Positions 1 to 64,000 of a stretch of 64,000 nt of DNA are shown here, piece after piece. Every line of letters begins with the position of its first letter. Position 1 is the stretch's first letter. Source of the stretch: Comamonadaceae bacterium. GTDB taxonomy: Bacteria; Pseudomonadota; Gammaproteobacteria; Burkholderiales; Burkholderiaceae_C. The notes beneath the pieces are model-generated. The model saw only the letters and a program-made list of their open reading frames with translations, had not been told where the DNA came from and ran no database searches. The position numbers and the translations under genes are program-made. The DNA is taken from positions 425,017-489,016 of the forward strand of contig JAIYAR010000009.1 of NCBI GenBank assembly GCA_027488985.1, read 5' to 3'.

Positions 1-1175
1 AGCAAGAACGCAACCGCTACGGCGCCACTCAGACATCGTGCACCTACTGCGGTGAGTGCGACGTAGGCTGCAATGTGCACGCCAAAAACACCTTGGACCT
101 GAATTACCTGTTCGCGGCGGAAAAACAACATAGTGCCTTGATAGAGACCAGCTGCGAGGCCACCCGCATCACCCCCCTGAATGAAGCCGGGGCCGAAGAC
201 ACCACTGCTGACGGCCGCCACGGCTACCGGGTGGACTACCGGGACGATGCCGGCAACGCGCGTCATGCTTTTACCCGACGCGTAGTGGTCTCCGCCGGCA
301 CACTGGGCAGCAACGAACTACTACTGCGTTGCCGGGATGAGTTCGGCACCCTGCCCCGATTGAGTCGCAAACTGGGTGAAGGCTTTTCCGGCAATGGCGA
401 CTTCCTGTCCTTTGTGACTGGGGGCGAGCGCGATGCCGATCCTAACTATGGTCCGGTCATCACCCAGTACATCGACTACGGCCTGCAGCAGCCCATAGAC
501 GGCAAGCCTGCTTTCCTGCTGGAGGACGCTGCCTACCCGTCGTTTGCCGCCTGGTATGTGGAGGGCATCCGCCCCGCCCTGAGCCTGAGTTACATCTTTA
601 CCCGCATCGCCAGGATGATGCGCTTGGTTTGGCGGTTTGCGGTGCAGTCGCTCGGCTCCGGCAAGTGGGGCGGCTCGGTGGTGGCATACCTCCACGCGCT
701 GCTCAAGGGCGATGTGTCTTACAGAAGCAGCGTTTTGCTCTTTATGGGGCACGATGCAGCAGATGGGGTGATGAGCCTGCGGGGTGGCAAATTGGCGCTT
801 GACTGGCCGCAAAAAAAAAGCCGCCCGCTCTACGACGCCATCGTGGCTTGCGGCAAACGCTTCAAGGAATTCACCAAGGCCAGCAGCTACATCCCGCAGC
901 CCACTTGGTCCAGGCCGGTGCGCAACAACATCACAGTGCACCCGTTAGGCGGCTGTGCCTTGGCCGAAGACGCAGCGCATGGTGTTGTGAGCAGCATCGC
1001 CGGAAGCCGTGGACAGGCTTTCGGCTACCGCAGCCTGTATGTGGCAGATGGCTCCATCTTTCCCACCGGAGTAGGCGCCAACCCCAGCGCGACCATTGCC
1101 GCGCTGGCGGAATGGATTGCAGAAGACATCACCGGTAATACCCCGGACGACACCCTTGGAGTTCCTCATGCCTGA
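1..1175 (+). CDS. GMC-family FAD oxidoreductase (cholesterol-oxidase-like), 5' truncated by window
   Basis: The reading frame is open from base 3, so only the C-terminal part of about 390 residues is present; the N-terminal FAD-binding region lies outside the window. The end carries the GMC C-terminal signature: HPLGGCALAEDA, then SLYVADGSIFPTGVGANPSA, with the catalytic His in the HPLGG segment. Such enzymes oxidise alcohols, including sterols, with FAD. Near the left edge four cysteines at bases 39-71 are spaced C-x2-C-x2-C-x3-C (CTYCGECDVGC), like a [4Fe-4S] ferredoxin motif, followed by AKNTLDLNYL, which matches the cholesterol-oxidase-like branch. The stop overlaps the start of the next gene by 8 bp, so the two are surely co-translated. 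The family is clear; the substrate is unknown. Confidence 0.85.
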   Translation, partial: QERNRYGATQTSCTYCGECDVGCNVHAKNTLDLNYLFAAEKQHSALIETSCEATRITPLNEAGAEDTTADGRHGYRVDYRDDAGNARHAFTRRVVVSAGTLGSNELLLRCRDEFGTLPRLSRKLGEGFSGNGDFLSFVTGGERDADPNYGPVITQYIDYGLQQPIDGKPAFLLEDAAYPSFAAWYVEGIRPALSLSYIFTRIARMMRLVWRFAVQSLGSGKWGGSVVAYLHALLKGDVSYRSSVLLFMGHDAADGVMSLRGGKLALDWPQKKSRPLYDAIVACGKRFKEFTKASSYIPQPTWSRPVRNNITVHPLGGCALAEDAAHGVVSSIAGSRGQAFGYRSLYVADGSIFPTGVGANPSATIAALAEWIAEDITGNTPDDTLGVPHA

Positions 1176-2913
1176 GCACCGCACCGCACCGGTAGGATTC
1201 CGGTTTACCGAAGAGATGAAGGGCTTCATCAGCCCCGGTCAGCGCACCTGCCAACATGGCTACGACGAAGGCAAAGCCCAAGGGCTGGCACTGATGTTCC
1301 ACCTGACCATCGCCATGGACGACCTGGACGCCTTCATCGCCGACCCGGAGCACCAAGCAAAGACGATTGGTTACCTGGATGGCAGCTACATCGGCGGACA
1401 GCGGCCCGTGTTGGCGGGCGACTTCAATCTGTTTGCCGATAGCGGAGATGCCGACCGCAAAACCATGTTGTACCGCCTGCATTTTGAAAATGCGGCCGGT
1501 GAACCCCTGACCCTGAGCGGGCGCAAAGACATACGCAACGACTTTGGCTTCGATGCCTGGTCCGACACCACCACCCTGTACGTCAACATCTACCAGGGGC
1601 GTGTGAGCGCAGACCAAGAAGGCGCAGCCCATCTGCTGGCCAGCGGTATTTTGCATATCGGGGTGCGCGACTTTCTGCACCAGCTCACCACGTTCCGCGC
1701 CGATGCCCCCACGCTATCCGGGCGGCTGGATGCGATCCAGCGCTTTGGAAGGCTGTTTCTCGGCAAGCTGTGGGAAACGCATGGCCTGCCACGCCGCCAC
1801 GGCCGCGAGCCGCGTATTCGCACCATCCCTTTGAACAGCCTGGAAGGCGTGAAGGGCGCAGATGTCAGTACCCACTACGCCAGCACCGGAGACGGTCTGG
1901 GCATCAGCCTGCTGCGGTTTCAACGCGCCCCATGCAAGGACGTGGTGCTGCTGGTGCCGGGCCTTACTGCGTCCAGCGACATGTTCATCATGCCCGAGCA
2001 CCGCAACCTCACCCAGGTGCTGCTCGATGAGGGTTTTACCGATGTGTGGACGCTGGACGGACGCATCAGCAAGCGCCAGCCCTACAACCACAGTCGCCAC
2101 CGCTTTAACGTGGACGACGTGGCCCTCTACGACAACCCTGCCGCGCTGGACGTGGTGCGCCGCGCTGTCGGGCCGGGGGCACGCATCCACATCATCAGCC
2201 ACTGCCTGGGGGCCCTGTCAGTGGCCATGAGCCTGTTCGGCAAAACCATCCAGGGCGTGCGCAGCGTCATCGTGAATGGCATAGCGCTCACGCCCAAGGT
2301 AGGCACATTTGCCAAGGCCAAGCTGGCCGTGGGTCCGTTTCTGGCGGAGTCAGTGTTAGGCGCGGACTACCTCAACCCGGAGTGGAACCAGCAGGCCGGC
2401 ATCTCGCCCGGCAAGTTGTTGGCCAAAGGGGTGTCCTTGATGCACCGTGAATGCGATGTGCCCGAGTGCCACATGACCAGCTTCATGTGGGGCTACGGTT
2501 ACCCGGTGCTGTTCCGGCATGAGAACCTGCATGAAGTCACGCACCGCCGCACCGGCGATCTGTTCGGCGGCAGTGGTGTGCACTACTACCGGCACATTCG
2601 CAAGATGGTGAGCGCCAACAATACCGCAGTGAAATTTGACCCCAAAGACGTGCGCTACCGCCACTTGCCCGACAACTACCTGCAGGACGCCGTCGACATC
2701 ACCACGCCCTTACTGCTGGTGGCCGGCCAGGAAAACGCCCTGTTCCTCGACTCCAATGTGCTCTGCCATGAGCGGCTGGAGCAAGTGGTTCCGGGCCGAC
2801 ACCAGCTAGAGGTGATTCCTGGCTACGGGCATGCCGACGTGATCATCGGCAAGAACGCCGCGCAGGATGTTTTCCCGCGCTTCCTGAAGTTTTTGCGTCA
2901 GCACACCCACTGA
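1168..2913 (+). CDS. alpha/beta hydrolase paired with the GMC oxidoreductase
   Basis: Protein of 581 residues. The ATG at 1168 overlaps the preceding stop; a longer in-frame start at 1096 would lie wholly inside the oxidoreductase and is unlikely. The N-terminal ~240 residues are a family-specific domain; an alpha/beta hydrolase fold begins near residue 245 (VVLLVPGLTASSDMF). The nucleophile elbow reads ISHCLGALS near residue 350, where the usual GxSxG serine is replaced by cysteine, as in dienelactone hydrolase. A late GYGHADVIIG supplies the likely catalytic His. In actinobacterial and proteobacterial cholesterol-oxidase-like systems similar hydrolase domains are linked or fused to the GMC enzyme, so both probably act on one substrate. 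Lipid or sterol substrate is inferred only. Confidence 0.75.
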   Translation: MPEHRTAPVGFRFTEEMKGFISPGQRTCQHGYDEGKAQGLALMFHLTIAMDDLDAFIADPEHQAKTIGYLDGSYIGGQRPVLAGDFNLFADSGDADRKTMLYRLHFENAAGEPLTLSGRKDIRNDFGFDAWSDTTTLYVNIYQGRVSADQEGAAHLLASGILHIGVRDFLHQLTTFRADAPTLSGRLDAIQRFGRLFLGKLWETHGLPRRHGREPRIRTIPLNSLEGVKGADVSTHYASTGDGLGISLLRFQRAPCKDVVLLVPGLTASSDMFIMPEHRNLTQVLLDEGFTDVWTLDGRISKRQPYNHSRHRFNVDDVALYDNPAALDVVRRAVGPGARIHIISHCLGALSVAMSLFGKTIQGVRSVIVNGIALTPKVGTFAKAKLAVGPFLAESVLGADYLNPEWNQQAGISPGKLLAKGVSLMHRECDVPECHMTSFMWGYGYPVLFRHENLHEVTHRRTGDLFGGSGVHYYRHIRKMVSANNTAVKFDPKDVRYRHLPDNYLQDAVDITTPLLLVAGQENALFLDSNVLCHERLEQVVPGRHQLEVIPGYGHADVIIGKNAAQDVFPRFLKFLRQHTH

Positions 2914-2935
2914 CCCGGGCGGCCTGCCCGCCGCT

Positions 2936-3919
2936 TTATTCGATCTTCAGATTCTGGGTGCGCACCACGTCACGCCATGCTTGGTAATCCGCCTCGATGA
3001 AACGGGTTTGGGCTGAGGGAGTACCGGGCATGGCGTCCACCGCGTCCACTTTGAAGCGGGCCTGCACCTCGGGCAGAGCAACGACTTTGTTCAGGGCCGT
3101 GTTGAGTTTCTCAATCACCGCAGCTGGTGTTCCTGCAGGCGCAGCCAGGGCGAAGAAGTTCTGCACATCAAAGCCCTTGAAGCCAGCCTCGGTCATGCTG
3201 GGTACATCGGGCATGGCGCTGGAGCGTTTGGCACTGGTCACAGCCAGAGGCTTGACCCGGCCTTCCTTGATCATGGGCAGCAACGCGGGGATGGTGCCCG
3301 TAACCAACTGCAGCTGGCCGGAGATCATGTCCATGGTGGCAGGCGCCACGCCACGGTAGGGAATATGCGTGATGAAGGTGCCGGTGCGTGCTTTGAGCAA
3401 TTCCAACACCAAATGATTCACACCGCCGGCACCTGCGGAACCGTAATTCAGTGCGCCAGGTTGTGCCTTGGCTTTGTTCACCAAATCTTGCATGGAAGTA
3501 ATGCCGGTTTGTGGCGTGGTAGCCCAGACCAAGGGGCCACTGGCAATCATGCCCACAGGCGTGAAGCTCTTGACAGGGTCATAGCCCGCAGTAGGCAAGG
3601 ACGCTGCCACTGTGGTGAAAGGTGAGGCGATCAGGAGCAAGGTGTAGCCGTCGGCAGCCTGTTGCGCCACGTACTGGGTGCCGATGGCACCGGAAGCACC
3701 GGTGCGGTTTTCCACCACAAAGCTGCCACCCATCACCTCGCCCAGCTTCTGGGCCATCAGACGGCCCATGGCATCGGTTCCGGCGCCGGGTGCGAAGGGC
3801 ACGACGATCTTGACTGGTTTTTCGGGGAAGCTGCCCTGTGCCCGGGCACCAGTGATGCAAAGACCTGCCAGCATCAAGGTAAACAACGTGGAACGGCGGG
3901 AAGTGAAAGCGGTTTTCAT
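2936..3919 (-). CDS. Bug/TctC-family periplasmic solute receptor
   Basis: A 327-residue protein with a signal peptide ending near ARAQG, followed by the Bug-family opening FPEKPVKIVVPFAPGAG and later GAIGTQYVAQQAADGYTLL. This family gives the extracytoplasmic receptors of tripartite tricarboxylate transporters, binding carboxylates or related anions in the periplasm. No TctA or TctB gene is adjacent, so it is an orphan receptor, which is common in Comamonadaceae and Bordetella. It converges on the hydrolase gene with 22 bp between stops; a short GC-rich inverted repeat lies there but has no T-run. The ligand cannot be read from the sequence. Confidence 0.9.
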   Translation of the reverse strand: MKTAFTSRRSTLFTLMLAGLCITGARAQGSFPEKPVKIVVPFAPGAGTDAMGRLMAQKLGEVMGGSFVVENRTGASGAIGTQYVAQQAADGYTLLLIASPFTTVAASLPTAGYDPVKSFTPVGMIASGPLVWATTPQTGITSMQDLVNKAKAQPGALNYGSAGAGGVNHLVLELLKARTGTFITHIPYRGVAPATMDMISGQLQLVTGTIPALLPMIKEGRVKPLAVTSAKRSSAMPDVPSMTEAGFKGFDVQNFFALAAPAGTPAAVIEKLNTALNKVVALPEVQARFKVDAVDAMPGTPSAQTRFIEADYQAWRDVVRTQNLKIE

Positions 3920-4060
3920 GGTGAAAGCACTGGAGAGTGAGTCTTAAAGATCTCCACTATGGGCGCATCGAATTGCAAACCCATGACATCCTTGTAAACA
4001 CATACTGTTGACACTGTCCATATGGCAAAGAAGAATGTTTGATAGCCTCAAATTGAAGGA

Positions 4061-4861
4061 ATGACTATGTCGATATCGGCAATGGGTGATTTGCAGTCTT
4101 GGGCGCACATCCATGGGGCAGGTTGGAGCTTGGCGTCCAAGGCGCTGATCGTCTATGGCGGCTTGATGGCATTGGCAATGGCTATCACTTACTTCGTGTC
4201 CTTGAGTGACGCACGGACGATCCGGGACGTTGGCATTTGGGCCAAACCCATGAAATTCATGGCTGCCACGGCGCTATTTGCATGGACTACCGTGTGGCTG
4301 ACGCACTTGGCCAGCAACACAGTTGCAAACGGGAGCGCTTTTACCTGGATCGCACTATTGCTCATCATCACTTCACTGTTTGAAGTGGTTTACATCACCT
4401 ACCAGGCGTCCCAAGGCGCGGCGTCTCACTACAACACCAGCGACCCGGTTCACGCCCGATTGTTCGGTCTCATGGGGATCGCAGCGGTGGGCTTGACGGC
4501 ATCCCAAGCCTGGCTGGCTTGGGAAATCTGGAAGGTTCAGAATAGCCCGGACATCCCGGTTGTCACACTGAGCGTCATCGTAGGATTGATACTCACTTTT
4601 TTGCTGGCTACAGTGAGTGGTTTTCTATTGGGTGGCAACCAGCCACCACCCGGGCAAGGTCTGCCAATCGTTGGCTGGCATTTGCACAAAGACATTCGAC
4701 CATCGCACTTTCTGGGCGTGCATGCCCAGCAATTCATTCCCTTGCTCGGGCTATTTGCAGAGCGGTTTCTGGGGAACTGGGCCACTCAAGGCTTTGGCGT
4801 GGGAACAACGCTGTACGTGGTCGCGTGGGCGGTTTTGACTTGGACCGGCCTCAGCGCCTAG
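4061..4861 (+). CDS. conserved polytopic membrane protein of unknown function
   Basis: 266 residues with about seven hydrophobic segments (roughly residues 26-46, 62-84, 92-112, 128-150, 165-188, 216-236, 244-262). I do not recognise a named family. Polar residues that could be functional lie near the membrane: H17 and H19 of the N-terminus, SHYNTSDPVHARL near 127-139 and HLHKDIRPSHFLGVHAQQF near 208-226, giving several histidines that could bind a metal or heme. Start ATG 4061 is the first in frame; MSISAMGD at 4067 is an alternative. It is transcribed toward the tRNA-serS unit and looks monocistronic. A redox or sensory role would be speculation. Confidence 0.6.
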   Translation: MTMSISAMGDLQSWAHIHGAGWSLASKALIVYGGLMALAMAITYFVSLSDARTIRDVGIWAKPMKFMAATALFAWTTVWLTHLASNTVANGSAFTWIALLLIITSLFEVVYITYQASQGAASHYNTSDPVHARLFGLMGIAAVGLTASQAWLAWEIWKVQNSPDIPVVTLSVIVGLILTFLLATVSGFLLGGNQPPPGQGLPIVGWHLHKDIRPSHFLGVHAQQFIPLLGLFAERFLGNWATQGFGVGTTLYVVAWAVLTWTGLSA

Positions 4862-4874
4862 TCGGTCGGCCCAT

Positions 4875-4901
4875 GAAAAAAGCCCGCAACCCATTCGGGC
4901 T
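4875..4901 (-). terminator. Rho-independent terminator after tRNA-Ser
   Basis: Read on the minus strand, AGCCCG is separated from CGGGCT by a 9-base loop and followed directly by six to seven T. It lies 15 bases past the tRNA 3' end and so should end the serS-tRNA transcript. Confidence 0.75.
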
Positions 4902-4916
4902 GCAGGCTTCGTCATT

Positions 4917-5006
4917 TGGCGGAGAAGGTGGGATTCGAACCCACGGTAGGGTCGCCCCTACGCTTGATTTCGAGTCAAGTACATTCGACCACTCTGCCAC
5001 TTCTCC
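4917..5006 (-). tRNA. tRNA-Ser (anticodon CGA)
   Basis: Read on the minus strand: 7-bp acceptor stem GGAGAAG/CTTCTCC, G discriminator and an encoded CCA (bases 4917-4919). The anticodon stem CTTGA/TCAAG encloses the loop CTCGAAA, giving anticodon CGA, which reads UCG serine codons. A long variable arm (CGTAGGGGCGACCCTACC) identifies a class II tRNA, as expected for serine. The T-loop reads GTGGGTTCGAATCCCAC. It is 62 bp downstream of serS on the same strand and is followed by a terminator. Confidence 0.97.
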
Positions 5007-5068
5007 TGAATTCGCATCGGTCGAAACGAAGCCGCGATTCTAGCAGGCTCCGCCAACCGACCACTGCC

Positions 5069-6454
<1,386 letters not shown>

Positions 6455-6468
6455 GACCCGCACTGTGC

Positions 6469-7419
6469 TCATGCGTCCAGCTTCAGGCCTTTGGGCAGCG
6501 GGAACTTCACGGTTTCTTCAATGCCGTCCATCTTGCGCACCGACACGGCGCCCAGCGCCTTGATGCGGTCGATCACGGCTTTCACCAGTATCTCAGGGGC
6601 GCTGGCGCCTGCAGTAAGGCCCACGCGGGAGCGGCCTTCAAACCACTCGGGCTTGAGCTCATCGGCGTTGTCCACCATGTAGCTCTCGGTGCCCAGCTTC
6701 TTGGCCACTTCGCGCAGGCGGTTGCTGTTGGAGCTGGTGGGGCTGCCCACCACAATCACGATGTCGACTTGCGGGCTCATCACCTTCACTGCGTCCTGGC
6801 GGTTCTGGGTGGCGTAGCAAATGTCCTGCATCTTGGGCTTTTTGATCAGCGGGAAGCGGGCGACCACCGCATCGGTAATCTCCTTTGCGTCGTCCACACT
6901 CAGGGTGGTTTGCGTCACCACGGCCAGTTTGGTGGTCTGGCTGGGCTGCACTTTGGCTACGTCGGCCACGTCTTCCACCAAGTGAATCCCGCTATCGAGC
7001 TGCCCCATGGTGCCTTCCACCTCAGGGTGGCCCTTATGGCCGATCATGATGAACTCGTAGCCCTCTTTGTGCAGCTTGGCTACTTCCACGTGCACCTTGG
7101 TCACCAGCGGGCAGGTGGCGTCAAAAATCTGGAAACCACGTCGCTCCGCCTCGCGCTGGATGGCCTGGCTCACGCCATGGGCTGAGAATACCAGTGTGGC
7201 ACCCGGCGGCACATCGTCCAGCTCTTCAATGAAGATGGCGCCGCGCTCCTTGAGGTCGTTTACCACGTAGGTGTTGTGCACGATCTCGTGACGTACGTAG
7301 ATGGGGCGGCCGAACTTGGCCAAGGCTTTTTCCACGATTTCGATGGCACGGTCCACGCCGGCACAAAAGCCACGTGGCTCAGCCAGCAAAATCTCTTGGG
7401 GTAATACCGGCGCAGTCAT
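6469..7419 (-). CDS. ispH: 4-hydroxy-3-methylbut-2-enyl diphosphate reductase
   Basis: 316 residues. This [4Fe-4S] enzyme performs the last step of the MEP isoprenoid pathway, making IPP and DMAPP in the cytosol. Family hallmarks are the N-terminal EPRGFCAGVDRAIEIVEKAL with the first cluster Cys, HEIVHNTYVVNDLKERGAIF, FDATCPLVTKVHVEV with the second Cys, and DICYATQNRQDAV followed by VGSPTSSNSNRL; the third cluster Cys is in DICYATQ. Its start overlaps the stop of the upstream fkpB gene (ATGA), the usual slpA-ispH arrangement in proteobacteria, so the two are translationally coupled. Confidence 0.97.
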   Translation of the reverse strand: MTAPVLPQEILLAEPRGFCAGVDRAIEIVEKALAKFGRPIYVRHEIVHNTYVVNDLKERGAIFIEELDDVPPGATLVFSAHGVSQAIQREAERRGFQIFDATCPLVTKVHVEVAKLHKEGYEFIMIGHKGHPEVEGTMGQLDSGIHLVEDVADVAKVQPSQTTKLAVVTQTTLSVDDAKEITDAVVARFPLIKKPKMQDICYATQNRQDAVKVMSPQVDIVIVVGSPTSSNSNRLREVAKKLGTESYMVDNADELKPEWFEGRSRVGLTAGASAPEILVKAVIDRIKALGAVSVRKMDGIEETVKFPLPKGLKLDA

Positions 7420-7880
7420 AGCACTCCGATCAGCTGCACTTCAAAGGTCACCGGCTGGCCGGCAAGCGGATGGTTGAAGTCGAACAACACGGCCCGCTCC
7501 GCGCCCTCGCCACGCAGTTGCAGCACCACACCGGCAAACTGGCCTTGGCCATCGGGCGTGGGGAACTGCACCACATCGCCCACGTTGTAGGTCTCCAGCG
7601 GGTCGCCCATCTGGGTCAGCACCTTGCGGGCCAGCCATTGCTGCATGTCAGGGTTGCGCTCGCCAAAGGCAGCGCCTGCCGGCAGCTCAAAGGTGGCGCG
7701 TGCGCCCTCTTCCATGTCCATCAAGCAGGCCTCGACCGCAGGCGACAGCTCGCCAGTGCCCAGGCTCAGGGTAGCGGGCTTGCCGTCGAAGGTGTTGATG
7801 ATGTCCCCGGCGGGGCCGCCCAGGCGGTAATGCAAGGTGAGAAAGGAGCCCGGCTGAACCCGGGGAAGCGTGCTGGTCAT
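7416..7880 (-). CDS. fkpB: FKBP-type peptidyl-prolyl isomerase, SlpA/FkpB type
   Basis: 154 residues from ATG 7880 (MTSTLPRVQPGSFLTLHYRL). The frame is open further upstream to 8138, but that stretch overlaps radC and has no FKBP content. FKBP features are LTLHYRL, FDGKPATLSLGTGELSPAVE and a short flap domain insert (residues ~65-125). SlpA-type isomerases are cytoplasmic folding catalysts and chaperones that turn prolyl bonds. A TACAAT hexamer on the minus strand at 7905-7910, 25 bp before the start, could be the -10 element for this two-gene unit, but no good -35 is seen. Confidence 0.92.
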   Translation of the reverse strand: MTSTLPRVQPGSFLTLHYRLGGPAGDIINTFDGKPATLSLGTGELSPAVEACLMDMEEGARATFELPAGAAFGERNPDMQQWLARKVLTQMGDPLETYNVGDVVQFPTPDGQGQFAGVVLQLRGEGAERAVLFDFNHPLAGQPVTFEVQLIGVL

Positions 7881-7982
7881 AAAAGTCCCGATAAACTGCC
7901 CTCTATTGTAGAAAGCCAGGCCTGATAACCCCATCCGGCACTGGTTTGGCCCTGAATTCACCCTTGCACAGCCTCTGCTGCC

Positions 7983-8702
7983 ATGCCCCTCAAAGACCTC
8001 CCTCTGGAAGCCCAACAGCGCGAGAAGTTGCTCGCGCGCGGCCCAGGGGCGCTCAGCGATGCGGAGTTGCTGGCCATTTTGTTGCGCACCGGCATTGCGG
8101 GCAAAGGGGTGTTGCAGATGGCTGAAGAGCTTTTGCAACTCAAAAATGATAGCGCTTCACGCACAGCCGACGGGCGCCAAGGCGGGTTTGGAGGCATAGC
8201 CGGCTTGCTGCATGCCACGGCAGACGACCTCAAGCGCGTCAAAGGCCTGGGGCCTGCCAAGCGGGCCGAGATCGTGGCGGTGCTCGAGCTCGCCCGCCGC
8301 GCCATGGCGCAGCGCCTGCAGGAGCGCGAGGTGTTTGCCGACCCGCAGGCCGTCAAGCACTACCTGCAACTGCACCTGGCCGCCAAAGGGCATGAGGTGT
8401 TTGCGGTGCTTTTCTTGGACAGCCAAAACAAACTGCTGGCCATGGAAGAGCTGTTTCGCGGCACGCTTACTCAAACCAGCGTGTACCCCCGCGAAGTCGT
8501 CATCCGCGCGCTGCACCACAGTGCGGCCGCCGTGGTACTGGCGCATAACCACCCCAGCGGCAGTGTGCGGCCCAGCCGTGCGGACGAGGCTCTCACGCAA
8601 ACACTCAAGGCCGCACTCGCACTGGTGGATGTGCGGGTGCTGGACCACATCATCGTAGGCCCCGGCCAGGCACTGTCCATGGCCGAGACCGGACTCATCT
8701 AA
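7983..8702 (+). CDS. radC: RadC-family JAMM/MPN domain protein
   Basis: 239 residues. N-terminal helix-hairpin-helix-like part (residues 1-~100, [20 protein letters not shown]) and a C-terminal MPN/JAMM metalloprotease-like domain with [16 protein letters not shown] (H-x-H...D metal site) and [16 protein letters not shown]. The family was once linked to DNA repair, but its enzymatic role is unsettled. Residues ~53-68 ([16 protein letters not shown]) form an extra segment between AEELL and [10 protein letters not shown]; the DNA there matches the dispersed short repeat, so the gene appears to have absorbed a copy in frame. Transcribed divergently from fkpB; the Smr gene follows 9 bp downstream. 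Confidence 0.92.
8140..8189 (+). repeat. dispersed short repeat copy inside radC
   Basis: The DNA CTCAAAAATGATAGC, then CACGCACAGCC, then ACGGGCGCCAAGGC aligns over about 48 bases with the intergenic repeat consensus (GATAGC, CGCGCAG, CGGGCGCTAGAGGC). It is translated in frame as an insertion absent from the RadC consensus as I recall it. The core is more degenerate than in intergenic copies. Confidence 0.5.
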
Positions 8703-8711
8703 AGGGCAGCC

Positions 8712-9356
8712 ATGAAGATCAACGCCCTTTCCGACCTGAAGTTGGTCAAAAAAGAAATCGAAGCTCAGGCCGCACGCGAGGCCGCGCTAGCCGCTCAAAA
8801 GGCTTTAGAGGCCAAACGCAAAGCCGCTGCCAGCAACCTGTTTCAGGCGGCCATCGGCAAAGTGAAGCCCATGGAGCCGCCTCAGCGCGCCAAGCTGACA
8901 CCGGATCCGCCCAAACCCATTCCCAAGCAGCAGATGCTGGATGACGCTGCTGCGCTGCAAGAAGCACTGAGCGACGAGGTGGACGTGACCACCCTGCTGG
9001 ACACGGACGACAACCTGAGTTTTCGCCGCCCCGGCGTGGGCACGGATGTGACCCAGAAACTGCGCAAAGGCAAGTGGAGCATCCAGAAGCAGATTGACCT
9101 GCACGGCTACCGCAGCGACGAGGCGCGCGAGGCATTGGGCGCTTTCATCCGCGAATCGCACCGCAACGGTATTCGGTGTGTGCGCGTGGTGCATGGCAAA
9201 GGACTCGGCTCGCCCGGCAAGGCCCCGGTGCTCAAGGAAAAAGTGCACAAGTGGCTGGTGCAAAAGGCCGAAGTAGTGGCCTTTGTGCAAGCCCAGCCCG
9301 CGCAGGGCGGCGCAGGTGCGCTGGTGGTGCTGCTGCAGCCGCAGAACCGCGCTTGA
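8712..9356 (+). CDS. Smr-domain protein
   Basis: 214 residues. Residues 1-~60 are charged and Ala/Lys rich (likely coiled coil, KKEIEAQAAREAALAAQKAL); the C-terminal ~90 residues form an Smr domain with QIDLHGYRSDEAREALGAF and VRVVHGKGLGSPGKAPVLK. The conserved LDLHG and HGKG motifs are the nucleic-acid-binding and nicking signature of the MutS2/SmrA family; similar stand-alone proteins (SmrA/SmrB) act on DNA or on collided ribosomes' mRNA. The start lies 9 bp after radC, so the two are probably co-transcribed. Which Smr subtype this is cannot be decided here. Confidence 0.88.
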   Translation: MKINALSDLKLVKKEIEAQAAREAALAAQKALEAKRKAAASNLFQAAIGKVKPMEPPQRAKLTPDPPKPIPKQQMLDDAAALQEALSDEVDVTTLLDTDDNLSFRRPGVGTDVTQKLRKGKWSIQKQIDLHGYRSDEAREALGAFIRESHRNGIRCVRVVHGKGLGSPGKAPVLKEKVHKWLVQKAEVVAFVQAQPAQGGAGALVVLLQPQNRA

Positions 9357-9368
9357 ACTGAACGCGGC

Positions 9369-10454
9369 TCAGTCCCCCGCGCGGGGCATGCCGCACACCA
9401 AAGCCCCGCTATCGTTGTGGGCCAGTGCCAGCCCGTCTTTGGCGACCGAGACCTCCATGTCGCGGGGAAGTTTGACGCCATTTTTGACCGCCAGAATCTC
9501 CGCCATCACGCTCACAGCAATCTCGGGAGGAGTTTTGCTGCCGATGTAAATGCCAATCGGGCCGCGCAGCCGAGCCAGGGTTTCCGGCGTCTGGTCCAAG
9601 TGCTCGACCATACGCTGATGGCGGGACAGATTGTTTCGCCGGGATCCGATGGCACCGATATAAAAAGCTTCTGACTTCAGGGCTTCCAAGAGCGCCAGGT
9701 CATCCAGCTTGGGGTCGTGGGTCAGTGCAATCACGCAGCTGCGGCGGTCTGGCTGGAAGGCAATAACCACATCGTCGGGCATGTCGCTCACTACCGTCAC
9801 CCCGGGCACCGCCCAAGCGCCGCGGTACTCCTCCCGGGGGTCACATACCGTCACGGCAAAGCCGCTGAACAAGGCCATGGTGGCCACGTATTCGCTCAGC
9901 TGGCCAGCGCCAATCATCAGCATGCGGTACTCGGGGCCGAAGGTATTGACCAGCTCAGTCACGTTGACGCTCAAATCCGCCGGCTCGGTACTGGCCTGCA
10001 AGCTCGCCGCCCCATCGGCCAAGCGCACACTGCGACGCACCAGTTGACCCCGTGACAACTGCTCCACCAATGCCTGCAAAGAGGCTGCATCGGGGTCGAA
10101 CTCCAGCAGTAGCTCAAGCGTACCGCCACATGGCAGGCCGAAGCGGTGGGCCTCGTCCGCCGTGATGCCGTACTTGACGAACTGCGGCGGACCACTCGGG
10201 ATCTGCTGCGCATGCGGCGCCTCGCTGGAAACAGGAGCGGTATAGGCGCGGGTGAAGCGATAAATCAGGTCGTCTTCAATACAGCCGCCCGACACCGAGC
10301 CCACCACCGCGCCGTCTTCGCACAAAGCCATGATGGAGCCCACCGGTCTGGGCGATGAGCCCCAGGTGCGCACCACCGTGGCCAGCAGCGCATGGCGCCC
10401 GGCACGGCGCCAGTCCAACAGGGTGCGCAGCACTACGACATCGAGGTTTTCCAT
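9369..10454 (-). CDS. XdhC/CoxI-family molybdenum hydroxylase maturation protein
   Basis: 361 residues, last gene of the cox-like cluster. The N-terminal XdhC domain shows ATVVRTWGSSPRPVGSIMAL and VGSVSGGCIEDDLIYRF (the conserved SGGCIE); the C-terminal half is a Rossmann domain starting MLMIGAGQLSEYVATMAL and ending in the GPIGIYIGSKTPPEIAVSVM segment. XdhC proteins bind Mo-MPT or its cytosine dinucleotide form and present sulfurated cofactor to xanthine dehydrogenase-like apoenzymes. Position 14 bp after coxG supports a role in maturing the CoxSLM-type enzyme encoded upstream. It may correspond to coxF or coxI of Oligotropha. Confidence 0.88.
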   Translation of the reverse strand: MENLDVVVLRTLLDWRRAGRHALLATVVRTWGSSPRPVGSIMALCEDGAVVGSVSGGCIEDDLIYRFTRAYTAPVSSEAPHAQQIPSGPPQFVKYGITADEAHRFGLPCGGTLELLLEFDPDAASLQALVEQLSRGQLVRRSVRLADGAASLQASTEPADLSVNVTELVNTFGPEYRMLMIGAGQLSEYVATMALFSGFAVTVCDPREEYRGAWAVPGVTVVSDMPDDVVIAFQPDRRSCVIALTHDPKLDDLALLEALKSEAFYIGAIGSRRNNLSRHQRMVEHLDQTPETLARLRGPIGIYIGSKTPPEIAVSVMAEILAVKNGVKLPRDMEVSVAKDGLALAHNDSGALVCGMPRAGD

Positions 10455-10468
10455 GCCAAGCTACCCGT

Positions 10469-11068
10469 TCAGCGTGACAAGGCGATAGCAGCGATCACCA
10501 CGACAGCGGCGCCCAGTACCCACACCCAGGTAGGCATGCCACCGGAGGCCTCAGCGCCGGCAACCTCGGTGGGCCCACCACCGGCCAGGGAATCGGCCAC
10601 CGCCTGCGCGGCGTAAGCACCGGGATGTTGCTTTTGCATCTCGTCGTCAAATCGCTTAAAGAAATCTTCGGCCATGGATTTGGCCACTCCGTCGATCAAG
10701 CGCTGCCCCATCTGGGCGATCTTGCCGCCCACCGAGGCCTGCACGCTATAGCTGAGCTCGCAGCCACGGTCGTTGGGCGTGAGCTGCACTTTGGCATTGC
10801 CCTTGCCGAAGCCGGCCGGGCCACCCTGCCCCTCAAAGCTGATGGTGTAACTGTGCGGAGGCGCGATGTCTGACAGAGTGATCTTGCCGGTGAACTTGGC
10901 TGCGACCGGCCCGATCTTGAGCGCCATGCCGATGCTGAACTGGTTCTCACCGCTGGCCTCAACCTTGTCGCAGCCGGGGATGCAAGTCTTGAGCACCGAA
11001 GGGTCGTTGAGCGCATCCCACGCTTGTTGCTGGGTGATCGCGAGTTGACGGCTGCCTTGCATGTCCAT
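10469..11068 (-). CDS. coxG: CoxG-like SRPBCC protein with C-terminal membrane anchor
   Basis: 199 residues. Residues 1-~145 match the CoxG/SRPBCC fold (QLAITQQQAWDALNDPSVLK, CIPGCDKVEASGENQF, VAAKFTGKITLSDI, GKGNAKVQLTPNDRGCELSY). The end carries a single hydrophobic helix, TWVWVLGAAVVVIAAIALS, followed by R, a tail anchor. In Oligotropha, CoxG is thought to help bind CO dehydrogenase to the membrane. The gene lies 33 bp after coxE and 14 bp before the XdhC gene, so the three are one transcript. Membrane recruitment of the hydroxylase to the quinone pool is the likely role here too. Confidence 0.88.
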   Translation of the reverse strand: MDMQGSRQLAITQQQAWDALNDPSVLKTCIPGCDKVEASGENQFSIGMALKIGPVAAKFTGKITLSDIAPPHSYTISFEGQGGPAGFGKGNAKVQLTPNDRGCELSYSVQASVGGKIAQMGQRLIDGVAKSMAEDFFKRFDDEMQKQHPGAYAAQAVADSLAGGGPTEVAGAEASGGMPTWVWVLGAAVVVIAAIALSR

Positions 11069-11101
11069 GATGGTCTTCCTTCTTCAAAGTGGTGATTCAG
11101 A

Positions 11102-12307
11102 TCAGCGCCGCAGAATGCCGGCCACACTGGCGGCCAGGTCTTCGAGCTTGCTGAGGTCGTGCACGGCAAGCATGCCGTGCGCATAACGGTTCAAAACGGC
11201 GGCCCCTTGTGCCAAGGGCGCGTAGCCATCAAAGCGCAACAAGGGGTTGAGCCAGAGCAGGCGCCCGCTGCGGCGTCGGAGCTTGTCGAGCTCGTGGGCC
11301 AGGGCTTCGGGCTCGCCAGTATCCAGCCCGTCGGTGATGATGAGCACCAGCGTGCGGCGCCCCACCAGCTTGCGCTGGTGCCGGGCATTCAGTGTGGCCA
11401 GGCAGTTGCCCAGCTGGGTGCCACCGGCAAAGTCTTCAATATGGGCGCTGGCCTGGGCCAGCATGGCGTCGGTGTCTGCCTGCGCGAAGGCTGCATTCAG
11501 GTCAGTAAGGCGGTTGCCAAAGGCAAATACATGGCGTTGCAAGCGCACCGCACCGCCCAAGGCCTGGCGGCTGGTGGCAGCGTGCAAAAAGGCCAACAGC
11601 AGCCGTGCATAGCGCTCCATCGAGCCGGACACATCCACCAATATCAGCAGGGGCACCGGCTGCTGCACCCGCTGCATGCGTGGCAGGTGCATGGGCTCGC
11701 CACCGGTGCGCACCGCGGCTTGCAAAACGCCCGTCCAGCGCAGCTGGCGGCCGTGGGCGCCGGGCTTGTGCCTACGGCTGGCAAAGGTGGGCAGAGGCAA
11801 GCGGATATCGCGAGCCAGGCGCTCTACCAGCCGGTATTCGCTGGCACCCAAGGCATTGAAATCAGCATGCTTGAGGCGCTGTAGCTGGCTGGCTGTCATG
11901 GCGGCATCAAAGTCCACCTTGTCGTCTTCCGGCTTGGGCTGTGCAGGCTTGCCGAAGGCGTGCTGGGGCGAGAGTGCCTCGCGCACTCGGGGACGGCGCT
12001 TGCTGGGTTCCGCCTTGCCCTCGGCGCTGGGCAAGAGCTGCGACAGTAGCTTGTGCGCCATGTTGGGGTTGCGAAAAAACGCTTCAAACAACTCACGATA
12101 AACCTGCCGGTCCTGCTCGCGGCTGATGAGCACAGCCTCCAGCGCAGCGCTCAGGTCTTCACGGTGCTCCAGCCCCACGGTAAGGGCTGCTTCGCTAGCA
12201 AGTGCAATACGGGCAGGGTCTACACGCACACCGGCACGACGCAGCGTGCGGCCGAACGCTGCGAGGTTGTCGCCGAACTTGCCAAGGCGCGCGTCACCGA
12301 GTTGCAT
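11102..12307 (-). CDS. coxE: CoxE-like von Willebrand factor A domain protein
   Basis: 401 residues. The N-terminal part carries the CoxE pattern (LGKFGDNLAAFGRTLRRAGV, VDPARIALASEAAL). The C-terminal VWA domain has an intact MIDAS motif, LILVDVSGSMERYARLLLAF, and LVLIITDGLDTGEPEALAHE. CoxE works with the MoxR-type AAA ATPase CoxD to insert sulfur and copper into the CO dehydrogenase active site in Oligotropha. Here it directly follows the coxD homologue (3 bp gap), so the pair is intact. In a form II enzyme cluster copper insertion is not expected, so the pair may perform general sulfuration or remodelling. Confidence 0.9.
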   Translation of the reverse strand: MQLGDARLGKFGDNLAAFGRTLRRAGVRVDPARIALASEAALTVGLEHREDLSAALEAVLISREQDRQVYRELFEAFFRNPNMAHKLLSQLLPSAEGKAEPSKRRPRVREALSPQHAFGKPAQPKPEDDKVDFDAAMTASQLQRLKHADFNALGASEYRLVERLARDIRLPLPTFASRRHKPGAHGRQLRWTGVLQAAVRTGGEPMHLPRMQRVQQPVPLLILVDVSGSMERYARLLLAFLHAATSRQALGGAVRLQRHVFAFGNRLTDLNAAFAQADTDAMLAQASAHIEDFAGGTQLGNCLATLNARHQRKLVGRRTLVLIITDGLDTGEPEALAHELDKLRRRSGRLLWLNPLLRFDGYAPLAQGAAVLNRYAHGMLAVHDLSKLEDLAASVAGILRR

Positions 12308-12310
12308 GTG

Positions 12311-13225
12311 TCAACCCTCGTCACCTTCCGTGGGTGCTAACAACTGATTAGCCATCTGGTGATTCAGCGCGGACACATCATCACGCTGTTTGAAAAGAAT
12401 GCCCGCGGTGTCGGTCAGCAGTTCGGGGTCCAGCACCAGGGTGTCCAGCGCAAGTAAGGCCTTGGCCCATTCCACGCTCTCGGCGATGCCGGGGGCCCTC
12501 TGGAAACTGCTCACAAAAGGCTGGCTACGCAGCCGGCTGACCACATCTGCCACCTGCGCAGTCAGTGCGTCAGATGCTTCAGGCACCTGGGCGCGGATGA
12601 TGTCGAGCTCGCGCTCCCTCGCGGGGTAGTCCAGCCAGTGGTACAGGCAGCGGCGCTTGACCGCATCGTTAAGCTCGCGCGTGCGGTTGCTAGTAAGAAT
12701 GGTGACCGGCGTCACCTGCGCCTTGACTGTGCCCATCTCGGGAATACTGACCTGGTATTCGCCCAGGTATTCCAGCAAGAAGGCTTCAAAGGGCTCGTCG
12801 GCGCGGTCCACTTCGTCGATCAACAGCACTGCACCCGGCGCCGGGGCCTGCAACGCTTGCAGCAGAGGGCGACGGATCAGGTAGCGGTCTTGGTAGACCT
12901 CGCGCTCAATCCGTTCCGTGTCGAGCGCGTTGTCAGATTGCTGTGCCGCACGCATGTGCAGCAGCTGAGCGGCGTAGTTCCATTCGTACAGGGCTTCGCG
13001 CTGCTCCAGGCCGTCGTAGCACTGCAGGCGGATCAAGGCGCGCTGCAAGGCAGTTGCCAAGGCCTTGGCCAACTCAGTTTTGCCAACGCCGGGCTCGCCC
13101 TCCAGCAACAAGGGGCGTTGAAGCTTGAGCGCCAGAAACACGGCTGTCGCCAGGCGCCGGTCCGCAAAGTAGCCGCAGGACTGCAAGGCGGTGATCAGGG
13201 CGTCGACCGTTGAAAACACCATCAT
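12311..13225 (-). CDS. coxD: CoxD-like MoxR-family AAA+ ATPase
   Basis: 304 residues. Walker A is LLEGEPGVGKTELAKAL near residue 42-58; Walker B is GAVLLIDEVDRADEPFEAFL near 130; sensor 1 is VTILTSNRTRELNDAVKRRC. CoxD is a chaperone-like ATPase that unfolds or remodels apo-CoxL during active-site maturation. Two starts are possible (MMVF, 13225 or 13222). It is the first gene after a strong terminator that follows coxM, and a dispersed repeat copy lies just upstream, so coxDEG-xdhC may be transcribed separately from coxSLM or by read-through. Confidence 0.92.
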   Translation of the reverse strand: MMVFSTVDALITALQSCGYFADRRLATAVFLALKLQRPLLLEGEPGVGKTELAKALATALQRALIRLQCYDGLEQREALYEWNYAAQLLHMRAAQQSDNALDTERIEREVYQDRYLIRRPLLQALQAPAPGAVLLIDEVDRADEPFEAFLLEYLGEYQVSIPEMGTVKAQVTPVTILTSNRTRELNDAVKRRCLYHWLDYPARERELDIIRAQVPEASDALTAQVADVVSRLRSQPFVSSFQRAPGIAESVEWAKALLALDTLVLDPELLTDTAGILFKQRDDVSALNHQMANQLLAPTEGDEG

Positions 13226-13236
13226 GGAAGCTTTCT

Positions 13237-13283
13237 TGCTATGTTTTCAGGAGCTGCTCGCGCATATTCCATAAGCGCTGGAG
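13237..13283 (+). repeat. dispersed Comamonadaceae-type short repeat, copy 2
   Basis: About 47 bp upstream of coxD: GCTATGTTTTCAGGAGCTGC, then TCGCGCATATTCC and AAGCGCTGGAG. It aligns base for base in the core with the copies at 6.40, 18.73 and 49.79 kb and lies between a terminator and the coxD start. Confidence 0.75.
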
Positions 13284-13285
13284 TT

Positions 13286-13320
13286 AAAAAAAGCCCCGCA
13301 TCCACAAGAATGCGGGGCTT
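13286..13320 (-). terminator. strong Rho-independent terminator after coxM
   Basis: On the minus strand AAGCCCCGCA and TGCGGGGCTT form a perfect 10-bp stem with a 10-base loop, followed by a run of T (seven A on the plus strand). It starts 15 bases after the coxM stop and separates the structural genes coxSLM from the accessory genes coxDEG. Confidence 0.9.
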
Positions 13321-13335
13321 GTGCACTGCGGGGCC

Positions 13336-14127
13336 TCAGCCCAGAAGCTTGGCCACCGCGCGCTGGGTTTGCACGCTGATCAGGTTGGCCCGGTAGGCTG
13401 CGGTTGCGTGAATGTCGGCGTTGAGCTCGCTCGCGTCGATCTTCACCGCAGCCGCAGAGGCCTCCGTAAAGCTCTGGTTGAGCGCGGCCTCCAGCCCTGC
13501 GTGGCGGAACACGCACTGGCCGGCACCGGTCACCGCAACCCGCACACCGCTATCGGTTTGCGCCACATACACCCCCACCAACGCAAAGCGCGAGGCCGGC
13601 TGGTTGAACTTCATGTACACGCTACGTTTGGGGATGGGGAAACTGATCGCGGTGATCAGCTCGCCGTCGTCCAGCGCGGTAGTGAACATGCCGACAAAGA
13701 AGTCATCTGCCGCAATCTTGCGCTTGTTGGTGTGGATGGTGGCACCCAGCGCCAGCACAGCGCTGGGGTAGCAAGCCGCAGGGTCGCTGTTAGCCACGGA
13801 GCCGCCCATGGTGCCCATGGCCCGGACCTGCTTGTCACCGATGTGGGCGGCCAAGTCTGCCAAGCCGGGAATAGCGGCTTTGACCTCGGCGCTGTTAGCC
13901 ACATCGAGGTGGCGGGTCATGGCACCGATGACGATGGCATTGCCCTCGCGCTTGATGCCGGCCAGCTCCTTGATGCCGGACAGGTCAGCCACAGCGCCGG
14001 GTTGCGACAAGCGCAGCTTCATGGAAGCCAACATGGTTTGCCCGCCAGCCAGCACCTTGGTGCCGCCGGCGGCCAATGCAGCCGCTTCCTGCACGGTGGA
14101 GGGACGCTCTAGAGTGAATGCGTACAT
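13336..14127 (-). CDS. coxM: CoxM-like FAD-binding subunit of a molybdenum hydroxylase
   Basis: 263 residues, slightly shorter than OligotrophaCoxM (288). FAD-binding motifs are AAGGTKVLAGGQTMLASMKL near residue 20-38 and TMGGSVANSDPAACYPSAVL near 108-127, the two pyrophosphate-binding loops of the PCMH/xanthine dehydrogenase FAD domain; a CO-dehydrogenase-type C-terminal domain follows. It passes electrons from the iron-sulfur subunit to the external acceptor. The RBS AGGAG lies 9 bases before ATG 14127. It follows coxL by 18 bp. Confidence 0.93.
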   Translation of the reverse strand: MYAFTLERPSTVQEAAALAAGGTKVLAGGQTMLASMKLRLSQPGAVADLSGIKELAGIKREGNAIVIGAMTRHLDVANSAEVKAAIPGLADLAAHIGDKQVRAMGTMGGSVANSDPAACYPSAVLALGATIHTNKRKIAADDFFVGMFTTALDDGELITAISFPIPKRSVYMKFNQPASRFALVGVYVAQTDSGVRVAVTGAGQCVFRHAGLEAALNQSFTEASAAAVKIDASELNADIHATAAYRANLISVQTQRAVAKLLG

Positions 14128-14145
14128 GGTCTGGTTCTCCTGTGC

Positions 14146-16518
14146 TTATGCCTTGGCGGCCTGGATGGCTTCCCACACGCGGTGGGGAGAGGCTGGCATG
14201 TCAAAGTCTTTGACGCCCACTTCGCGCAGCGCATCGAGCACCGCGTTGATGACGGCCGGTGGCGAACCGATGGCGCCTGCCTCGCCGCAGCCCTTGGTGC
14301 CCAACGGGTTGTGGGTGCAAGGGGTGCAGATGTTGTCGATCTTGAACTCAGGGAAATCGTCCGCGCGGGGCATGGTGTAGTCCATGAAAGAGCCGGTCAG
14401 CAGCTGGCCGGTTTCTTTGTCGTACACACAGTTTTCCAGCAGCGCCTGGCCGATGCCCTGAACCAGACCACCGTGCACCTGACCTTCCACAATCATCGGG
14501 TTGATGATGGTGCCGAAGTCGTCGACTGCGGTGAACTTGTCCACGCGGGTTTTGCCGGTCATGGGGTCGATTTCGACCTCGCAGATGTAGGTACCGCTAG
14601 GGAAGGTGAAGTTGGTGGGGTCGTAGAACGCGGTTTCGTTCAGGCCCGGCTCCAGCTTGTCCAGCGGGTAGTTGTGGGGCACGTAAGCGGTGAGCGCCAC
14701 TTGGCCGAAGGTCACTTTTTTGTCGGTGCCCTTGACGGTGAACTCACCATTAGCGAACTCCACATCGGCGTCGCTGGCTTCCATCAAGTGGGCCGCAATT
14801 TTCTTGGCCTTGGTCTCGATTTTGTCCAGCGCCTTCATGATGGCCGCACCGCCCACCGAGATGGAGCGCGAGCCATAGGTGCCCATGCCGAAAGGCACTC
14901 GGCCGGTGTCGCCGTGCACGATGTCCACTGCATCCACCGCAATGCCGAGGCGCGCTGCCACTACCTGTGCGAAGGTGGTTTCGTGCCCCTGCCCATGGCT
15001 GTGGGAGCCGGTAAACACAGTCACACTGCCGGTGGGGTGCACCCGCACTTCGCCGCACTCAAACAAACCGGCGCGGGCGCCCAAGGCACCTGCAATGTTG
15101 CTGGGTGCGAGGCCGCAGGCTTCGATATAGCTGGAGTAGCCGATGCCGCGCAGCATGCCATTGGCCTTGCTGGCTGCCTTGCGGGCTTCGAAACCAGCAG
15201 TGTCACCCAGCGCCTGCGCCTTGGTCATGCAACCTAGGTAGTCGCCGGCGTCATAGGTCAGAGCGACCGGGGTCTGGTAGGGCCAGCTGTTGATGAAGTT
15301 GCGCTTGCGGATCTCTTCCTGGGACAGGCCCAACTCCCAGCCGCAGCGGGTTACCAGGCGCTCCAGCAGGTAGGTCGCCTCAGGGCGTCCAGCGCCGCGG
15401 TAGGCGTCAACGGGAGCTGTGTTGGTGAACCATGCGTCCACTTCCACATGGATGAGCGGACAGGTGTACTGACCGGCCAGCAACGTGGCATAGAGGATAG
15501 TGGGCACTGCGGTCGAGAAGGTCGACAAATAGGCGCCCAGATTGGCATCGGTGTGCACCCGCATGGCGAGGAACTTGCCGTCCTTGTCCATCGCCATTTC
15601 GGCGTGGCTTACGTGATCACGGCCGTGCGCGTCCGTCAGGAAGGATTCGCTGCGCTCGCAAGTCCACTTGATGCTGCGGTTGATTTGCTTGGAGGCCCAA
15701 GTCAAAGCCACGTCTTCGGCATACAGGTAGATCTTGGAGCCGAAGCCGCCACCCACATCGGGCGCGATCACGCGCACCTTGTGCTCGGGCAAGCCCAGCA
15801 CAAAGGCGGTCATCAACAGGCGCTCAACGTGCGGATTCTGGTTGGCCACGTGCAAGACATATTCTTCGGTGGCGCGGTTGTAAGTACCGATGGCCGCACG
15901 CGGCTCCATGGCGTTGGGCACCAGCCTGTTGTTGGTCAAGTCCAGCTTGGTGATGTGGGCTGCGGTGGCAAATACGGCGTCGACCGCGGCCTTGTCGCCC
16001 AGGCCCCATTTGTAGCAATGGTTGTTGGGGGCTTGCTCGTGCAGTTGCGGGCCGGTAGCGGCATCGCGCACGTCCACCACGGCAGGCAGTGCGTCGTAGT
16101 CGACCACCACAGCCTCAGCGGCGTTCTTGGCTTGCTCCAGGGTCTCGGCAATCACCATGGCCACCTGGTCGCCCACGTGGCGGGCCTTGCCCAGCGCCAG
16201 CACCGGGTGGGGTGGCTCGTTCATGGGCTTGCCATTCACATCGGTAATCAGCCAGCCGCAGGGCAGCCCGCCCATCTTGCCTTCGAGGTCCTTGCCGATG
16301 AACACTTCCACCACACCGGGCATGGCTTTGGCGGCTGCCACGTCAATACTGTTGATGACGGCGTGCGCATGCGGGCTGCGCACAAAGACCGCATAGGTCT
16401 GGCGCTCCATCGTGATGTCGTCGGTGTACTGGCCGGCACCGGTCAGGAAGCGGTAGTCCTCCTTGCGGCGGACGGACTCACCAATATGCGGAAGCTTGGA
16501 AAAATCTGATGCACCCAT
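14146..16518 (-). CDS. coxL: CoxL-like molybdopterin subunit (form II)
   Basis: 790 residues, the large Mo-MCD subunit. Cofactor-binding motifs seen: [40 protein letters not shown] and the C-terminal [20 protein letters not shown] with the catalytic Glu. The active-site loop reads [20 protein letters not shown]. Form I CO dehydrogenases have AYxCSFR with the copper-binding Cys; AYRGAGR is the form II signature, and true CO oxidation by form II enzymes is doubtful. The substrate may be an aromatic or heterocyclic compound or an aldehyde. RBS AAGGAG precedes ATG 16518; gaps are 11 bp to coxS and 18 bp to coxM. Confidence 0.95.
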
Positions 16519-16529
16519 GGTGAGACTCC

Positions 16530-17000
16530 TTAAGTGTTGGCCATGGCAGCTTGACCCTGCTGCACGGCTTTGACGATGTTTTGGTAGCCGGTGCAGCGGC
16601 AGATGTTGCCTTCTAGCAGCTCGCGGATTTCACCGGCCGATGCCTTGGGGTGGTGGGTGCACAGGTCGACCGCGCTCATCACCATGCCGGTGGTGCAGTA
16701 ACCGCATTGCAGGCCATGGCACTCTTTGAAGGCGGCTTGCATGGGGTGCAAAGTACCGTCAGGCTTGGCCAGCCCTTCGATGGTGGTGATGTCGGAGCCG
16801 TTGGCCTGCGCTGCCAGCACATTGCAGGACTTGATGCTGCGCCCGTCCTTGATCACCGTGCAGGCACCGCACTGCGCGGTGTCACAGCCCACGTGGGTGC
16901 CGGTGAGGTGAAGGTGCTCGCGCAGCACCTGAACAAGCAATGTATGGGGGGGTACGTCCACCGTGGTGGGCTTGCCATTAACCTTGAGCTGAACCTGCAT
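16530..17000 (-). CDS. coxS: CoxS-like [2Fe-2S] subunit of a molybdenum hydroxylase
   Basis: 156 residues from ATG 17000 ([17 protein letters not shown]). A longer start at 17042 is rejected because GGAG sits 8 bases before 17000. Two [2Fe-2S] clusters are visible: the plant-type cluster [20 protein letters not shown] plus the next Cys, and the helical cluster with [15 protein letters not shown] and [15 protein letters not shown]. It shuttles electrons from the Mo site in CoxL to the FAD in CoxM. It is the first gene of the cluster, so the cox promoter lies in the 164 bp between it and the divergent regulator. Confidence 0.95.
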
Positions 17001-17164
17001 GGAATTTGTCTCCGTTATGGTTGGTAAGGGGTAGCGCAGCAAATTATTGAAGCCGCCCCTTCACCCGCCCCTAGGTAAAACCCTCGAACCCTTGCCAGCG
17101 GTGTCTGAAATTCTCAAAATGAAACACTTGCTAGGTTGTGCCCGCTCCGGGCCCCCGCAAGCCC

Positions 17165-18307
17165 ATGACCGGATGGCACCACCCCATGTTGCAAACCCTG
17201 ATCGACGTTGCCGAGCAGCGCCTGCGCCACATCAGCACGGCACGCCAGGCCATGCTGCTGGAGGGGCGTGCCCTGCCCGCTCCCCTGTCGTCGCCATGGA
17301 TTGAACGCAGCTGGCAGCGCTGCCTGAACGATGGCTTGCGCCCCCAAGAACGGCTGAGTTTTGACATGGTGCCCAAGGCGGCCCTGCAGCGGATTGAAGA
17401 AGCCAACCAGACCCTGCTCAGCGTGGCGCGACCTTTGCTCGGCCGCTTGGGGCAGGCCATTGCCGACACCCGCTACTTCGCCATCCTAACTAACGCAGAG
17501 GGCGTGGTGGTGGATGTGAGCGGCCATATCGACCGCAGCGACCGCCGGGCCGATGTGATTGCCCGCGTGGGGGTGGACTTGTCGGAACGGCGGGTCGGCA
17601 CTACGGCCATAGGCGCAGCCTTGAGCGAGATGCGCCCCGTATGGCTGCACCGCGGCGAACATTTTTTTGACGACAACGCGGCCTACAGTTGCGCGGGGGC
17701 CCCGCTGTTCGGACCGGACGGCGCCTGCATCGGCATGCTGGATCTCACTGGCATTGACGCTATTGAGCGGCCCGAGCTGCGGCACCTGGTGGCCCGCACC
17801 GCCAGCAAAATAGAAAACGCCCTGGTGCTGGCAAAACCGCACTGCCTGCTGCTGCGCCTGAACTGGCCCGGCAACAGCTTGGGCGGCGATGGGGACGGCA
17901 TGTTGTGTCTGGATGGTGACGGTTGGGTGACGGCCGCCAACACCACCGCCAGCACCATGCTGGCAGGCCTGCAACGCAGCCATGGCGAAACGGTGCATGC
18001 CAACGATTTGTTCGGTCTGCCCTACCAGGCCTTGTTTGATGCGGCAAAACGGCAGGAGCCGCTACCCGATGTCCCCCTGTGGAGCGGCTTGCACATCCAG
18101 GTGCTGGCGATTCACAGCGCCAACGAGGCACTGGCCGTACCGGCAACCGGCCGACCTGCAGGCGCATCTGCCGTCCCATTGAAAGACATGGAAACCGCAC
18201 TGATCCGCAAGACCGTGGAGCAGTGCAGGGGCAATGTGTCGGAGGCGGCCAAGACGCTGGGCATCAGCCGCGCCACCGTCTACCGCAAGCTGAGCCGCCA
18301 GGCCTAG
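17165..18307 (+). CDS. GAF/Fis-type transcriptional regulator lacking the AAA+ domain
   Basis: 380 residues from ATG 17165 (MTGWHHPMLQTLIDVAEQRL); GTG 17138 would add nine residues. The N-terminal half resembles the acetoin-regulator AcoR sensor region (SWQRCLNDGLRPQERLSFDM, then a GAF domain, GVDLSERRVGTTAIGAALSE). A PAS-like segment follows near 235-300. The end is a Fis-type helix-turn-helix (CRGNVSEAAKTLGISRATVY). No sigma-54 AAA+ module with GAFTGA lies between, so it cannot activate sigma-54 polymerase in the usual way. Divergent from coxS, it is the likely regulator of the cox cluster, binding an effector through GAF. Confidence 0.82.
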   Translation: MTGWHHPMLQTLIDVAEQRLRHISTARQAMLLEGRALPAPLSSPWIERSWQRCLNDGLRPQERLSFDMVPKAALQRIEEANQTLLSVARPLLGRLGQAIADTRYFAILTNAEGVVVDVSGHIDRSDRRADVIARVGVDLSERRVGTTAIGAALSEMRPVWLHRGEHFFDDNAAYSCAGAPLFGPDGACIGMLDLTGIDAIERPELRHLVARTASKIENALVLAKPHCLLLRLNWPGNSLGGDGDGMLCLDGDGWVTAANTTASTMLAGLQRSHGETVHANDLFGLPYQALFDAAKRQEPLPDVPLWSGLHIQVLAIHSANEALAVPATGRPAGASAVPLKDMETALIRKTVEQCRGNVSEAAKTLGISRATVYRKLSRQA

Positions 18308-18312
18308 TTGCT

Positions 18313-18714
18313 TTAGGCGCCTACGTTGCGCATCCAGTCTGCGGTCTGGAAGAACGAGGTCTTGAGCCGCTCGCGCAGCATGGGGTCTATGCCTGTATCG
18401 CCCATGGACTGATCCATGCAGGCCAGCCACTGATCGCGCTCCAGAATGCCGATCTTGAAGGGCATGTGCCGTGCGCGCAAGCGCGGGTGGCCGAAGCGCT
18501 CCACAAAGTAATCGGGCCCGCCCATCCAGCCGCACAAAAACCAGAACAAGTGGTCGCGCGCCTTGTCCAGGGAGCTGCCATGGGCAGTGCGCAACGCGGC
18601 GTAGCCGGGCTCCAGGTCCATCAGATCGTAAAAGCGGTCCACCATGCTGCGGATCACGGGCTCGCCCCCTATCCATTCAAACGGGGTTTTGGCGTTGGGT
18701 TCTTGAATCTGCAT
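18313..18714 (-). CDS. group II truncated hemoglobin-like globin
   Basis: 133 residues, typical of 2/2 globins. It shows IGGEPVIRSMVDRFYDLMDL at the A-C helices, a CD/E region HGSSLDKARDHLFWFLCGWM, FGHPRLRARHMPFKI with the likely proximal His region and DQWLACMDQSM with the G8 Trp typical of group II (trHbO). These heme proteins bind O2, NO or peroxide in the cytosol. It converges on the cox regulator with 5 bp between stops. The upstream region holds a repeat copy and then the FtsX gene end, so its promoter must lie in about 60 bp. Confidence 0.85.
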   Translation of the reverse strand: MQIQEPNAKTPFEWIGGEPVIRSMVDRFYDLMDLEPGYAALRTAHGSSLDKARDHLFWFLCGWMGGPDYFVERFGHPRLRARHMPFKIGILERDQWLACMDQSMGDTGIDPMLRERLKTSFFQTADWMRNVGA

Positions 18715-18727
18715 GTCTTATAAGCAA

Positions 18728-18780
18728 AAAGTGCTGCTTGCGCTCATGGAAACTGCGCGAGCAGCTATCAAAATCAGAGC
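18728..18780 (-). repeat. dispersed Comamonadaceae-type short repeat, copy 3
   Basis: On the minus strand: GCTCTGATTTTGATAGCTGC, then TCGCGCAGTTTCC, ATGAGCGC and a degenerate tail. It fills the gap between the FtsX permease stop and the globin start. Confidence 0.75.
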
Positions 18781-18782
18781 AA

Positions 18783-21299
18783 TCAGCTTGAGGCGCGGCG
18801 CAGGGTTTCGACCACCGGGCGGCGCAGCACATCGCGCAGCCCCCACCAGCCGGCGGCCAGCGCCAGTACGGCGCCTGCCAAAGCGCCTACCAGCGGCACC
18901 CAGAGCTGCACGGTCCAATCGAACTCAAACACAAAGCGCGCCAGCGCCCAGCCAACAACAGCTGCCACGATGGACGCCAGAAAGCCCGCCAGCAAACCCA
19001 CCCCCGCCAACTCGGTACGTTGTACCTGGCGCAGCAGGTTGCTGCCAGCACCCACGGCCCGCATGATGGCGAATTCGCGCGCCCGGTCTTCGCGGGTCGC
19101 GGTGACCGCGGCAAACAGCACGACCAGGCCCGCAGCCAGCGTAAAGCCGAATAGGAATTCCACCGCACGAATCACCTGGTCCAGCACGCGCTGCACCTGG
19201 TTGATGGTGCTGGTCATGTCCACATTGGTGATGTTGGGGAATTGGCGCACAAGGCCGTTGTCAAAGCCCTTGGTCTCAGGCGCTTTGAATGCGCCCATGT
19301 AGGTGCTGGGCACATCTTTGAGCGTACTGACCGGGAACATGACAAAGAAATTGGCCCGCATGGAGCCCCAATCCACCTTGCGGAGAGAAGTAATTTTGGC
19401 TTCGGCTTGCACGCCACCTACGTCAAAACGCATACGGTCGCCGAGCTTCAGATTCAGCGACTTGGCAATCCCCTCTTCCACGCTGATGGCACCGGCCTCT
19501 TCTTCCGCCCATTGGCCGCCCACAATGATGTTGTGCTGCGGGTTCTTGGCGCTGTGAGAGATGTTGAACTCGCGGTCCACCAGGCGCTTGGCGCGGTCTT
19601 CTGTGTAGTCGTCGGGGGACACGGCCTTGTCATTCACCGCCACCAACCGGCCGCGAATCATGGGGTACCAGTCAAACTTGGTCACACCCTTGTCGGTCAA
19701 GGCTTTCTGGAAGGCGTCAGATTGCTCGGGCATCACATTGATAACAAAGCGGTTGGGAGCATCCGGCGGCGTGGCTTTGCGCCAGCTGCTGATCAGGTCG
19801 GTGCGCAAGAGCACCAGCAGCACCAGCGCCAGCAAGCCCACTGACAAAGCGCTCACCTGCACCACGGTGTAGGCGGGGCGGGCAGAAATCTGCCGGGTTG
19901 CCAGCACCAACCAGCGCGGGGCGGTAGTTTCGTTCACGCTCTTGCGCAAGAGCTTCACAGCCACCCAGCTGAGCGAGGCAAACACCAGCACCGCACCGGC
20001 AAAACCGCCCACGGCGATCAGCCCCAGCGTCAGGTCGCTGCTCACTGTGAGCAACAGTGCGGCAAAACCGGCCACGCCGACTGCCAGCACGCCCAAGGAG
20101 GCGGGGCGCAGGTTGCCCACATCGCGGCGGATCACGCGCAGCGCCGGCACCTGGGCCAGCTGCAACACGGGCGGCAAACCAAAGGCCATCAGCAGCGTGA
20201 GGCCCATGCCCACACCCAGCAGCGCAGGCCAGAGTGATGCGGCCGGCAATGCCGCGCTCACCAACCCGGCCAGCAAAGCCACAAACAGGTAGTGCACTGA
20301 AAAGCCCACCGCCACGCCCAACAGACTCGCAAACAAGCCGACCAATGCGAACTCAAACGCATAGGCGCTGGCAATGGTGCGCTGGGATAGACCCAACACG
20401 CGAAGCATGGCGCAGTCGTCGAGATGGTTGGCAGCAAAGGCGCGCGCGGCCAAAGCCACGGCCACGGCGCTGAGCAAAGCGGCCAACAGCGCCACCAGGC
20501 TCAAGAATTTGTTGGCCCGATCCAGCGTCTGGCTCATCTCGGGGCGGCCGCTTTCCAGCGACTCCACCCGCACACCCCGCACACCTTCTTTGACCTGGGC
20601 GTCCGCCCATTGCACATAGGTTTTTACGGCGGCATCCGGCCCGGCCACTGCCATGCGGTAATTGAGGCGGCTGGCGGGCTGGATGAGTCCGGTGGCCGCA
20701 ATGTCCGCCTCATTGAGCATGACGCGGGGCGCGAAGTTCATGAAGCCGCCACCGCGGTCAGGCTCGATCACCAGGATGGCGCCCACCTTGAGTTGCACAT
20801 CGCCCAGCAGAATCGCATCGCCTAACTGAATGCCGATGGCGTCCAGCAGAGCGGCGTCCACCCACGCTTGCCCGGGGGCAGGAATGTCTTTAGTCGGAGT
20901 ATCGGGCGTGTCGGCGGCCGGGCTGATACGCAGTGTGCCCCGAAGGGGATAACCGGCCTCTACGGTTTTGAGCGCCACCAGCTTGGCGGCCCCGCCCTGC
21001 GCGTCACTGGCGCGGGCCATGGTGGGGAAGCCCAGGGTGTGCACCACCTGCAGGCCAAGTGCGCGGGCGCGCTCTTCAAAGGCAACCGGCGGTTTGTTGT
21101 CGCTGGAGATGACGGCATCACCGCCCAGCAGCTGACGTGCATCGCGCTGCAGACCACCCTGCAACCGGTCGGCAAAAAAGCCCACTGCAGTGAGCGCCGC
21201 CACCGCCAAGGTGACCGCCAAGATGAGCAAACGCAGCTCGCCGGAGCGAACATCGCGCCATAGGGTGCGCCAGCCGAGGCGCCAGAATGAGAGGTTCAT
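18783..21299 (-). CDS. FtsX-like ABC transporter permease (YbbP type)
   Basis: 838 residues. An N-terminal membrane helix (LLILAVTLAVAALTAVGFFA) is followed by a large periplasmic MacB-like domain, three helices near residues 260-400, further helices near 400-450 and a second periplasmic domain with a final three-helix FtsX unit (ATREDRAREFAIMRAVGAGS...). Two FtsX domains of this layout match the YbbP family, thought to work with the ATPase YbbA in extracting or exporting lipophilic compounds. No ATPase gene is adjacent on either side in this window, so the partner must be elsewhere or absent. Start ATG 21299 matches the MNLSFWRLGWRTLWRDVRSG opening. Confidence 0.88.
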   Translation of the reverse strand: MNLSFWRLGWRTLWRDVRSGELRLLILAVTLAVAALTAVGFFADRLQGGLQRDARQLLGGDAVISSDNKPPVAFEERARALGLQVVHTLGFPTMARASDAQGGAAKLVALKTVEAGYPLRGTLRISPAADTPDTPTKDIPAPGQAWVDAALLDAIGIQLGDAILLGDVQLKVGAILVIEPDRGGGFMNFAPRVMLNEADIAATGLIQPASRLNYRMAVAGPDAAVKTYVQWADAQVKEGVRGVRVESLESGRPEMSQTLDRANKFLSLVALLAALLSAVAVALAARAFAANHLDDCAMLRVLGLSQRTIASAYAFEFALVGLFASLLGVAVGFSVHYLFVALLAGLVSAALPAASLWPALLGVGMGLTLLMAFGLPPVLQLAQVPALRVIRRDVGNLRPASLGVLAVGVAGFAALLLTVSSDLTLGLIAVGGFAGAVLVFASLSWVAVKLLRKSVNETTAPRWLVLATRQISARPAYTVVQVSALSVGLLALVLLVLLRTDLISSWRKATPPDAPNRFVINVMPEQSDAFQKALTDKGVTKFDWYPMIRGRLVAVNDKAVSPDDYTEDRAKRLVDREFNISHSAKNPQHNIIVGGQWAEEEAGAISVEEGIAKSLNLKLGDRMRFDVGGVQAEAKITSLRKVDWGSMRANFFVMFPVSTLKDVPSTYMGAFKAPETKGFDNGLVRQFPNITNVDMTSTINQVQRVLDQVIRAVEFLFGFTLAAGLVVLFAAVTATREDRAREFAIMRAVGAGSNLLRQVQRTELAGVGLLAGFLASIVAAVVGWALARFVFEFDWTVQLWVPLVGALAGAVLALAAGWWGLRDVLRRPVVETLRRASS

Positions 21300-21699
21300 A
21301 CCTCAACCTTATCAGCTTGGCAAAAGCCACAAACAATGCGGGTGAGGTTTGGACGACGGCGCTTGCGGCTGGGCTCACGGATAGATTGAACTTCCGGATT
21401 GGGCCAGATGCTTTCTTTGGTGACAGTCCGCTTTGGAGCGTTGCGTTCTGCGCCGAAGCTTGTAGAGTTCAGCTCTACCCATTAGCCTGCGTTGGCTGTA
21501 AACCGGTGTGGCGATAAACCATCCGTCTCGTCCAAACTGGGTGTACCGACTCTCTTCGAGAAACGAAAAATTACCGATTTTTGCGAATCAGTGACTGCGA
21601 AATCGTAGTGCTATCGACGACTGCGAATTGATACCCGCCCAGTCATTTGGACGTAAAGGTCCATTGTCACAATTTCGGTTTCCAAAAGAGGTGATGAAT
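21300..21699. other. intergenic stretch, no supported gene
   Basis: About 400 bases between the divergent FtsX and serine-hydrolase genes. Short frames exist (for example 21287-21517) but none has a ribosome site or a recognisable product. The left half may be a decayed coding or repeat sequence. Promoters for both flanking genes should lie here; I cannot point to convincing -35/-10 pairs. Confidence 0.5.
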
Positions 21700-22932
21700 A
21701 TGAACGTCATGCACTCCGTTCCTGCCATGTCTGTTGCTTTCGCTCTTGTATCGGCGCTGGCGCTGGTCAATCCGGTCGCTGCAGAACCAAAAGAACAAAT
21801 TTACGGCAAGGACCAGACTTCTCCCTTCGAGGCGGGTTGGCCAATTCGATCCAATCCGCCAAATCGGCTCGCCGCCTACGATGGTCGCGGACTTCAGGCG
21901 CTCTATGGAAAAAAGGATGTCTGGATGCAGCCGTCCAGCAAGTCCAAACCCTTGCCCCGTGCAGAGGTTAAGTTCGGTTTCCTGAACGATCCGGCCGATC
22001 TACTAAAGAAGCATCCCATCATGGGCATTGTGTTGGGCAAGGAAGGCAAGATAGTTTTTGAAAGGTACCAGTTCGGCACATCGTCGACGTCCCTGTTTGA
22101 CGGTCAGTCGATTCCCAAAGTGTTTACGGCCCTGAGTCTAGGTATAGCGATCGATCAAGGCCATGCAGTCGACCTGAATGCAAAGATGTCCAGCTTGGTG
22201 CCACCACTTCAAGGCTCTCCTATCGGAGAAGCAACGGTACGCCAAACACTGAACATGCAATGCGGTCACGAATTCAAATGGGTTGATGACGGCACTGAGG
22301 GCAGCGCCGGCAAATACGCACAAGTCAGGTTTGCAGCGGCGGACAAGGGCGGACGTGATTTGTACAGCTATTTCAAAGAGCTTCCGCCGAATACACCGGG
22401 ACGTACCTTTGCATACGACCCACACTGTTCAGACGCCATCAGCATGCTGGTGACAGCACGCACCGGAATGCCGCTGCGGCGCTTCTTTGAAGAATCCGTC
22501 TGGAAGAAGTTGGGTACAAGCAGCAAGGCTGCATGGCTTAGCCCGTCACAAAACCCTGCTCTTACCACCGGCGCAAGCGGCTTCTACGCGACGCTGCCAG
22601 ATTACGCACTCCTAGCTAACGCCATGGTGAACAAAGGATTGGTTGACGGACTAGCCGTACTGCCCGCTGGCTGGCTCGACAAGATGCAGGCCGACACCGT
22701 CTCGGTTAGCAGTGACGAGAACGCTAACTTCCCCAAATACGGCTACCAGATGTGGGTCCGCGATGACAAAGAAGGCAACTGGCACGCAGGTTTAGGCAAT
22801 AACGGCCAACGCTTCTACCTGGATCCCATCAACAAGAGTTTCATGGTGATCTTTGCTTTGGATTTTGACCACATCAAAGATTCAGACAAATTCTGGCGGT
22901 GGTTTCGCAAGACCCCGCTTGATAAGTTGTAA
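21700..22932 (+). CDS. secreted serine hydrolase, beta-lactamase/6-aminohexanoate-dimer-hydrolase fold
   Basis: 410 residues from ATG 21700, chosen because AAGAGGTG lies 7 bases upstream and the product then starts with a signal peptide ending near NPVAAEPK. The penicillin-binding-protein/beta-lactamase fold is suggested by SIPK (SxxK nucleophile motif, in DGQSIPKVFTALSLGIAIDQ), a Tyr motif in FAYDPHCSDAISML and a late HAGLGNNGQRF in place of KTG. Such proteins are class C-like esterases or amidases of the periplasm. Base composition is lower in GC than the flanks, as in the rest of this accessory stretch. Substrate unknown. Confidence 0.82.
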   Translation: MNVMHSVPAMSVAFALVSALALVNPVAAEPKEQIYGKDQTSPFEAGWPIRSNPPNRLAAYDGRGLQALYGKKDVWMQPSSKSKPLPRAEVKFGFLNDPADLLKKHPIMGIVLGKEGKIVFERYQFGTSSTSLFDGQSIPKVFTALSLGIAIDQGHAVDLNAKMSSLVPPLQGSPIGEATVRQTLNMQCGHEFKWVDDGTEGSAGKYAQVRFAAADKGGRDLYSYFKELPPNTPGRTFAYDPHCSDAISMLVTARTGMPLRRFFEESVWKKLGTSSKAAWLSPSQNPALTTGASGFYATLPDYALLANAMVNKGLVDGLAVLPAGWLDKMQADTVSVSSDENANFPKYGYQMWVRDDKEGNWHAGLGNNGQRFYLDPINKSFMVIFALDFDHIKDSDKFWRWFRKTPLDKL

Positions 22933-23363
22933 AGCCGTCCGAGAAAGACCTTTCTATTGGTCCCGTTGCCAAGCAGAAGCCAGCTTCGGATGACTGAGAT
23001 CAAAGTTGAAGTCAACCGTACCAGACATCCTGACATTTCAAATCGACCCAATGCTGCTGTAGCTTTTTCAGCCGACTACTCAAAGTGGGAATCTGGATCT
23101 TGGGTTGGCGATCCGGTAGCGGGCCTAGACCACTTACCCATCTTAGGGTGAGCTCTAAGGCGGCTGTACCTGTAGTAGGTGGAGTCAATTCCATTAGGGT
23201 AGTTGCTATCAACGGTCGTTCATGATTAGCCTCAACGTGCTGAAAAACCTCGACCGAGACTGGATGGGAACAGGCCCCCCATAGGTTTGGCCGCAAATAT
23301 CCAATAGTCACAATTCACCATTAGAGTCGGCCCAACACTGGGTACATCCTGTCGGAGAGCTTC
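22933..23363. other. intergenic stretch, no supported gene
   Basis: 430 bases of lower-GC DNA. Minus-strand frames at 23012-23311 and 23232-23465 are open, but they lack recognisable domains and the second overlaps a better supported plus-strand gene. I see no RNA gene or clear terminator. Confidence 0.45.
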
Positions 23364-23846
23364 ATGCCGCGAAATGAACGATTCAGTACCACGAATCACT
23401 CGTCGCAATTCTTCAAACCTCACGGGAGGATTGACTCTCAAGTAGTCGGAGACATCTTTGTTCAAGAAGGCACTGGACCGTTCAACAAAGAAATTTTTTC
23501 CGCTATGCGATCAGTGCATGCATGCGCCAAAGAGCAGTTGCCCTCCGATGGTCCTTGGTATGGGCTGTTCATCTTTAAGAATAGTGCCCTGGCCCCGCAA
23601 GAGATGCTAGACGACTTCTGCGAATACCTCAAAGATCAAAAGCGAATGAACAGGGCTTCTCAGGCTACCGCTCTTGTCCTGTCAGAGAGCGTTGAAGCAG
23701 CAGCTCTGATGAAGCCACTTTACTTACGGGTATGGAGAAAAGCAGGGATACCTTGTGAGGCGTTCACTGGTGAGCAAGAAGCTAGAGCGTGGTTGGAGTC
23801 TCTGTCTTTGGGCTCACGCAACAAAGATAGCTCGCAAGTCGAGTAG
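23364..23846 (+). CDS. hypothetical protein, possible SpoIIAA/STAS-like fold
   Basis: 160 residues. ATG 23364 has GGAG 7 bases upstream. The middle reads GPFNKEIFSAMRSVHACAKE, GPWYGLFIFKNSALAPQEML and the end EAFTGEQEARAWLESL. The alternation of an act of self effort (GPF-KE), a hydrophobic strand after GPW and a final acidic EEA-WL segment resembles small SpoIIAA/STAS-like proteins of gammaproteobacteria, but this is pattern memory rather than a search. No cysteine cluster, signal peptide or membrane helix is seen. It stands alone in the accessory stretch. Confidence 0.55.
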   Translation: MPRNERFSTTNHSSQFFKPHGRIDSQVVGDIFVQEGTGPFNKEIFSAMRSVHACAKEQLPSDGPWYGLFIFKNSALAPQEMLDDFCEYLKDQKRMNRASQATALVLSESVEAAALMKPLYLRVWRKAGIPCEAFTGEQEARAWLESLSLGSRNKDSSQVE

Positions 23847-23910
23847 CTTCAAAACGCAGCTTGACTGATTTCCTCCGATTTAAACTGCCGTCTATATGCG
23901 AGGCGCCAGG

Positions 23911-23942
23911 CTAAAGGCGCCAAAAAATCCACCGGCCTTTAG
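23911..23942. other. short inverted repeat (possible hairpin)
   Basis: CTAAAGGC and GCCTTTAG form 8-bp perfect arms around a 16-base loop, about 65 bases after the preceding stop. A second small inverted pair GGCGCC/GGCGCC overlaps the left arm. No T-run follows, so it is not a standard terminator. Confidence 0.35.
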
Positions 23943-23984
23943 GTCGGGCGGACTGATGAAGCAAGTTCGCCTAGATAGTGAGAG

Positions 23985-24185
23985 TCACGGCTTCACTTGC
24001 CTGCGGTGATCACCGGTGGTTCTGGATTGGAATGAGCGAGGCACAGGACGGCTGGGTGTGTGGAACTCAACCGACTCCAATACATCAAGTTCACTACGTA
24101 GATGCCGAACGTGGACATCTTTGCTGCCGTATCGATCAAGTAACTCACGATAAACACGCTCGAAATTGTTTACCTTTTTTGACAT
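23985..24185 (-). CDS. small hypothetical protein (66 aa)
   Basis: From ATG 24185 the product begins MSKKVNNFERVYRELLDRYG and continues SKDVHVRHLRSELDVLES before a basic tail. AAAGGA lies 6 bases upstream of this start on the minus strand, a good ribosome site, so the shorter start is preferred over 24236. The first 40 residues look like two amphipathic helices; the last 25 residues (RPVPRSFQSRTTGDHRRQ) look disordered. No family recognised. It could also be the N-terminal remnant of a longer gene. Confidence 0.45.
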   Translation of the reverse strand: MSKKVNNFERVYRELLDRYGSKDVHVRHLRSELDVLESVEFHTPSRPVPRSFQSRTTGDHRRQVKP

Positions 24186-24695
24186 TGCGATCCTTTGGAT
24201 GAGCTTGTGACCTGTAGATCCACAGCATGAACTCAACTCAATCTCTCACATTGCCCTAGAGCAATCAACACGGTTTGATTCACGATGGAGTGTCATAAAT
24301 CTATCACTGATTAGAAATAATGACGCGGTCATTTTTCTATTGGTTTTTGGGCTTGAATTGAATCATCCGAGGCTCGAAAAGCCGATAGGAGTTCCAGTTG
24401 AATCGGGGACTGATATCAAAGGCTTGTTTTCTCCTTCCTAGGAGTAGCCTTATTGAAAGCATGTCTTGCAGATAGGTCATATAGACCCACTCGTGCACTC
24501 CGGTTTATCCGATCATTTGTTCTGGGATTTGCAAACCACCTTTCGTTGACCTACCAGTGTTTGATTGTGGTATCTGACCCAACAGGGCCACTTGCAGTCT
24601 TCCACAAATGGCCTGTAACTGGAAGCCAAAGTTAATTTTTGCTGCCGGCCAGTTCAAGGTACTTACACCTCCGCCTGTCGGTAGACAGCAAGCAA
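24186..24695. other. intergenic stretch, nothing recognised
   Basis: 510 bases of AT-richer DNA between the small ORF and the EF-hand gene. A plus-strand frame of 60 codons (24453-24635) has no ribosome site and no recognisable content. I see no RNA gene, repeat or clear terminator. Confidence 0.45.
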
Positions 24696-25013
24696 CTACT
24701 GTTGTGCTTGTGCCAAGATTTCTTCTTTGGTCACGACCCCATCCCCGTTCGCATCCGCCCTCTTAAAGGCCTTGGTATACACCCCAAGCCGGCGGACGCT
24801 GGAGGCTTGTCCTAGGTTGTGATCCGCATTGAGACTGATGAAGGTCCTGAACTCGGCCTGATTCAATTTCTCATTCTTGTCGACATCAGCCGACTGGAAA
24901 TTTTTCTGAGCCTGCGCGCGCATAGGGTTGTCATCGGCTGCTGCGGGTGGGGTTAGCACGACAAGAGCCAAAGCGGTGACGACCAATGGTGTGATCCTGG
25001 AAGTATTTCGCAT
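24696..25013 (-). CDS. secreted EF-hand calcium-binding protein
   Basis: 105 residues from ATG 25013 (MRNTSRITPLVVTALALVVL); GGAG lies about 8 bases upstream. The frame is open to 25133 but that region overlaps transposase remnant sequence. A signal peptide ends near PPAAADDN. Two EF-hands follow: a degenerate one, SADVDKNEKLNQAEFRTF, and a canonical loop, DANGDGVVTKEE, with Asp/Asn at 1, 3, 5 and Glu at 12. Such small periplasmic EF-hand proteins are common in betaproteobacteria and have no settled role beyond calcium binding. Its promoter region appears cut or displaced by the IS3 remnant. Confidence 0.82.
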   Translation of the reverse strand: MRNTSRITPLVVTALALVVLTPPAAADDNPMRAQAQKNFQSADVDKNEKLNQAEFRTFISLNADHNLGQASSVRRLGVYTKAFKRADANGDGVVTKEEILAQAQQ

Positions 25014-25042
25014 GGTTAAGCACTCCGATTCATGATTAAAGA

Positions 25043-25440
25043 TTGGTGGATGCGTTGGAGCAAGCGCTGAATGACTGACCGCCCACCCGAACATGCCTAC
25101 GCCCTGATTCAACACAGCGACAGGGGCTAGCAATACGTGTCTGTCTGGTACAGCGAGCTGCCGGCCGAAGCAGGTATCGAACGGTTATTGGGCAGCCGAG
25201 GCAATAGCTATGACAACGCACTGGCTGAAACGATTAACGGCTTGTACAAGGCCGAATTGATTCACCGCCGTGCACCCTGGCAGACCAAGGAATCCTTAGA
25301 ACTTGACGCGATGGAATGGGTGTCATGGTTCAACCACCACAGGCTGCTTTAACCGATTGGACATATTCCTTCAGCGGAAGCTAAAGACTACTCTTGGTGA
25401 TTTGTCCGTCAAACTACCAATGCGGAATAACTTAAACCAA
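25043..25440 (+). pseudogene. IS3-family transposase remnant (integrase core C-terminus)
   Basis: The pieces read LVDALEQALND, then (after a frame change) AYALIQHSDRG, an in-frame TAG, QYVSVWYSELPAEAGIE, GSRGNSYDNALAETINGLYK and WVSWFNHHRLL, a TAA, then PIGHIPSAEAKDYSW. This is the end of an IS3-group DDE transposase, with the final catalytic Glu in NALAETINGLY. At least two internal stops and a frameshift make it inactive. No clear terminal inverted repeats or target duplication were found. It shows past transposition next to the EF-hand gene. Confidence 0.88.
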
Positions 25441-25491
25441 CTGGCACCCTGATCCCTGAGCGATTCAATGCGATTGGAGTTTTGAGTCGAA

Positions 25492-26382
25492 TTAAGCTGT
25501 CTCCGACTTGGACTGCTGGGCGCGTAACGCTTCGGTAGTGAGGCTTTTGCCGTCTGGTGACCATCCTGGGGGCATGACCAGCAACGCCAAAGCAGAGAAA
25601 GGGTTAGGTGCTTGGCGCATGTCTCGATATAGGTCAGACCATTGCGAGAACTCCATGGTGAGCACGTTACGAGTGCGCATGGGCTTTACAAGGCCATAAA
25701 CGCAGGGCTCTTCGACTCGCTCAGCGCGATAGGTCCCAAACAAACGGTCAAAAATGATAAGGACGCCGCCATAGTTGGCATCGAGGTAGTCTAGGTTGGA
25801 TGCGTGGTGCACTCGATGCGCAGAAGGCGTATTCAGTATCAACTCCAGCCAGCCCAGCTTCGGGATCAATGTCGTGTGGAGCCAGAACTGGTAGAGAAGA
25901 TTGAGCGAGAGTGCTGTAAGGACCACCTTTGGATCGAAGCCCAGGAATACCAACGGTGTGTAAAACAAAGTTGTTCCTGAGAGCTTGTTTGTCCACCCCA
26001 GTCGAAAAGAGGTTGACAGTGTCAGTTGATTAGGGGAATGGTGCACCGCATGCGTTGCCCAAAAGAAACGAACACGGTGAGAGACACGGTGATACCAATA
26101 GTAGAAAAACTCAAGCCCCAGAAACAGCATGATGAAAGCTGCGAAGCCGCTGAGCTCAATGGTGAAAAGTCTGTGATCCCAGACCCAAGCAAAAACTGGA
26201 GTCGCGATGCCAATCGGCAAAAGGGCCAGCAATCTACGCCCGGCCATATCTGCCACTGACAGCCAAGCCTCTGACCAGTCGAACGAGCCAGGTTTGCGGT
26301 GTTGCAGCACCAAAGCCTCTGCCAATGCAATGCAAAGGACAGCAACTGTTGCGATTATTTGAATCCAAACGATTTGGGACAT
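25492..26382 (-). CDS. fatty acid hydroxylase/sterol desaturase superfamily membrane protein
   Basis: 296 residues, with hydrophobic helices near residues 5-25, 50-70, 80-98 and 145-170. The eight-His di-iron pattern of the superfamily is present: YWYHRVSHRVRFFWATH (HxxxH), AVHHSPN (HxxHH) and SAHRVHHASNLDYLDANYGG with the third cluster. Members hydroxylate or desaturate lipids at the membrane with O2 and two iron ions. Start ATG 26382. It stands alone between the IS remnant and a two-component system. Substrate not readable. Confidence 0.88.
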   Translation of the reverse strand: MSQIVWIQIIATVAVLCIALAEALVLQHRKPGSFDWSEAWLSVADMAGRRLLALLPIGIATPVFAWVWDHRLFTIELSGFAAFIMLFLGLEFFYYWYHRVSHRVRFFWATHAVHHSPNQLTLSTSFRLGWTNKLSGTTLFYTPLVFLGFDPKVVLTALSLNLLYQFWLHTTLIPKLGWLELILNTPSAHRVHHASNLDYLDANYGGVLIIFDRLFGTYRAERVEEPCVYGLVKPMRTRNVLTMEFSQWSDLYRDMRQAPNPFSALALLVMPPGWSPDGKSLTTEALRAQQSKSETA

Positions 26383-26603
26383 GTTTTAGATAGTGTCTCT
26401 ATAGCCAAGAGTAGGTGCTGGTGATCGGAACCTGAGCAAGTTGGGCTCCAGTCAATACGGTGATAGATCAGATAAATCTGACGGGTATTGAACCAAGCTT
26501 TGCAGCGGCGTGCGCTGACAAAGCACTACGAAATACTACAGCGCTGTAACATTCGCAGCTAGACCGGTTTGTATTCATAGACTACGACCCTAAACTACCC
26601 GCT

Positions 26604-27320
26604 ATGACGGTTATGCAACCCCTGATCCTGATAGTGGACGATGACGCAGAGTTGTCCACCATGCTAGTGGAGTTGTTAGAACGAGAAGGCTGGTCCACCT
26701 TCACCGTACTGACCGCAGGCGACGGTGAACGTGCCGTGGTGGCGCGCCAACCGGACCTCGTCCTGCTCGACGCGATGCTGCCTGACGGCAATGGTTTCGA
26801 TCTCGCGCGGCGTTGGCGTGTGGCACATCCTGCTCTTGGCCTAGTAATGCTCACCGCGCGCGGCGACCCGATGGATCGTGTGCTTGGCCTAGAGATCGGC
26901 GCTGACGATTACTTATCCAAGCCCTTTGAGCCGCGCGAATTGGTGGCGCGCGTACGTGCGCTCCTACGCCGTGCGGCGCCGCACCGCGCAGACTACGCTG
27001 TGCTGCGTTTTGCAGGACTGTCCATCGATATCCTCAAGCGCGAAGTTGCCGCCAGCGGTGGCGTGTTGGCACTCACCAGCGTCGAATTCAAGTTGCTTCT
27101 TGCACTGGCCAAGCAGCCTGGCACACCCATGTCACGCGAGGCACTCTCCGAGGCGGTACAAGCAGGTGGCTACCAGCCTCAGGAGCGAACGGTGGACGTG
27201 CAGATCGCACGGCTTCGACGCAAACTGCGCGACGCGAGTCCAGGCGCCGAATGGATTGATACCGTGCGCGGCGAGGGTTATGTTTTTGTACCGCGCGGCG
27301 GCGGTACTATGGTCAGATAA
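26604..27320 (+). CDS. OmpR/CpxR-type response regulator
   Basis: 238 residues. The receiver domain has the acidic pair in LILIVDDDAELS, the phospho-acceptor Asp56 in PDLVLLDAMLPDGNGF, Thr in VMLTARG and the Lys in ADDYLSKPFEPRELVARV. A winged-helix DNA-binding domain follows (ALTSVEFKLLLALAKQPGTP, RTVDVQIARLRRKL, VRGEGYVFV). The cognate kinase gene starts 12 bp downstream, so the pair is one unit. The sequence resembles CpxR, but no targets are visible; the nearest genes are the fatty-acid-hydroxylase gene on the other strand. Confidence 0.93.
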   Translation: MTVMQPLILIVDDDAELSTMLVELLEREGWSTFTVLTAGDGERAVVARQPDLVLLDAMLPDGNGFDLARRWRVAHPALGLVMLTARGDPMDRVLGLEIGADDYLSKPFEPRELVARVRALLRRAAPHRADYAVLRFAGLSIDILKREVAASGGVLALTSVEFKLLLALAKQPGTPMSREALSEAVQAGGYQPQERTVDVQIARLRRKLRDASPGAEWIDTVRGEGYVFVPRGGGTMVR

Positions 27321-27332
27321 CGCATTCGCCCG

Positions 27333-28625
27333 ATGGCCCTTAGCCGAAGCCTATTCGCACGCCTGCTCGTGGCGCAGGTCGCTGTGGCCATCGTTCTTAC
27401 CGCGATGCTCGCAATCGTGTTCTACGTTGAGCGTAATCGTACCGTTGCGCAGCTCGTGACCTCTAGCTGGGCACCTTCATTGCTGCTCGTAGCACGCGGC
27501 GTGCCTATCGAACAGGTGCGCCAAGTCGCGCCCGGGCCGTTGCGTTCATCAAACCTGCGTCCTGAAGATGTATTCATAGTCGCATCACTAACGGTCCTAC
27601 GGAGGATCATGCACGAGACACTGGTGGAAGCTGGGCTACCTGTAATGGAAGTGGTCTTCGGCCACAGATGGGATGGCACAGTAGGCGCACCGACACTTTG
27701 GTTGGCTCTGCGAAGCGACGACGGTGCACTCCGCTGGGTTGGTTTTGAGAGCGGCTTGGTCGAGGAAAATCTGCGCGAACGCTTCTTGATTGCGACGCTG
27801 TTTCTGTTCAGTTTGGCGGTCGGAGCCAGCGCGCTGATCGCGCATCGCTTGGCACAACCGCTTGAAGCGCTGCGTGCCCGCATTGCTGCCGACGACGCGT
27901 CCGGCGGTCCGCTGCCGCACGCCAGCGTTGAGGTCCTAGCGATCGACGAAGCGTGGCGGGCGCTGCGCCAATCGCTTGATCAACAGGAGCGCGAACGCGC
28001 GTTGCTGCTCGCGGGCGTTTCGCACGACCTTCGCAGCCCGTTAGGCCGCATCCGCTTGGCCGCCGAACTATTGTCCGATGGAGAGGGTATCGCTCCCAGG
28101 CGCGAAGCCATCGTGCGCAACGCGATGCAAGCAGATAGGCTCGTGGGCAGCTTTCTAGACCATGTGCGCAGCGGCGAACTGCCACTCAACGAGAGCGTGG
28201 ACGTCGCCGCTTTGGCACGCAACACAGCGACACAGCTGCAGCGCGCCGCAACTGAGCTGTCGGTCGAAGCGCCGCAGTCTCTCTTGGCTGATGACGTGAA
28301 CGCAATACTGATCGAAAGGGTGATAAGCAACCTACTCGACAATGCGTTTACCCACGGCCAACCTCCAGTGAAATTGACCGTGGGCACGGCAGAAAGCCAC
28401 ATATGCATCCAAGTGGAGGACTATGGCCCGGGCATCGCGCCCGAGAATCAGCAGGCTATGCTGCAAGCCTTCGCTCGTGGCGATGCAAGCCGCAGGCAAC
28501 CGGGTTTGGGCCTGGGGCTAACTATTGTTCAGCGCGTGGCGTTACGGATGGGCGGCAGCGTTGCTTTCTTCCGCTCGAAAGATGGTGCACGGACCATCGT
28601 GCGCGTTGATTGGCCGATGAGATGA
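27333..28625 (+). CDS. sensor histidine kinase (EnvZ/CpxA-like)
   Basis: 430 residues. One membrane helix near residues 10-30, a periplasmic region of ~115 residues, a second helix near 150-172 (LIATLFLFSLAVGASALIAH), a HAMP segment (RLAQPLEALRARI), the HisKA box LAGVSHDLRSPLGRIRLAAE with His near 230, and the ATP-binding domain with N box VISNLLDNAFTHG, G1 box VEDYGPGIAPEN and G2 box RQPGLGLGLTIVQRVA. It autophosphorylates on His and passes phosphate to the adjacent response regulator. The periplasmic signal is unknown. Low conservation of the sensor domain is usual. Confidence 0.92.
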   Translation: MALSRSLFARLLVAQVAVAIVLTAMLAIVFYVERNRTVAQLVTSSWAPSLLLVARGVPIEQVRQVAPGPLRSSNLRPEDVFIVASLTVLRRIMHETLVEAGLPVMEVVFGHRWDGTVGAPTLWLALRSDDGALRWVGFESGLVEENLRERFLIATLFLFSLAVGASALIAHRLAQPLEALRARIAADDASGGPLPHASVEVLAIDEAWRALRQSLDQQERERALLLAGVSHDLRSPLGRIRLAAELLSDGEGIAPRREAIVRNAMQADRLVGSFLDHVRSGELPLNESVDVAALARNTATQLQRAATELSVEAPQSLLADDVNAILIERVISNLLDNAFTHGQPPVKLTVGTAESHICIQVEDYGPGIAPENQQAMLQAFARGDASRRQPGLGLGLTIVQRVALRMGGSVAFFRSKDGARTIVRVDWPMR

Positions 28626-29050
28626 CGAGGCGAACGTTGCCAACGTTGTGCACGGGATCCTCATCCCCGATTCTTGACGAGGAAGTTGCAGATTGCCCCT
28701 TGCAGATTTGGGACTGCCGAGAATTGTTCCTGATCCCTTTAGGTGAAGTTAAGCACGTTCGCGAACACCTTTTGCCGGCGGTGAATTGGACCGCCCCTTA
28801 AGCTGTCATTCGCAAACGATAAGTTACGCGGCATGTCGCATGTCCATCGTTCCCGCCGTTTGAGCCTTTTTCGAATGTCCGCTACCAGGCCATGAATCCG
28901 ATATGTCAGAAGACCGCTTTGGGTCGGAAAGAGTCATCCGGATCGCCAAATCGGTGGTCGGCCTTCAGCCAATCGGGGGGGGTGCTCGCTTTAACGAAGT
29001 GGTCTCCACAAAGCTGCCCGTCGGCTCGTATTCATCGCCGGGGGTTTCGT
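28626..29050. other. intergenic stretch with possible decayed sequence
   Basis: 425 bases between convergent genes. No supported frame. Around 28880-28960 the DNA includes GACCGCTTTGGGTCGGAAAG, a type of sequence I have seen between proteobacterial genes; a vaguely similar stretch is at 21410-21450. I cannot say whether these are repeats or decayed genes. Confidence 0.35.
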
Positions 29051-29518
29051 TTAGCGCGCTGAAAGACGGGCATACAGCCAGCCCGCCAGCACCGCGCCTG
29101 CAGCCATGGTCAACAGGCCGGCCAGGCCCCGGGTGGCGTCGATAAACACCGGCATTGGCGCCACAGCGTCCACCGCCCGCACCGCCGCCACCATCCCCGA
29201 TCCAGCGGCGGCGGCCAGCAAGGCGCTGCGGCCGGTCGGCCACCAGCGCGCCAGGCCGCTGGCCACCGGCAGCGCCACCAGCCAGCCCACGGCCAGAATG
29301 CCGCCGTAAACCGGCGCAAAACCCAGCAGGTCCTGCCCAATTACCCGCAGCCATTCACCCGTCGTGATGTTCACACCTACGTCCTCTAGCGCCTGCATGT
29401 TCCAAAGCGTCTGCACTACCGAACCCCAGGCTGCGGCCAGCACCCAGGCCAGCAGCAATATCCCTGCACGTCGCGTCCAGCGGGGTCTTGAGGCATCATG
29501 GTGGGGGTTGTTTTTCAT
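29051..29518 (-). CDS. small polytopic membrane protein of unknown function
   Basis: 155 residues from ATG 29518 (MKNNPHHDASRPRWTRR), four hydrophobic segments near residues 18-38, 62-84, 95-115 and 130-150. Not recognised. The upstream start 29569 would overlap the sugar dehydrogenase gene. No clear ribosome site precedes 29518, so the start is uncertain. Only about 10 bp separate it from the divergent dehydrogenase start, so any promoter must lie inside one of the two genes. Confidence 0.6.
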   Translation of the reverse strand: MKNNPHHDASRPRWTRRAGILLLAWVLAAAWGSVVQTLWNMQALEDVGVNITTGEWLRVIGQDLLGFAPVYGGILAVGWLVALPVASGLARWWPTGRSALLAAAAGSGMVAAVRAVDAVAPMPVFIDATRGLAGLLTMAAGAVLAGWLYARLSAR

Positions 29519-29528
29519 GCGTGTGATT

Positions 29529-30647
29529 ATGAAATACCTGCTTGCTCTTCTGCTGACGGGACTGGCCACGGCATCCTCAGCCCAGACCGGGGCACAGCCA
29601 CCAGCCTACCGTGTCGAGACCGTGGCTAGCGGTCTGGAGCACCCGTGGTCATTGGCCTTTCTGCCCGGTGGCAGCCTGCTGGTGACGGAGCGTGCGGGCC
29701 GGCTGCGTTTGATCGAGCGCGGGGCCGATGGCCTCCTGAAGCTGCGCCCCGAGCCCGTGGCCGGAGTGCCGCCCGTGCTGGCCAAGGGGCAGGCCGGCCT
29801 GTTCGATATCCTGTTGGACCCGGCCTACGCCAGTAACCAGCGCCTTTGGCTCTCTTATGCCCACGGCACGCGCGAGGCCAACCACCTGCGTGTAGCCAGT
29901 GCCCGGTTTGATGGGCGCCAGTTGCAGGAGTTGCAACCTGTTTTCACTTCCCAACCCGCCAAGTCCGACACCCAGCATTACGGCGGTCGCATGGCCTGGC
30001 TGCCGGACGGCAGCCTGCTCTTTGGCATGGGCGACGGCAACCTGGAGCGCACCGACGCCCAACGCCTGCACACCCACCTTGGCAAGTTCCTGCGCATCCA
30101 TCCCGACGGCCGCGTGCCCGCCGACAACCCCTTTGTGAAGCGCGAGGGTGCCCTGCCCGAGATCTACAGTATCGGCCACCGCAACCCGCAGGGCGTGGTT
30201 GTGGTGCAGGGCGTGCCCTATGCGCACGAACACGGCTCGCGCGGTGGCGACGAACTTAACCGCCTCGCGCCCGGCGCCAACTACGGCTGGCCGCTCACCA
30301 CCGGCGGCGTAGACTACACCTATGCTCGCATCACCCCCTACCGCAGCTTGCCCGGCATCACCGAGCCGCTGACTGAGTGGACACCTTCTATCGCGCCGGC
30401 CGGGATGACCTGGTATGAGGGTTCGCGGTTCCCTGGCTGGCGGAGCAGCTTGCTGGTGGCAGCGCTGGCCGAACGCAGCGTACGTCGCGTGCCCATGACC
30501 AACGGCATGCCCGGCCCGCAAGAGTTGCTGTTCCGGGAACTGGACGAACGCCTGCGCGACGTGCGCGTGGGGCCGGATGGCGCGGTTTATCTGTTGACGG
30601 ACAGCCCGCAGGGACGGGTGCTTCGGGTGGTGCCGGCGGGACCTTGA
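29529..30647 (+). CDS. PQQ-dependent soluble aldose sugar dehydrogenase-like protein
   Basis: 372 residues from ATG 29529, giving a signal peptide (MKYLLALLLTGLATASSAQ); ATG 29517 adds four residues, and longer frames overlap the divergent gene. The six-bladed propeller family (GSDH/YliI) is shown by GLEHPWSLAFLPGGSLLVTE, KGQAGLFDILLDPAY, HYGGRMAWLPDGSLLFGMGD with the catalytic His, GHRNPQGVVV and HGSRGGDELNRLAPGANYGW, the calcium and PQQ site. It oxidises aldose sugars in the periplasm using PQQ, which must be made elsewhere or taken up. No PQQ biosynthesis genes are in the window. Confidence 0.88.
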   Translation: MKYLLALLLTGLATASSAQTGAQPPAYRVETVASGLEHPWSLAFLPGGSLLVTERAGRLRLIERGADGLLKLRPEPVAGVPPVLAKGQAGLFDILLDPAYASNQRLWLSYAHGTREANHLRVASARFDGRQLQELQPVFTSQPAKSDTQHYGGRMAWLPDGSLLFGMGDGNLERTDAQRLHTHLGKFLRIHPDGRVPADNPFVKREGALPEIYSIGHRNPQGVVVVQGVPYAHEHGSRGGDELNRLAPGANYGWPLTTGGVDYTYARITPYRSLPGITEPLTEWTPSIAPAGMTWYEGSRFPGWRSSLLVAALAERSVRRVPMTNGMPGPQELLFRELDERLRDVRVGPDGAVYLLTDSPQGRVLRVVPAGP

Positions 30648-30928
30648 GCGGCGCATGTTTGTAGCCCTAGGAAGCTGATTGTTGACGCGCATTGAGTTTT
30701 ACCCACTATGCGCGAATTCCTACACACACCTCAAGACCTGCGAATGCAACACCCCATTTGGATCATGGTGCTTGAGGAATGAGTCACAAGTGGCGCGCAC
30801 CGTGGGTATTCGAGGTTGCGCGTTAACACTGCATTTACTCTCCACACAACGTTATCCGAGATGTTTCGATACCACCGTCCCTATTTCCATCTGACGACGA
30901 ATTACCCACCTGGCTTCACACGTTCCTG
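30648..30928. other. intergenic stretch, nothing recognised
   Basis: About 280 bases following the sugar dehydrogenase, with no ribosome sites. It contains GCGCGTTAACACTGC and AACGTTATCC, which recall integron attC ends, but no second half-site pair or integrase is seen. Confidence 0.35.
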
Positions 30929-31234
30929 TTGGTAGTAGTTGTCTCGCCTTTTGCAGGATTTCTGTTCTGGTTTGGCATCAGTGCTATCTACGCCGGTCAC
31001 CTTGAGCCATTGAGTGGCCCCGAATTTGGGCAGTATTCTTTTGGGTCACTAACACTCGAGGGCAGACCGGCCAGGATCGCAGGGCTGTCCCTTGTCACGC
31101 TTGGAAGCTCCTTTTTGGCAATAGCCTACCGATTTTCTCGTGTTGCAGGTGAAGGGCAATTTCCTTGTTTTCTGCCATGGGTCCTGCTTGCTATCTCCCA
31201 GTTTCTGGCTTTGGTGGTGAAGGCTTCTCGCTGA
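30929..31234 (+). CDS. short membrane-protein frame without a good start, possibly decayed
   Basis: 101 codons from TTG 30929, with three hydrophobic segments (VVVVSPFAGFLFWFGISAIY, RIAGLSLVTLGSSFLAIAY and CFLPWVLLAISQFLALVV). The frame extends upstream to a TAA near 30825 with plausible protein sequence (IPPSLFPSDDELPTWLHTFL) but no ATG or GTG and no Shine-Dalgarno. Either it starts at an unusual codon or its 5' end was lost. Function unknown. Confidence 0.35.
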   Translation: MVVVVSPFAGFLFWFGISAIYAGHLEPLSGPEFGQYSFGSLTLEGRPARIAGLSLVTLGSSFLAIAYRFSRVAGEGQFPCFLPWVLLAISQFLALVVKASR

Positions 31235-31386
31235 CGGACCATCGATTCACGCAACGAGGAAAGGCCGAAGGCGACAGTCGCGACCGTCAGCTTCCGCTAT
31301 ATACGCGACCTCGGCAAGCCCGCTCCACCCATAACAGATCGGATGTCCGTTTTTTGACATCTATTCCAGAAGTGCGGATGACCGCG

Positions 31387-32652
31387 TTAGATCACACCGT
31401 CAAACATCATCACGCTGACCAGATCGCCTACGGCCACGTTGCCCTGCTCATGACCCAGCACGATGAGGCCGTTGGCCTGCACCATAGAGCTGAGCACGCC
31501 CGAGCCCTGGTTACCGGTAGTGCATACCTGCAACTGTCCGTCGGGGGCGACGGTGACGATGCCGCGTTGATACTCGGTGCGGCCGGCTTTCTTGCGCATG
31601 GGCTCCTGGCTGTGGGCCTGCAGCAAAGGCAGCGGCTTCGGCGTTGACCCCATCATCTTGAGCAGTGCGGGGCGCACCAGCGAAAGGAAAGTCACCATCA
31701 CCGCCACCGGGTTGCCCGGCAGCCCGAACAACACTGTGGTGCCGATGCGGCCCAGTGCAAAGGGCCGGCCCGGCCGCATGGCAATGCGCCAGAAGGCCAC
31801 ATCGCCCAACTTGGCCATCATGCCTTTGGTGAAGTCAGCCTCGCCCACACTCACTCCGCCGCTGCTGATGATCACGTCGGCCTGTGCTGCCGCGCTGCGG
31901 AAGGCAGCTTCCAGCGCCACCGGTTCGTCGCGCACCACGCCCAGCTCAACCACTTCGCAGCCCAGGCGCTCCAGCAAGCTGGTCACGGTATAGCGGTTGC
32001 TGTCAAACACCGCACCCTCGCGCAGCGGCTCGCCGGGGGACATGACCTCGTCACCGGTGGACATGTATGCCACTTTCAGCCGACGCAGTACCGGCAAGGT
32101 TTGCAGACCCAAACTGGCTGCCAGCCCAATGGATGCGGGCGCGAGCAGCTCCCCTTTTGATAGCGCAACGCCTCCGAGCTGCAGGTCTTCGCCCCGCAGC
32201 CGGCGGTTATCGCCGGCACGCAAGCGGTCCGCAGGGATGTGAACGTGGTCACCTGCTACGGTGGTCATCTCGTGGGGCACCACGGTATCCAGCCCTGCAG
32301 GCAGGATGGCACCGGTCATCACCTTGAGGCATTCGCCAGCGTTCACACTGCCGACCCAGGCTTTGCCCGCGAGCGCTGTGCCAGCCACGCGCAACGTAAG
32401 AGTGCTTTGGCCAGCGAGTGCTGCACCACTGAAGGCAAAGCCGTCCATGGCGGAGTTGTCGTGCGCAGGCACGGCCATGTTGGAAATCAAATCTTCAGCC
32501 AGCACTCGGCCCAGGCACTGGCGCAGGGGCAAAACCTCGGTGCCCTGCACGGGCGCAACCAAGCGGTCAATAAAGGTATTGGCATCTGCCATACGCAGCG
32601 CCTGCGGGTCATACCCCTGCAGGGAGCGGGCAATGTCGTCCAGCGTTTTCAT
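31387..32652 (-). CDS. moeA: molybdopterin molybdenumtransferase MoeA
   Basis: 421 residues. MoeA inserts molybdate (or tungstate) into adenylylated molybdopterin. The domain order is family-typical: PLRQCLGRVLAEDLISNMAV, PAHDNSAMDGFAFSG, AGECLKVMTGAILPAGLDTV, AYMSTGDEV in the MPT-binding domain, IISSGGVSVGEADFTKGMMA, FGLPGNPVAVMVTFL and a C-terminal domain. Last of the ten-gene formate module on the minus strand; its start meets the mobA stop at base 32652. In this context it likely supplies W- or Mo-bis-MGD for formate dehydrogenase. Confidence 0.95.
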   Translation of the reverse strand: MKTLDDIARSLQGYDPQALRMADANTFIDRLVAPVQGTEVLPLRQCLGRVLAEDLISNMAVPAHDNSAMDGFAFSGAALAGQSTLTLRVAGTALAGKAWVGSVNAGECLKVMTGAILPAGLDTVVPHEMTTVAGDHVHIPADRLRAGDNRRLRGEDLQLGGVALSKGELLAPASIGLAASLGLQTLPVLRRLKVAYMSTGDEVMSPGEPLREGAVFDSNRYTVTSLLERLGCEVVELGVVRDEPVALEAAFRSAAAQADVIISSGGVSVGEADFTKGMMAKLGDVAFWRIAMRPGRPFALGRIGTTVLFGLPGNPVAVMVTFLSLVRPALLKMMGSTPKPLPLLQAHSQEPMRKKAGRTEYQRGIVTVAPDGQLQVCTTGNQGSGVLSSMVQANGLIVLGHEQGNVAVGDLVSVMMFDGVI

Positions 32653-33359
32653 CAGGATTCCAGCTGGCGCAGTTCGTCCAGCGTATTGGCATTGGCAAAA
32701 GCGCGCGGGTCATCGCCCGGCGCATCGAAAGGAACCTGCACGACCTGTAAACCGGCAGTCCAGGCATCCACCTTGCGGCCACCACCGGCCAAAAAGGCGT
32801 GCAGACCTGGGGCTACAGCGGTGCGCATCAAGCAAAACACCGGCTGGCTGCGCAGCGCGATTTGCCCATCGCGCCCGGCCTCCGGAGCCATGACCACGGC
32901 CATGTCGGCATCCGCCTGAGTCAAAGCGGCCAGCAGACGCTGCGCCAAGTCCAGGGGAAACAACGGGCTGTCGCAAGGCACTGTGAGCATCAGCGCAGTG
33001 GTGCACACGTCCAGCCCCGCCTGAAATCCGGCCAGCGGGCCGGCAAATTCGGTATCCCGGTCAGGCACCACCTGCACACGGGCGGTGCCAAAGGTGGCTT
33101 CTCCCATGGCGAGATACACCTCGGGGTTGCGGTTGGCGTTCACGATGGCGCCCGCCAAAGCTCCACCGTGCGCCCCACCCTGCTGGGTGGCCAGGCGCTG
33201 CAAAGCGTGCTGAGCCATGGGCACGCCATGCAAGGGTTGCAGGCCTTTGTCCACCCCTCCCATGCGCATGCCACGCCCGCCTGCCAGCACCAGCGCAGTG
33301 ATGTCAGACAGGGTCAAGACGGATTGAGGGGCCTCATGGGCAGGTTCAGTTTTTTGCAT
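32652..33359 (-). CDS. mobA: molybdenum cofactor guanylyltransferase MobA
   Basis: 235 residues from ATG 33359; 33401 is a longer alternative. MobA transfers GMP to molybdopterin, giving the bis-MGD cofactor required by DMSO-reductase-family enzymes including formate dehydrogenase. The nucleotide-binding loop reads ALVLAGGRGMRMGGVDKGL, followed by HGVPMAQHALQRL, VPDRDTEFAGPLAGFQAGL and MLTVPCDSPLFPLDLAQRLL. Its start overlaps the end of tupA by about 14 bp, and its stop meets the moeA start, so translation is coupled. Confidence 0.93.
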   Translation of the reverse strand: MQKTEPAHEAPQSVLTLSDITALVLAGGRGMRMGGVDKGLQPLHGVPMAQHALQRLATQQGGAHGGALAGAIVNANRNPEVYLAMGEATFGTARVQVVPDRDTEFAGPLAGFQAGLDVCTTALMLTVPCDSPLFPLDLAQRLLAALTQADADMAVVMAPEAGRDGQIALRSQPVFCLMRTAVAPGLHAFLAGGGRKVDAWTAGLQVVQVPFDAPGDDPRAFANANTLDELRQLES

Positions 33360-34173
33360 TCGGGAAGAAAAGTTGCTCACCCCCGATTTTGTAGCTGGCA
33401 ATGACGTTTTGACCGGCCGCAGAGGTCACCCAATCTACAAATTTTGCGGCGTCCGTCGTGTTGACGTGCGGATGCTTGGCGGGGTTGACCGGCAACACAC
33501 CGTATTGGTTGAAGAGCTGCTTGTCGCCTTCGACCAGCACCATGAGGTCAGCACGGTTTTTGAAGTTGAGCCAGGTACCGCGGTCGGTGAGCACATAGCC
33601 GGCGGTGGACGTGGCAATGTTCAAAGCCGGGCCCATGCCGCAACCGCATTCCCGGTAACCGGCGAACTTGGGCGCCTCGGTGCCTGCGGCTTTCCAGTAG
33701 CGCAGCTCGGCTGCATGGGTACCACTACGGTCGCCGCGGGAGATGAAGCTTGCTGGAGATGCCGCGAGCTTTTTGAAGGCGGCCAGAATGTCTTTTCCAC
33801 GCACACCCACCGGATCTGCAGCAGGCCCCACGAGCACAAAGTCGTTGTACATCACGGGCAGGCGCTTGGTGGCAAAGCCCTCTTGCACCAGCTTTTCTTC
33901 GGCCACCTGGTCATGCACGAAGAGCACATCCGCGTCACCACGGCGACCCATGTCGATGGCCTGGCCGGTGCCCACGGCGACCACTTTCACATCCACTCCG
34001 GTGGCTGCCTTGAAGGCAGGCAACAGATGGGCAAACAGGCCGGACTGCTCGGTAGAGGTGGTGGAAGCCATCACCAAGGCTTGGGCATGCACCGCGCCGA
34101 TTGCTACCAAAACAATAGCTGCCAGCGCTGAGCGGATGGGCGCCAGGGCCCCAAAAGACATCAAACGTTCCAT
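33346..34173 (-). CDS. tupA: tungstate ABC transporter substrate-binding protein TupA
   Basis: 275 residues with a signal peptide (LAAIVLVAIGAVHAQALVMA). The mature start has the TupA oxyanion motif STTSTEQSGLFAHLLPAF; VGTGQAIDMGRRGDADVLFV and RGDRSGTHAAELRYWKAAG follow. This set separates TupA (tungstate-specific) from ModA and WtpA. It lies in an ABC operon with permease and ATPase (TAATG overlap with the ATPase gene) in a formate-dehydrogenase cluster, supporting tungstate. The signal-peptide region contains DNA resembling the dispersed short repeat (34103-34155), uncertain. Start at 34161 (MSFGAL) is an alternative. Confidence 0.88.
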   Translation of the reverse strand: MERLMSFGALAPIRSALAAIVLVAIGAVHAQALVMASTTSTEQSGLFAHLLPAFKAATGVDVKVVAVGTGQAIDMGRRGDADVLFVHDQVAEEKLVQEGFATKRLPVMYNDFVLVGPAADPVGVRGKDILAAFKKLAASPASFISRGDRSGTHAAELRYWKAAGTEAPKFAGYRECGCGMGPALNIATSTAGYVLTDRGTWLNFKNRADLMVLVEGDKQLFNQYGVLPVNPAKHPHVNTTDAAKFVDWVTSAAGQNVIASYKIGGEQLFFPNAKN

Positions 34174-34883
34174 TAAACTCCCTCTCCTTTTACAAAATTG
34201 GCCGCGTCCGCAGAACGGGTCTGCAGAACGGCATGATCAAAAAACTCGTGCACCGGCAGATCCACCAGCAGGCGCCCCTGCTCGAGGTAGACCACTCGCG
34301 TGGCCAAGCGCTTGACCTGGCCGAGGTTGTGGCTGGCAAACACCATGGTGCCTGCAAAACTTTGAACACTGGCTTCTACCAGGCGTTTGGAATGCGGGTC
34401 CAGGCTGGCAGTGGGCTCGTCCAGCAAGAGCAGCTCGGGTTTCAGGGCCAAGGCGCGTGCCAGGGCCACCCGCTGCGTTTGCCCGACCGAGAGCTGGCGC
34501 CCGCGCCGCTGGGCTACATCGTCTAAGCCGGCATCGACCAAGACCTGCAACGCGCGGCTGCGGGCCTGCTGCCAAGGGGTGCCTTGCAGCCAGAGGCCCA
34601 AGGCCAGGTTGGTTTGCACCGTCAACCGCAGCAACACGGGGCGCTGGAACAGCATGGCCTGGCGCAAAGCGGCATCAATCACAAGCTGGCCGGATACCGG
34701 CTGTTGCAAGCCGTGGATGACCCGCAGCAGCGTGGACTTGCCGCTGCCGTTGGACCCTACCAGCGCCACCCGCTCGCCTGCCCGGATATTCAGGCTCACG
34801 CCATCCAGCGCCAGCGGAGCGCCGTGGCGCGGAGTCAGCGCGACAGACACCTTGTCCAGTCGAATCAGGCTTGGAACGCTCAT
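34173..34883 (-). CDS. tupC: tungstate ABC transporter ATPase TupC
   Basis: 236 residues from ATG 34883; the longer start at 34946 would overlap the permease gene. Walker A is RVALVGSNGSGKSTLLRVIH, the signature is QLSVGQTQRVALARALALKP, Walker B is ELLLLDEPTASLDPHSKRLV, and the H-loop is FASHNLGQVKRLA. The short sensor-less ATPase fits Tup/Wtp systems rather than ModC, which has a C-terminal MOP domain that is absent here. ATGA overlap with the permease gene. Energises import across the inner membrane. Confidence 0.9.
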   Translation of the reverse strand: MSVPSLIRLDKVSVALTPRHGAPLALDGVSLNIRAGERVALVGSNGSGKSTLLRVIHGLQQPVSGQLVIDAALRQAMLFQRPVLLRLTVQTNLALGLWLQGTPWQQARSRALQVLVDAGLDDVAQRRGRQLSVGQTQRVALARALALKPELLLLDEPTASLDPHSKRLVEASVQSFAGTMVFASHNLGQVKRLATRVVYLEQGRLLVDLPVHEFFDHAVLQTRSADAANFVKGEGV

Positions 34884-35626
34884 GCGCGCCTCCCTGCTGA
34901 AGGAGTGGCAGCTGCCGGCACAGCGGCATCCACTTTCTCCAACCACGCTCGCAAGCCAGCCAACAGCAACTGAAGGAGCAAGACCACCCCCAGCAGCACC
35001 AGCCCCAAGCCCATCGCTAGCGGCAAGTCGCCCTTGCTGGTTTCCAGCGCTATGGCAGTAGTCATCACACGGGTGAAGCCGTCCATATTGCCGCCCACCA
35101 GCATCACGGCGCCCACTTCGGCAATAGCGCGCCCGAAAGCAGCCAAGGCCACGGTCAACAAAGCGCTGCGCTCATCCCAAGCGAGCAACAAACCGCGCAG
35201 GCGCGGACCGGCGCCCAGGGACCGAAGCTGCTCGCCATGGGCGGCATCAGCGTCCTCCACCACCTGGCGCACCAGCGCGATCACAATGGGCAAGACCAGC
35301 ACGGTCTGCGCCAGCAACATGGCTTTGAAAGAATAGAGCCAGCCCAGAAAGCCCAGCGGCCCGGAGCGGGAAAGCAACAGGTAAACGCCCAACCCCACCA
35401 CCACGGAGGGCAAGGAAAGCAGGGTGTTGAGCACCGCCAGCACCAGCCCGCGGCCGGGAAAGCGGCTCACTGCCAGCCACGCCCCCAGCACAGTACCCAG
35501 CACAAAAGCCAACGCACTGGCGGCCGCACTCAAGGCCAGGGAACGCCAGACAATGGACCACAGCACCGGGTCCGCATCTGCAATCAGCCGCACAGCGGCC
35601 AGCCCGCTTTCCCCCAAAGAACTCAA
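34880..35626 (-). CDS. tupB: tungstate ABC transporter permease TupB (TTG start)
   Basis: 248 residues. The only suitable start is TTG at 35626, overlapping the fdhD stop as TTGA; no in-frame ATG occurs near the N-terminus. Five to six membrane helices; the cytoplasmic EAA loop for ATPase contact reads EQLRSLGAGPRLRGLLLAWD, followed by TVALAAFGRAIAEVGAVMLV. It forms the channel of the Tup importer with tupA and tupC in order B-C-A. Translation is probably coupled to fdhD. Confidence 0.9.
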   Translation of the reverse strand: MSSLGESGLAAVRLIADADPVLWSIVWRSLALSAAASALAFVLGTVLGAWLAVSRFPGRGLVLAVLNTLLSLPSVVVGLGVYLLLSRSGPLGFLGWLYSFKAMLLAQTVLVLPIVIALVRQVVEDADAAHGEQLRSLGAGPRLRGLLLAWDERSALLTVALAAFGRAIAEVGAVMLVGGNMDGFTRVMTTAIALETSKGDLPLAMGLGLVLLGVVLLLQLLLAGLRAWLEKVDAAVPAAATPSAGRRA

Positions 35627-36486
35627 ACGCCAACCTCTGCGGGTTCAGCCTGAGAAGCAGGTTCCAGCTGCAAGCGGTGCGCACCGCTGAAGCACAAAAA
35701 GCGGGTATTCAGAGCGCGGCCGATGGCGCACAGCCCGAGGTCGGTGGCGACAGCGTGGCCCATTTGCGTCATGCCGCTGCGGGAGATGACCACGGCCACG
35801 CCCATCTGGGCGGCCTTCATCACCATTTCGCTCGTCAAACGACCGGTGGTGTAGAAGACCAAGCCATTCACGTCCAGCGGCTCCGAGGCCAAGGCTTGCA
35901 AAGCCATCCAGCCGGCGATGGTGTCAATGGCATTGTGGCGACCCACATCTTCCACAAACAGCAATCGCTCGCTGCCACGAAACAAGGCACAACCGTGCAC
36001 CGAACCGGCAGATTTGTAAGTGCTGTCTTGCAGGCGAATGGTGTTGACGATGGCATAGACCTGCGCTTGGGTGACCACCGTGGGCGGCAAGGCAATGCCT
36101 TCGATATGCGCCATGACCTCGCCGAACAGGCTGCCCTGCCCGCAACCGGTGGTGACCACCCGCTTGACGGTTTTGGCTTCCACATCCACGATGCCGGTCA
36201 GCGTTTTGACGGCGGCGGCGCCCACTTCCCAATCGACGGTGATGGAATCGATGGCCGCCGCATCCGGCACCAGGCGCTGATTGATCAGGTAGCCCAACAC
36301 CAGCCACTCAGGGCGCTCGCCCAAGGTCATCAAGGTGACCAGCTCCCGTTTGTCCACATACACGGTGAGCGGACGCTCGGCCGGTATGTCCAGCGACTGG
36401 CGCTCGCCATGCTGGTTCACCACCTCGATGCTGTGCGTCAGAGGCGCACGCGCTTCGGTGAGGTACGGGGTGGCAGTCATGGACAT
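35623..36486 (-). CDS. fdhD: formate dehydrogenase accessory sulfurtransferase FdhD
   Basis: 287 residues. FdhD moves sulfur from a cysteine desulfurase onto the bis-MGD cofactor before insertion in formate dehydrogenase. Family motifs: ERPLTVYVDKRELVTLMTLG, PEWLVLGYLINQRLV, GSVHGCALFRGSERLLFVED, VGRHNAIDTIAGWM and ISRSGMTQMG. The E. coli CxxC loop is here VVTTGCGQGSLFG, with only the first Cys retained. It follows the alpha subunit gene by 16 bp and overlaps tupB. The FdsC protein of Rhodobacter, a homologue, also varies in these cysteines. Confidence 0.93.
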   Translation of the reverse strand: MSMTATPYLTEARAPLTHSIEVVNQHGERQSLDIPAERPLTVYVDKRELVTLMTLGERPEWLVLGYLINQRLVPDAAAIDSITVDWEVGAAAVKTLTGIVDVEAKTVKRVVTTGCGQGSLFGEVMAHIEGIALPPTVVTQAQVYAIVNTIRLQDSTYKSAGSVHGCALFRGSERLLFVEDVGRHNAIDTIAGWMALQALASEPLDVNGLVFYTTGRLTSEMVMKAAQMGVAVVISRSGMTQMGHAVATDLGLCAIGRALNTRFLCFSGAHRLQLEPASQAEPAEVGV

Positions 36487-36502
36487 TACTCAGGTTACAA
36501 GG

Positions 36503-39397
36503 TCACGCAGTCGCTGGTGCAGGGTTGGTCCCGTAGCCGCTGACTGCGGCTGGCTTGCCACCGCGGCGGATGGCCACAGCGCAGTACTTGAACTCCGGGA
36601 TTTTGCCGAAGGGGTCCAGCGCAGCATTGGTCATCAGGTTGGCCGCGGCTTCGTAATAGGCGAAGGGCACGAACACCGCACCACGGGGGGTACCGTCGTC
36701 ACGCCGCACGTGGATGGCCACGTTGCCACGGCGCGAGGCGATGGTAATGACATCACCCGCTTGCAAAGACATGGCTTGCATGTCGTCCCCGCACATGGAG
36801 GCGGTGGCCATGGGCTCGATAGCGTCGAGCACCGTGGCGCGGCGCGTCATGCTGCCGGTGTGCCAATGTTCCAGCTGACGGCCGGTGATCAGCACAAACG
36901 GGTACTCCGCATCCGGGCGCTCATTGGCCGGAATGATGTCCGCAGGCACCAGGTGCACACGGCCGTCATCGGTAGCGAATTTCTCGATGAACACGGTAGG
37001 GGCGCCGGGGTCTTCTGCGGTCAAGCAAGGGTAAGTCACGCTGGATTCGCGCTGCAGGCGCTCCCAGGTGATGCCGGAAATCGCGGCATGCATGGCCTGG
37101 CGCATTTCTTCATACACAGCAGCCACGCCATCGCTTTCGCCGGCGTAGTTCCAGTTCAGGCCCATGCCCTTGGCAATCTGCTGCAGGATCCACAGGTCAG
37201 GCTTGGCCTTGCCTGGCGGGTTAACCGCCTTTTTGCCGAGTTGCACCATGCGGTCGGTGTTGCTGACGGTGCCATCCTTTTCAGGCCAGGCGGTCGCAGG
37301 CAACACCACGTCGGCCAGCCATGCGGTTTCGGTCATGAAAATGTCCTGAACCACCATGTGCTCCAGAGACGCCAGCGCGTGGCGTGCATGGTTCAGGTCA
37401 GGGTCGCTCATGGCGGGGTTCTCACCCATGATGTACATGCCGCGCACCTTGTGCGGGTCGCTGTCATCGGCTAAAGCTTTGTGCATGATTTCCACCACGG
37501 TGTAGCCGGGCTGGTCGTCGAGCTTGGTGTTCCAGAAGTCCTCAAACCACGCGTGGGCTGCCTTGTTGGTGACGCGCTGGTAGTTGGGGAACATCATGGG
37601 GATCAGGCCCGCATCAGATGCGCCCTGCACGTTGTTCTGGCCACGCAAAGGGTGCAGGCCAGAGCCGGGTTTGCCGATCTGGCCGGTCACGGTGACCAGT
37701 GCGATCAGGCAGCGCGCATTGTCGGTGCCGTGCACGTGCTGGCTCACGCCCATGCCCCACAGAATCATGGCGCCTTTGGCCTTGGCAAATTCACGGGCCA
37801 CTTCGCGCAGGGTTTGCGCCGGAATGCCGCAAATAGGCTCCATGGCTTCGGGGCTGTAGCCCTTGACGTTTTCGCGCAGAGCCTCAAAGTTGCTGGCGCG
37901 CTTGGCGATGAAGTCCTGGTCCGCCAAGCCTTCTTCGATCACCACGTGGATCAATGCATTGAGCATGGCCACGTCGGTGTCGGCCTTGAACTGCAGGGTG
38001 CGCCACGCGTGCTTGCCGATGTCGGTGATGCGTGGGTCCGCCAACACAATCTTGGCACCCTTCTTGGACGCATTTTTCATCCAGGTGGCTGCCACCGGAT
38101 GGTTGGAAGTGGGGTTGGAGCCGATCACAAAGATCAGGTCCGAGTGCTCCACGTCGTTGACCTGGTTGCTCACCGCGCCGGAGCCCACGCCTTCGAGCAG
38201 CGCCGCCACACTAGAGGCGTGGCACAGGCGGGTGCAGTGGTCGACGTTGTTGCTGCCGAAGCCGGTGCGCACCAACTTCTGGAACAAATAGGCTTCTTCG
38301 TTGCTGCCCTTGGCAGAACCGAATCCGGCCAGGGCCTTGTTGCCGTACGTGTCACGCAGACCGCGCAACTTGCCGGTCGACAAGGCCAGCGCTTCTTCCC
38401 AGGTCGCTTCCCGGAAAACTTCGGACCAATCGGACGAGTCTCGGTTTAGCTTGTTAAGCAACTCGGGATCCTTGGACACACCCGCTTTGCGGATCAGGGG
38501 CACGGTCAAGCGCTGGGGGCTGTGCGCGTAGTCGAAGCCGAAGCGGCCCTTGACGCACAAGCGGTTGTGGTTGGCAGGGCCATCGCGCCCATCTACACTG
38601 ACGATGACATCGTCTTTCACGTTGTAGGTCAACAAACAACCTACGCCACAGAACGGGCATACCGAGTCGACTTTCTTGTCGACCACCTGGGTACCGATGT
38701 GGGACTTGGGCATCAAAGCGCCGGTGGGGCAGGCTTGTACGCATTCGCCGCAGGCCACGCAGGTGCTCTCCGCCATGGGGTCGTTCAAGTCGAACACAAT
38801 TTCGGAATGGGCGCCGCGGTTGGCGTAGCCGATCACGTCATTGACCTGCTCTTCGCGGCAGGCGCGCACACAACGGTTGCACTGGATACAGGCATCCAGA
38901 TTGACGGCCATAGCGGGGTGGGACACATCCGCCTTGGGTTGCTCGCGGCGCAGGGCCTTGAGCTCGGGGCGCACAGACACATCCATGCGCGCAGCCCAAT
39001 CGCTCAGCTCGCCGTGTTGCTGCTTGGCGTTAGGTGTGGAGTCTTCTGCATCATTCCATTTGTAGCCCTCATCCGGCATGTCGGAGAGCAACATTTCCAG
39101 CACCATCTTCTGGCTTTTGACGGCGCGCTCACTATTGGCCTGCACTTCCATGCCGGCGGTGGCACTGCGGCAGCAGCTCGGGGCCAGCGTGCGTTCGCCT
39201 TTGATCTCGACCACGCAGGCTCGGCAGTTGCCGTCGGCGCGCAGGCCGTCCTTGTAGCAAAGGTGAGGGATACACACACCACTGCGTTCCGCCGCTTTCA
39301 AAATGGATTCGCCTTCAAAGGCTTCCACAGGCTTTCCATCCAGAAGGAAGGTGATCACTTGGGGCGTCACTTCAACGTGTTTGGCAGGCGCGTTCAT
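36503..39397 (-). CDS. fdsA: NAD-dependent formate dehydrogenase, alpha (catalytic) subunit
   Basis: 964 residues. Domain order: N-terminal 2Fe-2S ferredoxin (CIPHLCYKDGLRADGNCRAC), NuoG-type Cys-His region (SCCRSATAGMEV), two 4Fe-4S ferredoxin sites (CIQCNRCVRACREEQ, STCVACGECVQACPTGALM), a further 4Fe-4S site (VCPFCGVGCLLTYNV), then the bis-MGD domain with VDHCTRLCHASSVAALLEGV, whose second Cys and His match the metal ligand and catalytic His. It oxidises formate to CO2 in the cytoplasm. Size and pairing match the FdhAB/FDH1 type. Its gene abuts the beta subunit gene. Confidence 0.94.
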   Translation of the reverse strand: MNAPAKHVEVTPQVITFLLDGKPVEAFEGESILKAAERSGVCIPHLCYKDGLRADGNCRACVVEIKGERTLAPSCCRSATAGMEVQANSERAVKSQKMVLEMLLSDMPDEGYKWNDAEDSTPNAKQQHGELSDWAARMDVSVRPELKALRREQPKADVSHPAMAVNLDACIQCNRCVRACREEQVNDVIGYANRGAHSEIVFDLNDPMAESTCVACGECVQACPTGALMPKSHIGTQVVDKKVDSVCPFCGVGCLLTYNVKDDVIVSVDGRDGPANHNRLCVKGRFGFDYAHSPQRLTVPLIRKAGVSKDPELLNKLNRDSSDWSEVFREATWEEALALSTGKLRGLRDTYGNKALAGFGSAKGSNEEAYLFQKLVRTGFGSNNVDHCTRLCHASSVAALLEGVGSGAVSNQVNDVEHSDLIFVIGSNPTSNHPVAATWMKNASKKGAKIVLADPRITDIGKHAWRTLQFKADTDVAMLNALIHVVIEEGLADQDFIAKRASNFEALRENVKGYSPEAMEPICGIPAQTLREVAREFAKAKGAMILWGMGVSQHVHGTDNARCLIALVTVTGQIGKPGSGLHPLRGQNNVQGASDAGLIPMMFPNYQRVTNKAAHAWFEDFWNTKLDDQPGYTVVEIMHKALADDSDPHKVRGMYIMGENPAMSDPDLNHARHALASLEHMVVQDIFMTETAWLADVVLPATAWPEKDGTVSNTDRMVQLGKKAVNPPGKAKPDLWILQQIAKGMGLNWNYAGESDGVAAVYEEMRQAMHAAISGITWERLQRESSVTYPCLTAEDPGAPTVFIEKFATDDGRVHLVPADIIPANERPDAEYPFVLITGRQLEHWHTGSMTRRATVLDAIEPMATASMCGDDMQAMSLQAGDVITIASRRGNVAIHVRRDDGTPRGAVFVPFAYYEAAANLMTNAALDPFGKIPEFKYCAVAIRRGGKPAAVSGYGTNPAPATA

Positions 39398-41200
39398 TTA
39401 GCTCACCTCGTGTGCAAAGTATTTCTGGACGCAACGCACCGGGTTCGGTGCCGCTTGGCCCAGACCGCAGATGGAGGCGTCGGTCATGACCACGTTCAAG
39501 TCTTCCAATGTGGTGTGGTCCCACACGGGCGATTCCATCAGCGTAGCGGCCTTGGCCGTGCCTACGCGGCAAGGCGTGCATTGGCCACAACTCTCGTGGG
39601 CATAAAAGCGCATCATGTTCAAAGCTGCATCGCGGGCCTTGTCGTGCTGGCTCAGCACGATGACCGCAGCCGATCCGATGAAGCCGCCATGAGGCTGCAA
39701 GGTATCAAAGTCGAGCGGCACATGCGACAAGCTGGCCGGAAAAATACCGCCGGACGCACCGCCCGGCAGATAGGCATACAGGTTGTGCCCGTCGAGCATG
39801 CCACCGCAGTATTCGTCTACCAGCTCTGCCACCGATATACCGGCGGGGGCCAGCTTCACGCCGGGGAACTTGACGCGACCGCTGACGCTGAATGAGCGCA
39901 GGCCCTTGCGACCATTGCGACCGAAACTGCTGAACCAGGAAGCGCCCTTTTCCACAATGTCGCGCACCCAATACAGAGTCTCGAAGTTGTGCTCCAGGGT
40001 GGGACGACCGAACAGGCCCACTTGGGCGATGTACGGCGGGCGCATACGAGGCTCGCCGCGCTTGCCCTCAATGCTTTCGATCATGGCGGACTCTTCGCCG
40101 CAAATATAGGCACCCGCGCCACGGCGCAGTTCAATGACGGGCAAGGGGCAAGGCGGGTTGGCCTGCAGCTTGGCGATCTCGGTTTCCAGAATGGCACGGC
40201 ATCCGTGGTACTCGTCCCGAAGGTAGATGTAGCAGGCGGTAGTGCCGACCACCTGGGCCGCCACCAACAGGCCTTCCAGGAAGCGGTGCGGATCGCGCTC
40301 GAGGTAGGTACGGTCCTTAAACGTTCCGGGCTCGCCTTCGTCAATGTTCACTGCCATCAGGCGGGGGGCAGGCTGATCGCGCACGATGCGCCACTTGCGC
40401 CCTGCCGGGAAACCTGCTCCACCCAGACCACGCAGGCCGGAATCTTCCATGGCCTTGATAACGGACTCGGCGTCCTGTGTACCCTGGCTCAGGGCTGCGG
40501 CCAGTGCGTAGCCTCCCTTGGCCTTGTAAGTGTCGTATCCGGTGTAGCCGGGGGCTACTTCCACCGCATGGGGTTCCGGGGACACGGCGCGTTCCGCATA
40601 GGCGGACGCTATAAATTCTGTAGCTTGCGTCGCAGAGGGGTGGCCGCCTTTGGCGTCTTTCACCAGCTGCGCAATGGACTCCACGGTCGCCCGGGGCACA
40701 GGGTGCTGATGCACGACTGCGGCAGGCGCCTGTTCGCAACGGCCGATACACGGAGCGGGAATCACGCGAACATCTTCATTTCCCAATAGGGAGGGCAGGC
40801 GCGCAAGCAGATCCTTGGCGCCCGCCATCTCACAACTCAAGCCATCGCACACCCGCACCGTCAACTGCGGCACGGTCTCGTCACCTCGCACCACTTCAAA
40901 GTGGTGGTAGAAGGTGGCGACCTCGTACACCTCGGCCATGGGAATGTTCATTTCCTTGGCGAGGGCTACCAGATGCCTGTCGTGCAGGCAACGGTAGGCG
41001 TCGTTGAGTTTGTGCAGGTGCTCAATCAACAGGTCACGCCGGTGAGGCGCTGCGCCAATCAACGCCCGGACCTCAGCCACAGAAGCATCGTCAGCCTGAC
41101 GACCTTTGAGTTTGCTTTTGCGACGGATGCGGTCCCGCATGTCTTCCACTGTGGCCAATGCCACTGTGGTGGTCTGCGGAGCGAGGCTGGATGCTGTCAT
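39398..41200 (-). CDS. fdsB: formate dehydrogenase, fused gamma-beta (NuoE-NuoF-like) subunit
   Basis: 600 residues. Residues ~25-160 are a NuoE/FdsG-type thioredoxin-like [2Fe-2S] domain (VCDGLSCEMAGAKDLL and APCIGRCEQAPAAVVHQHPV, C-x4-C...C-x3-C); residues ~230-600 are a NuoF/FdsB-type diaphorase with FMN/NAD sites (GLRGLGGAGFPAGRKWRIV, AVNIDEGEPGTFKDRTYLER, GAGAYICGEESAMIESIEGK) and the 4Fe-4S motif ESCGQCTPCRVG. The linker near 180-220 is variable and includes repeat-like DNA. It takes electrons from the alpha subunit to NAD+. The fused form resembles the beta subunit of methylotroph tungsten FDH1. The gene directly precedes fdsA and follows the OFA gene by 27 bp. Confidence 0.93.
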   Translation of the reverse strand: MTASSLAPQTTTVALATVEDMRDRIRRKSKLKGRQADDASVAEVRALIGAAPHRRDLLIEHLHKLNDAYRCLHDRHLVALAKEMNIPMAEVYEVATFYHHFEVVRGDETVPQLTVRVCDGLSCEMAGAKDLLARLPSLLGNEDVRVIPAPCIGRCEQAPAAVVHQHPVPRATVESIAQLVKDAKGGHPSATQATEFIASAYAERAVSPEPHAVEVAPGYTGYDTYKAKGGYALAAALSQGTQDAESVIKAMEDSGLRGLGGAGFPAGRKWRIVRDQPAPRLMAVNIDEGEPGTFKDRTYLERDPHRFLEGLLVAAQVVGTTACYIYLRDEYHGCRAILETEIAKLQANPPCPLPVIELRRGAGAYICGEESAMIESIEGKRGEPRMRPPYIAQVGLFGRPTLEHNFETLYWVRDIVEKGASWFSSFGRNGRKGLRSFSVSGRVKFPGVKLAPAGISVAELVDEYCGGMLDGHNLYAYLPGGASGGIFPASLSHVPLDFDTLQPHGGFIGSAAVIVLSQHDKARDAALNMMRFYAHESCGQCTPCRVGTAKAATLMESPVWDHTTLEDLNVVMTDASICGLGQAAPNPVRCVQKYFAHEVS

Positions 41201-41227
41201 GGCGTTCCCGTTGAGATTCTTGAAAGG

Positions 41228-42856
41228 TTAAGCGAAGAACTTGGCCACGCTCTGCAAGGTGCGGTACACGCCCCAAGCCAAAGGCAAGCCTACCGCCAAC
41301 CAGGCGAATGCCACCACCCACGTCGGGATGGCATCTGCACCGCCGGTGCTGGCACCGACCTCAGAAGCTGCAGCACGTTCGTGGGCCAGCTTCTTCTCTT
41401 CAGCGAGTTCGGCGTCTGTCATGAACCACTTATTGTCCAGGGGGCGGACCAACAGGTTGCAGATCAGGCCCACCACCAGCATGCCCACCAGGATGTACAT
41501 GGTCTGGTTATAAACCTGCTCGCGAGGAATGCCCAGGCCGAGCTGGTATTCGCGCATGTAGTTCACCACCACAGGACCCAACACACCGGCGGTTGCCCAA
41601 GCAGTCAACAGGCGACCGTGGATAGCGCCCACCATCTGGGTACCAAACAAGTCAGCGAGATAAGCAGGCACAGTGGCGAAGCCGCCCCCGTACATACTCA
41701 AAATCACACAGAAAGCGCCCACAAAGAGCACGATGCTGCCCGCCGCTGCACTGCCGGGAACGCTGAAGTACATCAGGCCACCCAACACGAAAAACACGAT
41801 GTAGGTGATCTTGCGACCCATCTTGTCGGACAGACTGGCCCAGAAGAAGCGGCCACCGATGTTGAACAATGAAAGCAGCGCCGTGAAGCCAGCCGCCACG
41901 GTAGCAATGGCAGCCAACTGGGCTTTGTCGAGCTCGCCGAATTTGGCTTGCACACCGATCAAGTTGCCGCCGAACACTTCTTGCAACATGGGAGAAGCCA
42001 TGCCGATCACACCGATACCTGCGCTCACGTTCATGCACAAGACCATCCAGATGAGCCAGAACTGGGGAATGCCCCAGACCTTCTTCACGTGGACGTGCTT
42101 TTGGGTGATCATGGCGTTGTTCACTTGGGCAGGAGGAGGCGTCCAACCTGCAGGCTTCCAACCGGTTTCAGGAACACGGTAGCCGAATGCACCGGCCATC
42201 ATGAACACGAAGTAAACGAGGGCCATCACCACGAAGGTCTGCATCACACCCATGTCAGTGGGGGTAGCGAAATACTTCATCAGGTCAGCGGCCAAGGGGG
42301 AGCCGATCATGGCTCCACCACCGAAGCCCATGATGGCCATGCCGGTAGCCATGCCACGACGGTCGGGAAACCATTTGATGAGGGTAGACACCGGCGAGAT
42401 ATAGCCCAAGCCCAGACCGATGCCACCGATCACGCCGGAGCCCAGAATCATGAGCCAGAACTGGTGGGTCTTGATGCCGATCGCAGAGATCAACATGCCA
42501 CCGCACCAGCACACCGCCGACACCACACCAGCCTTGCGCGGACCGGCACGCTCCAGCCAACCACCCCAGGTGGCAGCGCTGGAGCCCAGCAGCACGAAGA
42601 ACAGGGTGTACATCCAGCCCAGCGTAGAGATCTGCCAGTCGCAGGTCGTGGTGAACAGCTGTCCCCAGAAACCTACGTCGGGGCTGCACTTGATGGCTTC
42701 TTTGATGCCCAGTGCTTTGGAGAGTGGCAGCCAGAACACGGAAAAGCCATAGGCCATACCAATGCAAAGGTGAATGGCGAGAGCGGCGGGCGGTACCAGC
42801 CAACGGTTGAAGCCGGGGCCGGCAATGATCCGTTCCTTGTCGAGTAGTCCAGACAT
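41228..42856 (-). CDS. OFA-family oxalate/formate MFS antiporter
   Basis: 542 residues, longer than typical MFS because of extra loops and a C-terminal hydrophilic and membrane tail. The OFA opening reads NRWLVPPAALAIHLCIGMAY, then the MFS loop 2-3 and GLGLGYISPVSTLIKWFPDR, GMATGMAIMGFGGGAMIGSP and the loop 8-9 FWASLSDKMGRKITYIV. The OxlT/OFA family exchanges formate, oxalate or related carboxylates. It has a strong ribosome site (AAAGGAG 7 bases before ATG 42856), is first of the genes after the LysR regulator and 27 bp before the dehydrogenase, so formate or oxalate import for oxidation is likely. Confidence 0.9.
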   Translation of the reverse strand: MSGLLDKERIIAGPGFNRWLVPPAALAIHLCIGMAYGFSVFWLPLSKALGIKEAIKCSPDVGFWGQLFTTTCDWQISTLGWMYTLFFVLLGSSAATWGGWLERAGPRKAGVVSAVCWCGGMLISAIGIKTHQFWLMILGSGVIGGIGLGLGYISPVSTLIKWFPDRRGMATGMAIMGFGGGAMIGSPLAADLMKYFATPTDMGVMQTFVVMALVYFVFMMAGAFGYRVPETGWKPAGWTPPPAQVNNAMITQKHVHVKKVWGIPQFWLIWMVLCMNVSAGIGVIGMASPMLQEVFGGNLIGVQAKFGELDKAQLAAIATVAAGFTALLSLFNIGGRFFWASLSDKMGRKITYIVFFVLGGLMYFSVPGSAAAGSIVLFVGAFCVILSMYGGGFATVPAYLADLFGTQMVGAIHGRLLTAWATAGVLGPVVVNYMREYQLGLGIPREQVYNQTMYILVGMLVVGLICNLLVRPLDNKWFMTDAELAEEKKLAHERAAASEVGASTGGADAIPTWVVAFAWLAVGLPLAWGVYRTLQSVAKFFA

Positions 42857-42961
42857 GTAGTCTCCTTTAGGATTTATATAAACACTGGCTCACCGCTGTC
42901 CAACGGGGCGAGCGCAGTGTTACCGCTCAGGCTGGAGCCGTCCAATGGATTCAACACATGC

Positions 42962-42972
42962 TTTGATTCAAA
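42962..42972. promoter_or_regulatory. candidate LysR-type operator upstream of the OFA-formate genes
   Basis: TTTGATTCAAA is an 11-bp inverted repeat (TTTGA/TCAAA) in the 240-bp gap between the LysR stop and the OFA start, about 106 bp before the OFA ATG. Spacing and symmetry suit a LysR box, but one short palindrome could be chance. No confident -35/-10 was found. Confidence 0.3.
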
Positions 42973-43095
42973 AACTAAATGCTGCAGCGCGGCATATGAC
43001 TGTGATTTAGCAGTGCGAAAGTTGCCATGCTCCACTCAGCCGCCTGCTCCGCAAATCTGTTTGCCGGGGGCATCGACCCTGGTGTGCCGCTCACA

Positions 43096-44043
43096 CTAAA
43101 TGGATGTCAGCAGTCCCGTATGCGCTGCGGCGTGGCGCAACCAGGCGCCGTCCTGCGCCAATGAAACCGCCGCTTCCATGGCCCGTGAGGGCCGCACGGA
43201 CGCCTGCGACATGAAGCTGATGGGCGTAAGCACTTGCGGGCTCACAAGCGGCAGTGCTTCCAGCTCGCGGTAGCCCCGCACTGCAGAGACCAACGCGCCC
43301 GGCAGCACACTGCACACCTGGCCGGCCACCACACTGAGTGCCAGTGTCAGGATGGAATTGGTTTCAATGATGGCGCGAGGCTTGCATCCCACAGCTGCAA
43401 AAGACGCGTCCACAATGGTCCGGTTGTGCATTTCCGACGTCAGCAGGCACAGAGGCAAGTCTGCCGCGTCCTTCCACTGCATGGGCTTGCCGATCTGCAA
43501 TTCGACCGCGTGGACGCGCGCAGCTTTTCGCAACAGAAAGTAATGCTCGTTGTATTGGGGGTATGAGGTGAGCTGTACCTCACGCAAATTCATCCGCTCG
43601 GTATAGCCCAGTGCCAAATCAATTGACAGATTCTCCAGGCGCTTTTCCAGCTCGGTCGAGCTCAAGGACAGCACCACCGGCATTACTTCGGGGTACTTGG
43701 CCTGCAACATGGCGGCAAATCGCGCCGCCAACGGCACGGCAGTAGGCACCGCACCCACAATTAATCGACCAGTCGGCTGATTGGCGGTGCTGCGCAAAGA
43801 CTGCGCCAGCACCTTGTGCTCATGCAACATGCGCCTGGCAGAGGTCAGGACTTGCTCTCCCTCAGGGGTAAAGCCTACGAAGGTGCGCCCCCGTCGGACG
43901 ATCACCACCTCAAACTCTTCCTCCAGCGCCCGCAAGGCGTTGGAGAGAGCCGGCTGCGTGATGTGGCAGGCCTGCGCCGCCCGGGCAAAGTGGCGGTGCT
44001 CATCAAGCGCCACGAGGTACCGGAGGGAAGAGAGCAGGTTCAT
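43096..44043 (-). CDS. LysR-family transcriptional regulator of the formate module
   Basis: 315 residues from ATG 44043 (MNLLSSLRYLVALDEHRHFA); the longer start at 44124 overlaps the preceding gene. The N-terminal HTH reads HFARAAQACHITQPALSNAL and the effector domain starts GRLIVGAVPTAVPLAARFAA. It resembles the OxyR-like subgroup (FARAA..CHITQPALS) but lacks an obvious redox Cys pair. It is transcribed in the same direction as the OFA and FDH genes, with mrp 16 bp upstream. Effector, perhaps formate or oxalate, is inferred from location only. Confidence 0.88.
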   Translation of the reverse strand: MNLLSSLRYLVALDEHRHFARAAQACHITQPALSNALRALEEEFEVVIVRRGRTFVGFTPEGEQVLTSARRMLHEHKVLAQSLRSTANQPTGRLIVGAVPTAVPLAARFAAMLQAKYPEVMPVVLSLSSTELEKRLENLSIDLALGYTERMNLREVQLTSYPQYNEHYFLLRKAARVHAVELQIGKPMQWKDAADLPLCLLTSEMHNRTIVDASFAAVGCKPRAIIETNSILTLALSVVAGQVCSVLPGALVSAVRGYRELEALPLVSPQVLTPISFMSQASVRPSRAMEAAVSLAQDGAWLRHAAAHTGLLTSI

Positions 44044-44059
44044 GACAGGCCGGCTCAGG

Positions 44060-45151
44060 TCAGCTGTTTTTGCTGATCGTGATGGTCGGGAACTTGCTGG
44101 AGAAATCTTTGGACTGCGCCGCAATCTTCAGCGCCACCTGGCGGGCAATGCTTTTGTAGAGGCCGGCCACTTCACTTTCAGGATCTGCAACCACCGTCGG
44201 GCGGCCGCTGTCAGCCTGCTCCCGGATCTGCAATGCCAAGGGCAAAGCGCCCAAGTAGTCCATGCCATACCCCGCCGCCATTTTCTTGCCGCCATCAGCT
44301 CCGAAGATGTGCTCCACATGGCCGCAGTTGCTGCACACGTGCACTGCCATGTTTTCCACAATACCCAGAATCGGAACACCGACTTTCTCGAACATCTTGA
44401 TGCCCTTCTTGGCATCCAGCAGCGCAATGTCTTGCGGGGTGGTCACCACCACCGCACCAGTCAAAGGCACCCGCTGGCTCAGGGTGAGCTGGATGTCGCC
44501 GGTGCCTGGGGGCATATCCACCACGAGGTAGTCCAAGTCTTTCCAGTTGGTCTGGCGCAGCAACTGCTCCAGCGCTTGGGTGGCCATGGGGCCGCGCCAG
44601 ATCATGGCCTGGTCGCCATCGACCAAAAAGCCGATGGACATGACCTGAACGCCATGGTTCTCCATGGGCTCCATGGTTTTGCCATCCGCGGTGTCGGGCC
44701 GGCCTTCAATGCCCATCATCATGGGTTGGCTGGGTCCGTAAATGTCTGCATCGAGCAAGCCCACGCGTGCGCCTTCGGCGGCCAATGCCAACGCCAGGTT
44801 GGCCGCGGTGGTGCTCTTGCCCACGCCACCCTTGCCGGATGCCACGGCCACAATGTTTTTCACACCGGGCAGCAGTTGCACTCCGCGCTGCACCGCATGC
44901 GGCACGATGTTCAGCTTGGGGGTCACAGTCACATTGCCCACGCCGGCAACTGCACGCGCAGCTTGCGTCACCAGCTCCACCAGTGATGGCCATTGGCTCT
45001 TGGCGGGGTAGCCCAGTTCCAGATCCATGTGCACGTCGGCGCCTTGCACCTTGATGTTTTTGAATGCTTTGGCGCTGGCAAAGGTGGCGCCTGTGTTCGG
45101 GTCGATCAGGCTCTGCAAGGCCTGGGTAATGTCTTGTTCGGTAAACGCCAT
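44060..45151 (-). CDS. apbC: Mrp/ApbC-type iron-sulfur carrier ATPase
   Basis: 363 residues from ATG 45151 (MAFTEQDITQALQSLIDP). An N-terminal DUF59/MIP18-like domain (residues 1-~85) is followed by the P-loop ATPase (VASGKGGVGKSTTAANLALA, deviant Walker A), VGLLDADIYGPSQPMMMG, DYLVVDMPPGTGDIQLTLSQ and the CxxC at VCSNCGHVEHIFG that carries the 4Fe-4S cluster. It delivers clusters to apoproteins, useful for the many Fe-S enzymes here (FDH, CoxS, FadH). It is divergent from the patatin gene, with 139 bp between. Confidence 0.95.
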   Translation of the reverse strand: MAFTEQDITQALQSLIDPNTGATFASAKAFKNIKVQGADVHMDLELGYPAKSQWPSLVELVTQAARAVAGVGNVTVTPKLNIVPHAVQRGVQLLPGVKNIVAVASGKGGVGKSTTAANLALALAAEGARVGLLDADIYGPSQPMMMGIEGRPDTADGKTMEPMENHGVQVMSIGFLVDGDQAMIWRGPMATQALEQLLRQTNWKDLDYLVVDMPPGTGDIQLTLSQRVPLTGAVVVTTPQDIALLDAKKGIKMFEKVGVPILGIVENMAVHVCSNCGHVEHIFGADGGKKMAAGYGMDYLGALPLALQIREQADSGRPTVVADPESEVAGLYKSIARQVALKIAAQSKDFSSKFPTITISKNS

Positions 45152-45290
45152 AAAAACTCCTGAATCGGCTGAGTCTATCCAAGCCACCAAACCCGCTGCG
45201 GGCTCAGGTGCAATGCGCACGCCACATAACAAGGGTTAACCCCGCACATTTTTTTGTTTACAAGCGCAGCGGGCTTTTGATAATGGCTCC

Positions 45291-46568
45291 ATGAGTGCTG
45301 CCATGCCCGCTGTTCCCATGACCGGTCTGCTGCTGACAGGCGGGGGGGCCCGCGCCGCCTACCAAGTCGGGGTCTTGGAGGCCATTGCGGATTTGCGCTT
45401 GGCCTGTGGCGCAGGTTGGCAGCCCAACCCCTTTCCCATCATTGCCGGCACATCCGCTGGCGCCATCAATGCCTCGGCGCTAGCCTGCGGAGCCGACGAC
45501 TTTGACAGCACGGTAAGAAAGATCGCCCACACCTGGCAGAACTTTCATGCCAACGATGTGTACCGTGCCGACCACCTGAGCATGCTGCGCTCCGGTGCCA
45601 CATGGATGACCCTGCTCTCCCTGGGTTGGGTACTGGCCAAATGGCGGCGCATCAAGCCCCGCTCTTTGTTGGACAACGCCCCCTTGGGCACACTATTGCA
45701 AAGCCTGGTGCCGCTTGAGCGACTGCCCCAATTGCTGCGGCAGGGTCATTTGCAGGCGCTGGCAGTAACCGCCTCCAGCTACAGCACCGGCGACCACGTT
45801 ACGTTCTATGAGGGCGACAAACGCCTCATGCCTTGGGTGCGCACCCAGCGCTATGCGGTACGCGATCGCATAACCCATGAGCACCTGCTGGCATCGAGCG
45901 CGATCCCCTTTGTGTTTCCGGCAACGCAGTTGCACATCAACGGACGGGACGAGTACTTCGGCGACGGCTCCATGCGCCAGAGCGCCCCGATTGCACCTGC
46001 TATTCATTTGGGAGCAGAGCGCATCCTGGTCATTGGCGCCGGACGCATGCACGAGCCCAAAGAGGAGGCCCATCTGCACACCACCAGCAGCTACCCCAGC
46101 ATCGCCCAGATTGCAGGGCATGCGCTATCCAACATCTTTCTGGATGCGCTGGCCGTGGATGTCGAACGCGTGCAGCGCATTAACCAGACCATCAAACTAG
46201 TGCCTGAAGACGCCCGCAAAGGCAGCGCACTGCGCCCGGTTGAACTGCTCGTGATTGCGCCCAGCCAACGCCTGGATGCCGTGGCCTCGCGGCATGTGAA
46301 GGACCTGCCCCATGCCGTGCGCACCATGCTGAACGGCGTGGGGGTGTCGTCCGCCAAGGCCGACGTCAAAGGTGCAGCACTCGCCAGCTACCTGCTGTTT
46401 GAGAGCGGCTACACCACCGAGCTGATGGCACTGGGCTATGCAGACGCCCAAAAACAGCGCGCCGAGGTTTGCAAATTTTTCGGGTGGACCGATCCCGCCA
46501 ACCACGACCAGCTGCAAAGCGATGCGATTGTGGTGGAGCGGCGCAAAGATCCGCTGCGCCTTCGCTAA
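45291..46568 (+). CDS. patatin-like phospholipase
   Basis: 425 residues. The oxyanion hole GGGARAAYQVGVLEAI, nucleophile IIAGTSAGAINASALA (GxSxG) and the catalytic Asp in YFGDGSMRQSAPIAP make an intact Ser-Asp dyad. Patatins hydrolyse phospholipids or other acyl esters, usually at the inner face of the membrane. A hydrophobic stretch near residues 105-120 (WMTLLSLGWVLAKW) may aid membrane contact. Start ATG 45291. It converges with the PadR gene, overlapping by 4 bp at the stops. Confidence 0.9.
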   Translation: MSAAMPAVPMTGLLLTGGGARAAYQVGVLEAIADLRLACGAGWQPNPFPIIAGTSAGAINASALACGADDFDSTVRKIAHTWQNFHANDVYRADHLSMLRSGATWMTLLSLGWVLAKWRRIKPRSLLDNAPLGTLLQSLVPLERLPQLLRQGHLQALAVTASSYSTGDHVTFYEGDKRLMPWVRTQRYAVRDRITHEHLLASSAIPFVFPATQLHINGRDEYFGDGSMRQSAPIAPAIHLGAERILVIGAGRMHEPKEEAHLHTTSSYPSIAQIAGHALSNIFLDALAVDVERVQRINQTIKLVPEDARKGSALRPVELLVIAPSQRLDAVASRHVKDLPHAVRTMLNGVGVSSAKADVKGAALASYLLFESGYTTELMALGYADAQKQRAEVCKFFGWTDPANHDQLQSDAIVVERRKDPLRLR

Positions 46569-47122
46569 GCGACCGCCTTGTGAGCCGGCTCGCTGTTCAG
46601 GACAGCCAAGGCCTCCTGCGCCCAAGCGATGCTGCCCTCTTCAAACATGATGCCCTTCTTGAGAATCAAATGCTGCAGCCGCTTGGCCCGTGGCATCGCA
46701 GCGCCCCTCGCAAAGTCCCGGGCTTCGATGGCGCGGTAATGCGCCAGCCGCTCGGTGTGCTGGGCAATCCGAGCGCGGAGTTCATCACTCAAGTCCACTT
46801 CATTCAGGGCGGCATCCGCGCGGATCTTGACGGTGAACTCATCCCGCAAATCCATAGGCGCAGCAGGCTCGCTGGTCCAGCGCACCAGCTCCGCGCGGCC
46901 ATCCGGCAGCACCTTGTACTCCCGCTTGCGGGTAGCACCGGCGTCGGGCGCGCTGTCAGAGACGATCCAACCCTTCTCTTCCATTCGGGCCAGTTCGCGG
47001 TATATCTGCTGGTGCGTGGCGTGCCAGAAGTAGCCGATGGACTTGTCAAACCGCCGGGCCAGCTCGTACCCTGAGGACGGTTTTTCAATCAACGAAGTGA
47101 GCACGGCATGGGCAAGCGACAT
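46565..47122 (-). CDS. PadR-family transcriptional regulator
   Basis: 185 residues. The winged helix starts MSLAHAVLTSLIEKPSSGYE and continues LARRFDKSIGYFWHATHQQI with the PadR FW-A.HQQIYREL pattern; a C-terminal helical domain of about 90 residues (PadR2/VirR type) follows (EPAAPMDLRDEFTVKIRADA). Such repressors bind palindromes in their own and neighbouring promoters and respond to small lipophilic molecules. Two matching palindromes lie in the divergent gap to fadH. It likely represses the fadH-crotonase operon and itself; the ligand may be an acyl-CoA. Confidence 0.9.
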   Translation of the reverse strand: MSLAHAVLTSLIEKPSSGYELARRFDKSIGYFWHATHQQIYRELARMEEKGWIVSDSAPDAGATRKREYKVLPDGRAELVRWTSEPAAPMDLRDEFTVKIRADAALNEVDLSDELRARIAQHTERLAHYRAIEARDFARGAAMPRAKRLQHLILKKGIMFEEGSIAWAQEALAVLNSEPAHKAVA

Positions 47123-47151
47123 GCGGGCGAGTCTAAGGGCAGCACTCTAAC

Positions 47152-47169
47152 TATGCAACCAGTTGCATA
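47152..47169. promoter_or_regulatory. palindromic operator 1 in the padR-fadH gap
   Basis: TATGCAACCAGTTGCATA is an 18-bp palindrome (only the central CA breaks symmetry), about 30 bp before the PadR start and 92 bp before the fadH start. A second copy lies 37 bp away centre to centre. A possible -35 (TTGCAT) overlaps its right arm, with a TACACT -10-like hexamer 17 bp further on. Confidence 0.75.
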
Positions 47170-47190
47170 AATCTGGCTAGACTTCTACAC

Positions 47191-47204
47191 TGCAACTGGT
47201 TGCA
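47191..47204. promoter_or_regulatory. palindromic operator 2 in the padR-fadH gap
   Basis: TGCAACTGGTTGCA repeats the core of operator 1 (CAACCAGTTG on one strand reads CAACTGGTTG on the other). It overlaps the candidate -10 hexamer of the fadH promoter at 47186-47191, so binding should block polymerase. Distance between centres is 37 bp, 3.5 helical turns. Confidence 0.75.
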
Positions 47205-47248
47205 TAGCCGCTCATGCCTTGGTAACGGCCGGCCACCCGAACACATAA

Positions 47249-49768
<2,520 letters not shown>

Positions 49769-49784
49769 AGGCTGGATGCATCAA

Positions 49785-49842
49785 CACTATAAAAACAATA
49801 GCTGCTCGCGCAAATTCCACCTGCGCTAGCAGCCTATTTGGC
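49785..49842 (+). repeat. dispersed Comamonadaceae-type short repeat, copy 4 (best conserved)
   Basis: About 58 bp in the gap between fadH and the crotonase gene: ACTATAAAAACAATAGCTGC, then TCGCGCAAATTCCACC and TGCGCTAGCAGCCTATTTGG. It keeps every block of the family: the short A/T inverted repeat, AGCTGCTCGCGCA, TTCC and GCGCTAG. The ribosome site of the next gene (AAAGGAG) follows 6 bases later, so the element sits in the transcript leader. Confidence 0.8.
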
Positions 49843-49860
49843 ATATAAAAGGAGACACAT

Positions 49861-50673
49861 ATGGAGTTTGAAACCCTGAAGGTCACGCTGGACACGCACA
49901 TTGCCACCATCCGCCTGAACCGCCCCGACAAAGCCAACGCCATGAACGCCACCATGTGGCAAGAAATCCGCCAGGCCTTTGAATGGGTGGACCGCACACC
50001 CGAGGCGCGTGTGGCGGTATTGCAGGGCGAGGGCAAGTTGTTTTGCGCGGGTATCGACCTGCAAATGATGATGGGCATAGGCCCGCAGATTGCCAACGAG
50101 TGCGACGGCCGCATGCGCGAGTCCCTGCGCCGCATGATTCTGGACATGCAAGACACGCTCACCAGCCTGGAGCGCTGCCGCAAGCCGGTGCTGGCTGCCA
50201 TCCATGGCGGCTGCATTGGGGGCGGCATCGACCTCGTGACCTGCGCCGACATGCGCTACGCCAGCGCCGATGCGTTTTTCACCATCAAGGAGATCGACAT
50301 CGGCATGACCGCCGACGTGGGCACCCTGCAGCGCCTGCCCAAGCTGGTGGGCGATGGCATCACCCGCGAGCTGGCATACACCGGCCGCAAGATGGAAGCA
50401 GAAGAGGCCAAGAGCATCGGCCTGGTGAACCGCGTGTTTGAAAGCCGCGAAGCGCTCTACGCCGGGGTGCAGGAGATTGCAGCCACGATTGCGGCCAAGT
50501 CCCCACTGTCTATTCGCGGTACCAAAGAAATGATCACCTACGCCCGCGACCACAGCGTGGCCGACAGCCTGAACTACATCGCCACTTGGAACGCCGCCAT
50601 GCTGATGAGTAAGGACCTGACCGAGGCAATGACGGCGAACATGCAGAAGCGGGCTCCAGTGTTTAAGGACTGA
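49861..50673 (+). CDS. crotonase, delta(3,5)-delta(2,4)-dienoyl-CoA isomerase type
   Basis: 270 residues. The oxyanion-hole segments are LFCAGIDLQMMMG and AAIHGGCIGGGIDLVTCADM. The segment TIKEIDIGMTADVGTLQRLP matches the dienoyl-CoA isomerase subgroup, which has acidic residues at this place and the GTLQRLP run; the first Asp (EID) and second Asp (TAD) would be the catalytic acids. The enzyme moves double bonds so that FadH upstream can reduce the 2,4-dienoyl-CoA product. The ribosome site AAAGGAG precedes ATG 49861. Annotated alternatives are plain enoyl-CoA hydratase; the paired Asp supports the isomerase. Confidence 0.88.
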   Translation: MEFETLKVTLDTHIATIRLNRPDKANAMNATMWQEIRQAFEWVDRTPEARVAVLQGEGKLFCAGIDLQMMMGIGPQIANECDGRMRESLRRMILDMQDTLTSLERCRKPVLAAIHGGCIGGGIDLVTCADMRYASADAFFTIKEIDIGMTADVGTLQRLPKLVGDGITRELAYTGRKMEAEEAKSIGLVNRVFESREALYAGVQEIAATIAAKSPLSIRGTKEMITYARDHSVADSLNYIATWNAAMLMSKDLTEAMTANMQKRAPVFKD

Positions 50674-50704
50674 CCTTCCTTTCTCGCGCATAGTCTCTGC
50701 TGGG

Positions 50705-50810
50705 CTCGCAGCAGGCTGGGGGTACGTACCTCCGCTCGTGTCCCCCGCTCGCTCCAGCGGGCTCCTCCTTGACCTCGCTGCGGCACGCCCCCCCAGCCCG
50801 CTGCTGCGAA
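50705..50810. repeat. structured inverted repeat A between crotonase and metG
   Basis: Outer arms CTCGCAGCAGGCTGGGGG (50705-50722) and CCCCCCAGCCCGCTGCTGCGA (near 50789-50809) pair with one two-base bulge. Inside lies CGTGTCCCCCG, a stem CCCGCT/AGCGGG and CTCCTCCTTGACCT. These joiners recur in element B in the opposite orientation. It could act as a terminator or be a non-coding mobile repeat; no T-run follows. Confidence 0.7.
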
Positions 50811-50902
50811 GTGAGGCGAGGTGAAATATCCGTGGTTTACAAGTCACGTCACTTGAAAAGTGGAGCGGCTGTCTGTTTTGCGTAACGCACCAGCTCCGCG
50901 CA

Positions 50903-50990
50903 GGATCAGGCGGGCTGGGCGTTTTGCGTAGGTCAAGGAGGAGGCCGAAGGCCGGGGGACACGTAGCAAAACGCCCAGCTCGCCTGATCC
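50903..50990. repeat. structured inverted repeat B upstream of metG, related to A
   Basis: Arms of 25 bp at 50903-50927 and 50966-50990 pair with a single mismatch (the arms contain GGATCAGGCG and GCTGGGCGTTTTGC). The 38-base loop holds, on the minus strand, CGTGTCCCCCG, an inner stem GGCC/GGCC and CTCCTCCTTGACCT, so it is an inverted relative of element A with a different outer and inner stem. It ends 69 bp before the metG start. Confidence 0.8.
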
Positions 50991-51059
50991 CCCCGCAAAT
51001 ACAGAACCAAAGCACAGCCCGACTAAAATCACCGGTTCCTCTGTGAAAGTCGATTCCCC

Positions 51060-53228
51060 ATGCCTCGCCAACTCTTCGTTACCACCGCCCTTCCCTACGC
51101 CAACGGCAACTTCCATATCGGTCACATCATGGAATACATCCAGGCCGACATCTGGGTGCGGTTCCAGCGCATGCAAGGCAACGCGGTGAACTTCTGCGGC
51201 GCGGACGACACGCACGGGGCGCCCATCATGATTGCCGCTGAAAAGGCTGGCGTAACCCCCGAGCAGTTCGTGGCCAACATCGCCGCCGGGCGCAAGCAGT
51301 ACCTGGAAGGCTTTCACATCAGCTTTGACAACTGGCACAGCACCCACTCGCCCGAAAACACCGAGCTGGCCCGCCAGATCTACCGTGACCTGCGCGACCG
51401 CGCTGATGGCAGCCTGATTGAGGTGCGCACCATCGAGCAGTTCTTCGACCCCGAGAAGAACATGTTCTTGCCGGACCGCTACATCAAAGGCGAATGCCCC
51501 AAGTGCCACGCCAAAGACCAGTACGGCGACAACTGCGAAGTCTGCGGCTCGGTCTACGCGCCCACCGACCTGATCAACCCTTACTCTGCTTTGTCCGGCG
51601 CCAAGCCCGAGCTCAAAAATTCTGAGCACTACTTCTTCAAGTTGTCTGACCCGCGATGCGTGGAGTTCCTGGAGAACTGGACGCAAGACGGCAAGCTGCA
51701 GCCCGAAGTGGCGAACAAGATCAAAGAGTGGTTCAGCGTGCGCACCAACCCGGACGGCACCCAAAGCGAAGGCCTGGGCGACTGGGACATCAGCCGCGAT
51801 GCGCCCTACTTCGGCATCGAGATTCCCGATGCGCCGGGCAAGTACTTTTATGTGTGGCTGGACGCGCCTGTGGGCTACCTGGCGTCGCTCAAGAACTGGT
51901 TTGACAAAGGCGGGCCCAAGGCCAAGCACGACGACGCTCGCAGCTTTGGCGAGTACATGGCCGCTGCCGACACCGAGCAGTACCACTTCATCGGCAAAGA
52001 CATCGTCACCTTCCACACGCTGTTCTGGCCCGCGATGCTGAAGTTCAGCGGCCGCAAAACACCCAACAACGTGTTCGTGCACGGCTTCCTGACCGTGAAC
52101 AACGGCGAGAAGATGAGCAAGAGCCGCGGCACCGGCCTCGACCCGCTCAAGTACCTGAGCCTGGGCATGAACGCTGAGTGGTTGCGCTACTACCTGGCGG
52201 CCAAGCTGAGCGCCCGCAATGAAGACATCGACTTCAACGCCGAAGACTTCATGCTGCGGGTGAACAGCGATTTAATCGGCAAGTTCATCAACATCGCTTC
52301 CCGCGCTGCCGGCTTTTTGACCAAGCGCTTTGAAGGCAAATTGACCAGCAACTTCGGCACCCAAGGCGGAGCCCTGCTGGCTGAAATCCGGGGTGCTTCT
52401 GCCGCGTTGGCGGCAAATTTCGAGGCCCGCGAATACAGCAAGGCCACCCGCGAAGTCATGATGCTGGCCGACAAGGTGAACGCCTATGTGGACCAGAACA
52501 AGCCTTGGGACTTGGCCAAAGACGTAGCCAACAACGAGGCACTGCACCAGGTGTGCTCGGTGCTCATCAACGCGTTTGACGCCCTGAGCCGTTACCTGGC
52601 CCCTGTGCTGCCAGGCCTGGCGCAAGCGGTGCAAAACTTTGTGGGCCGCCCCATGGACACCTGGGCTGTGGCCGGCGATGTGCAAGCCATCCAGCCCTAC
52701 CAACACCTGATGCAACGCGTCACCCCTGAGCAGCTGGAAGCGCTTTTTGAGCCAAAAGAGCCTCTAGCGCCCGCGGAAACTGCGCAAGCAGCTCCTAAAA
52801 AGGTAGCAAAGTCAGCGCCCGCAGCCGTGCCTGCCGACCCCAACGCTCCCGGCGGCGAGGCCTTGGCACCCACCATCAGCATTGACGATTTCGCCAAGAT
52901 CGACCTGCGCATTGCAAGAATAGTGAACTGCGAAGCGGTAGAGGGCTCCACCAAGTTGCTGCGCCTGACCCTCGATGTGGGCGAGAAGAACGCTGAAGGC
53001 CAGCCCACCACGCGCAATGTTTTCAGCGGTATTGCCAGCATGTACAAGCCCGAAGAGCTGGTAGGCCAACTCACGGTGCTGGTGGCCAACTTGGCACCGC
53101 GCAAGATGAAGTTCGGCATGTCGGAAGGCATGGTCATGGCAGCCAGCCATGCAGATGAAGGTGCCAACCCCGGCATCTACATCCTTAACCCCTGGCCCGG
53201 CGCCCAGCCTGGCATGCGCATCCACTAA
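51060..53228 (+). CDS. metG: methionyl-tRNA synthetase
   Basis: 722 residues, the long form. It charges initiator and elongator tRNA-Met. HIGH-like motif: [20 protein letters not shown] near residue 12; zinc site [19 protein letters not shown] near 145-163; KMSKS motif [20 protein letters not shown] near 348. Anticodon-binding helices follow to about 560. Residues ~607-722 are an EMAP-II/Arc1-type tRNA-binding dimer domain ([20 protein letters not shown]). The linker [20 protein letters not shown] is encoded by a copy of the dispersed short repeat. Start ATG 51060. Confidence 0.97.
52752..52809 (-). repeat. dispersed short repeat copy inside the metG linker
   Basis: Read on the minus strand: GCTACCTTTTTAGGAGCTGC, then TTGCGCAGTTTCC, GCGGGCGCTAGAGG and CTCTTTTGG. 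All blocks of the intergenic repeat are present in order with few changes. On the plus strand it is translated in frame and makes the Ala/Pro/Lys-rich linker between the anticodon-binding and C-terminal tRNA-binding domains. Confidence 0.72.
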
Positions 53229-53276
53229 AGCACAGTCGCTTTATCCATCAGGCACAGCACACACCGGTCCCACAGC

Positions 53277-54022
53277 ATGATCCCCCTGATCCGTGGTTGG
53301 ACCGATGTGCAGCGCACCCCGCAAGCCAACACACGCCTGGGCGTGACGCTTGCCGCCGTGGCGGGGGCGGCGAATGCCGGCGGCTTTCTTGCGGTGAATC
53401 AGTACACCTCCCACATGACCGGCGTGGTGTCTGGCATGGCGGACGCTTTGGTGCTGGGCCACACCAGCACTGCACTGGTCGGCTTGGCCATGCTGCTGGC
53501 CTTTGTGACCGGTGCCATGTGCACTGCCTTGCTGGTGAACTGGGGCATGCGCCACCACTTGCACAGCGCATATGGCCTGCCGCTATTGCTGGAGGCAGCG
53601 CTGCGGCTGGTATTCGGCTTGTTTGGTGGCGCGATTGCCGTCGCCGCCCACCTGTTTGTGCCGCTCACAGTGGTTTTGCTCTGCTTCATCATGGGTCTGC
53701 AGAACGCGGTGATCACCAAAATCTCGCGCGCAGAGATTCGTACCACCCACATCACCGGTCTGGTCACCGATATGGGCATTGAGCTGGGCAAGCTGCTCTA
53801 CATCAACCCCGCCCCTCTGAATACCCTGTGCGCGCCAACCGCGACAAGCTGCGCCTGCAATTGAAACTGATTGGCGCCTTTGCTTTGGGCGCTCTGGTCG
53901 GGGCCATGGGCTTCAAGCACGTGGGCTACATCGCCACCCTGCCTTTGGCCTTGGCGCTGCTGGCGCTGGTGATCAAACCCTTGTGGAAGGACCTGCACCC
54001 TTCCGCTTATCCTGCCGCCTGA
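53277..54022 (+). pseudogene. YoaK/DUF1275-family membrane protein, frameshifted
   Basis: The first frame (53277-53864) encodes helices GVTLAAVAGAANAGGFLAVN, HMTGVVSGMADALVLGHTS, a LLAFVTGAMCTALLVN helix, a FIMGLQNAVITKISRAEIRT motif and TDMGIELGKLLYINPAP, matching DUF1275. The expected continuation, RANRDKLRLQLKLIGAFALG to KPLWKDLHPSAYPAA, is in the next frame (53828-54022). The shift lies in a C-rich run near 53805-53818 (ACCCCGCCCCTCTG). A single-base indel would restore a six-helix protein of about 248 residues. It may be a real mutation or a sequencing error. The SulP gene begins 7 bp later. Confidence 0.82.
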
Positions 54023-54029
54023 CCCCGCC

Positions 54030-55703
54030 ATGTCTGCACCCCGCTTTTTCCACCCGCGCCTGATGGATGCCCTGCAGGGTTACAACCGGCAGCGCTTGGC
54101 GGGCGACATTGGCGCAGGCCTTACCGTGGGTGTGGTGGCGCTGCCCTTGGCCATGGCCTTTGCCATCGCCAGCGGCCTCAAGCCCGAAGCAGGTTTGTTC
54201 ACTGCCATCATTGCCGGCTTTCTGATCTCCGCGCTGGGCGGCAGCCGGGTGCAAATCGGCGGGCCTGCCGGCGCATTCATCGTCATCGTGTACGGCATCG
54301 TCGAGCGCTATGGCTATGCCAACCTGGTCATCGCCACGGCCATGTCCGGCGTGATGCTGTTTGCCTTCGGTTTCTTCCGGTTGGGCACACTGGTGCGCTT
54401 TATCCCGATTGCGGTGGTCATCGGCTTTACCAACGGCATTGCGGTGTTGATTGCGCTCTCGCAGGTCAAAGACTTTCTGGGCCTGAACACCGGCCCCATG
54501 CCGGGCAGCTTCTTCGGAATCCTGCACACGCTGGGGGCATCGCTCTCCACCATCAACCTGCAGGCGACGGCACTCGCATTGGCCAGTCTGGCGGTCATCG
54601 TCGCATGGCAGTTCGGTTTGGCTCGCTTGGCACCATCCAAAGCCTGGGCAGCCAAGCTGGCACTGGTACCTGGCGCAGTGGTCGCACTGGTGGGGGCTAC
54701 GCTCGTGGTGGGCCTAGCAGACCTGCAAGTAGAAACCATAGGCAGCCGCTTCGGCGGTGTGCCATCAAACCTGCCGGGCTTTGTATTGCCGGAATTCAGC
54801 TGGGAGACCGTGCGCTTTTTGTTCATACCCGCCACCACCTTGGCCATGCTGGGCGCCATTGAATCCTTGCTTTGTGCCCGCGTGGCCGACGGAATGATTG
54901 GCGACCGGCACGACCCCAACCAGGAGCTGATGGCCCAGGGCATTGCAAACTTGGTAACCCCTTTCTTCGGTGGCATGCCGGCCACCGGCACCATTGCCCG
55001 CACGGTCACCAACATCAAGAGTGGTGCCAGCAGCCCGGTGGCAGGCATGGTGCATGCGGCCACCTTGCTGCTGGTAGTGCTGGTGGCGGCACCCCTGGCC
55101 AAAAACATTCCGCTCGCCGCCATGGCCACCATCCTCATGTTTGTGGCCTGGAACATGGGCGAGTGGCGCGAGTTTGTGCACCTGCGGCAATACCGCCTGC
55201 CTTACCGCGCCACCTTGCTGGCCGTGTTTTTGCTGACCGTGGTGTTTGACCTTACGGTGGCTGTTGAGGTCGGGCTGGTCGCCGCCTGCCTGACCTTCAT
55301 CTACCGCATCTCCAGCCTCTCGCGTTGCGAGCAACTCAGCGCGCAGGACTACCCGCCGCTGGTGGGCCTCGAACGCGATGTCGCCGCCCATCGGTTGCAT
55401 GGAGCCATCTTCTTCGGCGCGGTTAAGCTGATTGAAAACCTCGAAGACCACCTGCCCGCCCGTGTGCTGGTGCTGGACTTCAAAAACGTGCTCTACATAG
55501 ATTCCTCCGGCGCGGACACCGTGCTGGATTTGGTGCACACCTGCCACAAGCGGGGTGTGCGCCTGATTGCGTGCGGGCTGGCATTCCAGCCGCAAGACAT
55601 CCTGCTGCGCTGCGGTGTGACCGAAGCGCTGGGCCCTGCCAACCTCAGCCCTACGTTGGCGCAAGCCCTAGAGCTCGCCGTGCATGATGCACAAGCGACC
55701 TGA
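54030..55703 (+). CDS. SulP/SLC26-family anion transporter with STAS domain
   Basis: 557 residues. Membrane helices run to about residue 400, with family motifs LPLAMAFAIASGLKPEAGLF near residue 37, GGSRVQIGGPAGAFIVIVYG, FTNGIAVLIALSQVKDFLGL and a late FFGGMPATGTIARTVTNIKS. The C-terminal STAS domain covers ~435-557 (LHGAIFFGAVKLIENLEDHL, VLVLDFKNVLYIDSSGADTV). SulP proteins carry sulfate, bicarbonate or dicarboxylates; the substrate is not readable from sequence. Start ATG 54030, 7 bp after the frameshifted DUF1275 gene, and 36 bp before nadB, so a three-gene transcript is possible. Confidence 0.93.
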   Translation: MSAPRFFHPRLMDALQGYNRQRLAGDIGAGLTVGVVALPLAMAFAIASGLKPEAGLFTAIIAGFLISALGGSRVQIGGPAGAFIVIVYGIVERYGYANLVIATAMSGVMLFAFGFFRLGTLVRFIPIAVVIGFTNGIAVLIALSQVKDFLGLNTGPMPGSFFGILHTLGASLSTINLQATALALASLAVIVAWQFGLARLAPSKAWAAKLALVPGAVVALVGATLVVGLADLQVETIGSRFGGVPSNLPGFVLPEFSWETVRFLFIPATTLAMLGAIESLLCARVADGMIGDRHDPNQELMAQGIANLVTPFFGGMPATGTIARTVTNIKSGASSPVAGMVHAATLLLVVLVAAPLAKNIPLAAMATILMFVAWNMGEWREFVHLRQYRLPYRATLLAVFLLTVVFDLTVAVEVGLVAACLTFIYRISSLSRCEQLSAQDYPPLVGLERDVAAHRLHGAIFFGAVKLIENLEDHLPARVLVLDFKNVLYIDSSGADTVLDLVHTCHKRGVRLIACGLAFQPQDILLRCGVTEALGPANLSPTLAQALELAVHDAQAT

Positions 55704-55739
55704 TGCACGCCACGCCCTGATTTTTCCCAACCCTATTGC

Positions 55740-57353
55740 ATGACCTCCACAACAAAAACAAGCGCACCCCTGCACTTTGATGTGCTCATCGTTGGAAGCG
55801 GCCTCGCCGGGCTGAGCGCAGCTCTATTGCTCTCGCAGCAATACCGCGTGGCCATCCTGACCAAACGCGCGGTGCGCGAAGGCAGCAGTGGCTGGGCCCA
55901 AGGTGGCATCGCCGCTGTGTGGGACAAGGATGACAGCTTTGCCGCCCACGTGGACGACACCTTGATCGCCGGCGCCGGCCTGTGCGACCTCAAAGCCACC
56001 CAGTTCGTGGTGGAAAACGCGCCCCAGTCCATCGCCTGGTTGCAAAAGCTGGGTGTGCCGTTTTCGGAAGAGGCGGGCCACGCGGGCCAGCTGCACCTCA
56101 CCCGCGAAGGCGGCCACAGCGCACGACGCATCGTCCATGTGACCGATGCCACCGGCGCGGCGGTGCAGCAAACCCTGATTGAGAAGGTAAAAGCCAGCGC
56201 CAACGTGACGCTGTTTGAGCACCACACGCTGGTCGACCTGATCACTACCACCAAACTCGGCCAAGCGGGCCCCAACCGCTGCGTGGGCCTGTACGCGCTG
56301 GACGACGATACTGACGAAGTACTCACCTTCCAGGCGCCCCACACCATCCTGGCCACGGGTGGCGCGGGCAAGGTCTACCTTTACACCACCAACCCCGACA
56401 CGGCCACCGGCGACGGCATTGCCGCAGCCTGGCGAGCAGGCTGCCAGGTGCAGAACATGGAGTTCATCCAGTTCCACCCCACCTGCTTGTTCCACCCGCA
56501 CGCCAAGAGCTTTTTGATCACCGAGGCGGTGCGCGGCGAAGGTGGCCGCCTGCTGCTGCCCACCGGCGAACGCTTTATGCCCAAGCATGACCCGCGCGCC
56601 GAGTTAGCCCCGCGGGACGTGGTGGCCCGCGCCATCGACTTCGAGATGAAGAAAGGCGGCTTCGACTGCGTGTACCTCGACATCTCGCACCAACCGCTGA
56701 GCTTTATCAAAGAGCACTTTCCCAATATCTACGCCCGCTGCCTGGAACTGGGCATCGACATGGCTAAGCAACCCATTCCTGTGGTGCCGGCTGCCCACTA
56801 CACCTGCGGCGGCGTGGTCACCGACCTCGATGCCCGCACCGATGTAGAGGGCCTTTACGCCGTGGGCGAAACCGCCTGCACCGGCTTGCACGGTGCGAAC
56901 CGCCTGGCATCCAATTCGCTGGTGGAGTGCATGGTGTTTGCGCGATCCGCTACTGCATTGATAGCAAGTGAGCTGGCTAGCGGCAGCTCAGAGGCACCGC
57001 GCCAGTTGCCCGCCTGGGACGATAGCCGCGTCACCGATGCGGACGAGAGCGTGGTCATCTCCCACAACTGGGACGAGCTGCGCCGCTTCATGTGGGACTA
57101 CGTGGGCATCGTGCGCACCAACAAGCGGCTGGAGCGCGCGGCCCACCGCATCGCCCTGCTGCAAGACGAGATTGCCGAGTTCTATGCCCACTTCCACGTC
57201 ACGCGCGACCTGCTGGAGTTGCGCAACCTGGTGCAAGTGGCCGACCTGATTGTGAAGAGCGCCCAAGCCCGCCACGAGAGCCGCGGCCTGCACTTCAGCC
57301 GCGACTACCCCGGCATGCTGGAATCTGCGGTGCCTACGACGCTCACGCCTTGA
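55740..57353 (+). CDS. nadB: L-aspartate oxidase
   Basis: 537 residues. NadB oxidises aspartate to iminoaspartate, the first step of NAD synthesis. FAD site FDVLIVGSGLAGLSAALLLS, RVAILTKRAVREGSSGWAQG, HLTREGGHSARRIVHVTDAT with the catalytic His/Arg region, ILATGGAGKVYLYTTNPDTA, MEFIQFHPTCLF, EAVRGEGGRLLLPTGERFMP, HYTCGGVVTDLDARTDVEGL and CTGLHGANRLASNSLVECMV. A stretch (56948-56994), IASELASGSSEAP, between the FAD domain and C-terminal helices has DNA resembling the dispersed repeat. Start ATG 55740; convergent with the LysR gene by 11 bp. No nadA or nadC is nearby. Confidence 0.96.
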   Translation: MTSTTKTSAPLHFDVLIVGSGLAGLSAALLLSQQYRVAILTKRAVREGSSGWAQGGIAAVWDKDDSFAAHVDDTLIAGAGLCDLKATQFVVENAPQSIAWLQKLGVPFSEEAGHAGQLHLTREGGHSARRIVHVTDATGAAVQQTLIEKVKASANVTLFEHHTLVDLITTTKLGQAGPNRCVGLYALDDDTDEVLTFQAPHTILATGGAGKVYLYTTNPDTATGDGIAAAWRAGCQVQNMEFIQFHPTCLFHPHAKSFLITEAVRGEGGRLLLPTGERFMPKHDPRAELAPRDVVARAIDFEMKKGGFDCVYLDISHQPLSFIKEHFPNIYARCLELGIDMAKQPIPVVPAAHYTCGGVVTDLDARTDVEGLYAVGETACTGLHGANRLASNSLVECMVFARSATALIASELASGSSEAPRQLPAWDDSRVTDADESVVISHNWDELRRFMWDYVGIVRTNKRLERAAHRIALLQDEIAEFYAHFHVTRDLLELRNLVQVADLIVKSAQARHESRGLHFSRDYPGMLESAVPTTLTP

Positions 57354-58257
57354 GCTTTTTCTTGGCCTGAAGCGCTGCGCGCAGGTGCTCGTAAAACACC
57401 TGTGAGGGCGCGCTCAAGGTGGCGCCGCGCAAAGTCGTGAGGCCCAATTGCCGGGAAACCGCAGGCTGCCTTAAGGCCACCCCCACCAAGGTGGGGTGGT
57501 TTGCAGGCAATGCCAGCCGCGGCACGGCTGCCATGCCCAGACCCGCCTCCACCATGCCCAGCAGCGTGGCAATGTGGCTGACCTCAAAGCGGTATGAAGG
57601 GTTGCAGCCGGCGCGGGCCAATGCGTCGTCCAGCAGCTGGCGATTACCACTGCTGCGCGCGACGGCAATCAACTTCTCATCCGACAAATCAGCCCACGCG
57701 ACGGAACGGCGCTTGGCCATGGCGTGTCCGCGGGGCATGGCCAACACAAACTCATCATCATGGATCGGGAGGAAGTCCACCCCCGGCACCTGGTTGCCCA
57801 TAAACGCGATACCGAAATCGCACTCGCCCGCCAGCACACTGGCCACCACTTGACCGGCAGCCTCATCCATCAAGCGGATACGGATCTTCGGAAACTTGTC
57901 GCTGAAGGAGCTGACCACCGAAGGCAAAAAGTGCAGCGCCGCCGAGGGCACACAGGCCACGGTCACACGCCCGATACGGCTTCCCGCAATGTCAGAGATG
58001 CCGAGCATGGCTGCTTCCAGGTCGTCCAGTGCCGCGCGGGCTCGGTCCAGAAACGTGCGCCCAAGCGACGTCAACTTCACATCGCGGGTGGTGCGATTGA
58101 ACAGCTTGGCACCCAATATGGACTCCAGTCGCTCAATACGCCGACTCAACGCCGGAGATGACAAATGGATCTCGTCCGCCGCTGCGCGGAAGCTGCCCCG
58201 CTCCGCCACGGCCACAAAAGCCTGTAGTTGTTGCAAGTCGAAATTGATGCGTGCCAT
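57343..58257 (-). CDS. LysR-family regulator of the divergent TTT/catabolic operon
   Basis: 304 residues. HTH: LQQLQAFVAVAERGSFRAAA, DEIHLSSPALSRRIERLESI; the effector domain follows from about residue 90 (RIGRVTVACVPSAALHFLPS). Start ATG 58257. It stands divergent to the Bug receptor gene with an 83-bp gap, a common layout for LysR regulators of catabolic operons. A partial palindrome GCAAAAGTTGC lies at 58270-58280 in that gap and could be its binding site. Inducer likely the transported acid or its CoA product, by inference. Confidence 0.92.
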   Translation of the reverse strand: MARINFDLQQLQAFVAVAERGSFRAAADEIHLSSPALSRRIERLESILGAKLFNRTTRDVKLTSLGRTFLDRARAALDDLEAAMLGISDIAGSRIGRVTVACVPSAALHFLPSVVSSFSDKFPKIRIRLMDEAAGQVVASVLAGECDFGIAFMGNQVPGVDFLPIHDDEFVLAMPRGHAMAKRRSVAWADLSDEKLIAVARSSGNRQLLDDALARAGCNPSYRFEVSHIATLLGMVEAGLGMAAVPRLALPANHPTLVGVALRQPAVSRQLGLTTLRGATLSAPSQVFYEHLRAALQAKKKLKA

Positions 58258-58340
58258 GCACCAATACTAGCAAAAGTTGCAATTCACAAAACGACGGGCA
58301 AAGCGCAACATCCGCTCCATAACGATCTGGAGACAAGGCT

Positions 58341-59315
58341 ATGCCCATGAAAAATTTGCTCACCGCCACGGTTGCCATTGGCGCACTGTTTACCCCGCTT
58401 ACCCAGGCACTTGCCCAGGCATGGCCTGAGAAGACCATCACCATCGTGGTCCCGACGGCTGCAGGTGGAGCCAATGACGCGATTGCCCGCATCATCGGCC
58501 AAGGCCTCAGTGCAAAACTCGGCCAAGCCGTGGTGGTGGAAAACAAAGCGGGTGCAGGCGGTGCTATTGCATCCGACCATGTCGCCAAGGCTGCACCCGA
58601 CGGATACACCATCATGTTGGGTTACATCGCCACCCATGGCATCAACCCGGCCCTGCAAAAGCTAAAGTACGACCCAGTCAATGACTTCGAACCTATCGGC
58701 ATGATTGCTGCGTCGCCCACTGTGCTGGTGGTCAACAACAATGTGCCGGCAAAGACTGCCAAGGAACTGGTCCAGCTGATCAAAGCGAAGCCCAACACCT
58801 TCAATTACGCCAGCGCAGGAAACGGTACCGCTCCCCACATTGCGGGTGAGCTGTTCAAAATGTCTGCTGCCCTGGAAATGCAGGGCATTCCGTACAAAGG
58901 CTCTGCTCCTGCTGTGGTGGACACCATTGCGGGCAGCACCCAGCTCATGTTCCCCAGCATGTTTACCGCTTACCCGCAGGTCAAGGGCGGCAAGCTGCGT
59001 GCCTTGGGCATAGCCGGCGAGAAGCGTTCCGTCGTCATGCCCGAGCTGCCCACACTTGCAGAGCAGGGAATTGCGAATGTGAACATGTCGCAGTGGTACG
59101 CGATGTTTGCGCCTGCCAAAACACCCAAGGCCATCATTGACAGATTGAACAAGGAAATGAATGCCATCCTGACTGACAAAGCGACAGAGAAGAAGATCGA
59201 AGACCAAGGCGCAGAAGTCGAGACGGGCACTCCCGACCAGCTCAAAGCCTTCGTCAAGAAAGAAGCCGCACATTGGAAATCGGTTGTGACCGCGGCCAAG
59301 ATCCAAATCGAGTGA
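58341..59315 (+). CDS. Bug/TctC-family periplasmic receptor of a TTT system
   Basis: 324 residues. Signal peptide MPMKNLLTATVAIGALFTPL, cleavage near ALAQAWPE; then the Bug motifs ITIVVPTAAGGANDAIARII and DGYTIMLGYIATHGINPALQ. Start ATG 58341 has GGAG 8 bases upstream. It is the first gene of an operon that ends in TctB, so unlike the orphan at 2.9-3.9 kb it likely works with a full tripartite tricarboxylate transporter. Substrate inferred as a C5 dicarboxylate (itaconate, mesaconate, citramalate-like) from the neighbouring enzymes. Confidence 0.93.
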   Translation: MPMKNLLTATVAIGALFTPLTQALAQAWPEKTITIVVPTAAGGANDAIARIIGQGLSAKLGQAVVVENKAGAGGAIASDHVAKAAPDGYTIMLGYIATHGINPALQKLKYDPVNDFEPIGMIAASPTVLVVNNNVPAKTAKELVQLIKAKPNTFNYASAGNGTAPHIAGELFKMSAALEMQGIPYKGSAPAVVDTIAGSTQLMFPSMFTAYPQVKGGKLRALGIAGEKRSVVMPELPTLAEQGIANVNMSQWYAMFAPAKTPKAIIDRLNKEMNAILTDKATEKKIEDQGAEVETGTPDQLKAFVKKEAAHWKSVVTAAKIQIE

Positions 59316-59332
59316 GCGGGGGAACTCACAGC

Positions 59333-60190
59333 ATGAACTTGCAAGACTGGATCGGCCGCAGCGAAACCGTTGACGACATTGCCACCGCCACCCCTTACGC
59401 CGCACTGTCTGCCACGCTGGACTGGCCAGCACCCTTGGCAGGACAACGCCCTGCACCCGGCACGCCCCTGCCTTACCTGTGGCACTGGTTGTATTTCTTG
59501 CCCATGTACGCACAATCGGAGATCGGTGCGGACGGCCATGCCAAACGTGGCAGCTTTTTGCCCCCCGTATCCCTTCCCCGCCGCATGTGGGCGGGCAGCG
59601 ACTTCAGCTTTCACACACCATTGTTGGTAGGTGATGCGCTTCGCCGCACCTCCACCATCGTGGATGTGAAGGAAAAATCAGGCCGCACCGGCAATCTGAT
59701 TTTCGTGAAAGTGCGCCACGAGATTAGCCGCAATGGCGAGGGCCATCCCGCCCTCACCGAGCACCACAACATCGTTTACCGCGATGCCCCCAAGCCGGAT
59801 GATGTAGTGCCAGCGCCTACACCTGCGCCGGCGGCATTTTCATGGGAGCGCCACATCGTGCCCGATGACGTGCTCTTGTTCCGCTACTCGGCGCTGACCT
59901 TCAACGGCCACCGCATCCACTACGACCGTAAGTACGTCACTGAAGTGGAAGGCTACCCCGGCCTCATCGTTCATGGCCCGCTGATTGCCACTTTGTTGAT
60001 GGACCTGTTGCGCAGCAACAAGCCCGATGCGGTGGTGCGCAATTTCGAATTCAAGGCCGTGCGGCCCACGTTTGATATCCACCCGTTCTCCGTGCACGGA
60101 GAGCCGTCTGCAGACGGCAAGACGGTGCGCCTCTGGGGCAGAGACCAGGAAGGGTTTCTGACCATGGATGCTACAGCCACGCTCGCCTGA
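59333..60190 (+). CDS. MaoC/HTD2-like acyl-CoA hydratase (itaconyl/mesaconyl-CoA hydratase type)
   Basis: 285 residues from ATG 59333 (MNLQDWIGRSETVDDIATAT); the longer frame to 59273 overlaps the receptor gene. The N-terminal half is a FAS1-like dehydratase domain (FLPMYAQSEIGADGHAKRGS, PLLVGDALRRTSTIVDVKEK); the C-terminal half has the hydratase 2 region SALTFNGHRIHYDRKYVTEV, which carries the Asp/His-type active site, then YPGLIVHGPLIATLLMDLLR. Such enzymes hydrate mesaconyl-C4- or itaconyl-CoA to citramalyl-CoA. It lies between the receptor and the CoA-transferase. Exact acyl-CoA unknown. Confidence 0.88.
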   Translation: MNLQDWIGRSETVDDIATATPYAALSATLDWPAPLAGQRPAPGTPLPYLWHWLYFLPMYAQSEIGADGHAKRGSFLPPVSLPRRMWAGSDFSFHTPLLVGDALRRTSTIVDVKEKSGRTGNLIFVKVRHEISRNGEGHPALTEHHNIVYRDAPKPDDVVPAPTPAPAAFSWERHIVPDDVLLFRYSALTFNGHRIHYDRKYVTEVEGYPGLIVHGPLIATLLMDLLRSNKPDAVVRNFEFKAVRPTFDIHPFSVHGEPSADGKTVRLWGRDQEGFLTMDATATLA

Positions 60191-60216
60191 AACCCTGCTC
60201 CCTCCTTCTCATCGCT

Positions 60217-61398
60217 ATGCAACCTCTCAAAGGCATCACCGTTGTCACGCTGGAACACGCCATTGCAGCGCCCTTTGCCACCCGACAACTGGCCGACATG
60301 GGTGCCCGTGTCATCAAGATTGAACGCCCCGGCACCGGCGACTTTGCCCGCGGTTACGACGAACGTGTGCGTGGCCTGGCCTCGCACTTTGTCTGGACCA
60401 ACCGCTCCAAAGAGAGCCTGACCCTGGATGTCAAGCACGAGGAAGCGCAAAAGATCCTGATGCGCCTGATCCTCGAAGAGGCGGACGTGGTGGTGCAAAA
60501 CCTCGCACCGGGTGCCGCAGCGCGTCTGGGCTTGTCTTACGAAGCACTCTCCAAGGTCAAGCCCGGCATCATCGTCTGCGACATCTCCGGCTACGGCAGC
60601 AACGGCCCCTACCGCGACAAAAAGGCCTACGACCTTTTGATCCAGAGCGAAGCCGGTTTCGTATCCGTCACCGGCACGCCGGACACGCCCTCCAAGGCAG
60701 GGCCGTCGATTGCCGACATTGCCGCCGGCATGTATGCCTACACCAACATCCTGGCCGCGCTGATGCACCGCCAGCGAACCGGTCAAGGACAACGCATCGA
60801 CATCTCGATGCTTGAAGCCCTGGGCGAGTGGATGAACTATCCGCTGTACTACGCTTTCGAAGGTGCTGCCCCCCCGGCGCGCACCGGTGCCAGCCACGCC
60901 ACCATTTACCCCTATGGCCCTTTTGCCGCCGGAGATGGCAAGACCGTCATGCTCGGTCTGCAAAACGAGCGAGAGTGGAAGATCTTCTGCGACAAGGTTT
61001 TGCTGCAACCCGAACTCGCCAGCGAAGAACGCTTCTCCAGCAATGCCAAGCGCAGTGCCCAGCGCGCAGAGCTGTCTGCCCTGATCCTGCAAGCCTTCTC
61101 CAGCCTCTCCGCCGATGACGTGGCGCAGCGCCTGGAAGAAGCCGGCATCGCTAACGCACAAGTCAACACCATGGCCGAAGTGTGGGAGCACCCTCAGCTC
61201 AAAGCCCGCCAGCGCTGGACCACCGTAGAAACCGCCAAAGGCACTGTGCCGGCCCTCATACCGCCCGGTAGTTGGCAGCATTGCGCTGCCCGCATGGACC
61301 CGGTGCCTGCATTGGGCGAGCACACTGGCGCCATTCTCAGCAGCCTGGGCTACAGCGCAGCACAGATAGACGCGTTGCGCACCGAAGCCGCAGTGTGA
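60217..61398 (+). CDS. CaiB/BaiF class III CoA-transferase
   Basis: 393 residues. Opens with PLKGITVVTLEHAIAAPFAT, then ADMGARVIKIERPGTGDFAR and the conserved GLASHFVWTNRSKESLTLDV. The Asp nucleophile is near AYDLLIQSEAGFVSVTGTPD and the CoA-binding DIAAGMYAYTNILAALMHRQ follows. It moves CoA from a donor, often succinyl-CoA, to a carboxylate. In itaconate-degrading Pseudomonas the corresponding enzyme is Ict, and together with hydratase and lyase it forms the same trio. Start ATG 60217 lies 26 bp after the hydratase gene. Confidence 0.92.
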   Translation: MQPLKGITVVTLEHAIAAPFATRQLADMGARVIKIERPGTGDFARGYDERVRGLASHFVWTNRSKESLTLDVKHEEAQKILMRLILEEADVVVQNLAPGAAARLGLSYEALSKVKPGIIVCDISGYGSNGPYRDKKAYDLLIQSEAGFVSVTGTPDTPSKAGPSIADIAAGMYAYTNILAALMHRQRTGQGQRIDISMLEALGEWMNYPLYYAFEGAAPPARTGASHATIYPYGPFAAGDGKTVMLGLQNEREWKIFCDKVLLQPELASEERFSSNAKRSAQRAELSALILQAFSSLSADDVAQRLEEAGIANAQVNTMAEVWEHPQLKARQRWTTVETAKGTVPALIPPGSWQHCAARMDPVPALGEHTGAILSSLGYSAAQIDALRTEAAV

Positions 61399-61405
61399 GC
61401 GCCGC

Positions 61406-62260
61406 ATGAGCACGCTGGCCCCCTACACCTACCTCTTCGTTCCGGGCAATCGTCCGGAACGCTTTGCCAAAGCGGCAGCAAGCGAGGCCGAGCGCGTCAT
61501 TCTCGATCTGGAAGATGCAGTTTCGCCAGCAGACAAAGCTGCAGCACGGCAAGCAATCCACACCTGGATGCACGCCGCCTCCACCACCTTGCCACCGCAG
61601 CGGCTGATGGTGCGCATCAACGATGCTCGCAGCGACTTCTTTTTCGACGATCTAGCCCTTCTGCGAACGCTGCCTGCCTGCGGCGTCATGCTGGCCAAAG
61701 CGGAACGCGCTGCAGACCTGCAAACGGTTCGTGACGCCATGCAAGCTGATACAGAGTTGCTCGCCTTGGTGGAAACCGCCGTCGGCATCGCCGCATGTCA
61801 ATCCATCGCTAACCATTCAGCCGTGACACGGCTCGCATTGGGCGCGCTGGATCTGATGGTGGACCTGAACATCCCCGCCGACAGCCCTACGCTCACGCTG
61901 GCAGCTTCGCAGCTGGTGTTGGCATCGCGAGCCGCATGGCTCGCTGCTCCGGTGGCAGGCGTTACCCCCTCGGTGCTGGCCGAGCACACCCAAGCCGATA
62001 TGCAGGACGCTCTGCGTGTCGGCTTCGGCGCCAAGATGTGCATCCACCCCGCCCAATTGGCAGGCGTACGCCGTGCCTTAGCCCCACTGCCTGCGGAGGT
62101 CGAGTGGGCGCAGGAAGTCGTCACCGCCTGGGATGCTGCCCACTCAGGCGATGGCCCCACGGGTGCGCTCCAGGTACAGGGAAGGATGGTGGACAAACCT
62201 GTCTACTTGCGCGCCCTGCGCCTCCTCGATCTCCAAAAGTTTTCACAAGTGACTGCCTGA
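61406..62260 (+). CDS. CitE-like citramalyl-CoA/malyl-CoA lyase
   Basis: 284 residues. A HpcH/HpaI-type barrel with TYLFVPGNRPERFAKAAAS, EAERVILDLEDAVSPADKAA (acidic metal site), LMVRINDARSDFFFDDLALL, ELLALVETAVGIAACQSI (Glu ligand), LGALDLMVDLN and FGAKMCIHPAQLAGVRRAL. Members cleave beta-hydroxy-acyl-CoA such as (S)-citramalyl-CoA to acetyl-CoA and pyruvate. Start ATG 61406, 7 bp after the CoA-transferase stop. This completes a transferase-hydratase-lyase trio; whether it acts on citramalyl- or malyl-CoA cannot be read from sequence. Confidence 0.9.
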   Translation: MSTLAPYTYLFVPGNRPERFAKAAASEAERVILDLEDAVSPADKAAARQAIHTWMHAASTTLPPQRLMVRINDARSDFFFDDLALLRTLPACGVMLAKAERAADLQTVRDAMQADTELLALVETAVGIAACQSIANHSAVTRLALGALDLMVDLNIPADSPTLTLAASQLVLASRAAWLAAPVAGVTPSVLAEHTQADMQDALRVGFGAKMCIHPAQLAGVRRALAPLPAEVEWAQEVVTAWDAAHSGDGPTGALQVQGRMVDKPVYLRALRLLDLQKFSQVTA

Positions 62261-62303
62261 GTCGCCTTCCCTATTCATTACGTCTCCATAGAAGGAATAA
62301 AAA

Positions 62304-63653
62304 ATGTCTTCCACCATCATCGACTCCAAGATCTTCACCGACATGTTCAGCGACGCTGCAATGCGCCAAGTCTGGTCGGACGAAAACCGCACGGCCAAGT
62401 ACCTCGACATCGAGCGTGCCCTGGCCAAAGTGCAAGGCGAGTTGGGCATCATCCCGAAAGAAGCGGCTGACGAAATCGTGAAGAACTGCGAACCCAGCCA
62501 GATCGACTGGGTCAAGCTCAAGGCCAAAACCGAGCAGATCGGCTATCCCATCATTGCGGTGGTCAACCAGATCAACGCCAATTGCCGCGACAAACTTGGC
62601 GAGTATTGCCACTGGGGTGCTACCACCCAGGACATCACTGACACCGCAGCCGTGCTGCAGATCCGCGAAGCTTTGGCCTTGGTCGAGGCCGACTTGAAAG
62701 ACATCTCGGGCTCGCTGGCCAAGCTGGCCAAAGCGCACCGCGACACGCCCATCATCGGCCGCAGCAACTTGCAACAAGCCACCCCCATCACATTCGGCTA
62801 CAAGATGGCGAGCATCCTCGCAGGCATTGAGCGTCACCGCGAGCGCCTGGAACAACTCAAGCCCCGCGTATTGGTCGGCGAGTTCGGCGGCGCATCGGGC
62901 ACCTTGTCTTCGCTGGAAACCGGCGCCATGGAAACCCAGGCCGGATTGATGAAAGAACTGGGCCTGGGCCAACCGCTGATCTCTTGGCACACCGTGCGTG
63001 ACAACTTTGCTGAAGTGGGCGCCTTCCTCGGCATTGTGGGTGGCTCGCTGGGCAAGATCGCCATGGACGTGAAGCTGCTCATGCAAACCGAAGTGGCCGA
63101 AGTGTTCGAGCCCTATGCCCCCGGCCGTGGCTCGTCGTCCACCATGCCGCAAAAGCGCAACCCGATTTCCTGCCTGTACATCCACGCCAACATCTCGGTG
63201 GTGCGTCAGTTGGCCGCGTCCCTGATGGATGCCATGGTGGCCGACCACGAGCGCTCCACCGGCCCTTGGGAAATTGAATGGGTGGCCATGCCCGAGATCT
63301 TCTGCCTGATGTCCGGCGCCCTCAAGCAAACGAAATTCATCCTCGCCGGCCTGGAAGTGGACGCCGCACAGATGCGCAGCAATATCGACATGACCCATGG
63401 TTTGGTCATGTCCGAAGCCGTGATGATGGGCATGGGCCCCTACATCGGCCGTGAGTACGCGCACGACCTGGTCTATGACATCTGCCGCGAAGCCCTCAAG
63501 CAAAAGCGCCACCTGATTGAGCTGTTGGCTGAGCACCCTGAGATCAACAAACACGTCACCCGCGAACAGCTGGAGGGCTTCTGCGATCCGATGAACAACC
63601 TCGGCCAAGCCGGCGTGATGGTCGACCGGGTGCTGAACTCCCTGAAGGACTGA
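62304..63653 (+). CDS. aspartase/fumarase-superfamily lyase (adenylosuccinate lyase/PcaB-like)
   Basis: 449 residues. Superfamily signature GRGSSSTMPQKRNPISCLYI near residue 276-295, with the mobile catalytic Ser loop; conserved regions C1 and C2 are near GEYCHWGATTQDITDTAAVL and IGRSNLQQATPITFGYKMAS. The fold eliminates fumarate (or a substituted fumarate) from amino or other adducts, or cycloisomerises. Housekeeping PurB usually is elsewhere and shows different context. Here it sits between a CitE-like lyase and TctB, so it may release mesaconate or a related acid from a precursor, or act on 3-carboxymuconate-like substrate. Confidence 0.85.
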   Translation: MSSTIIDSKIFTDMFSDAAMRQVWSDENRTAKYLDIERALAKVQGELGIIPKEAADEIVKNCEPSQIDWVKLKAKTEQIGYPIIAVVNQINANCRDKLGEYCHWGATTQDITDTAAVLQIREALALVEADLKDISGSLAKLAKAHRDTPIIGRSNLQQATPITFGYKMASILAGIERHRERLEQLKPRVLVGEFGGASGTLSSLETGAMETQAGLMKELGLGQPLISWHTVRDNFAEVGAFLGIVGGSLGKIAMDVKLLMQTEVAEVFEPYAPGRGSSSTMPQKRNPISCLYIHANISVVRQLAASLMDAMVADHERSTGPWEIEWVAMPEIFCLMSGALKQTKFILAGLEVDAAQMRSNIDMTHGLVMSEAVMMGMGPYIGREYAHDLVYDICREALKQKRHLIELLAEHPEINKHVTREQLEGFCDPMNNLGQAGVMVDRVLNSLKD

Positions 63654-63692
63654 ACACTTTCACGTTTCCAAAAATAATGAGTGAGACATAAC

Positions 63693-64000
63693 GTGAGAAT
63701 CAAAAGTCAAAAGAACTTCTTTTCAGGGCTGATGTTCGTGGTGGTGGGGGCCGGCTTTGCGGCCGGTGCCAGCCAGTACAGTTTGGGCAGTGGGGCAAAG
63801 ATGGGACCGGGCTACTTCCCCCTCGTGCTCGGAGTGCTACTTGCCATCATTGGCATCGCAGTCACCATCACCTCGCTGGTGGTGGAAACTGAAGACGGCG
63901 ACAAGGTCGGCAAATTCGCCTGGAAGCCGCTCTTCTTCATCATCACCGCCAACCTGGTGTTCGGTGCCTGCATAGGCGGCCTTCCCTCCATCGGGTTGAA
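63693..64000 (+). CDS. tctB: TctB-family small membrane subunit of TTT transporter, 3' truncated
   Basis: Partial gene read from GTG 63693, open to the window end; about 102 codons. Opening RIKSQKNFFSGLMFVVVGAG, then SQYSLGSGAKMGPGYFPLVL with the TctB GPGYFP motif, followed by the second helix LGVLLAIIGIAVTITSLVV and the start of a third. No ATG is in frame nearby; the next gene should be tctA. It confirms that the receptor at 58.3 kb belongs to a complete tripartite tricarboxylate transporter. Confidence 0.88.
   Translation, partial: MRIKSQKNFFSGLMFVVVGAGFAAGASQYSLGSGAKMGPGYFPLVLGVLLAIIGIAVTITSLVVETEDGDKVGKFAWKPLFFIITANLVFGACIGGLPSIGL

Follow-up and report, generated by a model that had tools for sequence, protein, structure and literature searches.

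A dispersed family of REP-like hairpins with variable stems and a nearly invariant internal loop in Comamonadaceae and related bacteria

The two structured elements, A and B, that lie between positions 50705 and 50990 of the window (the whole 64,000-nucleotide stretch that was analyzed) belong to a dispersed family in which the stems vary, the pairing is kept and the internal loop is nearly invariant. Our reading of them, to which we give a probability of about 0.55 and for which no reader has been identified, is that the two make up a single inverted pair within a dispersed REP-like hairpin family that is non-autonomous, that works through its purine strand and that has its loop read in trans. 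The purine strand of an element is defined here as the one reading AGGTCAAGGAGGAG...CGGGGGACACG, and the other is called the CTCC strand. Upstream of the pair an enoyl-CoA hydratase-like gene (Pfam ECH_1) ends at 50673, and beyond the pair a gene which we take to be metG-like starts at 51060; we refer to the site as the ech-metG locus.

Both elements were found at the positions given for them by an earlier sequence-only reading, and its claim that they share joiners in inverted orientation also held. In element B the purine strand is the plus strand, with a 5' outer arm (50903..50927), the joiner AGGTCAAGGAGGAG (50930..50943), an inner hairpin GGCC GAA GGCC (50943..50953), the joiner CGGGGGACACG (50953..50963) in a type I context, and a 3' outer arm (50966..50990). 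In element A it is the minus strand; by position, A consists of an outer arm (50708..50735) that lies 3' on the purine strand, the joiner CGTGTCCCCCG (50737..50747; CGGGGGACACG on the purine strand), a TCCA-containing inner hairpin with the loop CC (50747..50762), the joiner CTCCTCCTTGACCT (50762..50775; AGGTCAAGGAGGAG on the purine strand) in a type II context, and the other outer arm (50777..50804). The joiners CGTGTCCCCCG and CTCCTCCTTGACCT of A are the exact reverse complements of CGGGGGACACG and AGGTCAAGGAGGAG of B, respectively. That the outer arms differ between A and B yet pair within each was likewise confirmed, the arms being 96% complementary in B and 79% in A, with three mismatches of the purine-wobble kind in A, one in B, and none of the mirror kind within the arms. 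The inner stem proposed for A required a small correction, since in the family register it reads GCTCGCT/AGCGGGC, enclosing the loop CC and including one T.G pair. Compared with dinucleotide shuffles, fold z-scores were -2.5 (plus strand) and -3.3 (minus strand) for A and -6.9 (plus) and -6.4 (minus) for B. A covariance model (R1) recovered A and B as the sole sites with E<=1 in the 64-kb window (77.6 and 68.0 bits), A and B themselves being among the 65 copies from which it was built.

The spacer between the two hairpins (50811..50902, no strand) is unconserved among relatives and measures 43 nt in G050. Within it, on the plus strand, lies an unpaired arm-like sequence, GGCTGTCTGTTTTGCGTA (50867..50884), whose counterpart in G007 is one arm of a complete hairpin. 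The G007 sequence (L200/L053, compared with window positions 50867-50990) carries a core between other arms plus a leftover right arm of B, and its left arm is unpaired in relatives; either regeneration of an arm or deletion from an older tandem could have produced this state. Cargo between A and B was considered at the metG-like locus, and rejected: the open frames found there in G001 and G059 look unrelated, giving no autonomous element. In G050 the metG-like locus has a 2.2-kb gap, which contains what we take to be cobalamin genes.

The joiner CTCCTCCTTGACCT occurs in 25 exact copies in its own genome (3.56 Mb), with none for the reversed control, and GTGTCCCCCG lies upstream of it in all 25, each time with a foldable insert between them. 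The long-arm hairpin, whose arms are mostly copy-specific, is the minimum-energy fold in 22 of the 25 copies when 184-nt segments are folded, while the other three (L005, L006, L017) have other minimum-energy folds. A search pattern of the two joiners separated by exactly 16 nt, allowing at most three mismatches, matched 18 places versus 0 in the control. Throughout the family, outer arms of about 28 nt differ between copies, and pairing reaches to about position 28 and then ends. The internal loop, asymmetric and nearly invariant, reads AGGT[C/A]AAGGAGGAG and CGGGGGACACG on the purine strand and encloses an inner hairpin that is variable between copies. The arms are not arbitrary, as the family consensus is kept at some arm positions, and arms resembling those of B recur at many places.

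In an alignment (A1) of 65 copies selected out of 192, the named structure paired in 84.4% of cells against 62.7% after shuffling, covariation was 0.494 against 0.144 in shuffled and 0.072-0.115 in slid controls, and 21 of the 24 pairs showed change on both sides. Two of the checks that the sequence-only reading had proposed, a genome-wide search and a covariation analysis, came out in its favor: further copies were found, and the covariation is strong with shuffle and slide controls. Two joiner contexts were distinguished. In type I, GCTxC..TyCGC, x and y covary, mostly as C:G, T:A or G:C, and when x is A, y is usually non-complementary; type II is CGTTC..TCACT or CGCTC..TCGCT. Allowing G-quadruplexes in RNA folding of three copies left the minimum-energy structure unchanged.

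Pairing is kept by compensatory change at orthologous loci. Flank similarity joins copies of five genomes (G000, G007, G034, G050 and G059) into 25 groups, and in 74 ortholog-like comparisons covering 1554 pair columns there were 127 double changes that stayed Watson-Crick and 40 that did not, along with 222 one-sided changes and 1165 unchanged columns. Together with the further copies and the covariation, this same-locus change supports the earlier proposal that A and B represent a selected RNA or single-stranded DNA structure, and not simple duplication.

Only the purine strand tolerates wobble pairs, and it does so regardless of how the neighboring genes are oriented. Across 257 distinct copies, arm positions 7-17 read on the CTCC strand gave 2412 Watson-Crick pairs, 315 A.C, 23 G.T and 77 other combinations; since each A.C read there corresponds to a G.U or G.T in the purine strand, it is the purine strand that is kept foldable. 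When changes were polarized by close relatives, GC>AC was seen 77 times versus 12 for GC>GT, TA>CA 51 versus 4 for TA>TG, CG>CA 48 versus 5 for CG>TG, and AT>AC 19 versus 4 for AT>GT, although the cells are not independent. Purine-wobble changes thus outnumber mirror changes from all four starting pairs and in both arms, which rules against a single sloppier arm. Within single genomes, A.C:G.T:other was 43:8:32 in G000, 33:10:15 in G007, 26:4:17 in G034 and 51:10:18 in G050, and it was 11:0:21 in 12 copies from other genera. Grouped by gene context, A.C:G.T was 62:4 where both neighboring genes lie on the other strand (31 copies), 65:7 where both lie on the purine strand, 42:3 between convergent genes, and less clear, at 10:3, in the five copies between divergent genes. 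Because copies are related by descent, these figures are counts and not probabilities, and a mutational origin of the asymmetry remains possible in that it is not strictly excluded. Replichore bias was absent among 21, 21 and 39 copies in G007, G059 and G048 (P 0.78, 0.70 and 0.93).

The core of G050 is CTTTACC in 27 copies versus CTTGACC in one, and the TACC/GACC counts in other genomes are 0/25 in G000, 0/21 in G007, 0/20 in G044, 2/17 in G034 and 2/19 in G059. At 16 flank-matched loci, 22 of 23 G050 elements had TACC and 43 of 45 partners in four other genomes had GACC, although orthology is not proven for every pair. At the ech-metG locus the odd TCCA loop of A is common to G000, G007, G044 and G050 (the TCCA-containing inner hairpin being present there in G007, G044 and G050 as in A itself), the GCTAC..TACGC and GGCCTTCGGCC of B are common to G000, G030 and G050, and just the one core letter differs in G050. 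This retention of local hairpin features with a single differing letter argues against turnover and against block conversion. The data thus suggest that the core of G050 changed in place and family-wide, which would point to a trans-acting reader, itself not identified. Speaking against simple concerted change, both spellings exist within one genome in G003 (GACC/TACC 27/24), G009 (14/22), G022 (18/23), G055 (21/15) and G031 (12/12), where a reader must therefore accept both, while G048 (2/39), G026 (0/13), G014 (0/25) and G018 (0/12) are fixed on TACC.

Close pairs identified by pattern were in one inverted orientation in 38 of 38 distinct cases, orthologous pairs included, with the CTCC strands tail to tail, that is, with the purine hairpins 5' to 5'. 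The core-to-core distance was 93-120 nt in 28 of the 38 (range 72-235). By model, 36 of 37 neighbors in a table of 100 loci shared this orientation, the exception lying in a three-element cluster at L141. Pair spacers are unconserved. Lone copies of REPINs are expected to decay faster than doublets, and here Watson-Crick pairing was 0.846 in 83 "single" and 0.856 in 16 "twin" copies; partner detection here was crude, and the model finds many partners that the pattern missed. The pair orientation, like the strand polarity and the core switch, was beyond what the sequence-only reading could see.

Within the genus, the GACC pattern is present in 24 of 61 genomes, with mostly 12-30 copies or 0-2 per genome, and the model gave at least one match in 49 of the 61 and none in 12, which indicates that the family is dispensable. 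No more than 81 candidates were scored per genome in that search, and several of the 12 genomes without a match are incomplete. Order-wide, matches occurred in at least 11 of 250 genomes, from 7 of 121 genera and three families, a lower bound with 19 or fewer candidates scored. The exact pattern was found class-wide in 2 of 369 genomes, one of them outside the order, and a contig scan returned at least 115 stretches, all titled as beta-proteobacteria or their genera except one plain "bacterium". The same joiner letters are found in another family of the order, where the inner hairpins are longer. The placement of similar sequences in Comamonadaceae by the sequence-only reading was right but too narrow, as two other families and one genome of another order also have them. 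Among viral contigs, one contained the core pattern (L338, 7369-7412), and two plasmid records contained 27% of element B; the phage search found no phage carrier.

Among the 119 copies that had enough flanking sequence on each side, crude gene calling placed 30 within genes; the other 89 had both genes on the purine strand (34), both on the other strand (32), or lay between convergent (18) or divergent (5) genes, in a count made from those crude calls and without a control. An ORF-based count is not used here, since crude gene calling had placed 54 of 88 copies in spurious ORFs. In a second scan of 142 distinct copies, 21 were intragenic, 19 of them purine-sense versus 2, while the expectation from the TGA of the joiner alone is three open purine frames versus two open pyrimidine frames. 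Intragenic copies (L014/L017 and others) were observed to read in-frame on the purine strand, with a peptide like FAQVKEEPA.RAGDTEQ. Neither a fixed promoter box nor a U-tract was seen in a 251-copy profile, with no T-rich column after the hairpin, and sigma-70-like scores in the 77 nt upstream of 249 copies did not exceed those of the opposite strand, the downstream side or shuffles.

Filled and empty orthologous sites were both observed, indicating that copies come and go. An in-frame copy in a gene which we take to be putA-like is present in G000, G001 and G007, and the site is empty in G059, G044 and G050; in G034 the gene (L357) bears a deletion scar, with both arms in frame and the core gone. 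At the coding site L017 a copy is present in G000, G059, G007, G044 and G001, and the site is empty in G050 and, as judged by match gaps only, in G034. No target duplication could be defined.

We propose, by inference, that the purine strand would act single-stranded, as RNA or ssDNA, and that a trans-acting factor would read the internal loop, the stems merely presenting it. Shifts in the preference of this reader would lead to respelling of copies in place (CTTGACC/CTTTACC), while movement in trans would only seldom give new copies, and old copies would then be retained by selection. As reader, a protein that binds hairpins in a strand-specific manner would be most likely; it could be an RNA-binding protein or an ssDNA enzyme of the HUH/Y1 type, and we cannot decide between them. 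The tolerated wobbles and the purine-sense bias of intragenic copies favor RNA, and the independence from transcription direction and the missing promoters favor ssDNA, leaving the choice unresolved. Several points weigh against this main reading: no reader has been identified, core spelling is mixed in several genomes, there is neither the replichore bias that a lagging-strand ssDNA process might give nor the promoter signal that a stand-alone RNA would need, and 12 of the 61 genus genomes have no model match.

Two rivals are narrower versions of the main reading and overlap with it. The first, which remains possible, is that of a cis-acting RNA. Here the purine transcript would form its fold within mRNA 3' regions, coding RNA or antisense RNA, and either the ribosome or an RNA-binding protein would bind it; its loop holds AAGGAGGAG. 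In its favor, G.U is tolerated on one strand, copies lie near stop codons with just 5 of 89 intergenic copies between divergent genes (again by crude calls without a control), and 19 of 21 intragenic copies are purine-sense. Against it, the polarity is equally strong where both neighboring genes lie on the other strand (62:4), the promoter box, U-tract and sigma-70 enrichment are lacking, and the spacer of a pair can be 43 nt, or 4 nt between 34-nt flanks.

The second, which we consider unlikely, is that the resident RAYT/TIRYT transposase (HUH/Y1) both mobilizes and reads the elements, which would then be of REPIN/TIR type. A RAYT was found in 58 of the 61 genus genomes, as a single match in 54 of these. 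This near-universal, mostly single-copy occurrence speaks for such a partner, as do the long branch to the GACC clade, the joiner CGGGGGACACG holding GGGGACAC, which fits the TIRYT motif GGGGWSAS (PMC3733652), and the precedent of TnpA-REP, which binds ssDNA hairpins strand-specifically (PMC8266576). That branch measures 0.73, versus 0.074 for a neighboring MBL-fold gene, itself present at just 13 of the 52 loci, and is the longest inner RAYT branch except for the branch separating G003, whose own row is very long. RAYT is fast elsewhere too, however (G050 tip 0.35 versus 0.048), and the join of G050 in the RAYT tree is weak (94/77). No model matches were found near RAYT in sets of 10 and 59 loci (gene sets partly overlapping), no RAYT was found in 115 element loci, and 14 of 30 scorable Comamonadaceae RAYT loci are flanked by an inverted repeat of another type (GGGGTCAGATTCCAATTA; type TAATTGGGGTCAGATTCCAATTA; e.g. 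L288, L373, L380, L382). Clade and spelling are also mismatched: G009, G022, G025 and G055 have GACC despite RAYTs outside the GACC clade, and G029 has only TACC with its RAYT inside it. The RAYT-matchless genomes G011, G043 and G052 (66-88% complete) bear elements. Against RAYT as the cognate transposase, it flanks no element, has other repeats beside it in those 14 loci, and is present in the 12 element-free genomes (in G042 as a fragment) and in 142 of 150 family genomes, where the elements are patchy; the tyrosine transposase link suggested by the sequence-only reading was thus tested and is not supported. As a separate observation, RAYT is 51.5% identical between G000 and G050, where its neighbors are 83-97% identical and the neighborhood is conserved (L278-L287, L288-L337).

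Upkeep by mutation alone, in which a purine ssDNA hairpin lets one arm template correction of the other, is very unlikely. It would fit the independence from gene context and replichore and the G007 arm that is paired where relatives hold the same arm unpaired, but it leaves unexplained the invariant unpaired joiners, the family-wide core change and the purine-sense bias in genes. We think it equally improbable that the pairs are bidirectional terminators, in which a transcript from either side first meets a C-rich pyrimidine hairpin; the pair orientation, the position after stop codons and the rarity of pyrimidine-sense intragenic copies (2 of 21) agree with this, but there is no U-tract and the wobble tolerance is on the other strand. 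An ordinary decaying repeat without present function, as patchy distribution and gain and loss at loci might suggest, is extremely unlikely, being disfavored by the compensatory change at orthologous loci and the concerted core change.

Returning to the main reading, it has a bolder form that we regard as possible but less likely than not, in which tens of hairpins scattered through the genome form a network kept by the host. A single dedicated factor would read their single purine strand, as RNA or ssDNA, and a change in its preference would respell the word in place. If true, the loop would be the word and each locus would keep its own stem, with respelling at nearly every locus; such a system would parallel binding-site dialects, but with structure and strand specificity, and would differ from REPs, which spread by copying. 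Why dispersed palindromes are retained in bacterial genomes has long been an open question, and it becomes testable with this family, because the wobble asymmetry points to the strand that matters, the invariant loop to the expected site of a reader, and close relatives with two spellings provide a ready-made swap of specificity with which to look for it. Should a reader exist, a multi-copy signal can be respelled in place within a genome; without one, some mutational process having strand memory is needed, which would be equally surprising.

Among known systems, the conserved loops, covarying stems and one-strand wobble tolerance resemble those of curated structured RNAs (Rfam 15), but only a tRNA reached its Rfam 15 gathering score in the window, and the best match at the locus under a permissive threshold scored 16.3 bits against a cut-off of 84. 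A literature search that included the core strings found no description of the family, except that the supplement of PMC5217627 was not covered; that study found Rhodoferax ferrireducens richest in spaced motif pairs (140), and the family may possibly be among them. The DNA uptake sequence dialects of Neisseriaceae are similar in one respect, being a short genome-wide repeat respelled together with its reader. Our family differs from uptake sequences in having tens of copies, in lying within a structured hairpin and in having no known link to uptake. It resembles TIR repeats of TIRYTs/TIRtrons (TnpA-Y1 subclass 2.1) in that GGGGACAC fits GGGGWSAS and TIR families may be dimeric, but the RAYT genes here have other flanking repeats and no element nearby. 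REP and REPIN sequences are palindromes near gene 3' ends with compensatory changes and intragenic insertions, and occur in Pseudomonas fluorescens as inverted doublets of 71 or 110 bp (PMC3116915, PMC3733652). Our elements share the position near gene 3' ends, the inverted doublets, the compensatory changes and the copies inside genes; the constrained doublet spacing expected of REPINs and the presence or absence at orthologous sites expected of mobile elements are both observed. They depart from REP/REPIN in their approximately 28-nt arms, which differ by copy around an invariant internal loop, from REPINs in that no RAYT gene is flanked by the element, and from GTAG REPs in that GTAG is at the matching place in just 26 of 192 copies, as one state of a covarying position. 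We conclude that the family is a new, orphan variant of REP-like structured repeats, and that its nearest kind is REP/REPIN/TIR.
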